Shown in pieces: positions 1 to 64,000 of a DNA stretch of 64,000 nt (positions are counted from its first letter, which is position 1; each line of letters starts with the position of its first letter). The notes beneath the pieces were generated by a model. It saw only the letters and a list, made by a program, of their open reading frames with translations. It had not been told where the DNA came from and made no database searches. Origin of the DNA: Carallia brachiata (taxonomy: Eukaryota; Streptophyta; Magnoliopsida; Malpighiales; Rhizophoraceae); the NCBI GenBank assembly GCA_021464245.1, contig JADCRB010000040.1, forward strand, positions 1-64,000, written 5' to 3'. The position numbers and the translations under genes are program-made.

Positions 1-667
1 CGTGCTTCTCACATGTCTTCTATTTTTATGTAATCAAATCCAAAATTTCAATGATCAAAAGATGTTTTTTTTTTCTTTTTAGCATGCTAATACAAAACAT
101 TTACAAATTTATTTCCGTTATAATGTCTAGGCTATGCATTTATTTTCACTTTTAATAAGTAAATTGGGGGAAAAAAAGAAAAAGAAAAAGCCGGACAAAG
201 CTTGACTTTGTCATGGCCATAGTGGCCTAACTGGCATTTAGTGAATACTGAATAGAACAACTCAAGGATTGGGAGGGTGACAAGGCCCATCTCATATTAT
301 TATTAAGGACAAAGGTTGGTTTGATTGACGATGCAACCATGAGCTGAGCCATCAATCACCGTCCAACAAGGCTTTGGATTTGTGTATACTACTTCACAAA
401 TTAATGTCACTCTCGTTAAGCAACACAACACACTGCTTTTCCGAAAATCCACAGAAGAACACTTTGGATTCTACCCACAAAATTTGTAATTAAACCCCTG
501 AAAGATCATAGAAATTGTAACTAAACATTTGCTTGATGAAAAAGAGGTCGAAAATGGATACAAGTTGTTGGAATGGAGGATTTATTCGGATAGTTTACTC
601 CACATATGATCCCATTATATTTCTTGTTAATTTTGATGAAGACAACATTAGCGGTGAAATTACAAGA
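1..667. other. gene-free AT-rich flank
   Basis: I see no convincing coding region or RNA gene here. The sequence is AT-rich with short A and T runs. Its only role in the interpretation is as the flank to the left of the duplicated block that begins near 668. Confidence 0.6.
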
Positions 668-2460
668 AAACGTGCAATCATCGACAAGAAACAGTTGTGA
701 AACGTCCGTGAAACGTCATCTAAATTTTCCAAATAATAGAGAGGAGAGACAAGACAGATAGTCAGAGGGTGTGAGAGCGAGAGCGCGAGAGATTTTCCAA
801 ATGGTTCATGTTTTAAGTTTTAAATTTTGCAAAATTTTTCATTCTTTCAAAAATTACTATATTTTATGAATTTGAATCTATCAGAATCTACTATATGATC
901 ATATATATTGTGACTCTTTTAAAAATTTAAATTTTTGAGTGAACAATTTTTTAACATGATATTAAAACTTTATAATCAAATGATCATATTTTTGAACCTA
1001 TTACCTTTATTTTTCATATTTGATGAGTTTGTCTTTTGTTTAAATTTACTGCTCAATAAACTTTTTATAGGTATGCTAGGTGTGACTGGTTTGTCTTTTA
1101 TTTATATTTTTATCCTAACGAATTTTCACGTAACAAAACGTATTAGAGTTTGGATCTTCTAAAAATTTAAACTTTTTTTTGGTGAAACGTTTGGTTTTTT
1201 GACAATGTTCTTATTGGGTGTCGTCCGTGATCCGTCTATGTAGATTTGACGAAAAAGGCAGTAAGTGGACCCATTTTTAAGTTACTTAATGTTTAAAGTT
1301 AGAGACTTTAATTATTTAAAAAAAAAAAAAAGAAAGTCAGTTCGGGATCTTAGAAAGTGTAGAAAAGAAATTTGACATCGTCTTATTGGAAATTTGGGAC
1401 ATAAACGGTGATGGGCACATGGAGCTTCTCTATTGGCCTGAATAAAATAAACGTCGTAGAACTCTAGGGGTCTGGCGTTACAGCAATTTCGACGCCCAAA
1501 GTTTGGTCAACATGACTATCTGCTTAGGATATCTAATGGTCAAATCTAGCCCTTGAAGAAACGGGCCATTTTCCATCCTTGGTCTTTAGAAAATGGCCTC
1601 GTCGGCCAAAAATTCACGTGGAAGAGACAAAAGAAGGAATTGGCTAAACAATGCTTTTCTAGTTAACTAAGAGAAAAAAAAAAAAAAAAAAGGCTCCATA
1701 CATCAATATTGCTTGAAGATTTCAAGTCAAATGCTATAAGATTGTTGCTTTCAGGACCGTAAGACATAAAAGATTGATAGTCTTCATTCAAAACTGGTGA
1801 CTACCCATGAGATTTGAGTGAAGATTACTTCATCTGATCATGTCATGAACTTACTTTCTTATGTAAAATGTGTGTTTTAGGATGACAGTATTTTGTTCTT
1901 TGAAACTAGTAGTTTAGTGGTTTGGGTAGAGTTTAAGATGCAGTTTTTGATTATGGAAATTTTGTTCAATGTCACATGTTCAATGGTTGATGTGTAATAA
2001 AATGAGTATTAGCCAATAACTGCAATCCAAAGGATTAACCATATTGTTTAGAGGGGTAATGGATTTAAAACAACACTGAAGTATCTAGCAGAGGAATTTT
2101 TAGCTATTTACTTTAAAAAAAAAAAAGCCCAAAAGATGGTTTTTTTGGGCCAGTATTGGGCCACCAAATGACCCAAAAGCCCAATCTTTTTTGGATTTTG
2201 AAAGCTTAATCCAATTTGAGAATATCCGAACTTGTTCGCACCTCATCAAAAACAAGGGGAAAAATTTTTAAAGGTAGATTCAGTACTTAAGAGTTTGATT
2301 TCTAATGCACTTTATCTCAATTTTAAATCTCGCTTGTTATTGTTGTAGTCTCTTGTGAATGGATGTTATGTTAGTCATACTATAAACTTCTGATAATCTG
2401 TGTGCGTCTTGAGTTAGGACAATTCTCTTACTCCTGAACTTTATTTAACAAAAAAAAAAA
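668..2460 (+). repeat. Duplicated block, left copy (copy A)
   Basis: This block is repeated, in the same order and orientation, at 11480-16251. Shared landmarks read directly are: the cgtgcaatc-tcgacaagaaac start, a run of AT-rich sequence with cataaactttttataggtat-type stretches, ggtgatgggcacatggagcttctc, the ggtctggc-ttacagcaatttc segment, caatgcttttctagtta, gatagtcttcattcaaa, caaaggattaaccatattg, gggccagtattgggccacc and a poly(A)-tailed SINE-like end. Copy A is compact (about 1.8 kb) and lacks the four large insertions seen in copy B, so it shows the pre-insertion state. Weaker similarity continues past 2460 (aaagagaattttgagaaattgatac near 2907 matches near 16365). No coding potential is seen. 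Confidence 0.8.
2272..2460 (+). mobile_element. SINE-like element (copy A)
   Basis: This is a short segment with a tRNA-like head: agtacttaagagtttgatt resembles a pol III A box, and attttaaatctc resembles a degenerate B box. It ends in an 11-base A run at 2450-2460. The same element, also with a poly(A) end, sits at the matching place in copy B (about 16052-16251), so the insertion predates the duplication. Assignment as a tRNA-derived SINE is inference from box-like motifs plus the A tail. Confidence 0.45.
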
Positions 2461-3584
2461 GGAACTATGATAGTCACGTAAAATGAGTAGCCCAAGACCT
2501 ATTCGACTGGAAGGACCATTAGAAAAAACCCAAAGATAAATTTTAGAAGACTTATCTTCTAAACATATCCAAAATGTTTCGAGCATATTTTTAGCATATT
2601 GTTTGAATATTCTGGAATACCGCATATTCTAGAATTATGTGATGATATTTTCTTTTCCTTTTTATTTTATCATTAATGTATTTCCTAAATCTAGTCATTG
2701 AACTTAGCTATAAATATGTATGTAAGTCTAATGGCTAAACCATTCTACATAAATATTTCTTCAGATGCAATAAAACAATTGTTGTGTACTTGTGTTATTT
2801 TGTCATCTAAGGCCTAATCGTGTATTAGTTTTGTTGTCGCTATACATTGTGTTAGAGAACTTGAGCTCTCATCACTAAGTGTACTTCTTCCTCAAGGATA
2901 GAGTAGAAAGAGAATTTTGAGAAATTGATACAATTATTTATTATTTGTGGACTAACTTTTAAATATTGTGTCAAGACTATTTATATAGTTTTGATGATCA
3001 TGATTATAATCATTGGCTAATCATGAGCTAATTACACGAAAGATTGCTAATACTAGAAACATCAGATTTATGCTCTAAATATTTTTTCATTTTCCCAAAA
3101 GACTGGTTATTTCTTTTCTTTATACAGTAAGTTTACTAACTTCTCTTATTCTTGCTTTCTTTTCGCTCGCTAGGTCTCTTTTCATTTTTCTCGTCATCCC
3201 AACAGAGCTAGTCTTGTTTTTTTTTTTTTTTTTAATTGTTTGTTATTGGGCGAAGTTACTTTATGGGAGGCTTAATTGTTATGACATGTATTCTCGCTTC
3301 TAGGAAAAGAAAGATGGCCAAAATGGGGATGTTGTTGCGTTGCAGGATCATACTTGTCTTCGTAACAATTCTTGCTTTAGAATTTTCAAATTTTACTGGG
3401 CCTTCTGATGGTAATTTCACAAATGAAAGGAATTAAAGGAGAAAATACAACAAAAAGCTTATAGGAAAATACTAACTAGTTTAGTTGCAATGGGTGTAGG
3501 CCATAGAGGTACTATTATGGGGAAGAAAAATCTTTTTGGATGAACAGGACAAGTTTGCTTATAATGTGGATCAGTGTTTCAAGT
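2461..3584. other. gene-free stretch
   Basis: No coding region could be supported. A short patch around 2900-2960 continues the similarity to the right-hand copy of the duplicated block. A pure T run lies at 3217-3233. A 66-codon open frame at 3236-3436 has no recognisable motif and is treated as chance. Confidence 0.5.
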
Positions 3585-4020
3585 CTAGTTTTGATGATAT
3601 ACCATTTTTTGATCCATGGGATGTACACATAGTTGTTTTATCCACAAGCCGTATTCCAACCGACACTCAATGTTATCGTATTGGATGACATAATTTATAT
3701 CATGATCTTTTATTAAGCTTACAGTCCTTAGACTTAGACAATCATATAGCTTCTGCTCTCCATTCCCTCTTTCGTCATCGTGCTTGAGTTCCCAAACACT
3801 CAATGTGTTTTTGATTAATCGAATAACTCAAAAAAATCCCCTGAACCCTCCTTTGCAGTAGACATCACCGAGCGGACCCTTTATCTCATCAGAGCCATAG
3901 ATAATAAAAGATTCATCTGCATTAAAGGGATCATAAGCCATGATATTTTTGCTATTGTACCAATTCAAGTTTCCCTCATAAGGAATAATATTGGACAACA
4001 TATGATAGTTCAGCCCTTAA
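3585..4020 (-). pseudogene. F-box-associated domain protein, fragment
   Basis: On the minus strand two frames encode a protein resembling the C-terminal F-box-associated domain of plant F-box proteins. The upstream part reads AYDPFNADESF followed by GDVYCKGGFR and FELFD; the downstream part starts LSVWELKHDD and carries SLRTVSL further on. An order of the type AYDP, then Y-C-K-G-GF-RFFELF, then LSVWELKD, is what I know of this family in its beta-propeller-like C-terminus. A stop and frame change separate the two parts near 3805-3830, and no N-terminal F-box is visible upstream, so this is a broken fragment. The family call is from memory of motifs and is moderate. Confidence 0.5.
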
Positions 4021-4380
4021 ATAACCGATTCTTTGCATTCTTTTGTTTCGCTACAATATGTAGCCATGTTAAAAGTATGACGTGAAACCTTGATAAAAAT
4101 CACTAACCTGTAACAATATTCTTGTTCGAGAGTTTACTTGGCTTGGTGATCCTGTTGAAAGTAAGGTTCACAAACGAGACCGACATAATAAGAACTAGAA
4201 TGCTATTATTTTGGAATCTATGAAGGGACCACAGTTGATTGCATTATAAAAGGATTGGCAATGTAGAACCCACAAACATTTTACATCCTATCCATTATAT
4301 AAGAAACATGGGATACTATTAAGCAAAACTCACAACAAAACTCTAATAGAGCTAATTTCCTATTACATTATCCTTCTGTG
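4021..4380. other. gene-free stretch before LINE
   Basis: I see no supported feature. The true 5' end of the LINE that follows should lie at or near the right side of this stretch, but no target-site duplication matching the sequence after its poly(A) tail (caagcaagcgtgc) was found. Confidence 0.4.
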
Positions 4381-4389
4381 CTCCTACGA

Positions 4390-5183
4390 CCTCCATGGAA
4401 CTAGATCAATAACATGGCTTCGACCCCTCAAAGATCCTTTTGGGGAATTTGATCTGCAACACTTGGGTGAACCTACTTTACAACTCTTTGGTGATGTACA
4501 GAATGCTGCGAGAGCTACTAAGTCTTTGTCGATAGGTCGAGTGGTGACTGATAAACACTTTGGTGCTATGATAGTCCAAGTGACCCTTAGAAGAGCTTGG
4601 GGTTTATAAGGCAAGCTTGATGTCAAGACTTTGAAATCCAACACCTTTCTTCTAAGCTTCCAGCTGGACTCCAAAAAAGGAAAGTGCTTAAGAGAATTCC
4701 TTGGCTTATGGTCAACTTCCACATGATTACCAAAGAGTGGCCCCCCTCTCAAGACCTGGAAGAAGTAGATCTTTCTACCTCTACTATGTGGGTTTAGTTA
4801 CACTGCTTATTTTTTTCCCAAATGAATATGGAAAATGCTAAAAGAATAAGCGATCTCTTTATTTGCTTACTAGAGGCCAACTTCACCCTGGAAACTTCCA
4901 AGACCCTGAATATCTATATAAGGCTACTTGTCAAATTCTATGTGGACAAACTTCTATTGGTAGGGTTTAATAGTAGAAAGGATGATGGTATTGTTTGGGT
5001 CTCCCTGAGATACAAAAAGATGTTGCATATAAGCTATTGGTGTGGACTTGGCCACCTAGAAAAATAGTGCCTTTCATAGACTATGAGGAAATTTGAAGCC
5101 TCAACCTCTCACGTAGTAGGCCTTTTGGGCCACATATGAGAGCCGACTCGTCCTCGTCAAGAACGATAAGATCTTATCAGGAA
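4390..5183 (+). pseudogene. LINE ORF1 (DUF4283-like gag) N-terminal part
   Basis: The plus-strand reading, with shifts and stops, resembles the ORF1 product of plant L1 LINEs, an RNA-binding chaperone of the retrotransposition particle. The clearest stretch is 4822-5067: it begins as NMENAKRISDLF, continues with IRLLVKFYVDKLLLVGF, and ends YWCGLGHLEK, a relic of the CCHC knuckle (C-x2-C-x4-H-x4-C). Stops lie before 4800 and the fourth zinc ligand is lost. The ORF is then cut at 5188 by the TRIM and resumes at 6586. Confidence 0.6.
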
Positions 5184-5188
5184 GGTCT

Positions 5189-5540
5189 TGTTGGTTTTTG
5201 AGGGATGAAAGGGAAAGCATTGAAGTTGAAAATGAGGCATTGAATGAGTAGCATGAGCATTGAAGCAAGAAAGTGCAGCAGAGACAAAGATGCAAAAAAA
5301 TTACAGCAGAGAAATGAAGCTACAGAAAGAGTGAAAGCTTGCTGGAAACTTGCAGCAAGGAGAAGAGAATCTGAAAATGATTTCTTCTACATTCATTAAC
5401 ATCAAAGTCTCCTTATATATGGAGATGTTACAGCAGAAAAGTGGCAACAAACTAGCTGTTATGTAACAGCTCTTACATTTCAAATTTTGAAAGTTAAACT
5501 TCAAATTCTAGAGACAAATGCAGCAGCACCAATTCTATCA
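5189..5540 (-). repeat. TRIM LTR (3' LTR in element orientation)
   Basis: This 352-bp LTR differs from its partner by a 10-bp gap (ggaactttga absent near 5513) and, as far as I can see by eye, one substitution near 5273 (attgaag versus attggag). In minus orientation it contains a TATA-like tatataagg (complement of plus 5413-5421), a plausible promoter in the other LTR. Confidence 0.9.
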
Positions 5541-6218
5541 CTCCTCCTTGGTGATGATGCATTGAAAACAAAAAATTCTTTGATGAAACTGATGTGGTTC
5601 TTATTTGATTGCTCCTCTTTGATGGATGAATCATAAGCTTGATTTGATGCTCTTGAGTGTTGCTCCTCCTGAATTTTAAAGATGGGAGCTGAAATTTGAT
5701 GAAAGTTTTTCAGTTTGTTGTTGTTGTTGATGACATGGACTTCTCTGTATAGACTTTGCAGCAGGAATGGTATTGGAGTTCATTTTTTAACCTCTCGAAC
5801 TCATGATAGAGGACATTGATGGGTGAGTTCATTCTTTAACCTCTCGAATTCAAGATGGAGGTCATTGGTGCTTTGATGAAAGGTTTTAGATGAATGTTAC
5901 ATGACCAATGAGAAATTTCTGTTTTTGATTTGAGTTTTTTGACATTTTGAGGAGGCTTGAAATTTTTTGGTTTGTGACCAGATTTGATGATGTTTTTGAG
6001 ATGATTTTTGAAAAAAGGGATGGTCTTTGAGGATAGAAAATGCAGCTGAGCTTTTGAGAGTGGTGGAAAAGAGTTGCTGCAGAGAATGAAAGGAACAAAG
6101 ATGATAAATTGCCACTGGAAATGATTGCAACAAGATGATGCTTTGATTTTTAGGAAAAGATGCTGGTTTTGTTGAATGATTATAGGTCCCTCAAGATCAT
6201 TATGCTCTAATACTACTT

Positions 6219-6580
6219 TGTTGGTTTTTGAGGGATGAAAGGGAAAGCATTGAAGTTGAAAATGAGGCATTGAATGAGTAGCATGAGCATTGGAGCAAGA
6301 AAGTGCAGCAGAGACAAAGATGCAAAAAAATTACAGCAGAGAAATGAAGCTACAGAAAGAGTGAAAGCTTGCTGGAAACTTGCAGCAAGGAGAAGAGAAT
6401 CTGAAAATGATTTCTTCTACATTCATTAACATCAAAGTCTCCTTATATATGGAGATGTTACAGCAGAAAAGTGGCAACAAACTAGCTGTTATGTAACAGC
6501 TCTTACATTTCAAATTTTGAAAGTTAAACTTCAAATTCTAGAGGGAACTTTGAACAAATGCAGCAGCACCAATTCTATCA
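6219..6580 (-). repeat. TRIM LTR (5' LTR in element orientation)
   Basis: This is the 362-bp partner LTR, followed by the GGTCT target duplication at 6581-6585. In minus orientation this is the promoter-bearing LTR and the primer-binding-site-like sequence lies next to it at about 6203-6216. Confidence 0.9.
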
Positions 6581-6585
6581 GGTCT

Positions 6586-7455
6586 AAAGGAAGGAATGCA
6601 ATTCCTCAAGAATGGAGGCTCGCTGGAGAAAAACAATTTTCGATCAAGGACTATTAGAACCACCGTTGAGGGTGGATCCTCAAACATCACGTAGCTAGCT
6701 GAGGGTAGTAGACAAAGAAAGAGACAAGTCGAAAGGCAGCTAGAAGACACATGAGGAAGCAGTGCTGCAAGCAGACCTGATTCACTTATCCATTAGTTGA
6801 TTGTCCCATATCTGTGAAAAAACCAAACTTGATTTTTCTAGCCTTACCCACAATACTGAAACCTCGTACCTTAAAAGGAAAACCTCAAAAACTGTTAAAG
6901 AAGACAAACAAAAAAATGTTAACACAACTGACAAATCACACACGTGACCCCCCTAAACCTTACCCCTCCAGACACAAACATTAACCCTGCCAACGAGTCA
7001 GAAATTTACCTAGGCCCAGCCTGTTTCCTTGAATGAAATCCTTACCAAGCCCGGCCCTTTTAATGAACCTGGGCCTTATGAAGCCCAACCAGCCCATTCC
7101 TATATATCAGAAACCCCAAGACCCCATAAGATCAAAGTCCAAGCCAGACTTAAATAACCTACCATCAAAAGCCTACATGATTGCCAAACCCATAGATGTG
7201 AAAAAGGTAGAGCTCTTTCCCTCAACAACTCACAGTCAGATGATGCTAAGATCATTGGCAAGGTTTATCCTTCTCCCCACTCAAACGATGTTGCTACCGA
7301 GACTAGCAATACGATGGAGGTGGCTGACCTGCAGCCACACGATCGCCAATGAAGATATTGGCCTAGAACTGTCAAGGGCTCAGACAACCTTTAACAGTTC
7401 AAGTTCTTCGAGAGCTCGTCCAGAGGCACTGCTCAGTAGTCGTCTTTTTATTTGA
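6586..7455 (+). pseudogene. LINE ORF1, C-terminal part
   Basis: After the TRIM the host LINE sequence resumes. The reading 7033-7455 is a proline- and serine-rich tail with no stops, like the low-complexity C-terminus of plant LINE ORF1 proteins. No domain is recognisable. Its place between the zinc-knuckle part and the endonuclease is the main reason for the call. Confidence 0.4.
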
Positions 7456-7482
7456 AATTATAAAGAAAAGTGGAAGGCTTGA

Positions 7483-10400
7483 TCAATTAAGAGGAGAATT
7501 CCAGTTTGCTTTTTCTATGTACGTGGACCCCCTGGGGAAGAAATGGAGGGGTTGGCGCTGTGGTGGAATAATGATATACACATAGAGATGATAAACAGCT
7601 CCCCAAATATAATAAATTGTTTTTGTAATGTTTTGATAACAGGTCGTGGACACTCTCATGCATATATAGAGAACCAAATGGAAGTGAGCGTTTGGTGTCA
7701 TAGGAGGCGATGGAATCTCTACTCCCCAAGACTAGTCAGCCCTGGCTTTGTATCGGTGATTTTAACAACCTCCTTGATGAATCAAAGAAGATTGATAGAA
7801 GACCGGTCGGTAGATGTCAGTGTAATCTGCTGAGGGACTTTATGGAGAAGTATGCTTTGTTGGATTTGGGATTTAAGGGATTGGCATTCACTTGGTTCAA
7901 CAACCAGGGGGGCTAATAATGTGCTACAATGGCTAGATCGGGCTTTGGTAAATTTGGAATGGGCCAACCTATTCCCGCAAGCCATCTTGACAAATGAACT
8001 GAGAATTGGATAGGATCATAGCCCCTTGCTACTACTAACCACCACTTGCGAATGGGTATGGAGGCCCAGTTTCTTATAGTTTGAGGAGAAGTGGACCGTC
8101 TTGGTCAATGTTCGGAGGTTAATAAAAGAAGCATGGAGAAACTCTCAAAAAGGGGGCAGATGGACTTCAAAAGTATCTAGTTCTCAACAGGCCTTACATG
8201 AGTGGGCCGGAGCAAATTGCCCCAATACTAAGATTCGACTACAGGAGCTCTAATCAAATTTGAGCTAGTTACAAACTCATCTTTAGATGAGGAGGGTAGA
8301 CGCAAAGAACAGGCTCTATTGAGAGAGATTGATAAGTTGTGGGCCATCAGAGAGCAATTCTGGCAACAGAGGTCCCGAATCGATTGGCTTCAGTTTGGGG
8401 ATAGAAATACAAGTTTCTTCCACTAGTGTGCCTTAAACCGTTAGAGGAGAAATTTGATTTTGAAGTTTAGGACGACAATGGTAGATGGATTCAAGGGGAA
8501 GACGACATTAAAAGCCATATAGACCACTTCTTCAGGCAACTTTATTCTTTAGATAACATGGATATCTCAGAGGAGTTATTGAGTCACATCCCATTAATGA
8601 TCACATACGAGATGAACGAAGCCCTTAATGCTGCAATTGATAGGGAGGAGATCCGCCGAACTGTTTTCCAACTAAAAGGATTTAAAGCCCCAAGACCAGA
8701 TGGTTTCTCAGGAATTTTCGATCAACAGTACTGGGACATAGTCGAGGAAGACTTAGTCAGGTTGGTCAGCCACTATTTTGAGATACTTATTTGCCTCCAG
8801 GGCTGAACAGGACCTTCCTAGTCCTAATCCCCAAAATAAAGAACCCCACCCATAATTCTAAGTTCAGACCGATCAGTTTGTGCAATTTTACATATAAAGT
8901 CATTTCCAAGATCATAGCTAATAGATTGCCTCGTCGACAGCTTCATTTTACCGTTTCAGAATGCTTTCATCCCGCGCTACACTATCCAAAATAACGTCTT
9001 AATAACGCAAGAGGCTTTCTTTTCTTTGAAGTAGAAGTGATCTAAAATCATGAATATGACAATCAAAGTGAATATGCAGAAGGCTTACGATGGAGTTGAG
9101 TGGGGTTTCATAGAGCTGGTGCTACGATGCATGGGGTTCTCTAACAGATGGGTCCAATAGATTATGTACTGTATGTTGAGTGTGTCCTATCAAGTGCTAG
9201 TTACCGACTAGCCATCAGACTCTTTTTCTCCATCACAGGGTCTTCGTCAGGGGCACCTGATGTCCCGTACCTGAATCTGTGTATATCTGACGTCCTCTCT
9301 CAGCTATTAATCTGTCAAGTCCAAAATCATAGCTTGAAGGGATTCCAAATTGCTCTGCACTATCCAAACTTATCGCATATACTCTTTGCTGACAACACAT
9401 TGTTGTTAGCTAGAGCAAAAGTGGGAGAAGCTAGAAAAAGTATGGATGTTTTGCAATTATTCTGTTCACAATCGGGGCAAGCTGTCAACAAGTCAAAGTC
9501 CAGGGTTGAGTTCAGCAAGGGCACTCCCAGAGCATTGAGGGGTGAAATTTTGGGCATATTGGGAATGAATTCCCTTGGGGCCAAGGAATAGTATGTAGGA
9601 CCCCCCATAAAGCTTGTAAGATCAAAGGAGAAGGCATTGCAATTTGTGGTTGATAGAGCGGAAAGCAAACTAAAGACATGGCAGATGAAGCTTCTTTTGT
9701 GGGCGGGGAGGGGGCTCTTCATAAAAGCAGTAGCAATAACTATCTCGGCCTATGCGATGTCAATGCTATATTTCCAGAATTCAGCGTGTTCAAAGATAAA
9801 TGCCATAATTTCAAAATTCTGGAGGGGGCAGACTCGGACAGAATTTGAAATCCCTTAGATTAAACGGAAACAATTGATTAAGCCCTTAGGGGATAGAGGT
9901 TTCGACATCAGGGACATTAGAAGCTTTAACATTGCTCTTTTGGCAAAGCAAGGGTGGAGATTACTGAAGGAACCATCAAAAACCTGGGCACAAGTGCACA
10001 GAGGGAAATACTTTCCCGTGGCCTCTTTCTTAATAGCCAACCCTTCAAAATAGGGTTCGTGGGGATGGAACAGCTTGTTACAGGGTCGATCACTATTATT
10101 GAAAGGCATTAGATGGAGAGTTGGTGAGGATGACATAGTAATCTGGGATGAGCCATGGGTTTCCTCTTTGCCAAGCTTCAGGATTAATTCGCAGAGACAA
10201 CACGACAGCGAGTGCAAGCTGGTTAAAGATCTCTTTTTGGGAAACAGAGGCTTGTTGGATTTCAGGAAGCTGAGATCACTGTTCAATCACGAGGAAGATT
10301 CAGCCATTGCAAACATCCCAATCAGCATAGTATTGGAGGAGGATTGTTTGGTGTAGCATTTTGACTAGAAAGGAAGGTATACGGTATGGTCTGGTTATTA

Positions 10401-11385
10401 TCTACAAACGAAGGAGGGGTGTGACAATGGAAATACCCCTAGATCATCATCTGTTATTTCTCCTGCGACGTGGAGAGCATTATGGCATCTAAAGTGTGCT
10501 CCTAAGGTAAAGCTATTTATTTGGCGAGCGCGATGGACTGTTTCCCTACTATGGTTAACTTGAAGAAGAGACGAGCTATGGAAGCAAATGACTGTGTGAT
10601 ATGTGGAGTAGAAAAGGAGTCCATCAAGCACTTATTATTTTTTTGCCCGCATGTGCTGTCAACATGGATAAGAAGCAGTTTGGGATATGTTCCTTTTAGA
10701 GCTAGCTTCCTATCTTTTGATGTCTAGTGGTAAGATATTTCTGAATTTTTCAAGAGCCAGGGGTACAAGAATGCCATTCCTCTGATAGCCCTGCAGTGTC
10801 GTCATATCTGGAAGGCGCGAAACGAGTTCATTTTTGAGTAGAGAAGACCAAGTCCCCCCCGTACTTTGGTACACATCGGGTTGTCAGCAATGGAGCTCCA
10901 TTTGCTTTAGAGGGAGACTCAGTATAAATCTCCAAGCAACAGAGAAGTGATAAACAGATGGACTCCCCTAGACACCAATTGGCTAAAGGTCAATTGTGAC
11001 GCTTCTTATGATACCTTCAGGAAGAGAGTGGGCATTGCGGCTTTGTGCAGGAACCACAGGGGAGAGGAGATCGACAGAAGGACCTGTGCGTGCATAGCAA
11101 GGTCCACACTGATAGCTGAGGCTTCGGGAGTGTTGATGGGAATCCAGCTGCTTATGTCCCTGGGAAATTGCCGCTGCATCATTGAATCGGACTTAGAGCT
11201 TGTTGTCTCAGCTTTTAATGGACCTTTACAAAATTGGCCACAAGACATCCACCCTATCCTTTTGGACATTAGGAGAAGTGCCTTATCTTTTAATTTGTCA
11301 TTTTAACCATGTTCTAAGGTGTGCAAACAAACCGGCAGACTGCGTTGCTACACAGTCAAGGATTGGCTATTGTCCCTTAGACTAG
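7483..11385 (+). pseudogene. LINE ORF2: endonuclease, reverse transcriptase, zf-RVT, RNase H
   Basis: This is the broken ORF2 polyprotein of a plant L1 LINE, which nicks the target and copies the element RNA. In order: endonuclease/exonuclease/phosphatase relics (GLALWWNNDI at 7548; CIGDFNNLLDES at 7752; LGFKGLAFTWFNNQGG at 7866); RT start (GFKAPRPDGFSGIF near 8680; LIPKIKNPTHNSKFRPISLC near 8830); RT catalytic box as LFADN (9378-9392) in place of FADD; zf-RVT-like CVICGVEKESIKHLLFFCP (10592-10648); RNase H with KVNCDASYD (10988) and RSTLIAEASGVLMGI (11102). Frames change at least six times. The first endonuclease residues upstream of GLALWW are not recognisable. The Asp-to-Asn change in the RT box alone should abolish polymerase activity. 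Confidence 0.85.
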
Positions 11386-12371
11386 GCTAGCAATCTACTA
11401 TCAACTCTTACACAACTATTGTATCCGGATTGTCATTAATGAAAGGAATCTTTATTTTCATGTCAAAAAAAAAAAAAAACAAGCAAGCGTGCAATCGTCG
11501 ACAAGAAACAATTGTGAAACGTCATCTAAGTTTTCCAAATTTTCCAAATAATAGAGAGGAGAGAGTCGGAGGGTGTGAGAGAGAGAGCGAGAGGGATTTT
11601 TCAAATTGTACATGTCTTGAGTTTTTAATTTGCAAAATGTTTTATTCTTTCAAAAATTGCTATATTTTATGAATTTGAATTTATTAAAATTTAATATATG
11701 ATCATATACAAGACTCTTAAAAATTTCAATTTTTTGGTGGAACAATTTTTTAATATGCTATTAAAATTTTATGATTAATTTTTTTTGTATCCAAACTACG
11801 TTACTTTTAGTTTCTATATTTGATAGGCTTGTTTTTTAGTGACACTTATAGTTCAATGAACTTTTTATAGGTATGGTCGGTATAACGGATTCGTCTATCG
11901 TTCGTACTTTCATGTGACAACTACGTTACTTTTATTTTTCATATTTGATAGATTTGTTTTTTATTTATACTTACGGTTCAATAAACTTTTTATGGGTATC
12001 ATAGTTCATTCATACTTTCATGCTAACAAACTTTTATGTGGCAAAATGTATTAAAATTAAATATATAATCTGTATTTTGAGTTTTTTAATAATTTAAATT
12101 CTTAAGTGTAACGATTAGTTTTTTTTTGACAAAATTCTTATTAGGTATCATCTGCAATCTGAGTATAAAGATTTGACGAAAAGTAAGTAACTGGACCCAT
12201 TTAAAGCTTAATGGTGAGAGGCTTCAATTATTTATTTATTTTTTAAAAAATGAGTTCGGATCACAAAAAGTGTTAAAAAGAAATTTGACATCTTCTTATT
12301 CGAGGAAAGAAATTTGAGACATCAACGGCGATGGGCACATGGAGCTTCTCTATTAGCATGCATAAAATAAA

Positions 12372-12968
12372 GGGTTATTATAAAAAAAAAAATAGCACAA
12401 TTTTTATATTTTTTATAAATTTAGTATCACTTTTAAAAATTAATAAATTTAATACAATTTAATTATTTTCTTACAAATTTAGCACAACCTTTAATAATTA
12501 ATAAATTTAGTATAATTTAATTATTTTTTAATAAATTTAACACATTATCAGTTAAAAATAATTAAATATCTAATATGCATATATGTAAATATGACATTTT
12601 GGCGTTTTAAACTGTACTAAATTTTGACATTTAATTATTTTTTAACAAATTTAACATACTGTCAGTTACAAATAATCAAATTTTCAGTATGCACATATGC
12701 ACATATGACATTTGAGAGTTTTAACTTTACTATATTTAAACGTAAATATGTGATATCTATATACTAAGAGATTCAGTTATTTTTAACTAATTATTTTTAA
12801 CTGACAGTGTGATAGATTTGTTAAAAAATAATTGAAATACGTTAAATTTGTTAATTGTTAAAAGTTGTGCTAGATTTGTAAGAAAATAATTAAACGGTAC
12901 TAAAATAAAGGTGATACTAAATTTGTGAAAAAAAAACATAAGGTGGTGCTATTTTTTGATAATAACCC
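12372..12968. mobile_element. Mutator-type MITE with 9-bp TSD
   Basis: A 597-bp element begins GGGTTATTAT and ends ATAATAACCC, with the inverted repeat extending into AAAAAAATAGCAC / GTGCTATTTTTT. The 9-bp sequence TAAAATAAA is repeated exactly on both sides (12363-12371 and 12969-12977), and copy A of the duplicated block has the uninterrupted site near 1441-1452. A 9-bp duplication is characteristic of Mutator-like elements. The interior is AT-rich and non-coding. Confidence 0.88.
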
Positions 12969-12994
12969 TAAAATAAACGTCGTTGAACTTTAGG

Positions 12995-13828
12995 ATGAGG
13001 ATGTTCGTAAGTTAGATTGAGTGAATTTGGAAGTATGTCTACATTCAATCTATTAATAGTGAATTGGATAATTTTCCATCCACATCTAATTCGTCATACA
13101 ACCAAATCCAGTGAATTGAATTCGATCGATTTTAACAGATTACATATAATAAAAAAATTATAATTTTCTCTAATTTTCAATCATCATCAATTATCAAATT
13201 TATAAATATTTCAATAAGATAATATACTTACGTCATCATCGAGCCATAAGTCTTAAACCCAACACATGGTCGAAAAATTGCACCAATCTCTTCTAATCTA
13301 AAATGCAACCTGCACAAATCAAACAAACAGTAGAAAATTTTGATTAAGATAAACTAATCAATGACACTACCACCAGTTTTTGTATATATAATGGAGCTTT
13401 TTTTAGCTATTGAATTATTAGAATTCGATGATTGCCTTGTAGGCTTGTACTGCCACATTATTGAACTAGAGTCAAAAAAAGTTAATTTGTTGGAATATAT
13501 ATATATATATCCCGAAAATGAGAAGACTGTGAAAACAAAGGCACTTTCTTAGAAGAAAAATTAAATTTTTAGACCAGAGAGAACCATGAAAAATTAGAAA
13601 AGGTAGACCATATAAAAGCTCTGAAATTGTATTTTTTAATATATATATTAAAAGGGATAGATTGAGTGAGATTAGGTGAGTTAAAACTCTTAATCTATAT
13701 TTAATCTGTCTTAGGTAGATTTTAAAATTTTAAAATTATAATTAATTCAGTCTTTTGTAATTTTAGCGGATATAATTTCATTGAATTAATTGAATTGAGA
13801 TGAATTGATTAATTTTTGAATAACTTTT
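12995..13828. mobile_element. hAT-like non-autonomous element
   Basis: This insertion, relative to copy A, separates the parts of one host sequence (ctttagg / aagggtctgg). Its left end (gaggatgttcgtaag...gaatttggaagtatgtctac) matches the complement of the right end of the element at 36843-37726, and its right end (aatttttgaataac) matches the complement of that element's left end. The flanking duplication is imperfect. The open frame 13361-13552 inside has no recognisable domain. Confidence 0.6.
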
Positions 13829-14145
13829 TTTTTAAGGGTCTGGCATTACAGCAATTTCAACTGCACCGTTTGGTCAACGAGACTAATTGCTTGCTTAGTG
13901 TATCTAATGGTCGAAGCACCCGGAAGAAACTGGAAACTGGCCATTTTCCATCCTATGGCTCGCCTTTGGAAAAGAGTTTGGGTACGGACTTCGAGAATCA
14001 GTTGTCCGAATTTTTGATGGCCTTGTCAGCGAAAAATTCTCGTGGAAGAGACAAAACAATTGAATGGGCTAAACAATGCTTTTCTAGTTAATTAGGAGAA
14101 AAAAAGGCTGACGTACATCAATATCCTGAAAGATTTCGAATGCCT

Positions 14146-15125
14146 TTGTTAAACATATTAAATAATATAATATAAGATAATATAAATTAATATAATATGA
14201 GATAAGTTAAATTATTAATTTATATTATATTTAGATAATATTAAATAATATAAAATAATTATCTTATCTAATATTTGGATGATATAAAATAAAATAGTAT
14301 GATATATCAAAATAACTTTTTTATTTTTAAAAATAATTAACTTACATTTACTATTAATTTAATACTTTTATTAAAAAATAATTAAAATTAAGCAATAAAA
14401 TTAATATTTATTTACATATTATTGTCCATTAGTTTATAAAATTTTAATTTTATATAAAAATATTTTTTAAAATTAAGCATTAATTTTTTTATACAAATAA
14501 ATTTCAAGATATTAAAAAAAGATTAACATTTTTTTATTTTTTTGAGGAAACAAGTTAAATAAATTTTAAGATATAAAATTTCAAATTTATATAAAAGAAA
14601 ACAAAGGAATGGGAGAGAGAGAGAGAGAGAGAGAGTAAGGAGAGAGAAAGGAAGGAGGAGGGAGGACAGAGAAAGGAAGGGCTGAAGGAGGAGAGAGGGA
14701 GGAGGGAGGAGAGAGAAAGGGAAGAGAGAGAGAGGAGGGAGGAGAAAGAAAGGAAAGAGATAGAAGAGGAGTGAGAGAGAAAGAGAGGAGAGAGAAAGGG
14801 AGGAGAGAGAAGAAAGAGGAGAGAGAAGAAAGAGGAGAGAGAAATAATTTTTTTAATTTTATATTAATTTTTTAAAAATATCTAAAATTTATTTTAATTA
14901 AAAGGATATTTTAATAAATATATAATTTATCAACAATAACTCATGAGGTGTGATAGATTAGTCCATGAGGATAAAAGGAATAATACTATCTTATATTTTT
15001 TGAATAATAAATTTATGCTAGTTTATCCTATACATATTTTATTGAGTAATTAAATATAAGTTAAAGTGAGATAATTAGTCTCTAAGTTATACTATCCTAA
15101 CTTATCTTATGAACCAAACCCACCC
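14146..15125. mobile_element. AT-rich insertion (MITE-like) in copy B
   Basis: This sequence is absent from copy A between gatttc and aaatcaaacgct-like sequence. Both ends carry related motifs when one is inverted: the left has agataagttaaatta and ttagataatatt, and the right end inverted reads ggtttggttcataagataagttagg. This suggests degraded terminal inverted repeats. It contains a long GA-rich tract (14611-14844). Exact ends are uncertain. Confidence 0.45.
14611..14844 (+). repeat. GA-rich low-complexity tract
   Basis: About 230 bases are almost purely A and G, with (GA)n and GGAGGGAGGAGAGA-type units. It is a polypurine microsatellite inside the AT-rich insertion. Confidence 0.9.
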
Positions 15126-15649
15126 TTCAAATCAAACGCTAGAAGATGGTTGCTTTCAGGGTAGTATGACCGCAAAGGTTGATAGTCTTCATTCAAACCT
15201 GGTGACTAACCATGAGATTTGAGTGAAGATCACTTGATCTAATCATGTCATTAAGTTACTTTCTTATGTAAAACGTGTGTTTTAGGATGCAGTTTTTGTC
15301 CTAAACTGGTACCCTAACCATTTGGGTAGTCTATGACGCAGTTTTTGATTATAGGGTTTTTGTTCAATATCACATGTTCTAGATGGGTGATGTGTAATAA
15401 AACGAGTATTAGCGAATAATTGCAATCCAAAGGATTAACCATATTGTTTAGAGGGGCAATGGGATTAAAAACCATGCTGAACTTTTTGGCAGAGGAATTT
15501 TTTGCTTTTTTTTTAATTGGAGAAAAACAAACCCAAAAGAGGGTTTTTTGGGCCAGTATTGGGCCACCAAATACGCCCAAAAGCCCAATCTTTTTGGGAT
15601 TTTAAAAGCCCAATCCAATTTGAGAGAATCCTTAACACAATATTTGGGA

Positions 15650-16013
15650 ACAAAAATAGGCGGAGATAAATGTGAGAGTAATCAAAATGAGAAGAATGAA
15701 TGTTGGGATAAAAAAAATATATTTTATATTTTTGGATTTGAAAGAGTGTGATGTAAGAAAAAAAAGTTAAAGATATTTTATTTTATAATGAGTAGAAAGT
15801 AAGAATAAGAAAAATAATATGTATTATAATATAAATTTAATCCCTAAAAATAATTAAGAAATAAAATTAAGGACAAAAACGTAAATTTAACTAAAAAGGA
15901 AAGGCGGCTGGCCAATTTCCATTCCCTTAGCTTTGCAAACAACCATTCATCCCTCATTCCACTATAATTCCATTCCACTTGAAGGGATTCTTTGCTCCCA
16001 AGCACGCTACAAA
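15650..16013. mobile_element. MITE-like insertion in copy B
   Basis: This insertion is absent from copy A, where caatttgag runs on to cctcatcaaaaaca. The left end (ttgggaacaaaaat) and the inverted right end (ttgggagcaaagaat) match as terminal inverted repeats. It is AT-rich and non-coding. The target duplication is not clear. Confidence 0.5.
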
Positions 16014-16051
16014 TGGACTTCGTTGGACCTCATCAAAGACAATGGAAAAGT

Positions 16052-16251
16052 ATACAAGAGTGAGTTTAGTAGTTAATGATTTGAATTTTGATACACTTTA
16101 TCTTGATTTTAAAATTTCACTGCCTATAGTTAGAGTCCCTTACTAATGAGTGTTATGTAAATTCTACTGTGAATCCTAAGTGATTTATAAGTGCCTTGAG
16201 TTGAAACACTCCTCTTACCCCTAAACTTTCTTTGACAAAAAAAAAAAAAAA
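16052..16251 (+). mobile_element. SINE-like element (copy B)
   Basis: This is the counterpart of the element at 2272-2460, with a tRNA-like head (gtttagtagttaatgatttg; gattttaaaatttc) and a 15-base A tail at 16237-16251. GGAAAA occurs before the head and after the tail, a possible short target duplication. Confidence 0.45.
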
Positions 16252-17549
16252 GGAAAAAGGAAACTCTTATGGTGAATAAAGAGACCTTGAGCAGTTTCTT
16301 AAATAAACAAAAAAAAAAAAAAAAAAAAGACCTTGAGCACTGATCATAACTGTGAACGAAGTACAAAGAGAATTTTGGGAAATTGATACGATTTTTTATC
16401 ATTCACGTGAGTTTAAATAGATTTTGCCTGTAATAATTAATTCCAATACTGATTTGAACTCTTTTTGCATGCCCACACATTGTACTGCACTCCAATAATA
16501 ATCTGTAGTCGTTATAGTTTGCCTTGGAACATTTAATTGATCTAACCCAGCTCTCCGCCGTTGCTCTTTGCGGCGCACTGGCACATGAACAAATGCGTTA
16601 CTATTTGTGCACCGACCATTAGATTGACGGAATTTAATTAATTATTGATAGTGAACAATACCAAACTAAGTCATTGGCATATATATATATATATAACTAG
16701 TTTTGTCGTCTGTGCTACACGCACATATTCTTATGTTATTATTTTGCATTGAGAAATTCATTCTATAAAAAATATGTATAAGATATTGGGTAGTTTGCAA
16801 TCAAATGTTATTTGTCAATGTCAAACAATTTTTACATAATTCTTATAACACTTTGTTCTCTTAGTAGATGATATTCAACAAAAAGGCCAAAAAGTGAATG
16901 TAGGATTGTGCTTATAAGTTCCAACAAAGGATCAATGATTATGAACATATGAAGTCCATAATATGACCTAATAAAATACTCCAACATACATTAGTGACAA
17001 CAATGAAACAGATAGAGTAAACATTGAATTAGCCAAAACAAACAAGGATAAAAGCTTTGTTACCAATTTTTAATTCAATCGTTTGATAAAAAAATCTTTT
17101 GTACTGACTAATTTCAAAAATAACAAAAGTGTTTAAGAAATACATGCCAAGAAAAACTGAGTCTGTCACATCGAGATTGAGCTCTCAGTGCTAGGAGCCA
17201 TGACTAAAACAATTTTCTTCAAATTCGATTCTTGCGTGCAGGAATGAGAAATGGTGTTAATGGTGAACAAACATTTAGCTCTTCTTGAAAAGCCTAAAAT
17301 CAACTCGATTTTTGTAAGTAATTGTTGTTCTTCAAGTCCAAGGATGGAATCTCACACTTAACGCATCTCTAAAATTGTTTTTCTGAAAGCTTAAAGATAG
17401 AATTCCATATGCTATGCAGGCATATCATAGAGTTTTATGAAGCGTTATGAATAGTGTTAAGATTGTCCCTTCACCCATCATAAGGTGAGTTCAAAGAGCA
17501 ATTATGAAAAATATTAAGATATCTTCTATATCTTAGATCCTCGAAGTGA
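16252..17549. other. gene-free stretch
   Basis: No coding region is supported. There is an A run near 16311-16328 and a TA microsatellite at about 16679-16695. The rest is AT-rich sequence without recognisable motif. Confidence 0.5.
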
Positions 17550-17559
17550 TATGACACAC

Positions 17560-20360
17560 CAGATGAAACATACCAGGTCCTCTCCCTGCCATCCCTCCTC
17601 CCCACCCCTTCCCTTCCTCAGGTAGTACCTAATCCATCCCCTTCAGCCATCCTTCACCCTTCTTCACAGGTTAACCTGAAATCTCATCCTCCAAGGTCCC
17701 TTGTCACCAAACACTCTCCTTGCACCATTGAGTCCTCTGTTTATGTTGAAAACCTCCCTGATAACTGGGATACCCAAGCTCTTTTTAATCTTTTCTCCCA
17801 GTATGCTAGAATCTCTGATGTTTATTTTCCTGCTAAGCAAAATAAACGGGGACTGAGATTTGGATTTGCTAGAGTGAGTACTAGCCAAGCTACTTCTACC
17901 TCAATAGCCAACCTTGGTACAATTTCTATTGGTCGTTACCCTTTGAGAATGAATATTGCAAAATATATTCGTGGATCAAAAGCTCCAATAGTTTATCCTA
18001 ATGCGAAGAATCCTCCCTCCACATTGGTCAAACCCAAAATATTGAAGCCCTCCATCAGAGATAATAGGTCATATGCTGAGGTAGTGCACAACTCTTCTTC
18101 CATTCATCGTCCTAAATCTTGCCTAGCTGTTTTTTCTGTACCCTTCAATGCCCCTTCGAGTCCTGCTCCTGTCAGCTCCTCTCTCGACTTGGTCTTTGAT
18201 GATATTCCACCAACTCCTTCTTGGTTACAAAAAAGCATGGTTGGCGTTCTACGTAAACCGGAGTTAGTCACAAAGTTGCATTAACTCAAAGCTGCAGAGG
18301 GAATATTCGGGTGTCAGATAAGGTCTCTTGGAGGACAATTTATTTTGTTGTCTTTTACTGATGACAAATCAAAGGAATCTTTCCCTGGCAATGGCTCTGA
18401 TTGGCTTAATGGCTAGTTTTCTAAAATCGAAAGTTGGGAGGCTATAGATGCTGCTGTCGAAAGATTTACGTGGATTAGACGTTAGGGGGTTCCTCTTTAG
18501 GTTTGGAGCGTGTCTTTCTTCTCAACTCTTGTGAGTCAGTTTGGCTCATTTATTGCACTAGATGACAATACTGTGGAGATGAACTAAGTTGATGGAACAA
18601 GAGTTTTAATCTCTACATCGTTGGCTGGTCTCATTTTTAACCATTTGCGAGTCAAAATTGAGAATCATGTGTGCATTGTCTCTGTCACAAAAGAACTAGA
18701 CGATACCTCTATCATTTGCAATTGTCCTGTTGGTTTGGGATGCAATATCTCTAGTTTTGTTGACTCTTCTAGTGACTCTTCTTCTTCCCCCTTTGTTTTT
18801 CCTCTGGTGGGGGTTGATCCTCCAGTGATGTTCTTTGCAAACTGTGTCGCCGAATCTACTTCTTTCCCTTTTGACTGCGACGCTCTGGTTCCCAAGGAAC
18901 ATTTGTTAACCTCATGCCGAATAAAATCTCCCATTCAATACTCTTCTTACCCGTTGGTCTCCACTCCTTCTTAGGAAACTCACATTAGTAACCCTCATAG
19001 CCCAAACAATATTAAGCTCTCTCATTCTAGGCCTTTCACTATTCGTCCTTCTAATAATACCCTTGAGTTGGACCCTATTATTTCTTCTTTCCTTCCTCTT
19101 GGCCTATTACTCTCCAAAGACCCTACTCCTAGCCTGTTACCTTTTGACCTTGCCTTTATTTCTTAAAAGCACAGAACCTTAAGGAGTTGTAAGAAGAAAA
19201 AGGTGGCCTCAGTTAACAGTATTTTGAGAAAGTTTATCTTTGACAAGCCAAAAGGAAAAGGAAAATTAAAGGAAAAGGAAAATTGAAGCCTATGCCTACA
19301 CATTCTTCCTCTCCCATTATTAGTGAAGAGGGCACAGACTTCTCTATTTTGGATAGTGTAACGGGTACAAATCTCGAGCCTGCAACAGTTAAACTCGAAA
19401 ATATAAACTACAAATTACAAATAAAAATTTAAAATAAAAAAAAATTTACGTGGAGTCGATCTTCTTAAATCTTCCGATTAGTGTTCCTTGGTGACTCCGT
19501 TAAGGGCTGCACGAACTTGATCTTGATAGAAATAATTTTCACAACTTTATCTTTAACTGGGTAGACTGAAACTGTAAACGTTTAGACTACGGTTAAGAAC
19601 CGCAGAGATCTGATCTGACTCGATCTGGCTTGATTTCACTGAAAATCGAAGGGACTTGTTCTCGGATAAGGTGTTTGGACTTTTCCTTGATTTCAACCGG
19701 ATTTGTAATATTTTGATATTTTTATATTTACATTCTCACAAATCCACATCTATAGCGATCGGAGAATATAAACGTAAAAATAAATTTAGAAATGGATACA
19801 GCAAATTTTTGGGAGTTTATACCTGAAATATATCTAAAAAAGGAGGTAGGAGAGTATACTACAGAGTAAAAACACGTAGGAAAACGAGAAATTTTCTTGA
19901 GAGATTTTCAAAATTTTCTTTTTCCCTAAAATACTATGTATTTTTCTGTTTATAAATTTGCTGAATGAATCCATGAACTGGGGGAGGAGGGCCTATTTAT
20001 AGGCCTCTAGAGGGACTGTGTCACCAACCATTTGGTTGGTGGCCTTAGATTGGCGGCTGCCAACCTTGATTTCAAGGTTGGTAGCTACTGACCCTATATA
20101 TATATATACACGTTTACAGATAGCAACTTCCATTAGAGAAACAAGATAATCTCAGCAACTCTTGAAGCTCATCACACATCTTCTGATGATATTCTATTGA
20201 GGCATGAAGAGGTGATAGCCACTTGGAGAATTGGACAAAAGCTTGGGCTTACCTTCAAAGGAAACACATCTCATTTGATCACCCAATTGGAGGACTTAGA
20301 TAAAGCGAAAGAAGCCCAACAGAAATTACAATTAGAAAAGAGGAATACGACTAATCCTTA
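17560..20360 (+). pseudogene. LINE ORF1 with RNA recognition motif
   Basis: An open frame runs from about 17560 to 18284 and continues in fragments. It holds an RRM: SSVYVENLPDNWDTQALFNL (RNP2 VYVENL, near 17731) and GLRFGFARV (RNP1 RFGFARV, near 17851). This is the N-terminal domain of one class of plant LINE ORF1 proteins, which bind element RNA. A serine/proline-rich middle follows. After an in-frame stop at 18282 and others, the last part (20119-20360) reads EEVIATWRIGQKLGLTF and ends before ORF2. The solo LTR at 19357-20118 lies inside it; removing the LTR and one target copy rejoins the frame context. Confidence 0.75.
19357..20118 (-). mobile_element. Solo LTR of the Tat-lineage Gypsy family
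   Basis: The 762 bases read TGTAACGGG...GTTTACA on the plus strand and match both LTRs of the Gypsy element at 51020-60300 along their length. Shared stretches include gggctgcacga, ctgatctgac/ctgagc, gaaattttcttgagagattttcaaaattttc and gcctatttatag. GATAG is duplicated exactly at 19352-19356 and 20119-20123, so it arose by recombination between LTRs of a full insertion. The tatttata at 19994-20001 is a TATA box read on the minus strand. Confidence 0.93.
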
Positions 20361-20910
20361 GGTTGTATTCACTCTTTTCTCTAGTGTATTTAGTTTAAAT
20401 GATCAATTTTCTCTTTTGGAATGTGCGTGCTCTTGCTGGGGGGTGTAAAAAGAGGGCAGTCCATGATCCAGTCAAAGGTAGGAGTATGGGTTGTGTTTTC
20501 TACAAGAAACGAAGATGCTAGATGTCTCAGAAAAGCACATCAAAGCCATTTGGGGTTCCAATTTGTGTAAATGGACTTATGTTGGCGCTTTGGGCAACTC
20601 TGGAGAAATTATTTCTATATGGGATCCAACTCAATTTAAGACTTCCGAAATTTATAAAGGTCCTTGATGAATTGTAGTCAAGGGTACCTTCCTTAGCTCT
20701 TCATTAGATTGTACTATGGTCAATGTTTATAGACATAATGATGATACTAGTCGTAGAGTCTTGTGGTCTAAGCTTTTGGATCTAAGGTCCTTAGTAAATG
20801 GCTTATTTTTTATTTGGGGTGACTTCAATACTACACTAGTGCCTGGTGAGCGTTCTTTTTGTGATGGTCGTTTCTCTGTAGGTATGAAAGACTTTGTTGA
20901 ATTTTTGGAT

Positions 20911-21017
20911 AAGGAAACAGAAATATAGAAAAAGAGTCTTAACCCTAGAAGGTAGACTCATATCTATTTATATTAAAACAATAAGAAACATAGAAAAGAC
21001 ACTTATACCTTTTAACA
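20911..21017 (-). repeat. Copia LTR (3' in element orientation)
   Basis: This 107-bp LTR ends TTTTAACA before the interior (ctccgcctcaag). Its first four to five bases appear deleted compared with the partner LTR. The segment cctcaagttggagcat next to it holds the purine tract on the minus strand. Confidence 0.88.
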
Positions 21018-21024
21018 CTCCGCC

Positions 21025-24000
21025 TCAAGTTGGAGCATATATATCATATGTTCTCAGCTTGTTACAAATGTAACTAACCCGTGAACTACCCAGAGGTTTG
21101 GTAAATAAATCCGCTAATTGATCTTCTGACTTTACATCCTTTGTCTCAACAATCTTCTGCAAAAGTTTCTCTCGAACAAAATGACAATCAACTTCAATGT
21201 GCTTCGTTCTCTCATGAAAAAATGGATTGGAAGCAATATGAATAGCAGCTTGGTTGTCACATATCAAATCCATAGGTTGTGAATGGTCAATTCCAAGTTC
21301 ATGCAGCAGACTCTTCATCCAGATTAACTCACAAGTAGCATGGGCCATAGCTCTGTATTCAGATTCTGCACTAGATCTGGCAACAACAGTTTGTTTCTTA
21401 CTCTTCCAAGAAACCAAATTACCTCCCATAAAGATACAATATCCTGTAGTCGACCTTCTATCAGATGGCGATCCTGCCCAATCAGCATCACAATAACCTT
21501 CAATTTGAGTATGACCATAACTTTGGTACAATAAACCTCGACCTGGAGCTCCCTTAAGATATCTCAAAATACGTATCACAGCTTCCCAATGACTTGTTCT
21601 GGGAGCATCTAGAAACTGACTTACCACACTCACTGCAAAGGAAATATCAGGCCTTGTGACAACAAGATAGTTTAGCTTGCCAACCAATCTTCTGTACCTT
21701 CCTGCATCCTCAAACAACTGCCCTTCATCACGACAAAGCTTGATATTCGGGTCCATAGGACTGTCAATGGGTTTAGAGCCCAACATACCAGTCTCACTCA
21801 ATAAGTCCATAACATATTTTCTTTGAGACAGGGAAATGCCATGGCGTGATCTAGCCACTTCAATCCCTAGAAAATATCTCAACAGTCCCAAATCTTTAGT
21901 TTGGAATTTAGTCTGTAAAAGGCTTTTAGTTGCTGAATTCCCTTAGAGTCATCACCTGTAATCACAATATCATCCACATAGACAATCAATAGTATTTTAC
22001 CTGCAGTAGAATGCCGGTAAAAAACTGTATGCTCAACTCCACATCTTTGAAGACCAAATTCCATCACGACGTTGCTAAATCTACCAAACCATGCACGAGG
22101 AGACTGTTTCAAACCATAGAGGGACTTTTTCAATCGACAAACTAACTCAGACTCCCCCTGAGCAACAAACCCAAGAGGTTGCTCCATATAAACTTCCTCA
22201 TCAAGATCACCATGTAAGAAAGCATTTTTTTTATGTCTAATTGATGCAAAGGCCAATTATAGATAGCAGCCAATGAAAGAAAAATTCTTACAGAGGCAAG
22301 CTTAGCCACAGGAGAGAATGTTTCTAAATAGTCGAGACCAGGTATTTGAGTGTATCATTTAGCCACCAAACGAGCCTTCAACCGTTCAACTGAGCCATCT
22401 GGATAAACTTTCACAGTATACACCCAACGACAGCCAACAACAGATTTATTAGGAAAAAGAGGAACAAGTTCCCATGTATCATTTTGTTGTAATGCAACCA
22501 TCTCTTCTTCCATTGCTCTCCTCCATCCAAATTGGCATAAAGCCTCAGGGACAGACTTGGGTATATCAATAGAAGATAAAGTAGTAACAAAAGCATGATA
22601 TGAAGGAGAAATGTGAGCAAATGAGACATAATTAGAGATAGGATGAGTAATGCATTGTCTAGTACCTTTTCTAAGGCCAATAGGTAGATCAGACTCAGCA
22701 TCAGAGGAGAGTGTAGGAGCTGGATTTGTAGACAAATGGTCGACTGGCAGAGCACTAGAGTCAACAGGCAGTTGTATCTTGTGACGGGTATACACTTATA
22801 AATTAGGACCAGACAAACGATCTGATAAATTATTTAGGGGTAGAGATGCAGTCAGAGGTATATCCATAGAAATAGGAGAAGGAAGGGTCGGAGATTGAAA
22901 AATTTCATTCGTAAATGATGGGTCGAATAATAAGGTGTAGATTCAAAAAAAGTCACATCTGCACATGTAAGGAATTTGTGTAACAAAGGATTGTAACAAC
23001 GATAACCCTTTTGTGTTCGAGAATAGCCTAAAAATATGCACTTAACAGCACGAGGACTCAACTTGTCAACTCCTGGACGAAGTTGGTGAACAAAACACAC
23101 ACATCCAAATATACGTGGTGGCAATGGATACAAACATTCATGAGGAAATAAAACACTATGAGGTGATTGGTTATCAAGCACAGATGATGGCTGACGATTA
23201 ACTAAAAAACAAGCTGTGAGAACAGCATCACTCCAAAATGATTTGGGAACATTCATGTGTATCAAGAGGGTTCGAGCTACTTCTATGAGATGCCTATTCT
23301 TTCTTTCGGCTACCCCATTCTGTTGTGGTGTATGAACACAAGATGATTGGTGAATAATACCAGAAGTAGTCATGAAATCTTTAAAGGGGTTGGAAAAATA
23401 TTCAGTAGCATTGTCACTTCGAAGTATGCGAACCTGTAAATCAAATTGGGTTTTAACCTCAGCACAAAAGGCACGAAAGATAGAGAATAATTCAGACCGA
23501 TCTTTCATTAGATAAAGCCATGTAACTCTTGAATAATCGTCTATAAAAGTAACAAAATATCGAAAACCCAACTTAGAGTTGACACGACTAGGACCCCAAA
23601 CATCTGAATGAACTAACATAAAAGGACATGATACCCGTTTATTAACCTGAGAAGGAAAAAAAATGAGCTGATGCTTGCCTAACTGACATGACTCACAATC
23701 TAATGACTTAACATGACATAAACTAGGAACTAAAATCTTTAAGGACTCCAAAAAGGGATGACCAAGACGACAATGAATTTGGAGAGGTGAAGCAACAACT
23801 GTGCAGGCAATTGTTGATGGAGAAGGATCAAAATAGAAAACGCCATTCGACTCGTGTCCTCCACCAATCGTCTTCTTTGTCTTCAAATCCTGGATAACAA
23901 CAGAATCAGGGTAGAAGGAGACACAACAATTTAAATTTTTGGTGAGTTTACTAACAGACATAAGGTTAAATGGAAAAGAAGGAATATAAAAAGTAAATGA

Positions 24001-25209
24001 CAAAGAAAGAGAAGAATTGGGTTTTACAGTTCCTACACCACTGACACTAATCGTGGAACCATCAGCCAATGTAATTTTGGGCAATGTACTGGAGTATTGT
24101 AAGTGAGAAAAAATGCTAGATGTACCTGACATATGATCTTTGGCACCAAAATCGATAACCCAAGGCTTTGAGGTGAATGAACTAGGTGAAAGGCAAGCTG
24201 TAGGATTACTTTTCTGGGCGAAAGAGGCAGTTGGAAGAGATGCTTGGTTAGCTGCCTGATACTTGAGGAACTTAGAATACTCCTCTTCTGACACCATCAC
24301 TTGTTTTGGATCACAGACAACCTTAGGGTTGACCAGTGTTGATGAACTAGTCTCTACATTATCAGAAGTGACAACGTTACCAAAGCGGGGTGGTTTGCTA
24401 ATCAAATCCCAACAAGTTTCCCTAGTGTGATTATCAAGTCCACAATGAGTACAATGTCGAGATGGGCCTCTACCACCACGGCCTCCTCGAAAACCACGAC
24501 CATGACTACCACGATTACCTCTGCCTCCATAAGATAAATCACGTTTCCCACTGTTAGATGATTGAGTGACAAGGGCTGATTTATCGACCATTAAGAGATT
24601 GTCACTCTGAGAGTTATCTCGCATCGATGCTCTCAAAACCTGAGAGTATGTCTCTGCAAAGGATGGAAGTTCTGCACCTCCCAAAATTTGAGATTTGACT
24701 GAATCAAATTCTGGCTTCAGACCAGCCAAAAATTTGAGAACTACCATTTGTTCTCTTTGTTGTTGCATCACACGAATATCAGCTGAAAGAGGCAATACCA
24801 CATTTAACTCCTCATATAACCGTTTGAGGGTAGCAAAATACTCAGTCACACTTCTACTGTCTTGTGGCAATCGAAAATACTGTTGAGACAAGTCATACAT
24901 GCGTGTTAAATTACTCGAGTACAATAACCGCACATAGTCCCAAATTTGCTTGCATGTATCAAGATGAGTACACATGTCAGCTACTTCAGGTTCCATTGAA
25001 TTCCATAATTGAGTAACTAACTGTGCATCTTCTTGAATCCATGTGGATTTGACTTTCTCATCAATTGAAGATGACTCTTCAGTGAGGTGAGACTCCTTTC
25101 ATTGACCCGTCAAATAAACCTTAACTGCTTTAGACCACTGTAAATAATTACTACCATTCAACTTACAGGTAGTAATCTGTTGAGCCAATAATGGACTTTT
25201 ACTTTCCAT
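21025..25209 (-). pseudogene. Copia gag-pol polyprotein, nearly full length but interrupted
   Basis: The reading starts MESKSPLLAQQ at 25209 and soon meets an in-frame stop (25099-25101). The 714-residue open part (24996-22852) holds Gag, the zinc knuckle CTHCGLDNHTRETC (near 24455), protease with VIDFGAKDHM (near 24155), GAG-pre-integrase (CRLGHPFLESL) and integrase with HSDVWGPS, RILRSDNATEY and GVAERKN as the DDE residues. After a shift near 22800-22850 come RT start (EEEMVALQQNDTWELVP), RT (KKSLYGLKQSPRAWF; YVDDIVITG) and RNase H (CDADWAG, SSAESEYRAM, DNQAAIHIA) ending at 21025. Further breaks lie at about 22355 and 21880. The order protease-integrase-RT-RNase H is diagnostic of Copia. 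The protease has DFG rather than the catalytic D-[ST]-G. Confidence 0.93.
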
Positions 25210-25526
25210 TGTGGGCCAATGAAAGGACAAAGATAGAAACATGAACTAATTTGTAGAGTTGCTGGGCATTATTGACTTATTTTTTCACTTTGTGAATAAT
25301 CTACCTCTTTGGAATTTCATAAACTAACAATCTGTCACTTTCATCACTTTATGACACAATCAATAGAAAATTTTGTTCACGAGGAATTGTAGCAGTACTG
25401 TAGCGGCACACTGTAGCGGGTAGAGGCCAAGAAAATGAATTGCAACAAAAAATTCTCCAAGCCAAGAAAAGCAATTGCAACAAATTTTTTTTTTTTTTTT
25501 GTATTTTAGGGTTTTCAATTCTCTTA

Positions 25527-25537
25527 CTCTGATACCA
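25527..25537 (-). promoter_or_regulatory. Copia primer-binding site (initiator tRNA-Met)
   Basis: CTCTGATACCA on the plus strand is the complement of TGGTATCAGAG, directly adjoining the LTR end, the standard plant Copia primer-binding site. Confidence 0.9.
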
Positions 25538-25649
25538 TGTTAAGGAAACAGAAACATAGAGAAAGAGTCTTAACCCTAGAAGGTAGACTCATATCTATTT
25601 ATATTAAAAACAATAAGAAACATGAAAAAAACACTTATACCCTTTAACA
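25538..25649 (-). repeat. Copia LTR (5' in element orientation)
   Basis: This is a 112-bp LTR with perfect TGTTAA/TTAACA ends, adjacent to the primer-binding site at 25527-25537. It contains tatttatatt, TATA-like on either strand. Confidence 0.9.
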
Positions 25650-28187
25650 GATGCTATGGAGATCTTTGATTTGCCATTATCAGACATAAAATTCACTTGG
25701 GGAAATTCAGTGTCCATGAGCCGCATTGATAGATTTCTCTTCTTAATCCTGAGCTAGTTTTCATTTTCCCCAACTTGAAGAAGTGAGCTCTCAATAAGGG
25801 CTTATCATATCACTGCCCACCTTTATTGGAATCTGATAATGTCAACCAGGGGCCTAAACCGTTTCGCTTTATTAATTACTAGCTTACTCATCTAGGCTTC
25901 TTGGAGTTGGTTGGTAATGTTTGCAAAAATTTCAGTTGTGATCCATCAGACCCTTTTTGGGTGGTTCATAAGCTTAAATTACTTAAGTTCTTTCTCAAAA
26001 AGTAGTCAATACAAAAATTATCAAGATTGAATCTTAGTTGGCTAGCTTTGACAAGCTCCAAGAAATTGGTCCTATGTCCTCGAATCAATTAACTCTTCAT
26101 AAGCTATTATGGTCAAAGCTTCGGAAGAAGCATAAAATGAAAAAATCTTTGTAGCGGCAAAAATCCCAAATTTCTTGGCTTAAAGAAGGGGGCAAAAACA
26201 CTCGATTTTTCCACATCATTGCTTCTTTAAGGGCTAAAAGAAATTATATTGGTAGCATCCGATCTAATGGTCTCTTACTAAAAAAGATCCTAGATATCAG
26301 TGGTGAGATTTATTACTTTTTCAATGAGATGTCTTTTTGAGCCAATTTCTTGTGGGCCTTCTATGGCTTTGGTGGGGTTCAAAAGGCTTTCTCAAACATC
26401 TATGGCTACTCTTAAGGTGCAAGTTACAGTGGACGAGTTAAAGATTGCAGTTTGGAGTTGTGCTAGCGACGAAGCCCCCGATCCTGATGGGTTCAAAAGC
26501 CATAGACCGTTGCCGATGACACTATGGTTTTTGGCCGCCCAGATCGCAACAGTTTTCTAATTCTCAAGAGAACTCTTCGTTGCTTTGAATTAGCATTTGG
26601 TCTCAAAGTTAACTTCTTAAAGATTTCTATTACAGGCTTCAATGTTGACTTCGAGTGGCTACGACCTATGGCTTATATTCTTAGAACTAAAGTTGAATTC
26701 TTGCCTATTAAGTACCTCGGGCTTCCACTGGGTGCTAACCCTCATAAAAAATTCCACTTGGGATCCTGTTCTTGTGAAGATTTAGAGTAGGCTGGCTAGT
26801 TGGAAAGGCAGACTCTTATCCATAGGTGGCAGGCTTACACTAAATGCAAGCCCAAAAATTCCAGTGGTCTAAGGGTGGGCTCTTTTTTGCATAAAAACCA
26901 AGCTTTGCTTTTCAAATAGATATAGAGTTTTGCTAAAGATAAAGACTCTATGTGGTGCCATTTGATTGTCTCCAAGTATAATTACTCTTCCTCCATCTAG
27001 TGGCTCCAGTTAGATCCTAAGAATGTTTTAATTCTTTGGAAGGATATTATTTCCTTTGTTGTTGGAGATGTGACCGCTAAGAACGTAATTGATTATAGCT
27101 TATGTCTCCAGATTGGGGAAGGTAGGTGTATTAAATTTTGGATGGATCATTAGATTGGTAATTATCCTATTGTGTCCTTATTTCCTAGACTTGCGGCTCT
27201 AGCTGAAAATAAAACACTCTAATTTGTGAATGTGGAGTTTGGGTTAATGGAATATGGCAATGGAATTTAAGTGGCGCCAGAGTCTCTTTTCATGGGAAAT
27301 TAACAATTTTGCTGCCTTGAATTTGGTTATTGGCTTACAGTCCCCTTCCCTCTATACAGAAGATTCCTTGCTTTGGGTTCATTGTTCCTCTAGAGATTAT
27401 AGTGTTCGGTAATTCACCAAACAACTTGAATGTTCCTATGTACAGTCTGAATCTCAGAAATATCCTAATATATGGCTTGATCTTGCTCCTCCTAAGGTTG
27501 AGATTTTTGTTTGGATGGCCACTCTTGACAAAATTTGCTCCAAAAGTGTCTTATTAAAGCGTGGCATCCTCTCAAAGAATTCAATGCTATTGCTGTTTTT
27601 GTGATGCTACCATAGAAACCTCAGTCCATCCTTTCTTCCAATACAAATTTTCTTGGGGCTTATGGTGTGGCATAGTTGATTGGTGGGGTTTAAGTTGGTG
27701 TATTCCTAACTCCTTTGAGGACCTATTTGTGCAGTGGCAAGGATTGGTTTGGGGGAAAGTTGGAAAGCCAATTTGGACTACTCCCTTTTACACCTTATCT
27801 TGGATTGTATAGTTAGTGTGCAATAAAAAGATTTTTCAAGATCTTGACCTAACTTCTAAATGGCCACTACTTAAAGATGAAATTCTAGTACACACATACT
27901 CTTGGCTCAAGGCTGGAAATTGCATTCTCCTTTTCAAGCTTAGAATCTTCTCCTAGCTGTTGACGTTCTGCGTGGCAAGTTTAACTTTGTTCTTATGTCA
28001 AGCTAATGATTCAGGTTGCCTTGGCTAGGTTGTCCTTGGGGATTTCTTTAATTCCTTTTGTTGTTTTTAATTTTTGAATCTGATATTGTGCTTCCTCCTT
28101 AGTTGGAATAATTTGTACTCGATATACATTGTAACTTCTTGCTAAGTTAATAAAATTCTTACTTGAATTATCAAAAAAAAAAAAAAA

Positions 28188-29063
28188 GGTTATATCTTTT
28201 GACCTATCAAAGAGTTTCGAGTGGAATGGGAAAGAATTAAATAAATGCTTATAATATTTTGAGAGTTTATCATATCAAAGAGAAAGTTAGTAGTCAAAAA
28301 CAGTAAGGTAGTATAGGTATCAAATTGTACCATAAAATATCCAATTAAAGAGCAAGAAAAACGAAAATTCTTATCGTATATAAAAGCGAAGAGAAGATTT
28401 TTTGTAGCCATTTCAAGATCAATGTATTCTTCAGAATGTATATATATATATATAAACTCCATAATTATATAATCCTGTTGAACGTATCCAACTAACAAGA
28501 TTAGAACACCTGTTTCGGAAAATTGTACCAGTTTGCAAAAATAAGTCCATGTCAGATAATGCATTACGTCCTCCTTGTAACAAATTGTGCCACTGACAAT
28601 CTTCGCATTGATATGATCATGCAACTGCTCCCTGAGACTACTCTCATTCGGGAATGATTCGTATAAAACTGCAGTTAGGAAATCGAAGCACCAATAAAAG
28701 TTTTACTTACTTGCAGTTTTGTAGTTTCCTTCACTGAAAATGTTCATCCTCCATAATCGCACTGCCCCACTCGTGGATATGCCACCACATTCCCAATTCT
28801 TGTGTATCACAAGCGTCGATAGATATATAGTTAAAGCTATGAAACGACAGATTTTAACATTTTCTTTTGTAATGATTGGCACCCTTTATCTAGATACTTT
28901 TTGAAAAAAGCATGGTATGAATTTATTAGTGAATTTGCAATCCTTAACGTCAAACAAATCCAATCAAGCCTTTACTGCAAACGAAAATCAGATATAATCT
29001 CAAAGCATATGATGGCTAAATAGATGATAACACCCGCTGTCTTGATGGTGCATCACAACCAGA
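28188..29063. other. gene-free stretch
   Basis: The sequence is AT-rich after the LINE tail. A 144-codon minus-strand frame (28190-28624) includes a TA microsatellite (28439-28454) and has no domain signature, so it is not called a gene. Confidence 0.45.
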
Positions 29064-29590
29064 CACTACAACGAAAACATGGCTATAGCAGCAGTTTTGT
29101 GGTAACAGTTTTAAACCGCTGTCTTAGAGAGCAAATGCAGCAATTTAAAGTGTTGCTTAAAACAAATTTTCAGATAATGTTACTATAGATATATATATAT
29201 TTTTTTGGTGCATATGTTACTATAGATATTTTATGCAACAGTTCTTATACAATAGTTTTTAAAATCGTCACATACATTTTTTTTTAAGCGGCAGTTCATA
29301 TTGTGGCAATTAATAACCGTTGTTATGAAAGGTTTTAAGCAGAGGTTATATGCAGCGATTATTAATTGTTGCTCATATAAGCAGCGGTTACAAAACATTG
29401 CATATGTTTTACACGTGAAAGCAACACATTGGATTGCGGTATTTTAAAACCAATGCCTATATAGGCAACGATGTGTATGTATTTTATGCAGCAGTTATTG
29501 AATGTTGCATACATTTTGTTTGTTTAAGCAACATATATAGGTATCGACAATTAAAACCGCTGCCTATATATTTCCTAATAATTGTTGTAC
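29064..29590. mobile_element. CACTA-type element, partial
   Basis: It starts CACTACAACGAAAAC at 29064, like the terminal repeat of plant CACTA transposons (CACTACAAGAAA). It is followed by many copies of a short subterminal motif of the type aaccgctg / gcagcggtta in both orientations (29092, 29127, 29329, 29385, 29560), as is usual for CACTA ends. A matching TAGTG right end was not found, so this is probably a truncated end or small derivative. Non-coding. Confidence 0.5.
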
Positions 29591-32304
29591 ATCACAAGTC
29601 ACATTAATTTGTAGACCGACACAAGAAAAAGAGAGAGGAAGTGTGCGGAGAAATGACGTAAACAACAGAATATGTCGACATAAAGAGAAACGTATTTACT
29701 AGTTATATCATATGTGGTTGTTAATGGAGTTGAAGTTACCAAATTTTGAAGGGTTGGTATCAATTTATGCCAAATTGCTTTATATATTGTCCCTCTAACC
29801 ACATTTTTTAAACGAATCAGAGCCAGTATGATATGGGTAGCAGTTTTATATACTTTATGCAGTGTGTTTTTTTTTTCATCAAAAAAAAAAGTAATAAAAA
29901 AATATTATACTTAAAAACAATAAGAAAAAATATAAGACTAATACCACATCCTTTTGGAACTTAACAAGCCTCCTCTTCTCCTAAAGGCCTTTTCGATCAG
30001 TTGGCCCATCTCCGATAGTGAGTCTCTTCCTCTTCTCATTAGTGTGTGTTTGGAAGAGTGGAATCAGTGGAGGAATGAAAGGATGCAGGTAAATTAGGGA
30101 GAGTGAGTGTCTTTGGAAAAGAGAGGTAACAATAAAATAAAACAGTGGGCCCAAATTATTTGGGATTGGGCCAGGTTTTTTCCTGAATTCTACTGTTATC
30201 CAATCGCTTAATTTTAGCAGGGATTAGAGTGGAAATGCTGTCCCTTTTCTTATCTTTTTATATTTTTTATTTAATTTATATTTTTTACTTTTATTTGACA
30301 TTTTAATTTGTACTATTTAAGATTCATTAAGATAAAAAATTCTTAAATAAAATATTTTTAACATTCATTAAGATAAAAAATTTTCGTTTTTTTTTTTTTG
30401 CCATTCATATACTTTCATTTTTCTTTTTTCTTTTTTTTCAAACAAAGGGAAATGGTCTTTTTTGATTGTTGATCTCTTCGTGTTCTCCTAAAGGTCATCT
30501 TCGATTTTTTCGGTTTCCTTGTTTCGGAAAGACTTCGTCGAACCGCAGTCTCAACCGCTTCCTCCTCCTAACAGAAACCTTCCCAACCAATCTGTAACAG
30601 AATTCACAATACATCACAGTCCAATCCCTAATATTGCCTCCTACTGCTCGCTCCCACACTGAGCCCATCGATCCTGAAAAGGTCGGTACTTTAGTTTCTT
30701 CCTCTCTATTTACAAAAAATTTCCTTTTCCTTATCCTGTAGTTTTTTTTTTTTTTCCTTCGGTTCTTCCAATTTCTTTACGACTTAAAATTTTTTGGGTT
30801 CTCTAATGCAGACTTGCCCTTTGCTGCTTCGGGTTTTCACTAAGGTACCCATAGCGTATTTTTCTTTAGGTCGTATGTCATTTTCTCTAAGATTTTCAAT
30901 GTTCTTTCTTTTTTCTACAATTTTGTTTTAGTTTGTTTTCGGTTTGCAAAGTTGCATGCTTTTTGTGGTTTCTGAGGTGGGTTTGGAGCCAATTTTGCCA
31001 ATATCTTGTTTTTCTAGGAATTCATGATGGTAAATGAACTGGGTTTATGTCTAATGGCAAGTAGAGTAGTGAGGCATTTTTCTTCGTTTTAGTAATCTTT
31101 GTTTTTTCGTGTGAAGAATTCACAATTTAACTGGCTTTAAACATTGTGGATTGATGGACATGGGCATTGAAAGTGCCGATTTTGCATCAGCTGCTTGGTA
31201 GAAAATAGGGTTTGGTTGGACCAAAAAAAAAAAGAAAAATGAAAAAAGAAAATAGGGATTGGGGATGCTGTCAATGCCGGTTAGAGCTGATACAGTCTTC
31301 TTTTTTTTTTTTCAAATCAAAAGCTCATACAATTGATAGGAGGATATCCGGAATATCTAATCCTATTTCTTCAAGAGAGAAAATTCTGAGCTTCTTGTGG
31401 TTGTTTGTGATATGGTCTTCTTAAATTAAGAATTAAGTGGCAAGTTTACTTAATTTTGATGCCATAAATTGGTGTTAGGTTTGCAGATTCTTTAACCCAT
31501 AAGTGTTTCCAATTTTGCTTCCTAATTATTCTCATTTTGGTGCTAACGGCTAACCTTCTGACCATTTCAGCTTTCCAAATACATTTCCTTTTGGCTCCTT
31601 CTTGCTTTAAACTGTCCAAATACCTATCAGCTCTCCAAATACAAATTGTTGAAATGTTTGGATAAATATGGTAGAGTATGGACAGATGGTTCGACAACAT
31701 AATAATTATATAATAATTTTTGCCCAGCAAAAATGTACACTTTTATTAAAAATTAGAATATGATGTTCAAGTACACCAATTGAAACCTTGGTAGATACGG
31801 GTGTCCTTCTCTTTATAAAAAAAAATCATATACAATTGTATATATCTTTCTCAAAAAAAAAAAAGGCACATACAATTATATAACTGTCAATTTAGAACAT
31901 AGATTTGGCAAAACATTGAGTCAAATCTAAACTTGGATTTATTATTGAAGGAAAAAGAGGAAGGAGGTAGGAAAGCTATGAGCCTTGGGCAGGGTAGTTT
32001 GCACTGCCTCTCTAGGATTGTAGCATTGCAGTTGACTTTTTTGTTATTTTTGTTGGTAAAAAGACGATTTTGAAACCGGCTACCGATATAATGTAATTGA
32101 CCATTGGACAATAGTCTGTAGTATTTTGGAAGAAAAATGAGAAATTCCTAGTGAACAAAAAAAGTATCACAACAAAATATTTATTTAGTAAAGGTGACTT
32201 TATGATATGAATTTTTTTTTTATAATTATTGGTTTTTAAGTCATGTTTTATTCAATGTCAATACTGTGGCTACTACAATGTTGTGGCTGTGTAGTGTTCC
32301 CAAA
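29591..32304. other. gene-free stretch with a possible 5' leader exon
   Basis: No coding region is supported. The part 30440-30685 is more GC-rich and C/T-rich than its surroundings and ends ctgaaaag|gtcggt, like an untranslated first exon followed by an intron, but no downstream coding exon can be read. The rest is AT-rich with T and A runs. A 70-codon frame at 31212 has no motif. Confidence 0.35.
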
Positions 32305-32309
32305 GCTAA

Positions 32310-34567
32310 TTATTGCTCATCATCTTGCTGGTGCCTCACAACCACAGGGCTTGTCACTTGGTGCTTGCCATCAGACCATGTCATCTCTCCAAATACATAT
32401 CGTTGTGGTTGTTTCTTGCTATCAACTTTCAGAGTAACTTGGAACGTTTTTGCTTCCCCAACTTTCTTAAACTTCAAGCTTGTAGGCTTTACAGAAACTT
32501 GGACTCCTTTTGGTGCCGTAACATGGACAGTATATGTGTTGGGAGAGCCAACATTTTTAACTGTTCGCTTGACTGTTATGGAGCTGTTGAGATTGGGAAC
32601 AGTGATTGAAGGATAGTTGAAGTCCACCAATCTTAATGACCTCGGACACAAGTATGGCTTAAAAAAAAATTAATTTGATTTGCCTCTGATTGTAGCCATG
32701 AGCACATAAATAGTTTAAGTAGTCATCCACTTCTAAGTCATAAACCAAGCCGGGCTTGGATTTAAATATCCTGCTCCACGAGCAAAAGCAATTGCTTTGC
32801 GATTGTTGGCTAAATCGAGCAATGGCTGCTTATTGTTATCCATTGTTCTTGCTGCAAAGAAAAAAAACAGAAAAAGAAAGAAGTTGTTTAGTGTGGTCAT
32901 GGAATTAGAACATTTTAGTACCTCATTCATAGTTCATGAACTTTTTCTTTTTTCAAATCTTGTTTAAAATAGCACGCATGAACAATTGTTTATACCAGTT
33001 GTTATGATTGCAGATTGAATGGCAGCAGGACTCCAATTTGGATGGACTGATTTGAGAAGGCCAACAACACCAGCAACATGAGGAGCTGCCATTGAAGTCC
33101 CACTCTTGAACATGAAAGGACTCTGACGCTTCCCTCCTAATTCTAAACTGTTTGCAGCAATTATATTAACCCCAGGAGCAATAATGTCAGGCTGCAAGAA
33201 ATGTAACATATTTTATTTGTCAGTGCATGACGTATCAAATTCTTATATATAACATATTACTTAAGAAATCACGATTAGTAATTAAAAGCTAACCTTGAGA
33301 ATCGTTTCATCCATATGATTGGGACCCCTGCATGAGAAACTTGCTACCGCTGGAGCTGGTTTTGTCTTTAGATACGTCCTTGAGCCTCCGATATGTGCAA
33401 TAGGATTCCTATCATGCACATGCACATAAATGTACCTATTTCTATGACCGGTGACCAAAATTATAAACACATGCCTATGAATGTACATATTTTTGGGTGG
33501 AGACATAGAAGTTATGTATTTATTAAAAAAAGAGAGTTTATGGAGAGTTATTTGGTAGATTTGATGTAGGCAGAAGTTAATTGACTGTCTACGAGATTGA
33601 GGTCTACTGCAGGCAGCCTATATTGGTAAGCTATAATTTTGTTATGATCGTCTTCATCATTTGTTACAATCATCCCAATAGCACCAACGCGGAGAGCCTC
33701 GGATTCTAATTCACTTTTGTCAAGTTTGCTACTGGAGCAGACCAATACTTTTCCTCTGACCTTTTTCCGATCAAGTGTCCCTGCTCCGCATGCATGACTA
33801 TAACATTTTTTATTTTGTAATTATAATTCACGTAAAATAACGTTGATCAATATGCGGTTACTCCAGATCAAAAAAAAAAAAAAAAGTAAATAAGATCAGT
33901 TACTTACGGATTCTCATTCTTAGCTGAATCATTGCTCACTTTTTCACCGGTAATTAATGAGTAGAATTTTTTTGCTGTGAATCTATTAGTTGAAAGGCTT
34001 GCTCTCTAACGACAAAAAAAAATGACGGCAAATTAACTCACTAAATTTAGCATTGAATGTTACTAGAAAAAGCTTTACCCATAGACTTGAACTTGTGCAA
34101 TATTTTTCATACGGCAATAAAGCAAAAATAATGATTACATTCAATCGCTTTCCATTTCCTAGTGTCACATTGGATGTAAACTGACGATCAATTGTGGCAG
34201 CACCAACAGTTAACATCCAAGGTGCAACATTCTCTACTTCACCTGGTGTTGGTCCATCATTGCCACCAGAAGCAACCACAACAATGCCTCTCTGAACAGC
34301 ATGGAAGGCACCAATAGCTTGGCCATCGCTATAGAATTGCCTAGGCACCTTGCTACCAAGCGAAAGTGAGATCACATCCACCCCATCTTGTATTGCAGCA
34401 TCCATAGCAGCCATAACGTCTGCAATCATACATTTAATGCCGTAGGCACCCAAGCGCCAACATGCCTTGTATGCTGCTACTCTGGCATTTGGTGATCCCC
34501 CTTTGGCAGTTCCATTGCCAAGACCAAACATATTTGCTCCTGGAACAAAATTCCCTGCTTCCAGCAA
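32310..34567 (-). pseudogene. Subtilisin-like protease (SBT5-type), 5'-truncated pseudogene
   Basis: Minus-strand exons encode a plant subtilase, normally a secreted serine protease. Visible: NFVPGANMFGLGNGTAKGGS and ARVAAYKACW, then PGEVENVAPWMLTVGA (about 34560-34139); a short exon (about 34005-33908, GTAAGT donor); a PA-domain exon with KKVRGKVLVC (from 33797); PAPAVASFSCRGPN (33408-33294); the Ser exon with PDIIAPGVNIIAA and SGTSMAAPHVAG (33191-32996); then GAGYLNPS and, in other frames, PGLVYDLEVDDYLNYLC and DFNYPSITVPN with the fibronectin-III tail to the stop near 32310. The signal peptide, inhibitor prodomain and the catalytic Asp and His regions are absent: recognisable sequence starts abruptly near 34560. 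Two frame breaks (about 32755-32770 and the T run at 32663-32671) confirm a pseudogene. Closest in style to SBT5.3/SBT5.4. Confidence 0.85.
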
Positions 34568-35334
34568 TATATATGGTGGTGCACTGTAAGGATTTAAACC
34601 CTTGATCTACTTCTGTGGAAAGGAGTTGTCTCGGAGTAGGGAGGGTCGGTCAACGACATTTTAATTAAGGAATTTTGTCATCTGCCTCCTTTACCATGAA
34701 GATGATAATAAAGATAATGATAATTGGGGTTTAAGCCATAACTAATGTCTTTCCATGCCATAACTGACTACATACAACTACTAATTATGTATGGCTATGC
34801 TGGTAACGTTACCATTTTTGGAATTTTAATAATAAGATCATTAACAAATTTACAACACAAATAATTAGGTCTTGACTCTTGGAAATAAGTGTCTTACACG
34901 GTATGACTGTAATTTTGAAAATTTAAACAAACTGCTCTAACATGACGGAGAAAAATGGGAAGATGATGCCACAAATACCCAAGGCTAGAATTAAGGAGAA
35001 AGTAGATTTTGGAGAACATTTTTGGAATTTGAAATTGATATGAATTCTAATAAATAGTTTATTAAGAACTTTTGAAAGACGTCTCCTTGGCAAAGCTGTC
35101 ATAAATTAATGGTCACTATTAATATTTTTGTCATTAAGAATGAGATCATAAATATTAGGTTATGCATTTGCCTTTTTTGTATGATCATTTATGCTTATTT
35201 TTCAATTGTAAGGCGTCAATTGTAATTGGAATTTTATTTGCATATATATTGTTAGTTTATATTATATTATATCCTGTAAGATTTGTTATTAACTTTAATA
35301 ATAGATTTATACGGAAATTTATTGCTGCATAATT
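34568..35334. other. gene-free stretch
   Basis: No missing subtilase exons are found here. The sequence upstream of the truncated first exon is AT-rich and non-coding. Confidence 0.5.
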
Positions 35335-36057
35335 AGGGGGTGTTTGGGTTAACTTTTGAAGGGGTACATTTGCGTTTTATTTTCAAAAAACAGGAAGATA
35401 AGTGTTTGATAAACTTTTTAGTATTGTTATTTGATTTTACTTTTTTTCCTTATTTGACTTCCTAACAACAGCTGATTGAAAAGCAGTTTCGGACTACTTT
35501 TTACTACTTTTTGGATTACTTTTTACTTTTTAATATTAATAATAATTCATATGGAGTAAATTACCTTTAAATAATATTTATATAATTTTACTATTTTTTT
35601 TGACTTAACACATGAATTAGATATGTTAATTTATTTTATTAGTATTTATATAACTTCAATAATTTTTTTTCAAGTATTCTTAAATAATTTTTTTTTACTT
35701 CAATTTTCTTTAATATCGACATTTATAAAAAAAATATCAAACATAATAATTTTTATCATTTAATAACAATTAATATTTTTTAAAGTTAAAAATTAAGTAA
35801 AATAATTCTCAATATTATTTATAAAATATTATTCTAAAATATAAAATTATAAAATATAAAAAATAAAATTTTTTATATGATATATCTATACAAATTATAT
35901 GTCTAAATTAGACATTTCATTATTCAACAATAACAGCAAGTATAAAATTAATCAAATATGTTATTAATTTTATTTTATCAGCAATTAGCAATAGTAAGTA
36001 AGAATCAACAACAGCAATCAGTAATAGTAACATTCAACAGCTAATCCAAACAGATCT
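35335..36057. mobile_element. MITE-like element, family 1 copy a
   Basis: The element starts aggggggtgtttgggttaac and ends gctaatccaaacagatct, imperfect inverted repeats of the GTGTTTGG type. A related copy at about 47192-47994 shares gagttaactttgaaaag-like starts, agtttttaatattaataataattyatat, ttaagtaaaa and the CAG/CAA-rich end (caacagcaatcag). It has an AT-rich interior and no coding. Confidence 0.65.
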
Positions 36058-36842
36058 TCAGCAAGTAGTTCATAGTAATTAGAAATTAATAACCAATTTA
36101 ATAACATATATGTCAAATTTAATTAAATTTAATACTTAAACACCTCCTAATTATTTAGCTAGGATTAAGGGGAAGCTTCCTCCAAGCTTTCTCCTTATAC
36201 ATTCTTCTCTTTCGGTTCTTGTAGTTTTGCCCCTATTCCTCATTCTTCTACAACTACTTATTAATTCGTTTTGATAGACATCAGCAAAACAAATACTTTA
36301 CTACCTCTTGAACTTCTCCTTTCGTTATAATGTAAATAATTAAACTATCTTTATACCCAAACTTGCAACTGTTAGTATTCCCAAGTTTTCATCAGACTAA
36401 GCCACGAGCTTATAGTTTAAATAGCATTAGTAGTATATAAGTAACTCCTCAACTGTTCTCCTCTCCAACCAATTGGTATATGTCTAGAATATCTCAAAAA
36501 AAAAAAAAATTTTCATTGGATCAAATAAAAAGCAATTAATTTATGAGATCTTTAAATAAAGCAGTATTGGCGAGTCCATTTGGTTCATCCTCCTACTCTC
36601 TTTTAATTGGCAACTTGCTTGACCTAATAAAAGCTATTAATGTATGAAAATTATAGAAAACATTTGCAAATCTAAAAAGTACTTATTTCGTTCATTTTCA
36701 CCTAACAATTGAGGTAGAGTTAACATTCATTAAAGAAAATGAATTAAGGGACTTCAATGATTTTGAAGAGAGTAAGAAATTATTGTAACAACTATATTCC
36801 TTTATTTTACTTTGAGACTAATCACTTTTGCACTCCTTTTAC
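36058..36842. other. gene-free stretch
   Basis: No supported feature. The sequence is AT-rich with an A run at about 36496-36509. Confidence 0.5.
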
Positions 36843-37726
36843 TAGGGCTGTTCAAAAATTAACCAACCCGACCTAATCTGATCAATTCAATCCAAACCAA
36901 TCCGAACTCGTTAAAACTGTCGAAATTAGGATTGGTTGCGGTTTCAAAATTTTGCAACCCGCCAAGGGCGGGTTGGAAGCAGATTAGGGGGTTCAATCTG
37001 TCCAATCCGATTCAATCCGCCTACATATATATATATATATATAACTGATATTATGAATTAAATTTATTGATATCAATCGGATTAAAACCAAACAATCACA
37101 TTTCATATAATTTTACAAATTGATAAAATTAGAAGTAAAAAAAACTATTTTATTACTCCCGTATTATCATCATATTCTCTAATTGTTACCACGTAATTTT
37201 ATTTTATAAAATAAGAAAAAATCGGAGTATCTCTATCTTCTTATTTTTTTGCAGCACAAGTGAAACATTAGACACTATAAAAGAGAGAGAGAGAGAGAAA
37301 GAGAGAAAGAGATGCTACCTTATTTGCTGAACGGAAGTACAAATAAGGAACTTTTTTATTTGATAATTTGTGTTTTTACCAAGTAAAATTGATCTAATAT
37401 AGTCTTTTAGTGAATTTTGATTAATTCTTACGAATATTTAAAATTACGAATGGATATGATATATACATTATAATAATAAAATTGATAAGAAAAAGTAAAA
37501 ATATTGATGATTGATGATATGTATAAATTGAAAAAAATTATAATTTTTTTTTATTATATCAATCCGCCCAAACTGATCTAATCCAACTTGTCGTTGGCGA
37601 ATTGGATTAGATGAATTGAGTTGTATGATAGATTAAATGCAGATGAAAAATTATCTAACCCGCTGATGACAGATTGGATACGAATATACTTCCAAATCAA
37701 TCCAATCCGACCTACAAACACTCCTA
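36843..37726. mobile_element. hAT-like non-autonomous element
   Basis: 884 bp with ends TAGGGCTGTTC and (G)ACACTCCTA inverted, followed inside by complementary stretches rich in caatccgaccta / ggtcggattggattgat. Flanking 8-mers ccttttac and tttttcac are similar but not identical, as an old hAT duplication would be. The inverted right end matches the left end of the element at 12995-13828. It contains a TA microsatellite (about 37024-37042) and a GA tract (37280-37312). Confidence 0.65.
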
Positions 37727-38844
37727 TTTTTCACAATTCAGACATATATATATTTGCTTAACTTCATTGTCCTGACTTGGTAACGACACCTGCATGCATT
37801 ATGTGATGCACACTTACTCATATTGCGACATTAGACTACTGATATTGCAATCACATCATGTTGAACATTATTGACTATCTAATAAACATTATTGTACAAT
37901 AAATAAAACTTTTAATGAATTATTAGACAATATATAATAAAATCTTAAAATTATTAGAGTAGAATATAATTCATTTAATATGATTATAAATTTATTATTT
38001 TATTACGTTAAGTGTAATGTATATTTGGATTCAAAGTTATATATAATTTTTTATTAAACAAAATTAAGGTTTATATAGATTCGAGTGTGGCACGGGCTAA
38101 AAGCTAGTTTGGTTAAAATCGTTAAGTGAAGTTTTTTTTTTTTTTTTTTTTTTGAGAGAATGTCAACGTAAGTAAAGTTAATGGACAGGATTTATCAACT
38201 TTTTTCTTGCTTGAATATCAAAAAAGTTATTGTTGAAATGCATTTATTATTCTTGTCGATCCAGGTGACAGTTGTCTTCTCTGCACCCTAGACGTTTTCG
38301 GTAAATACGTCGCACATGGGGAGTGGGGGAGGCAGGAAGAAAGGATCATGTTGTAATGTTAAGGAATTGACCCTCTATTTTTCAAACATGTGCAGCCAAA
38401 TCAGCATTAGATTGGGAATTCCTCATCTTTACAGTTAAAAAAAGCGTATTTCCTTTTGGGAAATTTTTTTTTCATTCTCTATCAACTCATAGAATTGTTT
38501 TTTTCCTTCTCTTAAAATCATCATTCCTATAAATCCTCAAATACAAATGAAGGGGATATAAACACATTTCTGTAATTTCTTCCCTTGAAGTGTAGTAGTG
38601 AAAATTCATGCTGGTCAATTACTCTTAAGTTACGAACTAATAAACGTAAAATCTCGAAGATCATGTCAGAAATTTATTTACAGATCATTCGGGTCAGCCC
38701 CTCAAGTGGTTACAATGTACTGATTGTGCATGTTAATTAAATCCTCCGCTCGAGTCAAAAAAAAAAAAAAAAACACGTTGACACAAACTATAAATATACA
38801 AGAAACGTAGAGAAGATCATAAATCAATATAATTTGTGTTCTGT
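37727..38844. other. gene-free stretch downstream of the OPT gene
   Basis: It contains a long T run (38133-38152) and no supported coding region. The part next to 38845 should hold the 3' untranslated region and polyadenylation signal of the OPT gene. Confidence 0.5.
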
Positions 38845-41800
38845 TCAAGAAACAACAGGACATCCCGGTACTTTGACACTTGGGTCTGTTGGACAATGAG
38901 CCAGGGGACAGCGATCGCCTGCTTCTGAGCCCCACCACAATGGACCCAGATGTTCCATATAGGCAAAAGCGCAAGAAACGAGTACTCCCATTAAAGCAGA
39001 ACTAGCATCTAGGGCAATTGATAAGACATAATTGTATTTAGACCACCAGTCTCTGTGTCTTGTAAACACATGGTGGTTGAAAACATATCCAACCACTGCC
39101 CAAGAAATATAGTTTACCGGTTTGACCGGTAAACTATAACTCGAGAAGATAAGTGGCATGTTGATTTCCCGGATCCACTTATGATTGGGAAATACTCGAG
39201 ACAACAGCCCAACTATAATTATAGAGATCAAGCCAGCGAGGAAGAACCAGTACCACCCCTTATAGACACCTTCTTCGAGGAACATTCTTTGCGGGCCTAT
39301 CACATCCCATATGATCGAACTCTGGAAAAACACATCATCCCCTGGACAAGTCCACGGACTTCCTTTTGGAAGTAACTCTGTCTCACAAATATTCTCAATC
39401 CTATTAAACAGAAAGCGCGTCGTGCCAAAAATGACAATTGAAGAAAGTAATTGTCCAACCACCTGCAATTGCAAATTATGTCACAATTAACCTAAATATG
39501 GTGACTAGCAACAAATGCATAAAAATGAAACTTTCCTATGAGCTCATATATACCTGGACAAGAAACATATCTTTTGGCGGTATTTTCATGTAGGTACACA
39601 ACTTGAACTCCTGGAGGAATCCAAGGGCTCGTGATGAGGTGGCAATGGCGTAAGTCTTGAAAACGGAATTGGCAATGGGCTGTCCAGGATTGGCGTGTCC
39701 TATGATCAAATTTGTGATCACATTAAATTCCATTGGCTGCATATCAGAAAATGTTAGTAGGATTAGCTCTTTACTGCTGCTTAACAACAATGCAGCAAAA
39801 TACGAGAATTACAGCAAGCAAAATGTATGAATCATTACCATATTTGTTACCGATTGTATTTTTCCAAAAGGCAATGTGAGCACAAATGGAATCAGCAGAG
39901 CCACGAAAATAAGCCACCATGGGAATTGCAGCTCTGTGTGAAGTCTTCCAATAACAACAAACGATAAAAGAAGACTCACAAAAAGGAAAATGCCATACCA
40001 CCATCCCGGCACAGACTCGTAGTTCTTTTTCATAACTCTGGTATGCACGTCAACGTTCAAATCATCTGAAGCCTCCCTACACAATTTCCAGATGGTCCTA
40101 TGCATAGATTCCGAAGAGCATAGTTAGATCCATTTAGAACTGTTAAAATACAAGAATGATGAAAAAAAGTGAAAGGAAAACAAAAACAGATATTAAATTT
40201 AAATGGACAGAGAAGCTTACTTTCCATCAAACAGTGCAACGTGTGAAATTGTCGCAGTGATTGCTGACAATCTGAACCCGTATACGAAGGCAGATGATAT
40301 GCTAAGGTATAGCCTGCTATAGCGGCTATAGTCTTTTAGATTGATAATCATGGATTTCGGATCCATAATCCGTTTGAAATCATAACTCTGACCTGAATTA
40401 TCAAATGTTTGAGCAGACAGAATAGGAAATTTCCTAGCAGAATATGCGTTGAACCCCCAGTAAGAAATTGGTGTTAATACACCGACGATTAAGAAGAATC
40501 CCACAAACGCATTTGCTGCTGCCGGAAATGGGGTGGCTAAAGGACTCCCCAAAAAGTTTGAAATAGTTGACCAATCCAATCCGAAGGAGCCAAGTCCAAG
40601 ACCATTTAGTCCTGAACCAATCTGTTGGCCCATGATTGAATCTTTGGAAAACCAGCAAACAATCGACATGGCAGATAAGAATTTGAAAAAGTAAAGTGGC
40701 AGTAGGTGAAGCAGACAACTGAAAACAAAAACCCTGAAAAAGAAGTCTAGCCTCTTATTTCCTCCATTTCCTCCGTCGTTATCCTCGTGCAATGTCCTGC
40801 ATTAAATACAAGAATTCACTTACTTTGATAGCAACAATTACTTGCAATTTTCCTGGACAGGGAAAAAAAAAATTACCTGAAGAAAGACACTTGAGGCAAA
40901 GTTGAGGGCCACCACGCATGAGGTGAATCCACCAGAAATTTAATCAACATGCCAGCCCATCCATAGGCAAGTACCTGAATATCATTAAACAGGGCCAATC
41001 TAAAAATGATTACCGATTTTGATGCATGTATGTTTAATGTTTTATGCTTTCTAGAAAACATCTATGCAAATTAAGAGACTTTTGTTTTTTCAATTGCACT
41101 AATTTTTTGAAAAACAAAAGTTGAGCTCAATTTATGGTCAATATATAACTTATGCCTAAAAGATGTGAAATTGTAAACATACCTGAGTCGTTAGTACAAA
41201 CATGAAGGCAGTGAGTGCATCCATTTGCTTATGGTAAAAAGCTTTATTTGCTGTCAGAACAGCCACAGCACGAGCCCCAGTTGTTCCGCATCTTGCGAAC
41301 ATGCTTATGAGTACATGCTCCTTCGTGTTGAAGGGGCCTGGGTTCATCGTAAATGACCACCTTGTAAATGGTACATTATACTGTCTTGTTGGTAGTGTGG
41401 ATGCCATTAGCCTACCGATTAGGAACATAAGAAAAGATACCACAACTGAACTAATGGTGATATTGGTTGTACGAAAACCAAAAAATTGGTTAAAGAATGT
41501 AAGGAAGCAACATGAAAAAATTCCCAAAACCCAGGTTCTGAATGTCAAGCATGGGAGTGTTGGATCATCCGTAGATGGAACCGTGAGCCTGACCTGCTCT
41601 ATAGGATGATCATTTATTTCCTCATCTCTCATTTCCTCATCTCCTGCAAAATGCGCAACTTTAAGGTTAGTAATAGTAGTTATGTCATTTGACATTACAT
41701 CTCTTTTTCATTGGAGACATCTTGGACCATACTACTCCCCAATCTTCCCATACCATTGACACGTTTATGATAATAAGGTTCTTTTATTATTATTTTTGTG

Positions 41801-42070
41801 ATGTATCCGAACTAAAACCCTCGTTTCCTACATGTACTCATATTGGAAGTTTTAACATATAGTTGACAGTTTCATGTTTCCCCTGTTGAACCCAAGGTTT
41901 ATGAAAACTAACATGAGAAAAAAAAAAAAAAAGAATGCATTACCTCTCATTGGGGCATGCGATTGTACTGGAGGTCGTGGTGCATTAAAGGATTCTGATT
42001 CTGAGAGTTCACGAATCTCCTGCTGTCCTAGCAGTGTATTATCCTCTCTTTCGCTACGGTTGGCCATCAT
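38845..42070 (-). CDS. Oligopeptide transporter, OPT family
   Basis: This is a proton-coupled transporter of small peptides and related substrates in a plant membrane. Seven exons with GT-AG borders were read: 42070-41944, 41643-41183, 40974-40877, 40796-40221, 40097-39839, 39736-39554 and 39462-38845. They sum to 2322 nt, exactly 774 codons including stop (773 residues), in line with plant OPT proteins (about 720-770). The NPG signature appears as TMNPGPFNTKEHVLI in exon 2 and the KIPPR signature as KIPPKDMF in exon 6. Many hydrophobic segments are visible (for example FRTWVLGIFSCCFLTFFNQF; WYWFFLAGLISIIIVGLLS). The acidic N-terminus (EREDNTLLGQQ) is typical. No frame break was found, so it is probably functional. 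The subfamily member cannot be named. Confidence 0.93.
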
Positions 42071-42224
42071 GTCTACTCCTCAGCTTTGTAAAGAAAGGTG
42101 TCACGTACTAGGATTCAAGATTGAAGAAATTGAGGATAGAGAAGAGAAGAAAAAGACCCCTTTAGCGAGAGACAGATTTTCTTGATTATTCTTTGTATCC
42201 TTCCAAACTGTTCAGTTGCATCGA

Positions 42225-42230
42225 TTTATA
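42225..42230 (-). promoter_or_regulatory. Candidate TATA box of the OPT gene
   Basis: On the minus strand the sequence reads TATAAA, about 155 bp upstream of the ATG at 42070, a normal distance for a plant promoter with a short leader. Position only; no other element was assessed. Confidence 0.45.
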
Positions 42231-42839
42231 CATGCAGTGACTAACGGATTAACTACTTGACGAAAAAGTAGGTAAATCTCTAACTAAGGAATAAACCCTA
42301 CCACAGACTTATTCTATTGGACACTTGTCTTTTTACAACAGAATTAACAACTTTTCTAAATCTTCATTTATTACTCTTCTCCTCTGACCTTTTCAATTGA
42401 AGCTCGTAACAAAAGATTCTTTTCTTCTCGCTTAAATTGCGAAGGAAGTTTGACTGCTTTAGGATTGGAGACCAAATTGGGAGTATAATAAATCGGAAAA
42501 ACAAAGCGTTATGTCGTCACAGGTTCATATGCAGCAGAATCGGTCGTCCTCTCCTAATATTTTGTGATGCGTAAAAAAATAACAGATTTTTCAATATAAC
42601 TAGCCTCAAATTGTTTAAAACCTCACAATTAGATAACTCCATAATCAGTAGTTTGTGTGATCAAAAATAGTTCTGATAATATATTTTTAATTTTTCTTCT
42701 TTTTGACCTAATTCAATCAAAGATTTGTTTTTTTTTTTTTGGGTTTCAATGATTTGTAATTATCTTCATCCGAGTTGCTTGACTCTTTCTCTAAAAGACA
42801 TTTGGCAATTGGCATCCATCTTATCGAGAAAAAATTTAC
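42231..42839. other. OPT upstream region, no other gene seen
   Basis: This is the probable promoter region of the OPT gene. AT-rich; no recognisable coding sequence. Confidence 0.4.
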
Positions 42840-43307
42840 GGTTTCACTACATAGGTATACAAAAAAATTGTCATAGTGATCATATTAAAACAATTAGCAT
42901 TTGTGTAATTATAATGAAAAAATATGAATTAGAAAAAATAGTATTATTTTTTTGTTACATATTTTATCATTACGGTTGTACAAAATATATTATTTGTTAC
43001 AAAGTGATCACAATATGACAACTTTTTATATCTTCATAAACATTTTCTCAAAAATTTATAGTATATTTAGATTTGAAGTGGAGTAAAAAAGAAAACTGTG
43101 TGAAAAAAAGTAATGAAAGAAAAGAGATTTTTTTGTTGAGAAAAATTTATGAGGATATGATTTTATCATATGAAATGGCAATTAGTATATTTTACACAAT
43201 CGCAATAATAAAATATGCAACAAAAAATAACGGTCGCATAAAATATGCTATCTGTTCTGATACGACTATAGTATGACAATATTTTTATATACCCATGTAG
43301 TAAAACC
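42840..43307. mobile_element. MITE-like inverted-repeat element
   Basis: The left end ggtttcactacataggtata continues to attgtcatagt. It matches the complement of the right end (actatagtatgacaat to tacccatgtagtaaaacc) for about 35 positions with few differences. 468 bp in all, AT-rich. Open frames inside (42725-43018, 43073-43276) lack any motif. The target duplication is not clear and the superfamily is not assigned. Confidence 0.6.
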
Positions 43308-44494
43308 CTTTTTTATTACTTGTTTAAATAGATTAGAAATGGATGAAAAAGAAAATAGTTAAAAATTAAATTTTTTATTTGAATATGATACGAAAGTGAA
43401 AAAAAAAAAGAAAAATTATGTATATAAATTGATAATTTTGCCCTCATATAATAATTATTCTACACTTTGAGATTTTATTTTTTTTTCAGGTATATGATGT
43501 GAAGATAATCTTTAGGTGAAATTTTGATACTGAAATGATTATTAAAAAAGTTTAATGTAAGAAACAAGAGTTGGCTTGATATGTGTGCACGTCTGCAGCA
43601 AATAAACTTCCGTTTTTTAATGGAACCAAATGTCTAAATTGAAGACTATATACAAACGTGGCAAACGTTGCTGGACAATAACGTAATTTTCTATTTAATG
43701 TTATACTTTCTTCTCATTTTCTTGGTAAGAACGTAAATATAATTTTCTCTTATTTTTTCTTTCTTCTGTCTTTTCTTAATCTAAACACGAAAAAATTTCT
43801 TTGATTTTCTCATTTTCTTTCCAATAGGCTTCCTTTTTATGCTTTTCTTACACTTCAAATGTATTGTTAGCTAAAAAAAATTTGTAGGTAATACTTAATA
43901 ATTAAGATTTAAAATTAAAATTTTAAAAATTTTTAATTTTAATTTTAAAAAGACGTATAGAGCTTAATTATTATTTGAAAAAATTATTGTATTTTTTAGA
44001 TTAAAAATTTTAATATTTTAAAAATAATTATTTCTATATGTGAAATTCACATACTTTCATCTCTCACCCTCTTCCACTAAACTCTTCTCGTCATAACCGT
44101 CGCCTCTCTGTTTTTTTTTTCGTTTGGGTCACATCTGTCAACTCTTATTTGTCTTATTTTTTAGGCAAAAGTAGACTGAACAACATCGTCGTCCATGGAA
44201 AATTAAGGCTTTCTATTTTTTAAAAATATTCTAGTTATTAGACTATTCAAAAATATTTTTGAAAAAGTAAGAATTTGAAACAAATGTTTCTAAAAAGAAT
44301 TTGAAAAAAATTGTTGAACGCCACGTTATCAATTTATACTGATATAGTGTCTGAGTTAAATGATGTAACGTTGATTAAATTACAACCTATAAGATTTAAT
44401 GGTAAAGAGTAATACTAAATATTTTGAAAATAATGTTATGAAACATCCTAAATATATAATTATGAAAAAAAAATATTAAAAAAAAACGTTGTGG
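43308..44494. other. gene-free stretch
   Basis: AT-rich, with no supported feature. Confidence 0.45.
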
Positions 44495-45560
44495 TTAGAC
44501 ATGTAAAACGAGCCATGCATGCATATGGGCTGACACGGTTCGATACGGCGTGGGTTATTCTAAGCACGACTCAGTATTAATTATCTTCCATATTTGGGCT
44601 AGGAACCACTCATCTTAGGGCCTGAGTTGGACTTAGACTCCACAGCACCGTGGCAAGACTTAGCACGACACACGATGAGCAAGTATCTAACCACGATCCA
44701 AGTCCAAGCACGGCCTGAGTTTAGGGATGGTCCAGGTATTGGTTACGCACGGCCCAATTTAGCCACAACCCCTTCAAAAATTGGTAGAAAATCAAAAAGA
44801 AACGTAGATAACAAGTCTCAAAGTCGGTTGAGAAACCAAAAATTTTCCCTTTACCATTTGGACAAGAATAGTGATTGAAATACTTTCTATATTTTTTTTA
44901 CTCTCATTTAAGATAATACTATATTATTTCATAATTGTTTTTACTAAATCACGAATTAAAAAAATTAGAGATAATACTTAAATAGAATACTTATTTATAT
45001 TTCAATGAAAATGCATGAAACTATATATTATATTATATTATATTATATACAGAATTAATAACATAAAATTAAATCTTTAATCCATGTTAAGGAATTTGAA
45101 TTGAAATATTAATTTTATTAATTAGATTAAATGTAAAAAAATTTTGTTTCTATTTTCTTTTTTTTTTGGTTAAATTCTAAAAATTCTTGTAATTGATTAT
45201 TTTAGATCTGAAGTTTAAATATTTAATTTTTAAAAAAAAATATTTTTTTTTCTTTCCCTTGAATTATATAGTTATTTATTTATGAACAATACACAGTACA
45301 ATTTAAGTATAATGGACGAATCAAGTACGGTACAAAATGATTTAAGTGTAAGGAACAGTTCAGACACAACATAGTACAGGGTACAGGCAAGGTATGGCAT
45401 GAGCGCATAATGCCTGAACTTTTGGACTGTATAAGGTTTATTATTTAAATTTTTAAATACGGTATGATATGACATAGAATATAAATAAGTTGTGTCTTAG
45501 CACAGCACGAATATCTAGGCTTAAAAAATGGACCGTGCCTGGCATAATACTAAGTATTTG
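44495..45560. mobile_element. Possible old hAT-like element
   Basis: The left end is rich in motifs such as gagccatgcatgcatatgggctgacacgg and agcacgac. The right end carries agcacagcacgaatatct and ggaccgtgcctggcataat, related in inverted orientation (cacgg/ccgtg and gcacg/cgtgc motifs), around an AT-rich middle. This is how degraded hAT-type non-autonomous elements often look. Ends and target duplication are not defined. Confidence 0.3.
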
Positions 45561-47191
45561 ACATGCTTAATTGTAAGTGAAATTTCCAAAAAAACAAATA
45601 TAAATTATTTGTAAAAATTTTTTACCTTTTTTTTTTTTTTTGGTCCAAGTTCTTTTACCCGTTTTTTATCTGTCACCTCTTATCTGTCTTACCTGTCCCT
45701 CTTTTAGAAAAGCTACACGGCCTAGGAAGCGGCAGCAGACTGCACACTTCTCCAAAGCCCAGCAAAGGTTCACAAAGGCCAGCACGCAAGGCAACAAAGT
45801 CCGGCACTACAAAGAAGCAAAAGGGGCAAGTCCACATTTCCAAAGCTTTTGGCAGCAAGTCCAGCAAACAAAGGGGACTTTAGATGGCCCTCCAAGGGCC
45901 TAAATGGCAAGAGACCCAATAATCTTAACCGAAAGAGACGTTGGTTAGACTTTTGGCTCTGTAATCTTCTCCGTCAATGTTAGCTCTTTTTCACAGGACT
46001 TTCAATTTTTATAGTGCTTTTGTGCATTTGTGTAAATGAAATCATTGTTTCTTTGTTGATATCTTTCAGAACCTCAAGTCAATTTACACAATATGCACGG
46101 AATGCAATTTTTTTGAAATTCATGAAAATTAAATTACACGTTTCGCCCCATTGTGTGAAAAACAATATGCACAAGACAAGTCGTCTCCTTTCCTTGATTG
46201 TCGGTTTTTTTTTTTTGGGTCAAAAAATGTTGGTTCTTAAATCAAATTATAAACAACCGTTTACTAACACATGGAGGGTGTTCCTCAGTTTTTTGTGGAT
46301 TGTGTGAGCGGCAGTCCCCTACTAGATTGTTTACTAGCTCATTTAGAGATTCCCTTAATCTTTCTGGCTGGCCTTGTGTCCTTTTACTAACTAGCTCTAG
46401 GATGAACTTTCAGCAAAGAAACTGTTCTGCAATGGTACCTTGTCAGTTTTGAGTCCCCATGTGGGTGCTTGTGAGATTCTATGAGAATCTTGAATGCTTT
46501 GGTCACGGTTATGTTTCTGACATTAAGGAAGAAAGGAAAATGTGCTCTTCATGGATGTTGCTATATGAGTACAAAGAGGAATCGTTCAGAAAAAAAAAAA
46601 AAAAGTAAAATGTACAAGGTTTCTCTCTGTTGCTTTTGGAATGTTGGTTGTTTAGAAGAATTTGGGCAGTTTCCTCCTCTCTCTCCCAAACGACGATTGC
46701 AGACCTTTCCTTTTGTGAAGGGACCCTCCTTTTTATATCCAATTTGGCTGGTTATGAATGGCCATTTTGAGATTCTATAATTCTTAGCTTTTTTTTTTCA
46801 ATTAAAAAGTTCAGGGTTATACTGAATTAGTTCTTTTTTTTTTTTTTCCATAAATGTCTCACTTCTTTTCTTAAATTAAAATTTAAGATCTTAAGAATAA
46901 AAGTAAATATAGGAACATTTTTAGCATTATTTTATTTATTTAATTTTTTATCTTTGAAGAGGGTTATAATTTTTAGCTTGTTAAGGTTTTTAGCATTATT
47001 TAACTGTACTTGTTGTCCTCTTCCTCTTTTCTTGGATTTTTTTTGGTCAAAATGGAGGCATCAACAGCCAGTACATTAGTCAATTACAATGGAACGGGCC
47101 ACCGAACCCCTATTTCATCTCGCCACAGCAACGGTTTAAATGCAGAGGGGGCTTCGTACAGCGGGTGGACACCCGGCGGCTTTGAAAAGGC
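45561..47191. other. Unassigned region with two GC-richer islands
   Basis: No gene is recognised. Two islands stand out from the AT-rich background: 45715-45905 (ctacacggcctaggaagc and following) and 47050-47190 (gcatcaacagccagtac to acacccggcggc). Both are open in a plus frame but have no motif I know. They may be pieces of transposons or of captured exons. Confidence 0.3.
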
Positions 47192-47994
47192 TAAAGCCAT
47201 ATTTGAGTTAACTTTGAAAAGAATATAATATATATATTATATATATTATCTATATATATATATATATATATATTATTTTTTTTTTTTAAAAGTAAGGAGA
47301 TTAGTATTTGATTAATTTTTTTAAATTATCATTTGATTATACTTATTTTTTTATATGATATCGTAAAAGTAACTGATTGAAAAATATGTCGTGATTACTT
47401 TTTGTTATTTTTTGAGCTGTTTTTCAGTTTTTAATATTAATAATAATTTATATAGACTAAAATACTATCAAAAAAATATTTATTTAAATTTATTATTTTT
47501 TTACTTACCACTTGAATATGATTTGTTAGTTGTTACTCAATTTTATTAATATTGATATAAACGAAACACTTTTATTTTTCAAAAATTATTAAATATTTTT
47601 TTAATTCAAATTTTCATTAATATTGATACTTTAAAAAATATTTTCAATATTATATTTTTTATTATCTAGTAAATATTATATTTTTTTAAAAAATAAAAAT
47701 TAAGTAAAAAAATTATTAATATTATTTATAAAATATTTATTCTAAAAATAAAAATTATAAAATATAGAAATAATTTTGTTAATATAATACATTAATCTAG
47801 ATTAAATACTTAAATCAATCATTTAGTTATTCAACAGTAATAATAAGTAAAAAGTTAACTAAATATTTTATTAATTTTTTCAGCAATCATTAATAGACAA
47901 CAGCAATCAGCAAACAGCAATAATAATCAGTAGCAGCAATTAGCAGTGGCAACCAGCAACAGTAATATTGAATAAGTAAGTCAAACAGACCCTA
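47192..47994. mobile_element. MITE-like element, family 1 copy b
   Basis: This is a relative of the element at 35335-36057. The left end ...tttgagttaactttgaaaag and right end gtaagtcaaacagacccta are imperfect inverted repeats. Shared interior stretches include gtttttaatattaataataattta and aattaagtaaaa, and the same CAG/CAA-rich right end is present. A TA microsatellite expansion lies near its left end (47225-47275). Confidence 0.6.
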
Positions 47995-48002
47995 AATCAG
48001 CT

Positions 48003-48107
48003 AATGAATCCGCAACGCTATTGACTTCTCTATGCTCATGGGGGAAAGTTACTGTCCAATTCTTCCCCATCAATGCTCTGCATCCCTCAATAAGATTCGC
48101 TTATGGG
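48003..48107 (-). pseudogene. LINE-type RNase H domain, orphan fragment
   Basis: A minus-strand reading of about 35 residues contains LIEGCRALMGKNWTVTF and HEHREVNSVADSLAD. This is the C-terminal helix and strand pattern (W-V-x-F-x-H-x2-RE-x-N-x-VAD-x-LA) of the RNase H domain found in plant LINEs and related host proteins. It is cut on its left by the MITE ending at 47994. No other part of the LINE is visible nearby. Confidence 0.55.
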
Positions 48108-48380
48108 TGAGTCTCCACTATTCCTTCCTTAATCTCTTTTCTTAGATTTTATTGGTTTGCTTACACTCTAAACCACCTTTTTTTTTAATTCATCAGAGCT
48201 GATAATCTAGTGGTAAGAAAAGGGTAAAGGCGAGCGTCAAAGTTTGGGTTAAGTGTATTGGGCATGATTGGGCCTATTGATTTTGGGTCTCCTTTGATGT
48301 AGTCTTGACTTGTGGGCTTGAAGCTTCGACCTTTGTATGTTGTGGACTCTTTTCGGCTGCTGTATTTGTTCCCTTCTCGA

Positions 48381-48398
48381 CCCCCCCCCCCCCCCCCC
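48381..48398 (+). repeat. Poly(C) tract, 18 bases
   Basis: This is an uninterrupted run of 18 C bases followed by A5. Such a run is unusual beside the many A/T runs of this window. Confidence 0.9.
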
Positions 48399-50930
48399 AA
48401 AAACGGATCCCCAACTGCTGTGTTCCTTTTGTAGTTGCCGACAGGTCACTTATGTAACAGGCTGTGGGCCCCTTTGCTTTATTGTGTAGTTTGACCTTTA
48501 ATGGGCCTCCGGTCTTAAGAATAAGATAATAACTGGACGGGTCTTGCCTAAGAAAAGGGAAGGGCCTCCTGGAGAGCCCAATAAAGCTTTGGGCAGATTT
48601 GGGCTACAGGTGACCTTAAAGAGCTGCATGCCGGCATCCGAAGTCTGGGTCAGGTACAGATATCTCTATCGGCCTTGTCTAAAGCCCAAATGATGGTTGA
48701 GGCATTCATTCATTTCTTTCTGAGTACTGTTACATTTTCGGACAAAAATGTAATCAAAACGCTACCCAAATGTAATTGATTATATTTGATTTGTAACTGT
48801 CTGTATTTCAAGTGCAATCAAAAATAAGAAGAAAAAATTACTATCATTTCTTTTCTCATGAAATCTAACTGATTGCACATCAAATCTGCTTAACTGCATT
48901 CGGACAGTATTTCGGACACTCTTTCTTCTAGAAATCTAACTTTGTCCTTTCTTAATTTAGGGTTTGGTTTTTGACTTGCATACATGACGGATTGGCTTGG
49001 TGGTGGTGCCCTCTCCCTGCCCTGGCGATACCATCTTTTGTCCCAGCTTCCCTTGGAGCTTGGTTCTCTGTTGCTAAAAGACACTGTTGGTGTGCAGTGG
49101 CCTAGGAGGGTGTCTGAAGCCTCTTTAGATTTAGATTAGCTTGTGTGTTATGAGTGTATTACCCACCTTTGGATAAAAAAAAGAAAAAAAAAGTTAAATG
49201 CATTTAATTCTCACGTGGTTCGATCGTTTTGGTTTCAATTTAAACTAAAAAATCTGTTGTGATTTTTAATTTTAACAATTAAGTTCCATGACAATAAATT
49301 AGTTACATCCAAGTAGTTTTATGATTACAGAAACCTCATCAACCATACTGGCTCAAATATTTTTATATCAACATATGTAATACACTAAAAGTAATAAAAA
49401 TTATGAAAGATATAATATGAAAGGCACTTTAAATATATGTTGAAATTTAATTTAAGAGATATATGATATATTTTCATAATTTTAATAAAAAAAATTAACA
49501 ATTACAAAATGATGTAATTTTCATTTATTTCTATTAATAGACGTAACAAACTTTTGACTAAAGGAATAAATTGTAAAAACCAAAAACCATTAGAGGGTTT
49601 GTTATCCAATTGAAACCACATAAAAATAAAATACAAATCAACTAAATCACAAGAGATTAAGAATAATTCTAAATCACATGAAATTTGGCTCACGACTCCG
49701 CGTAAATGACGTGGAGCTCTTGTTTTTCCTTTTTTTTTTTTTTCTCTTTTTTATTTATTCTAATGGAGCACTTCTTTTTTTTTTTTTTATTGTTTCTTCC
49801 TATTAATTTAGGAAAATTAAATAGATCCAAGTGCACTGCCTCAGCAACAAAAAAAATTGAAATTTTTTTTAAAAATCAAAATTTAATGTACTATTACATA
49901 TATTTAGAATAACACAGACCTAAAGTGTTATTTTTTTAAAATAAAAGAGAGAGAATATAATAAATAACAAAAAGAAAAGCAATTTTTTTTTAAAACAGAA
50001 AAATAACTGCTTCTCGTGCGCAGTTGTGAACCCTAAATTCATGCAAAATAGCATGACCCAAGGATTAAATGCATTAACTCAAAAAAATACTTTTTAATAG
50101 CATCTTATTTTTTTTGCTTTATTGGGAAACTTATTAGGCCATAAGGGATAGCTCTCGTTTTTATAAATTTTGCGCACTCCCTTTATAAGATTAGAGTCTA
50201 ATACTTTTAGAATAAAATATTATTTTGTATCCTTCATTTTCTATTTTTCCTTTTTGCTTATTCTTTCCTTCTTCTTTTTCTTTCGGAGAGCAAATCAAAA
50301 TTGTTCCGCAACGAGGATTGGCAATGGGGCAGGCGTGGCCAGAGATAGCAATCCTGATCCTCACCTCATTTTTAAACTCTATCTCCATCTCCTTCCCTAC
50401 TCCTACCAGGGATAGAATTTGACGTCTCCTCCCCATCCTTGCTAGAAAATAGGATCTCCGTCCTTAACCGAAAATTATATCATATAACTCAAACTTGTAT
50501 AAAGAATGGGACTTAAAGCAAAGTTGCAAATTATTTCAACAACATTCTATAACAAAAAATTCATCCTCTAGCATCCAAAAACACCAAACAACCCACTCTA
50601 TAGTATTCACCTACTCTAAACACAAACCTTATAAGTTTTGATGTTACTCTATAATATTCTCTTTGCCACACTTCTCGTGTCAACAACTCAACTTTTGTTT
50701 TTAGATAATTTGTTACCATCTAATAATTAAACTATTCCATTAATAAAAAAAAAAAAAAAAACCTCAGTGCATTGTATTAGGTGTCAAGCGTAGTTAAAAA
50801 AAAAAAGAAATCCAAAAATTCCTCACCGCAATTGTTTTAGTTCCGTTTTTCTAAATGTCTGCACTACAGTGACCCACATGCATTAAGGATAGAGTTCAAG
50901 AATGGAGGCCTAAAAAATCTATGCGTGATT
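48399..50930. other. gene-free stretch
   Basis: No gene is supported. The part ending near 49194 (ggataaaaaaaagaaaaaaaaag) could be a retroelement tail. Several A and T runs follow (49733-49743, 49780-49789, 50744-50761). Confidence 0.4.
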
Positions 50931-51019
50931 TGTTAGGTTTTAATTAATTGAACATTACGTTATTAACTGAATAATATCACATAACAATAATGAGAAGTAC
51001 ACACATTCTAATTATAATC

Positions 51020-51782
51020 TGTAACGAGTAAATTTCGAGCCTGTAATAGTTAGACCAAAAAATATAAACAATAAATTACAATAAAAAATTATATATAAAA
51101 AAAAAATACGTGAGGTCGATCTTCGTAAATCCTCTTATTAGTGTTTCTTTTTTGACTCCGTCAAAGGCTGCACGAGCTTGATTTTGACAGAAATAATTTC
51201 CACAGTTTATCTTGAATTGGGTAGACTGAAACTGGATCTGATATGGACGTTTAGACTACAGTTAAGAACCGCAGAGACCTGATCTGAGCCGATCTGGCTT
51301 AATTTTACTGAGGGTCGAAGGGACTTATTCTCGGATGAACTACCTGGACTTTACTGAGAGCCGTATGAGACTTGATCCCAGTCGGATTTGTACTATTTTG
51401 ATATTTTCAGATCTATATTTTCATAAATTCAGATTTAGAGCGATTAGAGAATATAAACCTAAAAATAACCTTAGAAATAGAAACAGTAAATTTTTTACGG
51501 CTTACCCCTGAAATATCTCTCAAAAAGGAGTTAGGAGAGTATACTGCAGAGTAAAACACATAGGAAAAGGAGAAATTTTCTTGAGAGATTTTCAAAATTT
51601 TCTTTTTCTCTCAAATTTTCTGTATTTTTCTATTTACAAATTTGCTGAATATGTTTCGAATTGGGGGCCGAGCGCCTATTTATAGGGTTACTTTCAATGT
51701 AAAAACATTGTGTGAAATGAAGAAAATTAAAGCTACCAACTGCCGACCACAGTAGTCAATTTTTTTTTTTTTGCCTTTTACA
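51020..51782 (-). repeat. Gypsy LTR (3' in element orientation)
   Basis: 763 bp. Complement of TATAAATA at 51677-51684. It lacks the paired hairpin sequences found near the same place in the other LTR (accaactgccgacc here versus two palindromes there). Confidence 0.92.
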
Positions 51783-51908
51783 AATGCCCCCACTTCAAGA
51801 GTCGGTAAAGAAAAACTTTGCAGACGTGATCCGCACCGAGTCTTGAAGTCCAGTTTGAAACTTGAAATGTCCTGATGAACATTGAATGTTGAAGTGTTCT
51901 AACTCTGA

Positions 51909-52523
51909 TTATGCCTGCTGTTGTTGGATCGCAATAGGAACTCGATACGATCTTGAGAAAGTTAGCACCTCAGCCAACATAAAAATTGACATTCTGCCTC
52001 CAGGTGCGATCGAGCTTCCATAACTCGCAAAAGATTTTTTATATGTCTTAAAGTTCCATAGCTCTGGTGAGGATGATCCGGTGGATAAAGAACTTGAACC
52101 TTCCCATGAGGAAGGCCCAAAACTACAGAACTTTAAGACCGACACACAGAGAGACTGACTGTAGTGATGATTCCCAAGTCTGCTCCGACGTAAGGAGAGT
52201 AGTTGGAACTTTCCTGTATGTCGCCGCATCCAAAGGAAGATTAGAATGATTGCAGCTTCCCATCCCTCTGTGGTAGATGTGAATTAAGGAGAGTAGTTAG
52301 AACTCCATGACACCGATGGCGTTGGAGACTGAGTTTCGAGAGCTTTTAAGAATCCCTTGAGGAGGACTACTTCTTCTTTTCTTAACTCGTGCGCCTCGAA
52401 CTTCTTAATCAAGGAACTTTTTGAGGCAAGTGCAGAGAGTAGCCATTTTCTTTTTGAGAAAAAGAAGAGCTGAGGGATGAGTATTACAACTCGGGCATGC
52501 ATGATATATATATATATATACAA
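51909..52523 (-). other. Gypsy 3' region, unassigned open frames
   Basis: Two minus-strand open frames lie between the homeobox ORF and the 3' LTR (52523-52284 and 52229-51909). The first has a charged helical stretch (IKKFEAHELRKEEVVLLKGF); the second is serine-rich. Neither resembles a family I know. The TA repeat at about 52505-52520 lies at the start of the first. They are probably remnants of non-coding 3' sequence. Confidence 0.25.
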
Positions 52524-52728
52524 TAAAGAGTTTTTTTTAAAAAAAAAAAGTCAAAAAGAAAGTACGCAGAATCGAGTAGGGTTATCCACGTCCCTTTCCC
52601 GCATAAAAGACAGAAGAGGCAGTGGCTGACGCGCGTCATGAAAGTCGTTACCGTGTGTTGCAGAAATCATTGCCATGTGTTGCAGAGGTCGTTGCCGTGT
52701 GCTGCAGAAGTCGTTGCACCTTATCTTA

Positions 52729-53345
52729 TCAGCCGTCCTGGCGAGGCCCGAGGCGCAGCTCAAAGTCAAGCTCGGCCTCGTCTGGTGGGCCGATGATGTT
52801 GACGTCGCTGGAGCCTCCCGGCTGGTTGATGCTGCTGGAATATTCTGGGAAGAGAGGTAAAGTTTTGCCGGAATGACTTCCTTCTGCTAGAAAAGTCCCT
52901 CCTGAACTTAAGTACTTAGGAGAAATGAACCATTGACTGACTCCGTAAGACCACCAGGACCAGTACGCATGCTCCCACGGGTTACGGCTTTGATCATTAT
53001 AGCCTGAAGAGACCATTGCAGTGGTAGAACTCGGACTTGCTTCATTTGAGGGCGAAGCTGTACCGGTGGGATCTATTATCGGAATGTCAGACTGTACTTT
53101 GGAAAAAGCAATTCTCAGTGCTGGTTTCTTCTTACTTCTCCGATTTTGGAACCTATAAAACATATTTTTTCCTTTGATCGTCCCGATCGTGAGACAAGTT
53201 GGTAAATCTGAGATGCATTAGCAATAATACTTTCATTGTTGTGGAAGACTTCCTCCAAAATTTGCAGTTGTGCCATGGTTGGTTGCCACCTTGTGCGGGA
53301 TGACCTTTCTTTTCCCTTTTCTTGAGGTTCTGCAACTGGTTCCAT
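52729..53345 (-). pseudogene. WUSCHEL-related homeobox (WOX)-like ORF captured in Gypsy element
   Basis: Two overlapping minus-strand frames give a protein of about 205 residues. The first (ATG at 53345) has a basic start then RTRWQPTMAQLQILEEVF, matching WOX helix 1 (RW-P-T-x2-Q-L-x2-LE-x-L/F). Helix 2 holds ASQIYQLVSRSGRSKEK. A one-base break in the A6 run (53165-53170) moves the reading to MFYRFQNRRSKKK, WOX helix 3. The invariant helix-3 Trp (homeodomain position 48) is Arg (codon 53152-53154). Downstream come Ser-rich sequence, the WUS-box TLPLFP (52846-52863) and the EAR-like LDFELRL (52750-52770). WOX proteins are nuclear repressors/activators that maintain plant stem cells; host genes have introns, this has none. 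It lies in sense, between integrase and 3' LTR. Loss of function here is likely; a functional relative could exist elsewhere. Confidence 0.82.
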
Positions 53346-53479
53346 CTTTCTTATGGCAGAGGAGCAAAGGTCTGGTAGGTGGTGAAGATCGGTTGAGGCT
53401 GATGCTGAGTTTCAGACTCAAACCCTCCGTCGCTTTTATATTTTTGGGCCGTTCACAGTTTATACTCATGCAGGCCAGG

Positions 53480-53990
53480 AGTTGGATTGGATTTTGAACT
53501 TGGGTTCTAGACTGTATCTGAAACTTGGAATTTTTGGGTTTTGGGCTTTGGATTGGATTTGGGTCGAGTGTTTGGACATCTTGACTTGGATTTTTGGATT
53601 TGGGTCGAGTGTTTGGGTTTTGGATTTGGATTTTTGGATTTGGGTTGAGTGTTTGGGTTTTGAGTTTGGACTTAATTTTCAGGCTTTTGAGTTAGGCTTT
53701 GAGTTTTTTGAATTGGGCTCAAGTGTTTGGGCTTGGATTTTCGGGTTTTGGATTTTCGCTTGGACTTTCAGATTGGAACTTCCAAACTTTTTTTTTTTGA
53801 TTATTTTCTTTTTTTTTTTTGATTTTTTTTTCTTTTTTTTGGATTTTTTTAAAACATATTTACACATAATACTGTTTCAGAAACTTATCATTGATCCGCC
53901 CAATTCAGACGCCTTCTTGGTTTTGACAGCATGTAAGTGTTGTGAGAATAGGCTTCCTGCAATGAGTATGACCCGTCCCATTTGGAAGTA
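53480..53990 (-). repeat. Tandem-repeat and homopurine region after integrase
   Basis: Imperfect direct repeats of a tttggatttgggt(c/t)gagtgtttgggtttt unit run from about 53500 to 53760, followed by T-rich sequence to 53850 (A-rich on the coding strand). The long plus-strand open frame here is a by-product of the repeats. Tandem repeats outside coding regions are known in Tat elements. Confidence 0.75.
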
Positions 53991-54193
53991 AGCTTGTCAC
54001 CAAGCCGATGATTCATGTTGATGGGCCGTTGTACTGCAAGAACAAGGTTTCCAACTTGAAAAGATCGAGGGAGGACCCTGCGGTTGAACGTGTTGGTGAG
54101 CCGGACTTGATAGCACTCAACTTACTGTTGTGCTTTGAGCCTCCTTTCATCTACGGCTTCTAAATCATCCAAACGTAGGCGAGCATTCTCCTC

Positions 54194-57100
54194 CTATGTG
54201 AGTTCTTCTAGAACAGCCATACGTAGAGATGGAATATGTGTTTCCAACGGCAGTATTGCTTCAACACCGTAGACAAGTGAGTATGGCGTCGCCTGTGTTA
54301 GAGTCCGATAAGTTGTACGATACGCCCATAATGCCTCCGGAATTATGTCATACCAATCTCTTTTGGATTTAGAGACTACCTTTCGCAATATGTTGCATAA
54401 GGTCTTATTGAATGCCTCGGCCAAGCCGTTAGCCGGGGCATTGTACATGTATGACTTGTACTGCTTGAACTTGAACTTCTCGCAGAGCTTGTCAATCAAG
54501 CTGTTGTAGAACTACTTACCATTATCAGTGATGATGAATCGAGGGACTCTATAACGATAGATCAGCTGAGTCCAGATGAAATTGGCAACATGCTCCTTCT
54601 TTACCTCTCTAAGTGGAATAGTTTCGGCCCATTTTAGGAAGTAATCTATTGCTGCGAAGATGTAAATGTGACCTAAGGATGACTTTGGCAAGGGCCTCAC
54701 TAAGTCGAGACCCCGAGCTTCAAAGAGCCAGGACGAGACAGTTGGATGCAGTGGCTCCGGTGGTTGATGTATGTAATTGGCATGAAATTGATAAACTTGA
54801 TAAGTTCTAGCAAACTCAATGGAATCACGTACCATGGTTGGCCAGTAGTATCTCATCCTTCTGAGCTGAAAGTGCAACTTACGCCCTGATTGATGTCCGC
54901 CACAAACACCAGAATGTGCTTCGATGAGAGCTTGTTTTGTCTCTTCATTGCATAGGCAGCGAAGTAAAACTCTATCAAAAGACCTTTGATACAGAGCATC
55001 CTTGAAATATATGAAGCGGGGAGCTCGTCGTTGAATTTCTGTCTTATGAAGACGATCTTCGGGCAGCTTCCCGTGCTGTAGGTAGTCAATGATTGGTTGG
55101 CGCCAATCTTCGTCCTCCTCGAGACGTACAAATATAGCGTTGGCTGCTGTAGTTTCTTCATCATCCTTTTGTGGCACTATCCATTTCTGGCATACAGCAA
55201 CAACTGTAGCCTGGATTTCTGACTTTGCAAGAGAAGTGGCCAAGTTAGCCAACGCGTCTGCCTGAATATTTTCTCGTCGAGGCACATGCTCCAAGGTGAT
55301 GTTTTCAAATTTATCCATTAGCTGTCGAGCACGTTGATGGTAAGGCGCAAGGTCCTCTTTCTTCTCATCATACAACCCTGTAAGTTGGTTGATGACGAGC
55401 TGGGAATCTCCATGGACTTCTATAGTTGGAATCTTCATATCGATAGCCATTTGAAGACTAATGATTAAAGTTTGGTATTCAGTAACATTATTTGAACATA
55501 ACTCACCAAGAATGATAGCATATGGTAGTATTTGTTGTTGAGGACTGACAAACACTATGTCGGCACCAGCACCATCACGTTTTGCTGCACCATCAAAGAA
55601 CATCATCCATGGTGGCAATGTCTCAATGTAAAAGACCTCTTCATCCGGAAGATCGTCTGTGAACTTCCAATCGGACGGGACAGGGTGATCTGCAAGGAAA
55701 TCTGCTAGAGCTTGTCCTTTGACTGCTTTTTAAGGCACGTAGACAATGTCGTAGCTCTGTAGGATTACTGCTTACTTGACAAGTCGTCCTGACAAGATCG
55801 GTCTAGATAAGATATATTTGACAAGATCAGCTCTGACAATGAGACGTACTGTGTGAGCTTGCATGTGGTGCCTCAGCTTATCAATGACAAAGAACAGTGC
55901 TAGACATGTCTTTTCAATGGGCGAATAGCTCAACTCCGGACCGTTTAGTGTTCTGCTCAAGTAGTACAGGGCAACTTCCTTTCCCTGCTCATTTTTCTGT
56001 GCAAGCAGGGCTCCCAAAGATCTTTCATGCGCTGCAATGTAGAGAATCAACGACTTTCCTTGAATTGGAGCACTCAGGACTGGTGGATTGGAAATGTACT
56101 TCTTTATGCTCTCGAAGGCTTTACTACAAGCTTCGTCCCACTCGAAGTTGACATCCTTCTTCATCAACCGATGGAAAGGTTGACATCTCCCAGCTAAGTT
56201 GGAAATAAAACGACGAATGTATGCCAGCTTTTCTTGTAAACTTCGCAGCTCGTGCAGGTTTTTAGGTTCAGGCATCTTTTGAATTGCCTCAACCTTTGAC
56301 TGATCAACTTCAATTCCACGATGGCACACTACGAACCCAAGAAACTTTCCTGATGTGACACCGAATGCGCACTTGAGAGGGTTCATTTTAAGCTGATGCC
56401 TGCGAAGTCTTTCAAATACCGTCTTGAGATCCTCGAGGTGGTCTTTGCGCTTCTTAGTCTTTACAACTAAGTCATCAACATAACATTTTACAATCTTGTG
56501 CAACATGTCATCAAAATTTTTTTGCATAGCACGTTGATAAGTGGCACCAGCATTTTTTTTAATCCAAACGGCATAACTTTGTAGCAATATATACCTTTTG
56601 GGGTGCAAAATGCTGTCAACTCTTCATCTTCTGATGCCATTCTGATTTGGTTATAGCCTGAAGAACCATCCATGAAGGACAATGCTTCGTGACCTATTGT
56701 TGCATCGACTATGATCTCCGTTATTGGCAATGGAATGTCATCTTTCGGACAGGCCCTATTAACATCTCAAAAATCAACACATACATTTAACTGTCCATTC
56801 TTCTTTCTTACCGTGTTGGCAATCCACGTTTGGGTATGTGACCTCTCGGATGAAACCAGCATTGATCAGCTTGTTAACCTCCTCCTCGATTTGTGGAATT
56901 AGTTCTGGGCAGAACCGTCGTTGTGGCTGCTTGACAGAACGAATACCCCTTTTTACCGCTAGACGATGCACCGCAATCTTTGCGTCAAATCCAGACATTT
57001 CTTTGTAACTCTATGCGAACACGTCCCTGTATTGACTTAATACCTGAACATATTCTTACTCTTCTTCTACAGTAAGTAAAGCATTTACAATGTAGGTCGA

Positions 57101-57637
57101 GGATCTTTCGGAGAGTCAAGATTGACCTCCTTAAATTCATCAACAGTTGCTTGACCACTATCTTCAAATTTTAGGGGAGCCTCCTTTACTTCGCCGTCTG
57201 ATGAGTCAGACTCAGCCTTCTCGCTAATTGTGACATGAAATGTAGAGCCCCTGACTTCATCTTCTTTGTTTGACTGGATAAGACTGTCTTGTTTGGTGGT
57301 GGTGGTGATGGCACGTGCATCAGCTGTAGATGGTAGTGATCCACACTGGTGACTTCTCCTGATAGCCTAAACCAGGTCGAGATGTTGAAGTTTGAGCAAT
57401 GGCGTCACTTGTAGATGGTAGTGTACCCATTGTGCTCGGGTTTGAGAAGTCATAGCTCGCCTTGACCAAAAGCTTATATGCATTAGGATCAAATCCTTCG
57501 TGTGTTCTTCTTTCTGGAAGTGAGCCGCCTTTGACTGCCCCCGTGTGTGGTCTGACGAAGCCTTTTAATGGTTTTGAGGACAAAACCAACTCAATCTTTG
57601 GTATCGACAGAGTGTAAGTGTCCTTCAAGTCGTGCAA
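54194..57637 (-). pseudogene. Gypsy pol: RT, RNase H, second RNase H, integrase (interrupted)
   Basis: The minus reading starts with a linker typical of Tat-type elements (HEGFDPNAYKLLVKASYDF, then PGLGYQEKSPVWI, 57500-57330). RT includes FCPELIPQIEEEVNKLINAG, FMDGSSGYNQIRMA, FCTPKGIYCYKVMPFGLK and KCYVDDLVVKT (YVDD 56471-56482). The Gypsy RNase H (YIAAHERSLGALLAQ; YYLSRTLNGPE) follows. The second RNase H (MMFFDGAAKRDGAG, 55606; EVHGDSQLVINQL; ADALANLATSL) comes next, then integrase (HSGVCGGHQSGRKLH; AIDYFLKWAETIPL; FIITDNGK; NGLAEAFNKTL). Frame breaks lie near 56800, 56560, 55740 and 54510. The integrase zinc site is damaged: YQVYQ stands where C-x2-C is expected. Confidence 0.93.
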
Positions 57638-57824
57638 TTCCTTTGTTTTGGGTTGGCTATGTCATTACTCCTGTTTAGAATCAACACAATAAGAGAAAGG
57701 GGGTTGACCTTATGGGCGTCGTGACTTCGGCACATAACGTAGGACTGGAGTGGATCTTGAAGATGGAGCCTCCTACAGGCAAAGTTCGGCAGACTGTGGC
57801 TGCTTCTCACCTGTTAGGGTCTGC

Positions 57825-58075
57825 ACTGTTGGATTGCCGCCTTTTATACTCGTACGAAGCAGGAGTGTGTTGGTGAACTGTTCGCCTTTTATACTCGTGC
57901 GAGGCAAGAGTGTGTTGTTGAACTATATTGTCGCCTTTTATACTCGTGCGAGTCAAGAGTGTTGAACTGTGGTGGATTGATTATCACCTTTTATACTCGT
58001 GCGAGGCAGGAGTGCTTTGTTGTGGAGCTGTTCGCCTTTTATACTCGTGCGAGACAAGAGTACTTTGTTGAACTG
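57825..58075 (-). repeat. Five tandem copies of a ~45-60 bp unit
   Basis: The unit gccttttatactcgtgcgag with a variable tail (caagagtgtgttgttgaactgt type) occurs five times (about 57837, 57886, 57932, 57986, 58033). A shorter ctgntgagctg repeat follows at 58075-58165. They occupy the position where gag and protease are expected. Confidence 0.88.
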
Positions 58076-58760
58076 GTGAGCTGTTGAGCCGGAGAGTTGG
58101 TGAGCTGCTGATCTGCTGAGCTGTTGAGTTGGTGAGCTGTTGAGTTGTTGTGCTGCTGAGTTGGAATTTGATTCAGGTTTAAGTTTTACCCTCGAATCTA
58201 GATTTGGATTTTGAGTTGGAATTTGGATTTTGGCTTTGGGCCCGGATTTAACCGAGTTTATGTTTGGTTTCGAATTTGGGTTTGTTGGGTTTTGAGTCGG
58301 GATTTGAGATTTGCCCCCAAATCTAAATTTGAATTTTGATGAAGGATTCAGACAATGCACAAAAGCTTCAGACGTTTTTTTTTCTTTTTTTTTTCGTGCT
58401 TCTTTTTTTTTTGCTTTCTTTTGCACTTCTTTTTTTTAATCTTTTTCTCTTTTTTAAAATTTTTTTTGGTTTTTTTTGAATTTTTTTATTTTGTTTTGTT
58501 TTTTTCTTTTTTTTTTTGAGATTTTTTTTTAATCATAAGAGTAGTTTAGAAATTTACCGTTTGATTTGGTCAGGTTGAAATGCATTTATGACCTGATGAC
58601 ATGTAAGCATTTGTTCGAATTAGGCATAACCCGTCCCACTTGGAAGTGAGCTTGTGGCAGAGTCGGTACTCTCGTCCTTCTGTTGGCTTGATTGGCTAAG
58701 AATTGTGCCCCCAATTTGAGACGATTGAGGATGATCTTTGTAGTTGACTGCATTAGTGGA

Positions 58761-59153
58761 TCAGATTTGGTAATGTTTAATTTGACGTTTCTCCTTACGA
58801 ACGGCTAACTTGTTTTCTATCACGTCCTCTAGCTGTTGGAGAGATAACAATTCTTGATCTAATTCCTCCAATCCTTTGTTGAACTGTGCAATTCTGCTAT
58901 CCAATTTTGTGAACATGTCTTCTATGCTAGCAGCGTCTGTCATCATTTTATCAATGTTGGCAGATGATGCCCCATGAAAGACAGTTGTGGAGGGCTCTTC
59001 TAGTTTCTCCATGCTTGCTTCTGCATAACATCTCGGACCTTGTTGTTGGGCAGAATTTGATGCTCTACCCCTAACTTCGGTGGGGGTAGGTGATCGACTC
59101 CTCCGTTTGGTGACAGAGTCACGTGAGAAATCTAACTGTTGTATGAGTTGCAA
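58761..59153 (-). CDS. Gypsy 5' ORF, coiled-coil protein of unknown function
   Basis: 130 residues, minus strand, first open frame after the 5' LTR leader. The N-terminal half is basic and Ser-rich (SVTKRRSRSPTPTEVRGRAS). The C-terminal half looks like a coiled coil (MFTKLDSRIAQFNKGLEELD, LLSLQQLEDVIENKLAVRKE). Position fits gag or an extra N-terminal ORF, but no CCHC knuckle or capsid motif is visible. It may be the remaining 5' piece of gag. The frame is intact over its length but function is unknown. Confidence 0.4.
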   Translation of the reverse strand: MQLIQQLDFSRDSVTKRRSRSPTPTEVRGRASNSAQQQGPRCYAEASMEKLEEPSTTVFHGASSANIDKMMTDAASIEDMFTKLDSRIAQFNKGLEELDQELLSLQQLEDVIENKLAVRKEKRQIKHYQI

Positions 59154-59490
59154 GTCTTCAATTTTTAATTTTGTTGGTGGCGAGGAAGTTTGTTCTTCCG
59201 CAAGTCTGTGGACTCATTTGAGTGGTAAGGAATTGTGTCCGTCGGCGGGTTTGTGATCCTGCATACCCGGGTACGGTAGTTGATGCAGAAAGTGTTGCGA
59301 CTGTCCACTTTGGTACCATTTAATGTGATGGATACCTGTTAAAAATTTTTTTCGTCTTTTTTCTCTGTTTTGTCTTTTGTCTTTTCTTTTTTTCTTTTTC
59401 GCTGCTTCTTTTTTTTTCTCTTTTTTTTTGTTTTTTTTTTAGGAACAAGAGATGAGAGGTGAAGAGGTCCCACCGAGTGTGTCAAAAATT

Positions 59491-60300
59491 TGTAACGGGT
59501 AAATTTCGAGCCTGTAACAGTTAGACTAAAAAAATACAAACAACAAATTACAATAAAAAATTGTAAAAATAAAAGAAAATTTACGTGGGGTCGATATTCG
59601 TAAATCCTCTGATTAGTGTTCCTTTTTTTACTCTGTTAAGGGCTGCACGAGCTTGATCTTAACAGAAATAATTTCCATAACTTTATCTTGAACTGGATAG
59701 ACTGAAACTGGATCTGATTTGGACGTTTAGATTACGGTTAAGAACTACAGAGACCTGATCTGAACTGATTTGGCTTAATTTTACCGAGGGTCGAAGGGAC
59801 TTATTCTCGGATGAGCTGCCTAAATTTTACTGAGGGTCGTATGAGACTTGATCACAACCGGAGTTGCACTATTTTGATATTTTCAGATGTATATTCTCAT
59901 AAATTCAGATTTAGAGTGATCAGAAAATATATAAACCTAAAAATAACCTTAGAAATGGAAACAGCAAATTTTTTAGGACTTACCCCTGAAATATCTCTCA
60001 AAAAGGAGTTAGGAGAGTATACTGCAGAGTAAAACACGTAAGAAAAGGAGAAATTTTCTTGAGAGATTTTCAAAATTTTCTTTTTCTCTCAAATTCTCTG
60101 TATTTTTCTATTTACAGATTTGCTGAATATGTTTTGAACTGGGGGCCGATGGCCTATTTATAGGGCTCCTTTCAATGTGAAAATATTGTGTAAAAGGTAG
60201 AAAATTAAAGCCACCAACTGTGCAGTTGGTGGCTTTTGGTCACTATGGTCGGCAATTGCCGACCACAGTGGTCAACCTTTTTTTTTTTTTTCCTTTTACA
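59491..60300 (-). repeat. Gypsy LTR (5' in element orientation)
   Basis: 810 bp. On the minus strand it has TATAAATA at 60155-60162 as the likely promoter. Two perfect palindromic stretches lie at about 60211-60234 (gccaccaactg/cagttggtggc) and about 60246-60265 (tggtcggcaattgccgacca), which could fold in the U3 part. Confidence 0.92.
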
Positions 60301-60476
60301 TAATCTCTCAACTAATATTCACGTCAGTCACACAATAAACTAAAACGTTTTAATTTCTTATATACTAAACTCTAACAACTTCTATTCTGACTCTAATACT
60401 AAAAATATAATAATTAATTATAATTCTACTAAAATACTAAATCCTAATTTTAAACGATTCTAAATTAATTTCAACA

Positions 60477-62587
60477 TTCTTCCTTAATTTTGATTCGGTT
60501 TTACATTCATTTATAGCATCGGCTTCACTTAACAAAATTTTCAAACTTCAACTTTGTTTTTAAAATTCTGCATCACATCAACAACTTCATGATTTTATCT
60601 GGAACCTTGACTCATCTTTTCATTAGTTCACAATCTGCAAATAAACTTTCAAATTATCATCAACGTGAATATTAGGAGTTTCTTATTGGTTCACAATTCT
60701 TCCTTTGAATTCTTCTAATTGATTTTAACTTGGTTTTTGACATTGTTTGACTGATTCTTGCTTAACCTTTCAATTTTTTGAAAGAATTTGTGACAAACGA
60801 CCTTATACCATAAGGTCCTGGACTTCATTCTCCACGACACATAATGTGACAATTGAAGAGTACTTTACTTCACCTCTTAATTTGTTTTCTAATCATACAT
60901 GAAAAAATTGAACTGACGTATCATTAACTTTCAACTGAGCATCTTAGCTCTTAACAAACTGAGCGTTTTAACTCTCAGTAGCATCTTAGCTCTTAACAAA
61001 CTGAGCGTTTTAACTCTCAGCATAACATGTCCTTAATTCTGAACTTTCAATTAGCTCCACAAGTCCTCACATCTGAGCATCTCCTATCTCTCGATTGTTA
61101 ATGTCTTCTAAATTCAATTTAAGAACTCTTCTTCAACTCCAAATATTGTTTTTCTTCATGACTACTTCGTTGTATATTGATTGCTTCAATATTGTCCCTA
61201 TAAATTAAAACTCTTCACTTCTTTTTCCTTTTTTTCTTTTTTTTTCCTCCCCATACCCATAATCATCATATCATCAAATTTGATCCAATCTTTTTTGTTT
61301 TTTATGGACATCCAATCCTTGGATCTGTAAAAAATTCTCTCCTTATCTTTCATCAAAATTTTCATTTTGACCCTCTTCTTTTTTTCCTTTTCAATTTTAC
61401 CCCAAATTGTTCTTCATTTCTTTTTTACCCAACATTTCCTCCTTTTTCTTCTTCCTTTTTTTTCTTTTCTCCTCCTCCCTAAATCTTACCTCCACCGATG
61501 AAGATGAACGTCGGCGCCGGACGACAAGCGACTTTGGCCGGTGGCAAAGATACCGCGGCGATTATTGAAGGACGATGGGAGGAAAGAGGTGAACAACGGT
61601 GGAGGAGGGGGCGAGACTGTCGGTGGCAGATTCAAAAACGGCAATCGACCGTTTTTTCGGCGAAATTACGGTGCGTCGGCACTTGAGGCTTGTAGATAGG
61701 CAGCCTTTGATGAAGAAGACAATGATTCCATATTGCAACAGTGGACAGAATGGCACGCAAATGTTGGAACAACGGTGGCTCAAGCTTCAGTTTTATGTAG
61801 ATCTGCCGCGTTTGAGATGGCTTTGGGGTGCGTGGCAGTCAGATTTCGTCTGATTGGCATATTGCGGTCCCAGGGCTTGCTTCTGGCGACAAACAACAAC
61901 TTCTGAGGGTGTGTGTTGTAGCGCGTGGGACTAACTGTAGTGGTCGGTGGGGCAGTCCAGCAATGTTGGTAGCAGCTCTTGGAGATTCCTGCTGCCTGCT
62001 TTCCTGCTCAGATTATTAATCAGATTTTCGCAAATTTTAGATCAAATTCTTCGTATAAAATAATCGATTAAAATATCTGGTGTGACTGGTTTCTCCTGGG
62101 GTGACTGGTGGTAGCTTTTGATAATGCTTCGTTTCGTCTATATGCTTGATGGCAACTCTATTTCGTTAGCTTAAGATTCGAACTAGCTCGACATAACTTT
62201 GGAATTAGCCCTTATTTTCGGTCAACTAAATCTAATTTGGTGGCAATAGCTTCTTTATCTCAATTCTCAATCGAACAAACTTTGATAAAATTTCAAGATC
62301 ATGATTTTGAACTTTTATTGACAGGTGCTCCTCTGCACCTGGAGACTCAATACTCTTCTCGACAAGTCTTTCTTCGTACTCGGAGATCAACACAATTCTC
62401 AACAGGATTTCTTTTACTCTTGGAGATACAACACAATTCTCGTCGAGTCTATTTACACTTGGAAACACAATTTTTTGATAAAACTTCCTAGATCGAATTT
62501 GATAATAGCTCCCGGATCACTGATAATGGCTCCCGAATTGAACTAGCTTTAATATCACTGTTGGAACTCAATTAGTTCTGATACTAT
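60477..62587 (-). other. Interior of the small LTR element
   Basis: No retroviral-type domain is seen on either strand. It holds a 42-bp tandem duplication (60939-61020), a pyrimidine-rich stretch (61200-61490), a GC-richer island (61498-61700, open on plus with a basic, Gly/Arg-rich reading) and imperfect ~50-bp repeats of the type ggagatacaacacaattctc (about 62335-62480). The GC-rich island could be captured host sequence but has no motif I can name. Confidence 0.45.
60939..61022 (+). repeat. 42-bp tandem duplication
   Basis: The sequence gcatcttagctcttaacaaa and its continuation to ctcag are repeated without change at 60939 and 60981. Confidence 0.9.
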
Positions 62588-62855
62588 TGATAAATTTTAA
62601 TTAACTTAACACTACTTTATTAACTGAATAGTGTCATACAATAATAATAAGAAGTACACACACTTTAATTATAATTTCTTAACTAATATCTACACCAGCC
62701 ACACCAATCACACAATAAATTGAGACAGTTAATTTCTTATGTACTAAATTATAACAATTTTTATTCTGATTCTAATACTGAAAACATAATAATTAATTAT
62801 AATTCTACTAAAATACTAAATCTTAATTTTAAACGAATCTGAATTAATTTCAACA

Positions 62856-63736
62856 CAATTATCCAAAAAAAAAATATAACAAAAAAATATTTTAATAATT
62901 TTATCTTCGATAATATATATTATCTAATGATCATAGAAAAGTAAAATAATAAATAAATATAATAGGGTGGAAACAGGGACAAGGATGAGATGAAAACTAT
63001 CAATCTCATCCCCATGCCCATCTCCACGAAAAAAAATGGAGATGAGGAATCCCTACCCCGGTCTCAAGTGAAACTTAATTGATCCGTCCTTATTGAAGCA
63101 GGACCGGGCAAATTTCTAAGGGAATAAAGATTTTTGCCATGCCTATATGCGACCATCATATGCAGAGAGTGTGTGGGCGTGAATATAGCGACCCTTATTG
63201 GGCTAAGATAAAATAGAAATACAACAACGTTTTATGTTATTAATTTGTTATGATCCACGGAAATAAAGCATAAACTAAACTTTAGCATGAAATGAGTGCA
63301 GCTATTTCAAAGGGCCCAAGCTCACAACAAGTCGTTGGTCATCTAAACATTGAAAGGAACTCTAGTGTAAAACAAGCATATAAGGAAAATTTATATATGG
63401 TAGTTCAAGGACTGAAAGAAACAAGCATTCATGTAACAAAATTCCTTTTTTTTTTTTTGTGCGAGAAACAAAATTACTTATTGAAAACAAACTAAGCTTC
63501 ATGATATTAAAGAACACGGTATTACCATGCAGCACATAACGAAAGGACGAGTAGCAGCTAGGTTATTTTTGAGCACTCCTTTTCATCCTTCAAAGCCCCG
63601 GATCCCCCGTCCTCAGCATAATCAAATACTGTCCAAATTTTTTGGGTAGGCGGAAGAAAAAAAGTTTAAGTCTAGTTAGACGGTAAGTTAGACATTACAG
63701 ATATCAACAATTAAAAAAGTAGAATTAGGAAATAAA
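62856..63736. other. gene-free stretch
   Basis: AT-rich, no supported gene. A T run lies at 63447-63459. The rightmost part should contain the 3' untranslated region of the minus-strand gene that starts beyond the window. Confidence 0.45.
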
Positions 63737-64000
63737 TTAGACATATAACACATACACGCAGTTGATGCTGTTAGCTATGCAAGTTTTAGGCAGAGAAACA
63801 AGCGTTGAACGAATAAGATTGTCCGGATCAGAGGCATAAATATCCAATAAACAACCGCAGATTTTTATATTACTTGACATGTTCTTTGCCCAGTTGGTAA
63901 TTGCTGTGCAGCATGGTTTCCCGGGATGGCCATGAGCCCCCCGAGTTACATAGTTCATGCAGGATGACAAGGCCCATGGCAGGTCGCCGCAGTCAATATA
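63737..64000 (-). CDS. Non-specific lipid-transfer protein family (8-cysteine motif), partial
   Basis: The minus-strand frame enters from the right edge and stops at 63737. The visible 87 residues carry the complete 8-cysteine pattern: IDCGDL, LSSC, PCC, CGC, KTC, INC, i.e. C-Xn-C-Xn-CC-Xn-CXC-Xn-C-Xn-C. The protease inhibitor/lipid-transfer (LTP_2) fold binds lipids in a hydrophobic cavity; such proteins are secreted. The start codon and signal peptide lie beyond 64000. One Leu/Asp-rich helix (LLDIYASDPDNLIRSTLVSL) precedes Cys7. No frame break is seen. Whether the gene ends at this stop or has an intron just before it (CVYVLYV could be read-through) is not certain. Confidence 0.75.
   Translation of the reverse strand, partial: YIDCGDLPWALSSCMNYVTRGAHGHPGKPCCTAITNWAKNMSSNIKICGCLLDIYASDPDNLIRSTLVSLPKTCIANSINCVYVLYV

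Follow-up and report, generated by a model that had tools for sequence, protein, structure and literature searches.

The element and the gene that it carries

The window analysed here is a stretch of 64,000 nucleotides of Carallia brachiata DNA, which contains, at 51020-60300 on the minus strand, a Ty3/Gypsy element of the Tat clade (Table 1). The LTRs of this element start with TGT and finish with ACA, and they enclose a decayed gag-side region, the reverse transcriptase, an RNase H, a second RNase H (RVT_3), the integrase and then a WUSCHEL-type ORF, which is followed by the 3' LTR. The ORF is read from the minus strand of the window, in the sense direction of the element, with the integrase on its 5' side. 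The original prediction, made from this sequence alone, that the ORF lies in sense orientation between the integrase and the 3' LTR, inside an element bounded by LTRs and a TAATC duplication, is confirmed.

Table 1. Features of the element in the window
Feature	Position	Strand	Basis or remark
Target site duplication TAATC, low side	51015..51019	.	sequence at LTR edge
3' LTR	51020..51782	-	89.5% identical to 5' LTR; K2P 0.102 over 763 sites
Polypurine-tract-like stretch, edge of 3' LTR	51783..51797	-	direct reading
WUS-type ORF, frame 2: homeodomain helix 3, WUS-box, EAR-like tail	52729..53181	-	
EAR-like tail LDFELRL	52750..52770	-	LxLxL is FELRL in the window copy
WUS-box TLPLFP	52846..52863	-	direct reading; counterpart aligned with WUSCHEL proteins
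WUS-type ORF, frame 1: ATG at 53345, N-terminal arm, first homeodomain helices, then out of frame	53115..53345	-	
TATA box of putative internal promoter, 95 nt before ATG	53434..53440	-	conserved in copies
GGCCCA, 5' of TATA box	53445-53450	-	sequence motif
Integrase, C-terminal part	54194..54499	-	position and homology; three further copies match at 90-93% (tblastn)
Second RNase H (RVT_3), integrase zinc binding, part of integrase core	54512..55618	-	Pfam; rve sub-threshold
Reverse transcriptase (part) and RNase H	55772..56608	-	Pfam
Gag-side region, frames broken	57320..59153	-	ORF list
5' LTR	59491..60300	-	LTR comparison, ends read directly
Target site duplication TAATC, high side	60301..60305	.	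sequence at LTR edge

The same prediction had taken the ORF for a single coding frame; its location was correct, but the window copy is frameshifted. The alignment with another copy of the family, L013, reveals a 10-nt deletion near 53185 that splits the frames inside the homeodomain, so that the window copy makes no whole protein. The first frame (76 codons) matches the Pfam homeodomain PF00046 over residues 17-40 with E 8.5e-4 and 19.5 bits, for a curated cut-off of 22.9. The piece in the second frame, taken alone, has no Pfam match, and none of the 29 candidates from a protein search with it reached E <= 0.01.

The Pfam matches in the window element come in the order RVT_1, RT_RNaseH, RVT_3, then Integrase_H2C2 and rve; the ORF of the C-terminal part of the integrase has no Pfam match, and no Pfam gag model was found in the two ORFs of the gag-side region that were scanned. 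Angiosperm Tat elements, Ogre and Retand, are described as having a second, archaeal-type RNase H between the RNase H and the integrase (Neumann et al. 2019, PMC6317226). We read the RVT_3 of the window element as this aRH, and the order RNase H, RVT_3, integrase supports membership of the Tat clade, as the original prediction had it. Regarding Retand, an antisense TRP28 ORF (PF04195) located between pol and the 3' LTR is reported for 97% of the clusters, together with LTRs of 315-1194 bp and a region of 2.9-6.6 kb from pol to the 3' LTR (Vicient 2025, PMC11963269). No TRP28 was seen in the window copy, whose single antisense ORF of at least 100 aa in this region has no Pfam match, and the element is therefore filed under Tat and not assigned to Retand. 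Its LTRs (763 and 810 bp) are inside the Retand range, and its region from pol to the 3' LTR (about 2.4 kb) is below it.

There are tandem repeats at 53533-53850, in the interval between the integrase and the ORF, and at 57838-58164, on the gag side; repeat arrays between pol and the 3' LTR are reported in about half of the Retand elements studied (Vicient 2025, PMC11963269). Just beyond the element, a 127-nt direct repeat (60350-60476 and 62729-62855) is 91% identical, with a spacing of 2.4 kb. Three minus-strand ORFs at 38845-41695 match consecutive portions of the OPT oligopeptide transporter (PF03169), so the distance from the element to what is probably an intron-bearing host OPT gene is about 9 kb.

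A family of elements in the genome

The genome of the window (337.5 Mb, 164 contigs) was searched with the piece in the second frame. The best 150 of 1851 candidates were scored, and all of them match (150/150, window included), with 74-100% protein identity. The ORF-selected set consists of L001-L030, fetched with their flanks, and L031-L070, which are 40 short stretches from ranks 31-150. These 70 copies were picked by protein score, a choice that favours open reading. A sample that does not depend on the ORF was obtained by a search with the integrase (113 matches listed), for which the DNA 3' of 20 matches was taken, 16 of them from the best 22.

The WUSCHEL-type ORF is present in 20/20 of these integrase-selected relatives; 13 of the 20 have a full frame, which runs from the start through the homeodomain and the LxLxL tail to the stop, and 12 of these 13 have the WUS-box. 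The linkage also holds in the reverse direction, since a match to the integrase adjoins the ORF in 29 of the 30 ORF-selected loci, window included. In the set chosen by protein score, only 23 of 69 copies have no in-frame stop before codon 200. The full-frame copies fall into three sequence types, told apart by eye: L013-like, L095-like and L091-like, of which the L091-like type has an altered helix 3.

LTR pairs were fetched for five copies that look young; the three pairs measured in full, from copies of the L095 type, have K values of 0.017, 0.022 and 0.0064. At 1.3e-8 substitutions per site per year, K 0.0064 would correspond to an age of about 0.25 million years, and the divergence of the window copy to about 4 million. 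The LTR pair of C164 has no matching 5-nt duplication in the adjacent bases, so its age is read from LTR identity alone; for C40 and C92, just part of the LTR pair is inside the fetched stretch.

Two loci have an unusual structure. In L073 (C49:173334-183333, the same place as L008), the reverse transcriptase, the RNase H and most of the integrase are deleted; the locus keeps parts of the LTRs, the gag-side region and an open WUSCHEL-type ORF whose ATG reads TTG, and it is possibly a non-autonomous carrier of the gene. L003 (C1:423728-427165) has tandem WUSCHEL-type ORFs about 0.9 kb apart, at C1:425228-425665 and 424366-424803.

Identity of the protein

The product of the family ORF is a protein of about 205 aa with a homeodomain, a WUS-box and a C-terminal LxLxL motif. 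The similarity goes well beyond chance: the intact copy L013 matches the Pfam homeodomain with E 3.6e-12 and, among solved structures, the WUSCHEL homeodomain (6e-18) and STENOFOLIA (1.6e-15). A structure search with the predicted homeodomain ranks WUS-HD first, and all 11 PDB matches at E <= 1e-3 are either WUS-HD (9) or STENOFOLIA (2). The AlphaFold model of the whole protein reaches 89-93 in the blocks of residues 21-70, for a mean of 56; it is confident for the homeodomain alone, and we therefore make no structural claim on the tail.

The likeness to WUSCHEL is seen in the homeodomain, which is about 50% identical to the solved WUS-HD and equals it in length (the WOX11-type rows and seven other host WOX are shorter by one residue), in the WUS-box ETLPLFP and in the C-terminal LxLxL, which is LELRL or LELHL in the element where WUSCHEL has LELSL in the alignment with proteins of named plants. 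The WUS-box, as [TI]LPLF, is found in 58/69 copies, and LxLxL in 63/69; the Pfam EAR model gives sub-threshold matches only, in L095 and L091. The prediction of a WUSCHEL-type homeodomain followed by a WUS-box and an EAR-like tail is borne out.

In other respects the gene is unlike WUSCHEL: it is intronless, with a product of about 205 aa, it sits on a multicopy retroelement, and the middle region of its product cannot be aligned with that of WUSCHEL. In a homeodomain tree of 26 rows, the element proteins group with the WUS clade against the WOX11-type at 97/94, on a long branch that stands beside WUS and is not nested in it. An origin of the ORF from the WUS clade is well supported by these comparisons of sequences, and an origin from WUS itself is likely, albeit not proven.

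Base contacts of WUS-HD are reported for R38, Q89, N90 and R94, and Y86 contacts the backbone; K82 is a further residue named as a DNA contact (Sloan et al. 2020, PMC7203112). Within the set of 69 copies, these residues are mostly preserved: N90, K82 and Y86 in 69/69 copies each, R38 in 65/68, Q89 in 61/69 and R94 in 60/68. The L091-like type, which is outside this set, keeps all four base-contact residues and has a phenylalanine at the place of Y86. In helix 3, the element has Q-N-R-R-S-R where WUSCHEL has Q-N-H-K-A-R. A helix 3 variant, NVYFWFQNRRHRETVALR, is seen in L087, L088 and L090-L092; neighbouring aromatics are swapped in it and several neighbours are changed, and it retains the equivalents of Q89, N90 and R94.

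At the position of S36 of WUS, 60/68 element copies have an arginine. The S36R mutant of WUS is reported to have altered binding to TAAT, in that it binds such DNA chiefly in monomeric form, like typical homeodomains (Sloan et al. 2020, PMC7203112), so that the protein of the element may be better suited to TAAT sites.

Selection on the ORF

Four tests, which differ in strength, all indicate that the family ORF evolves as a protein under selection. When 70 copies are compared over 627 nt, the sole indel common to more than five copies is an in-frame one of 6 nt; frame-breaking indels occur in 16/70 copies. Among 69 copies, the ratio of nonsynonymous to synonymous variants is 184/74 = 2.49 for variants seen once, for a neutral expectation of 3.18, then 2.11 for those in 3-9 copies and 24/23 = 1.04 for those in ten or more. 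The comparison of variants seen once with those in ten or more copies gives a Fisher p of 0.010, and that with three or more copies gives only 0.13. In the smaller 30-copy set, p is 0.039.

The divergence of the ORF is 0.0856, versus 0.1244 in the noncoding 3' flank, and is the lower of the two in 387/406 pairs (ratio 0.69, 95% 0.63-0.76); indels per kb are 1.4 in the ORF versus 7.0 in this flank. The ORF also diverges less than the LTR in 230/253 pairs, and less than the stretch that precedes it in 316/406. It diverges more than pol (0.084 versus 0.056) and is lower in only 42/190 pairs. The 180 nt of the ORF that were outside the search query have a divergence of 0.077, so the selection of copies by score is no explanation for the low values.

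In pairs of full-frame copies, dN/dS is 0.37-0.59 for the whole ORF and 0.05-0.48 for the homeodomain (9/9 pairs). The part that follows the homeodomain is weakly constrained, with values of 0.40-0.67 in eight pairs and 1.00 in one. When two pairs are pooled and compared with the neutral nonsynonymous share of 0.757, the homeodomain differs (p 0.0002), and the tail alone does not differ significantly. The genome search supports retention of the ORF across element copies with dN/dS below 1, the check set out in the original prediction.

It could be argued that the ORF is a functionless passenger, a piece of host sequence that was captured and then hitch-hiked with the element: many copies are broken, including that of the window, and the tail is weakly constrained. 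We consider this very improbable, given the low dN/dS of the homeodomain, the low indel rate, the existence of three full-frame types and a divergence that is below that of the flanks.

Host WUS loci and the route of capture

The genome contains two host WUS-type loci, L075 and L076, in which the homeodomain and the WUS-box are in separate open frames (the exons being deduced from the frames); the contrast with the element gene bears out the prediction that the latter is intronless. Compared with Capsicum WUS, L075 and L076 are 74% identical over residues 1-110 and 80% over residues 25-109, and the two loci perhaps result from a past duplication. Among the proteins fetched, the host WUS exon is nearest to that of Erythroxylum (75% over 130 aa).

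The 5' and 3' flanks of the ORF, compared with nine host WUS-type loci, give only short matches that are mostly of low complexity. Since no homology to host flanks is seen, capture through RNA and capture through DNA can be distinguished solely by the missing introns. The missing introns fit the proposed capture through RNA. The data support the idea that the WUSCHEL-type gene was taken in as an intronless coding sequence, which would have occurred before the present sequence types split.

Another hypothesis, part of which was put forward in the original prediction, is that host WUS or WOX genes are silenced by siRNAs derived from transcripts of the ORF, as may be expected of a host-like coding sequence in high copy number. 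However, the longest exact stretch that 22 element ORFs share with the two host WUS loci is 12 nt, and with the nine host WUS-type loci 16 nt; the best inexact match of an element ORF to host WUS is 86% over 35 nt. An influence of small RNAs on host meristem genes is therefore unsupported, and we regard this explanation as the least credible of those considered here.

A putative internal promoter

A TATA box is found at -92 to -96 of the ATG in 28/30 copies of one set and in 20/20 of another (48/50), with GGCCCA nearby in 18/30 and 18/20 copies. The block from -126 to -56 has a p-distance of 0.067-0.068, versus 0.120 farther upstream. The upstream block of the element has no clear match to the DNA upstream of host WUS. 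A promoter of its own has been reported for gene23 of the element Grande (Vicient and Casacuberta 2020, PMC7264820), and the conserved TATA block looks like a similar internal promoter located downstream of pol.

The protein might then regulate the element itself, by binding its own LTR or the internal promoter and so timing the transcription of the element. A regulatory role has been proposed for the TRP28 proteins of Retand elements (Vicient 2025, PMC11963269), and TGAA occurs 5 times, versus 2.6 expected, in the 200 nt that precede the ORF of the window, a count that is reached by a fraction of 0.07 of the shuffles. On the contrary, the two LTRs tested, those of the window and of C113, show no excess of any WUS-type motif: TGAA occurs 11 and 16 times, versus 12.5 and 15.5 expected, TAAT 6 and 8 times, versus 13.4 and 9.0, and the longer WUS motifs and CACGTG are absent from both. 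We consider self-regulation to be improbable, though less so than a functionless passenger.

Proposed function

The account that we favour, and consider fairly probable, is that the family retains a WUSCHEL-type accessory gene whose product is a repressor-type transcription factor that acts in trans on the stem-cell programmes of the host. On the evidence of the sequences, a family of the Tat clade acquired an intronless WUSCHEL-type coding sequence and kept it as an accessory gene; the window copy of the family is old and broken. A TATA promoter of its own, 3' of pol, probably drives transcription of the gene for the product of about 205 aa. Its homeodomain is predicted to bind DNA like that of WUSCHEL. 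In WUSCHEL, the WUS-box and the LxLxL tail serve repression, and the same motifs, which are seen in the element protein, would have this function there too. Most likely, this protein would be a trans-acting factor of the repressor type that works at WUSCHEL-class sites in host genes. Shoot cells would be shifted to, or held in, a stem-cell or germline-lineage state, such that new insertions would be inherited.

Plants set aside no early germline, and gametes derive from the stem cells of the shoot, so that the activity of a retroelement in these cells would be advantageous. In Arabidopsis, the expression of LTR elements is reported to be raised in the vegetative shoot stem cells, which precede the germline (PMC7560203). 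Expression of the element in germline-forming tissue and competition with host WUS, both of them putative, are plausible.

The main rival to the account above starts from this competition. As an antagonist, the element protein would compete with WUSCHEL for sites or co-repressors, and so weaken the WUS-dependent exclusion of foreign RNA from stem cells. WUSCHEL is reported to be involved in keeping RNA viruses out of stem cells (PMC10589665), and the element protein has mostly preserved the two short motifs and the residues that contact DNA. However, a pure decoy would not need the LxLxL motif and the WUS-box that have been retained, and we consider the antagonist unlikely, albeit the strongest of the alternatives.

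The trans-acting repressor that we favour can be extended to a bolder account, in which the family would be to plants what a retrovirus bearing a transduced gene for cell fate is to animals. It would supply its own factor of stem-cell identity, expressed from an internal promoter, and use this factor to bring host cells into, or keep them in, the lineage from which gametes arise, so that its copies pass to the offspring; its sequence types would have a retuned choice of DNA. The sequence types do differ in helix 3, with the base-contact residues kept. This extension is tentative, and we would put its chances clearly below even. Animal retroviruses that have transduced host cell-fate genes are known, and the likeness is that of a retroelement bearing a host-type regulator of cell fate. 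The difference is that in animal retroviruses the gene is a recent replacement in a defective virus, while here it is found family-wide in an endogenous element of high copy number.

Relation to known systems and significance

Among plant elements, the WUSCHEL-type ORF resembles the extra ORFs of Tat/Retand elements that have been described (TRP28, Grande gene23 and ORF2 of PvRetro13; Vicient and Casacuberta 2020, Vicient 2025), including in its possible own promoter, to be compared with that of Grande gene23. It differs from extra ORFs of the TRP28 type, as they are described, in that it is sense and not antisense, and in that it encodes a known type of developmental transcription factor. Plant Gypsy elements with fixed host-gene domains have also been reported: AlkB in Phalaenopsis, B3 in Aegilops and YgdH/LONELY GUY in Citrus (Alvarado-Marchena et al. 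2022). As in those elements, a host-type domain is retained through rounds of replication; unlike those described, the present family keeps a transcription factor plus short motifs. A homeobox is absent among the nine domains that the text on the screen names, out of the 15 found in 121 angiosperm genomes (Alvarado-Marchena et al. 2022).

A profile made from seven ORFs was searched against about 5.8 billion proteins, which gave 440 matches at E <= 0.01, of which the best 120 were examined. All of these 120 have a Pfam homeodomain, their descriptive names are mostly WUSCHEL, and a differently named protein, P0023, reads as a WUSCHEL protein; none is more than 53% identical to the first query sequence, and the other 320 score lower. 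No other retroelement-borne WUSCHEL was seen among these best 120 of 440 proteins, from a collection in which genomes may be masked. A protein search with a single sequence gave 17 matches, which are WUS or WOX11-like where they are named. No retroelement with WUSCHEL or a homeobox was seen among the titles and abstract openings listed by literature searches, a scope that leaves out preprints and most subscription papers; in four papers on extra ORFs the string 'homeo' does not occur, nor does WUSCHEL in the three of them that were searched for this name as well.

The few host-type genes known to be fixed in plant LTR elements, among them the LONELY GUY (cytokinin) domain reported in elements of Citrus, are joined by a developmental transcription factor. 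It also has a practical consequence, as surveys of WOX genes across genomes may miscount copies that are borne by elements. Last, with a family that carries a version of the master regulator of stem cells and keeps it under selection, the idea that an element steers the cell fate of its host becomes directly testable.
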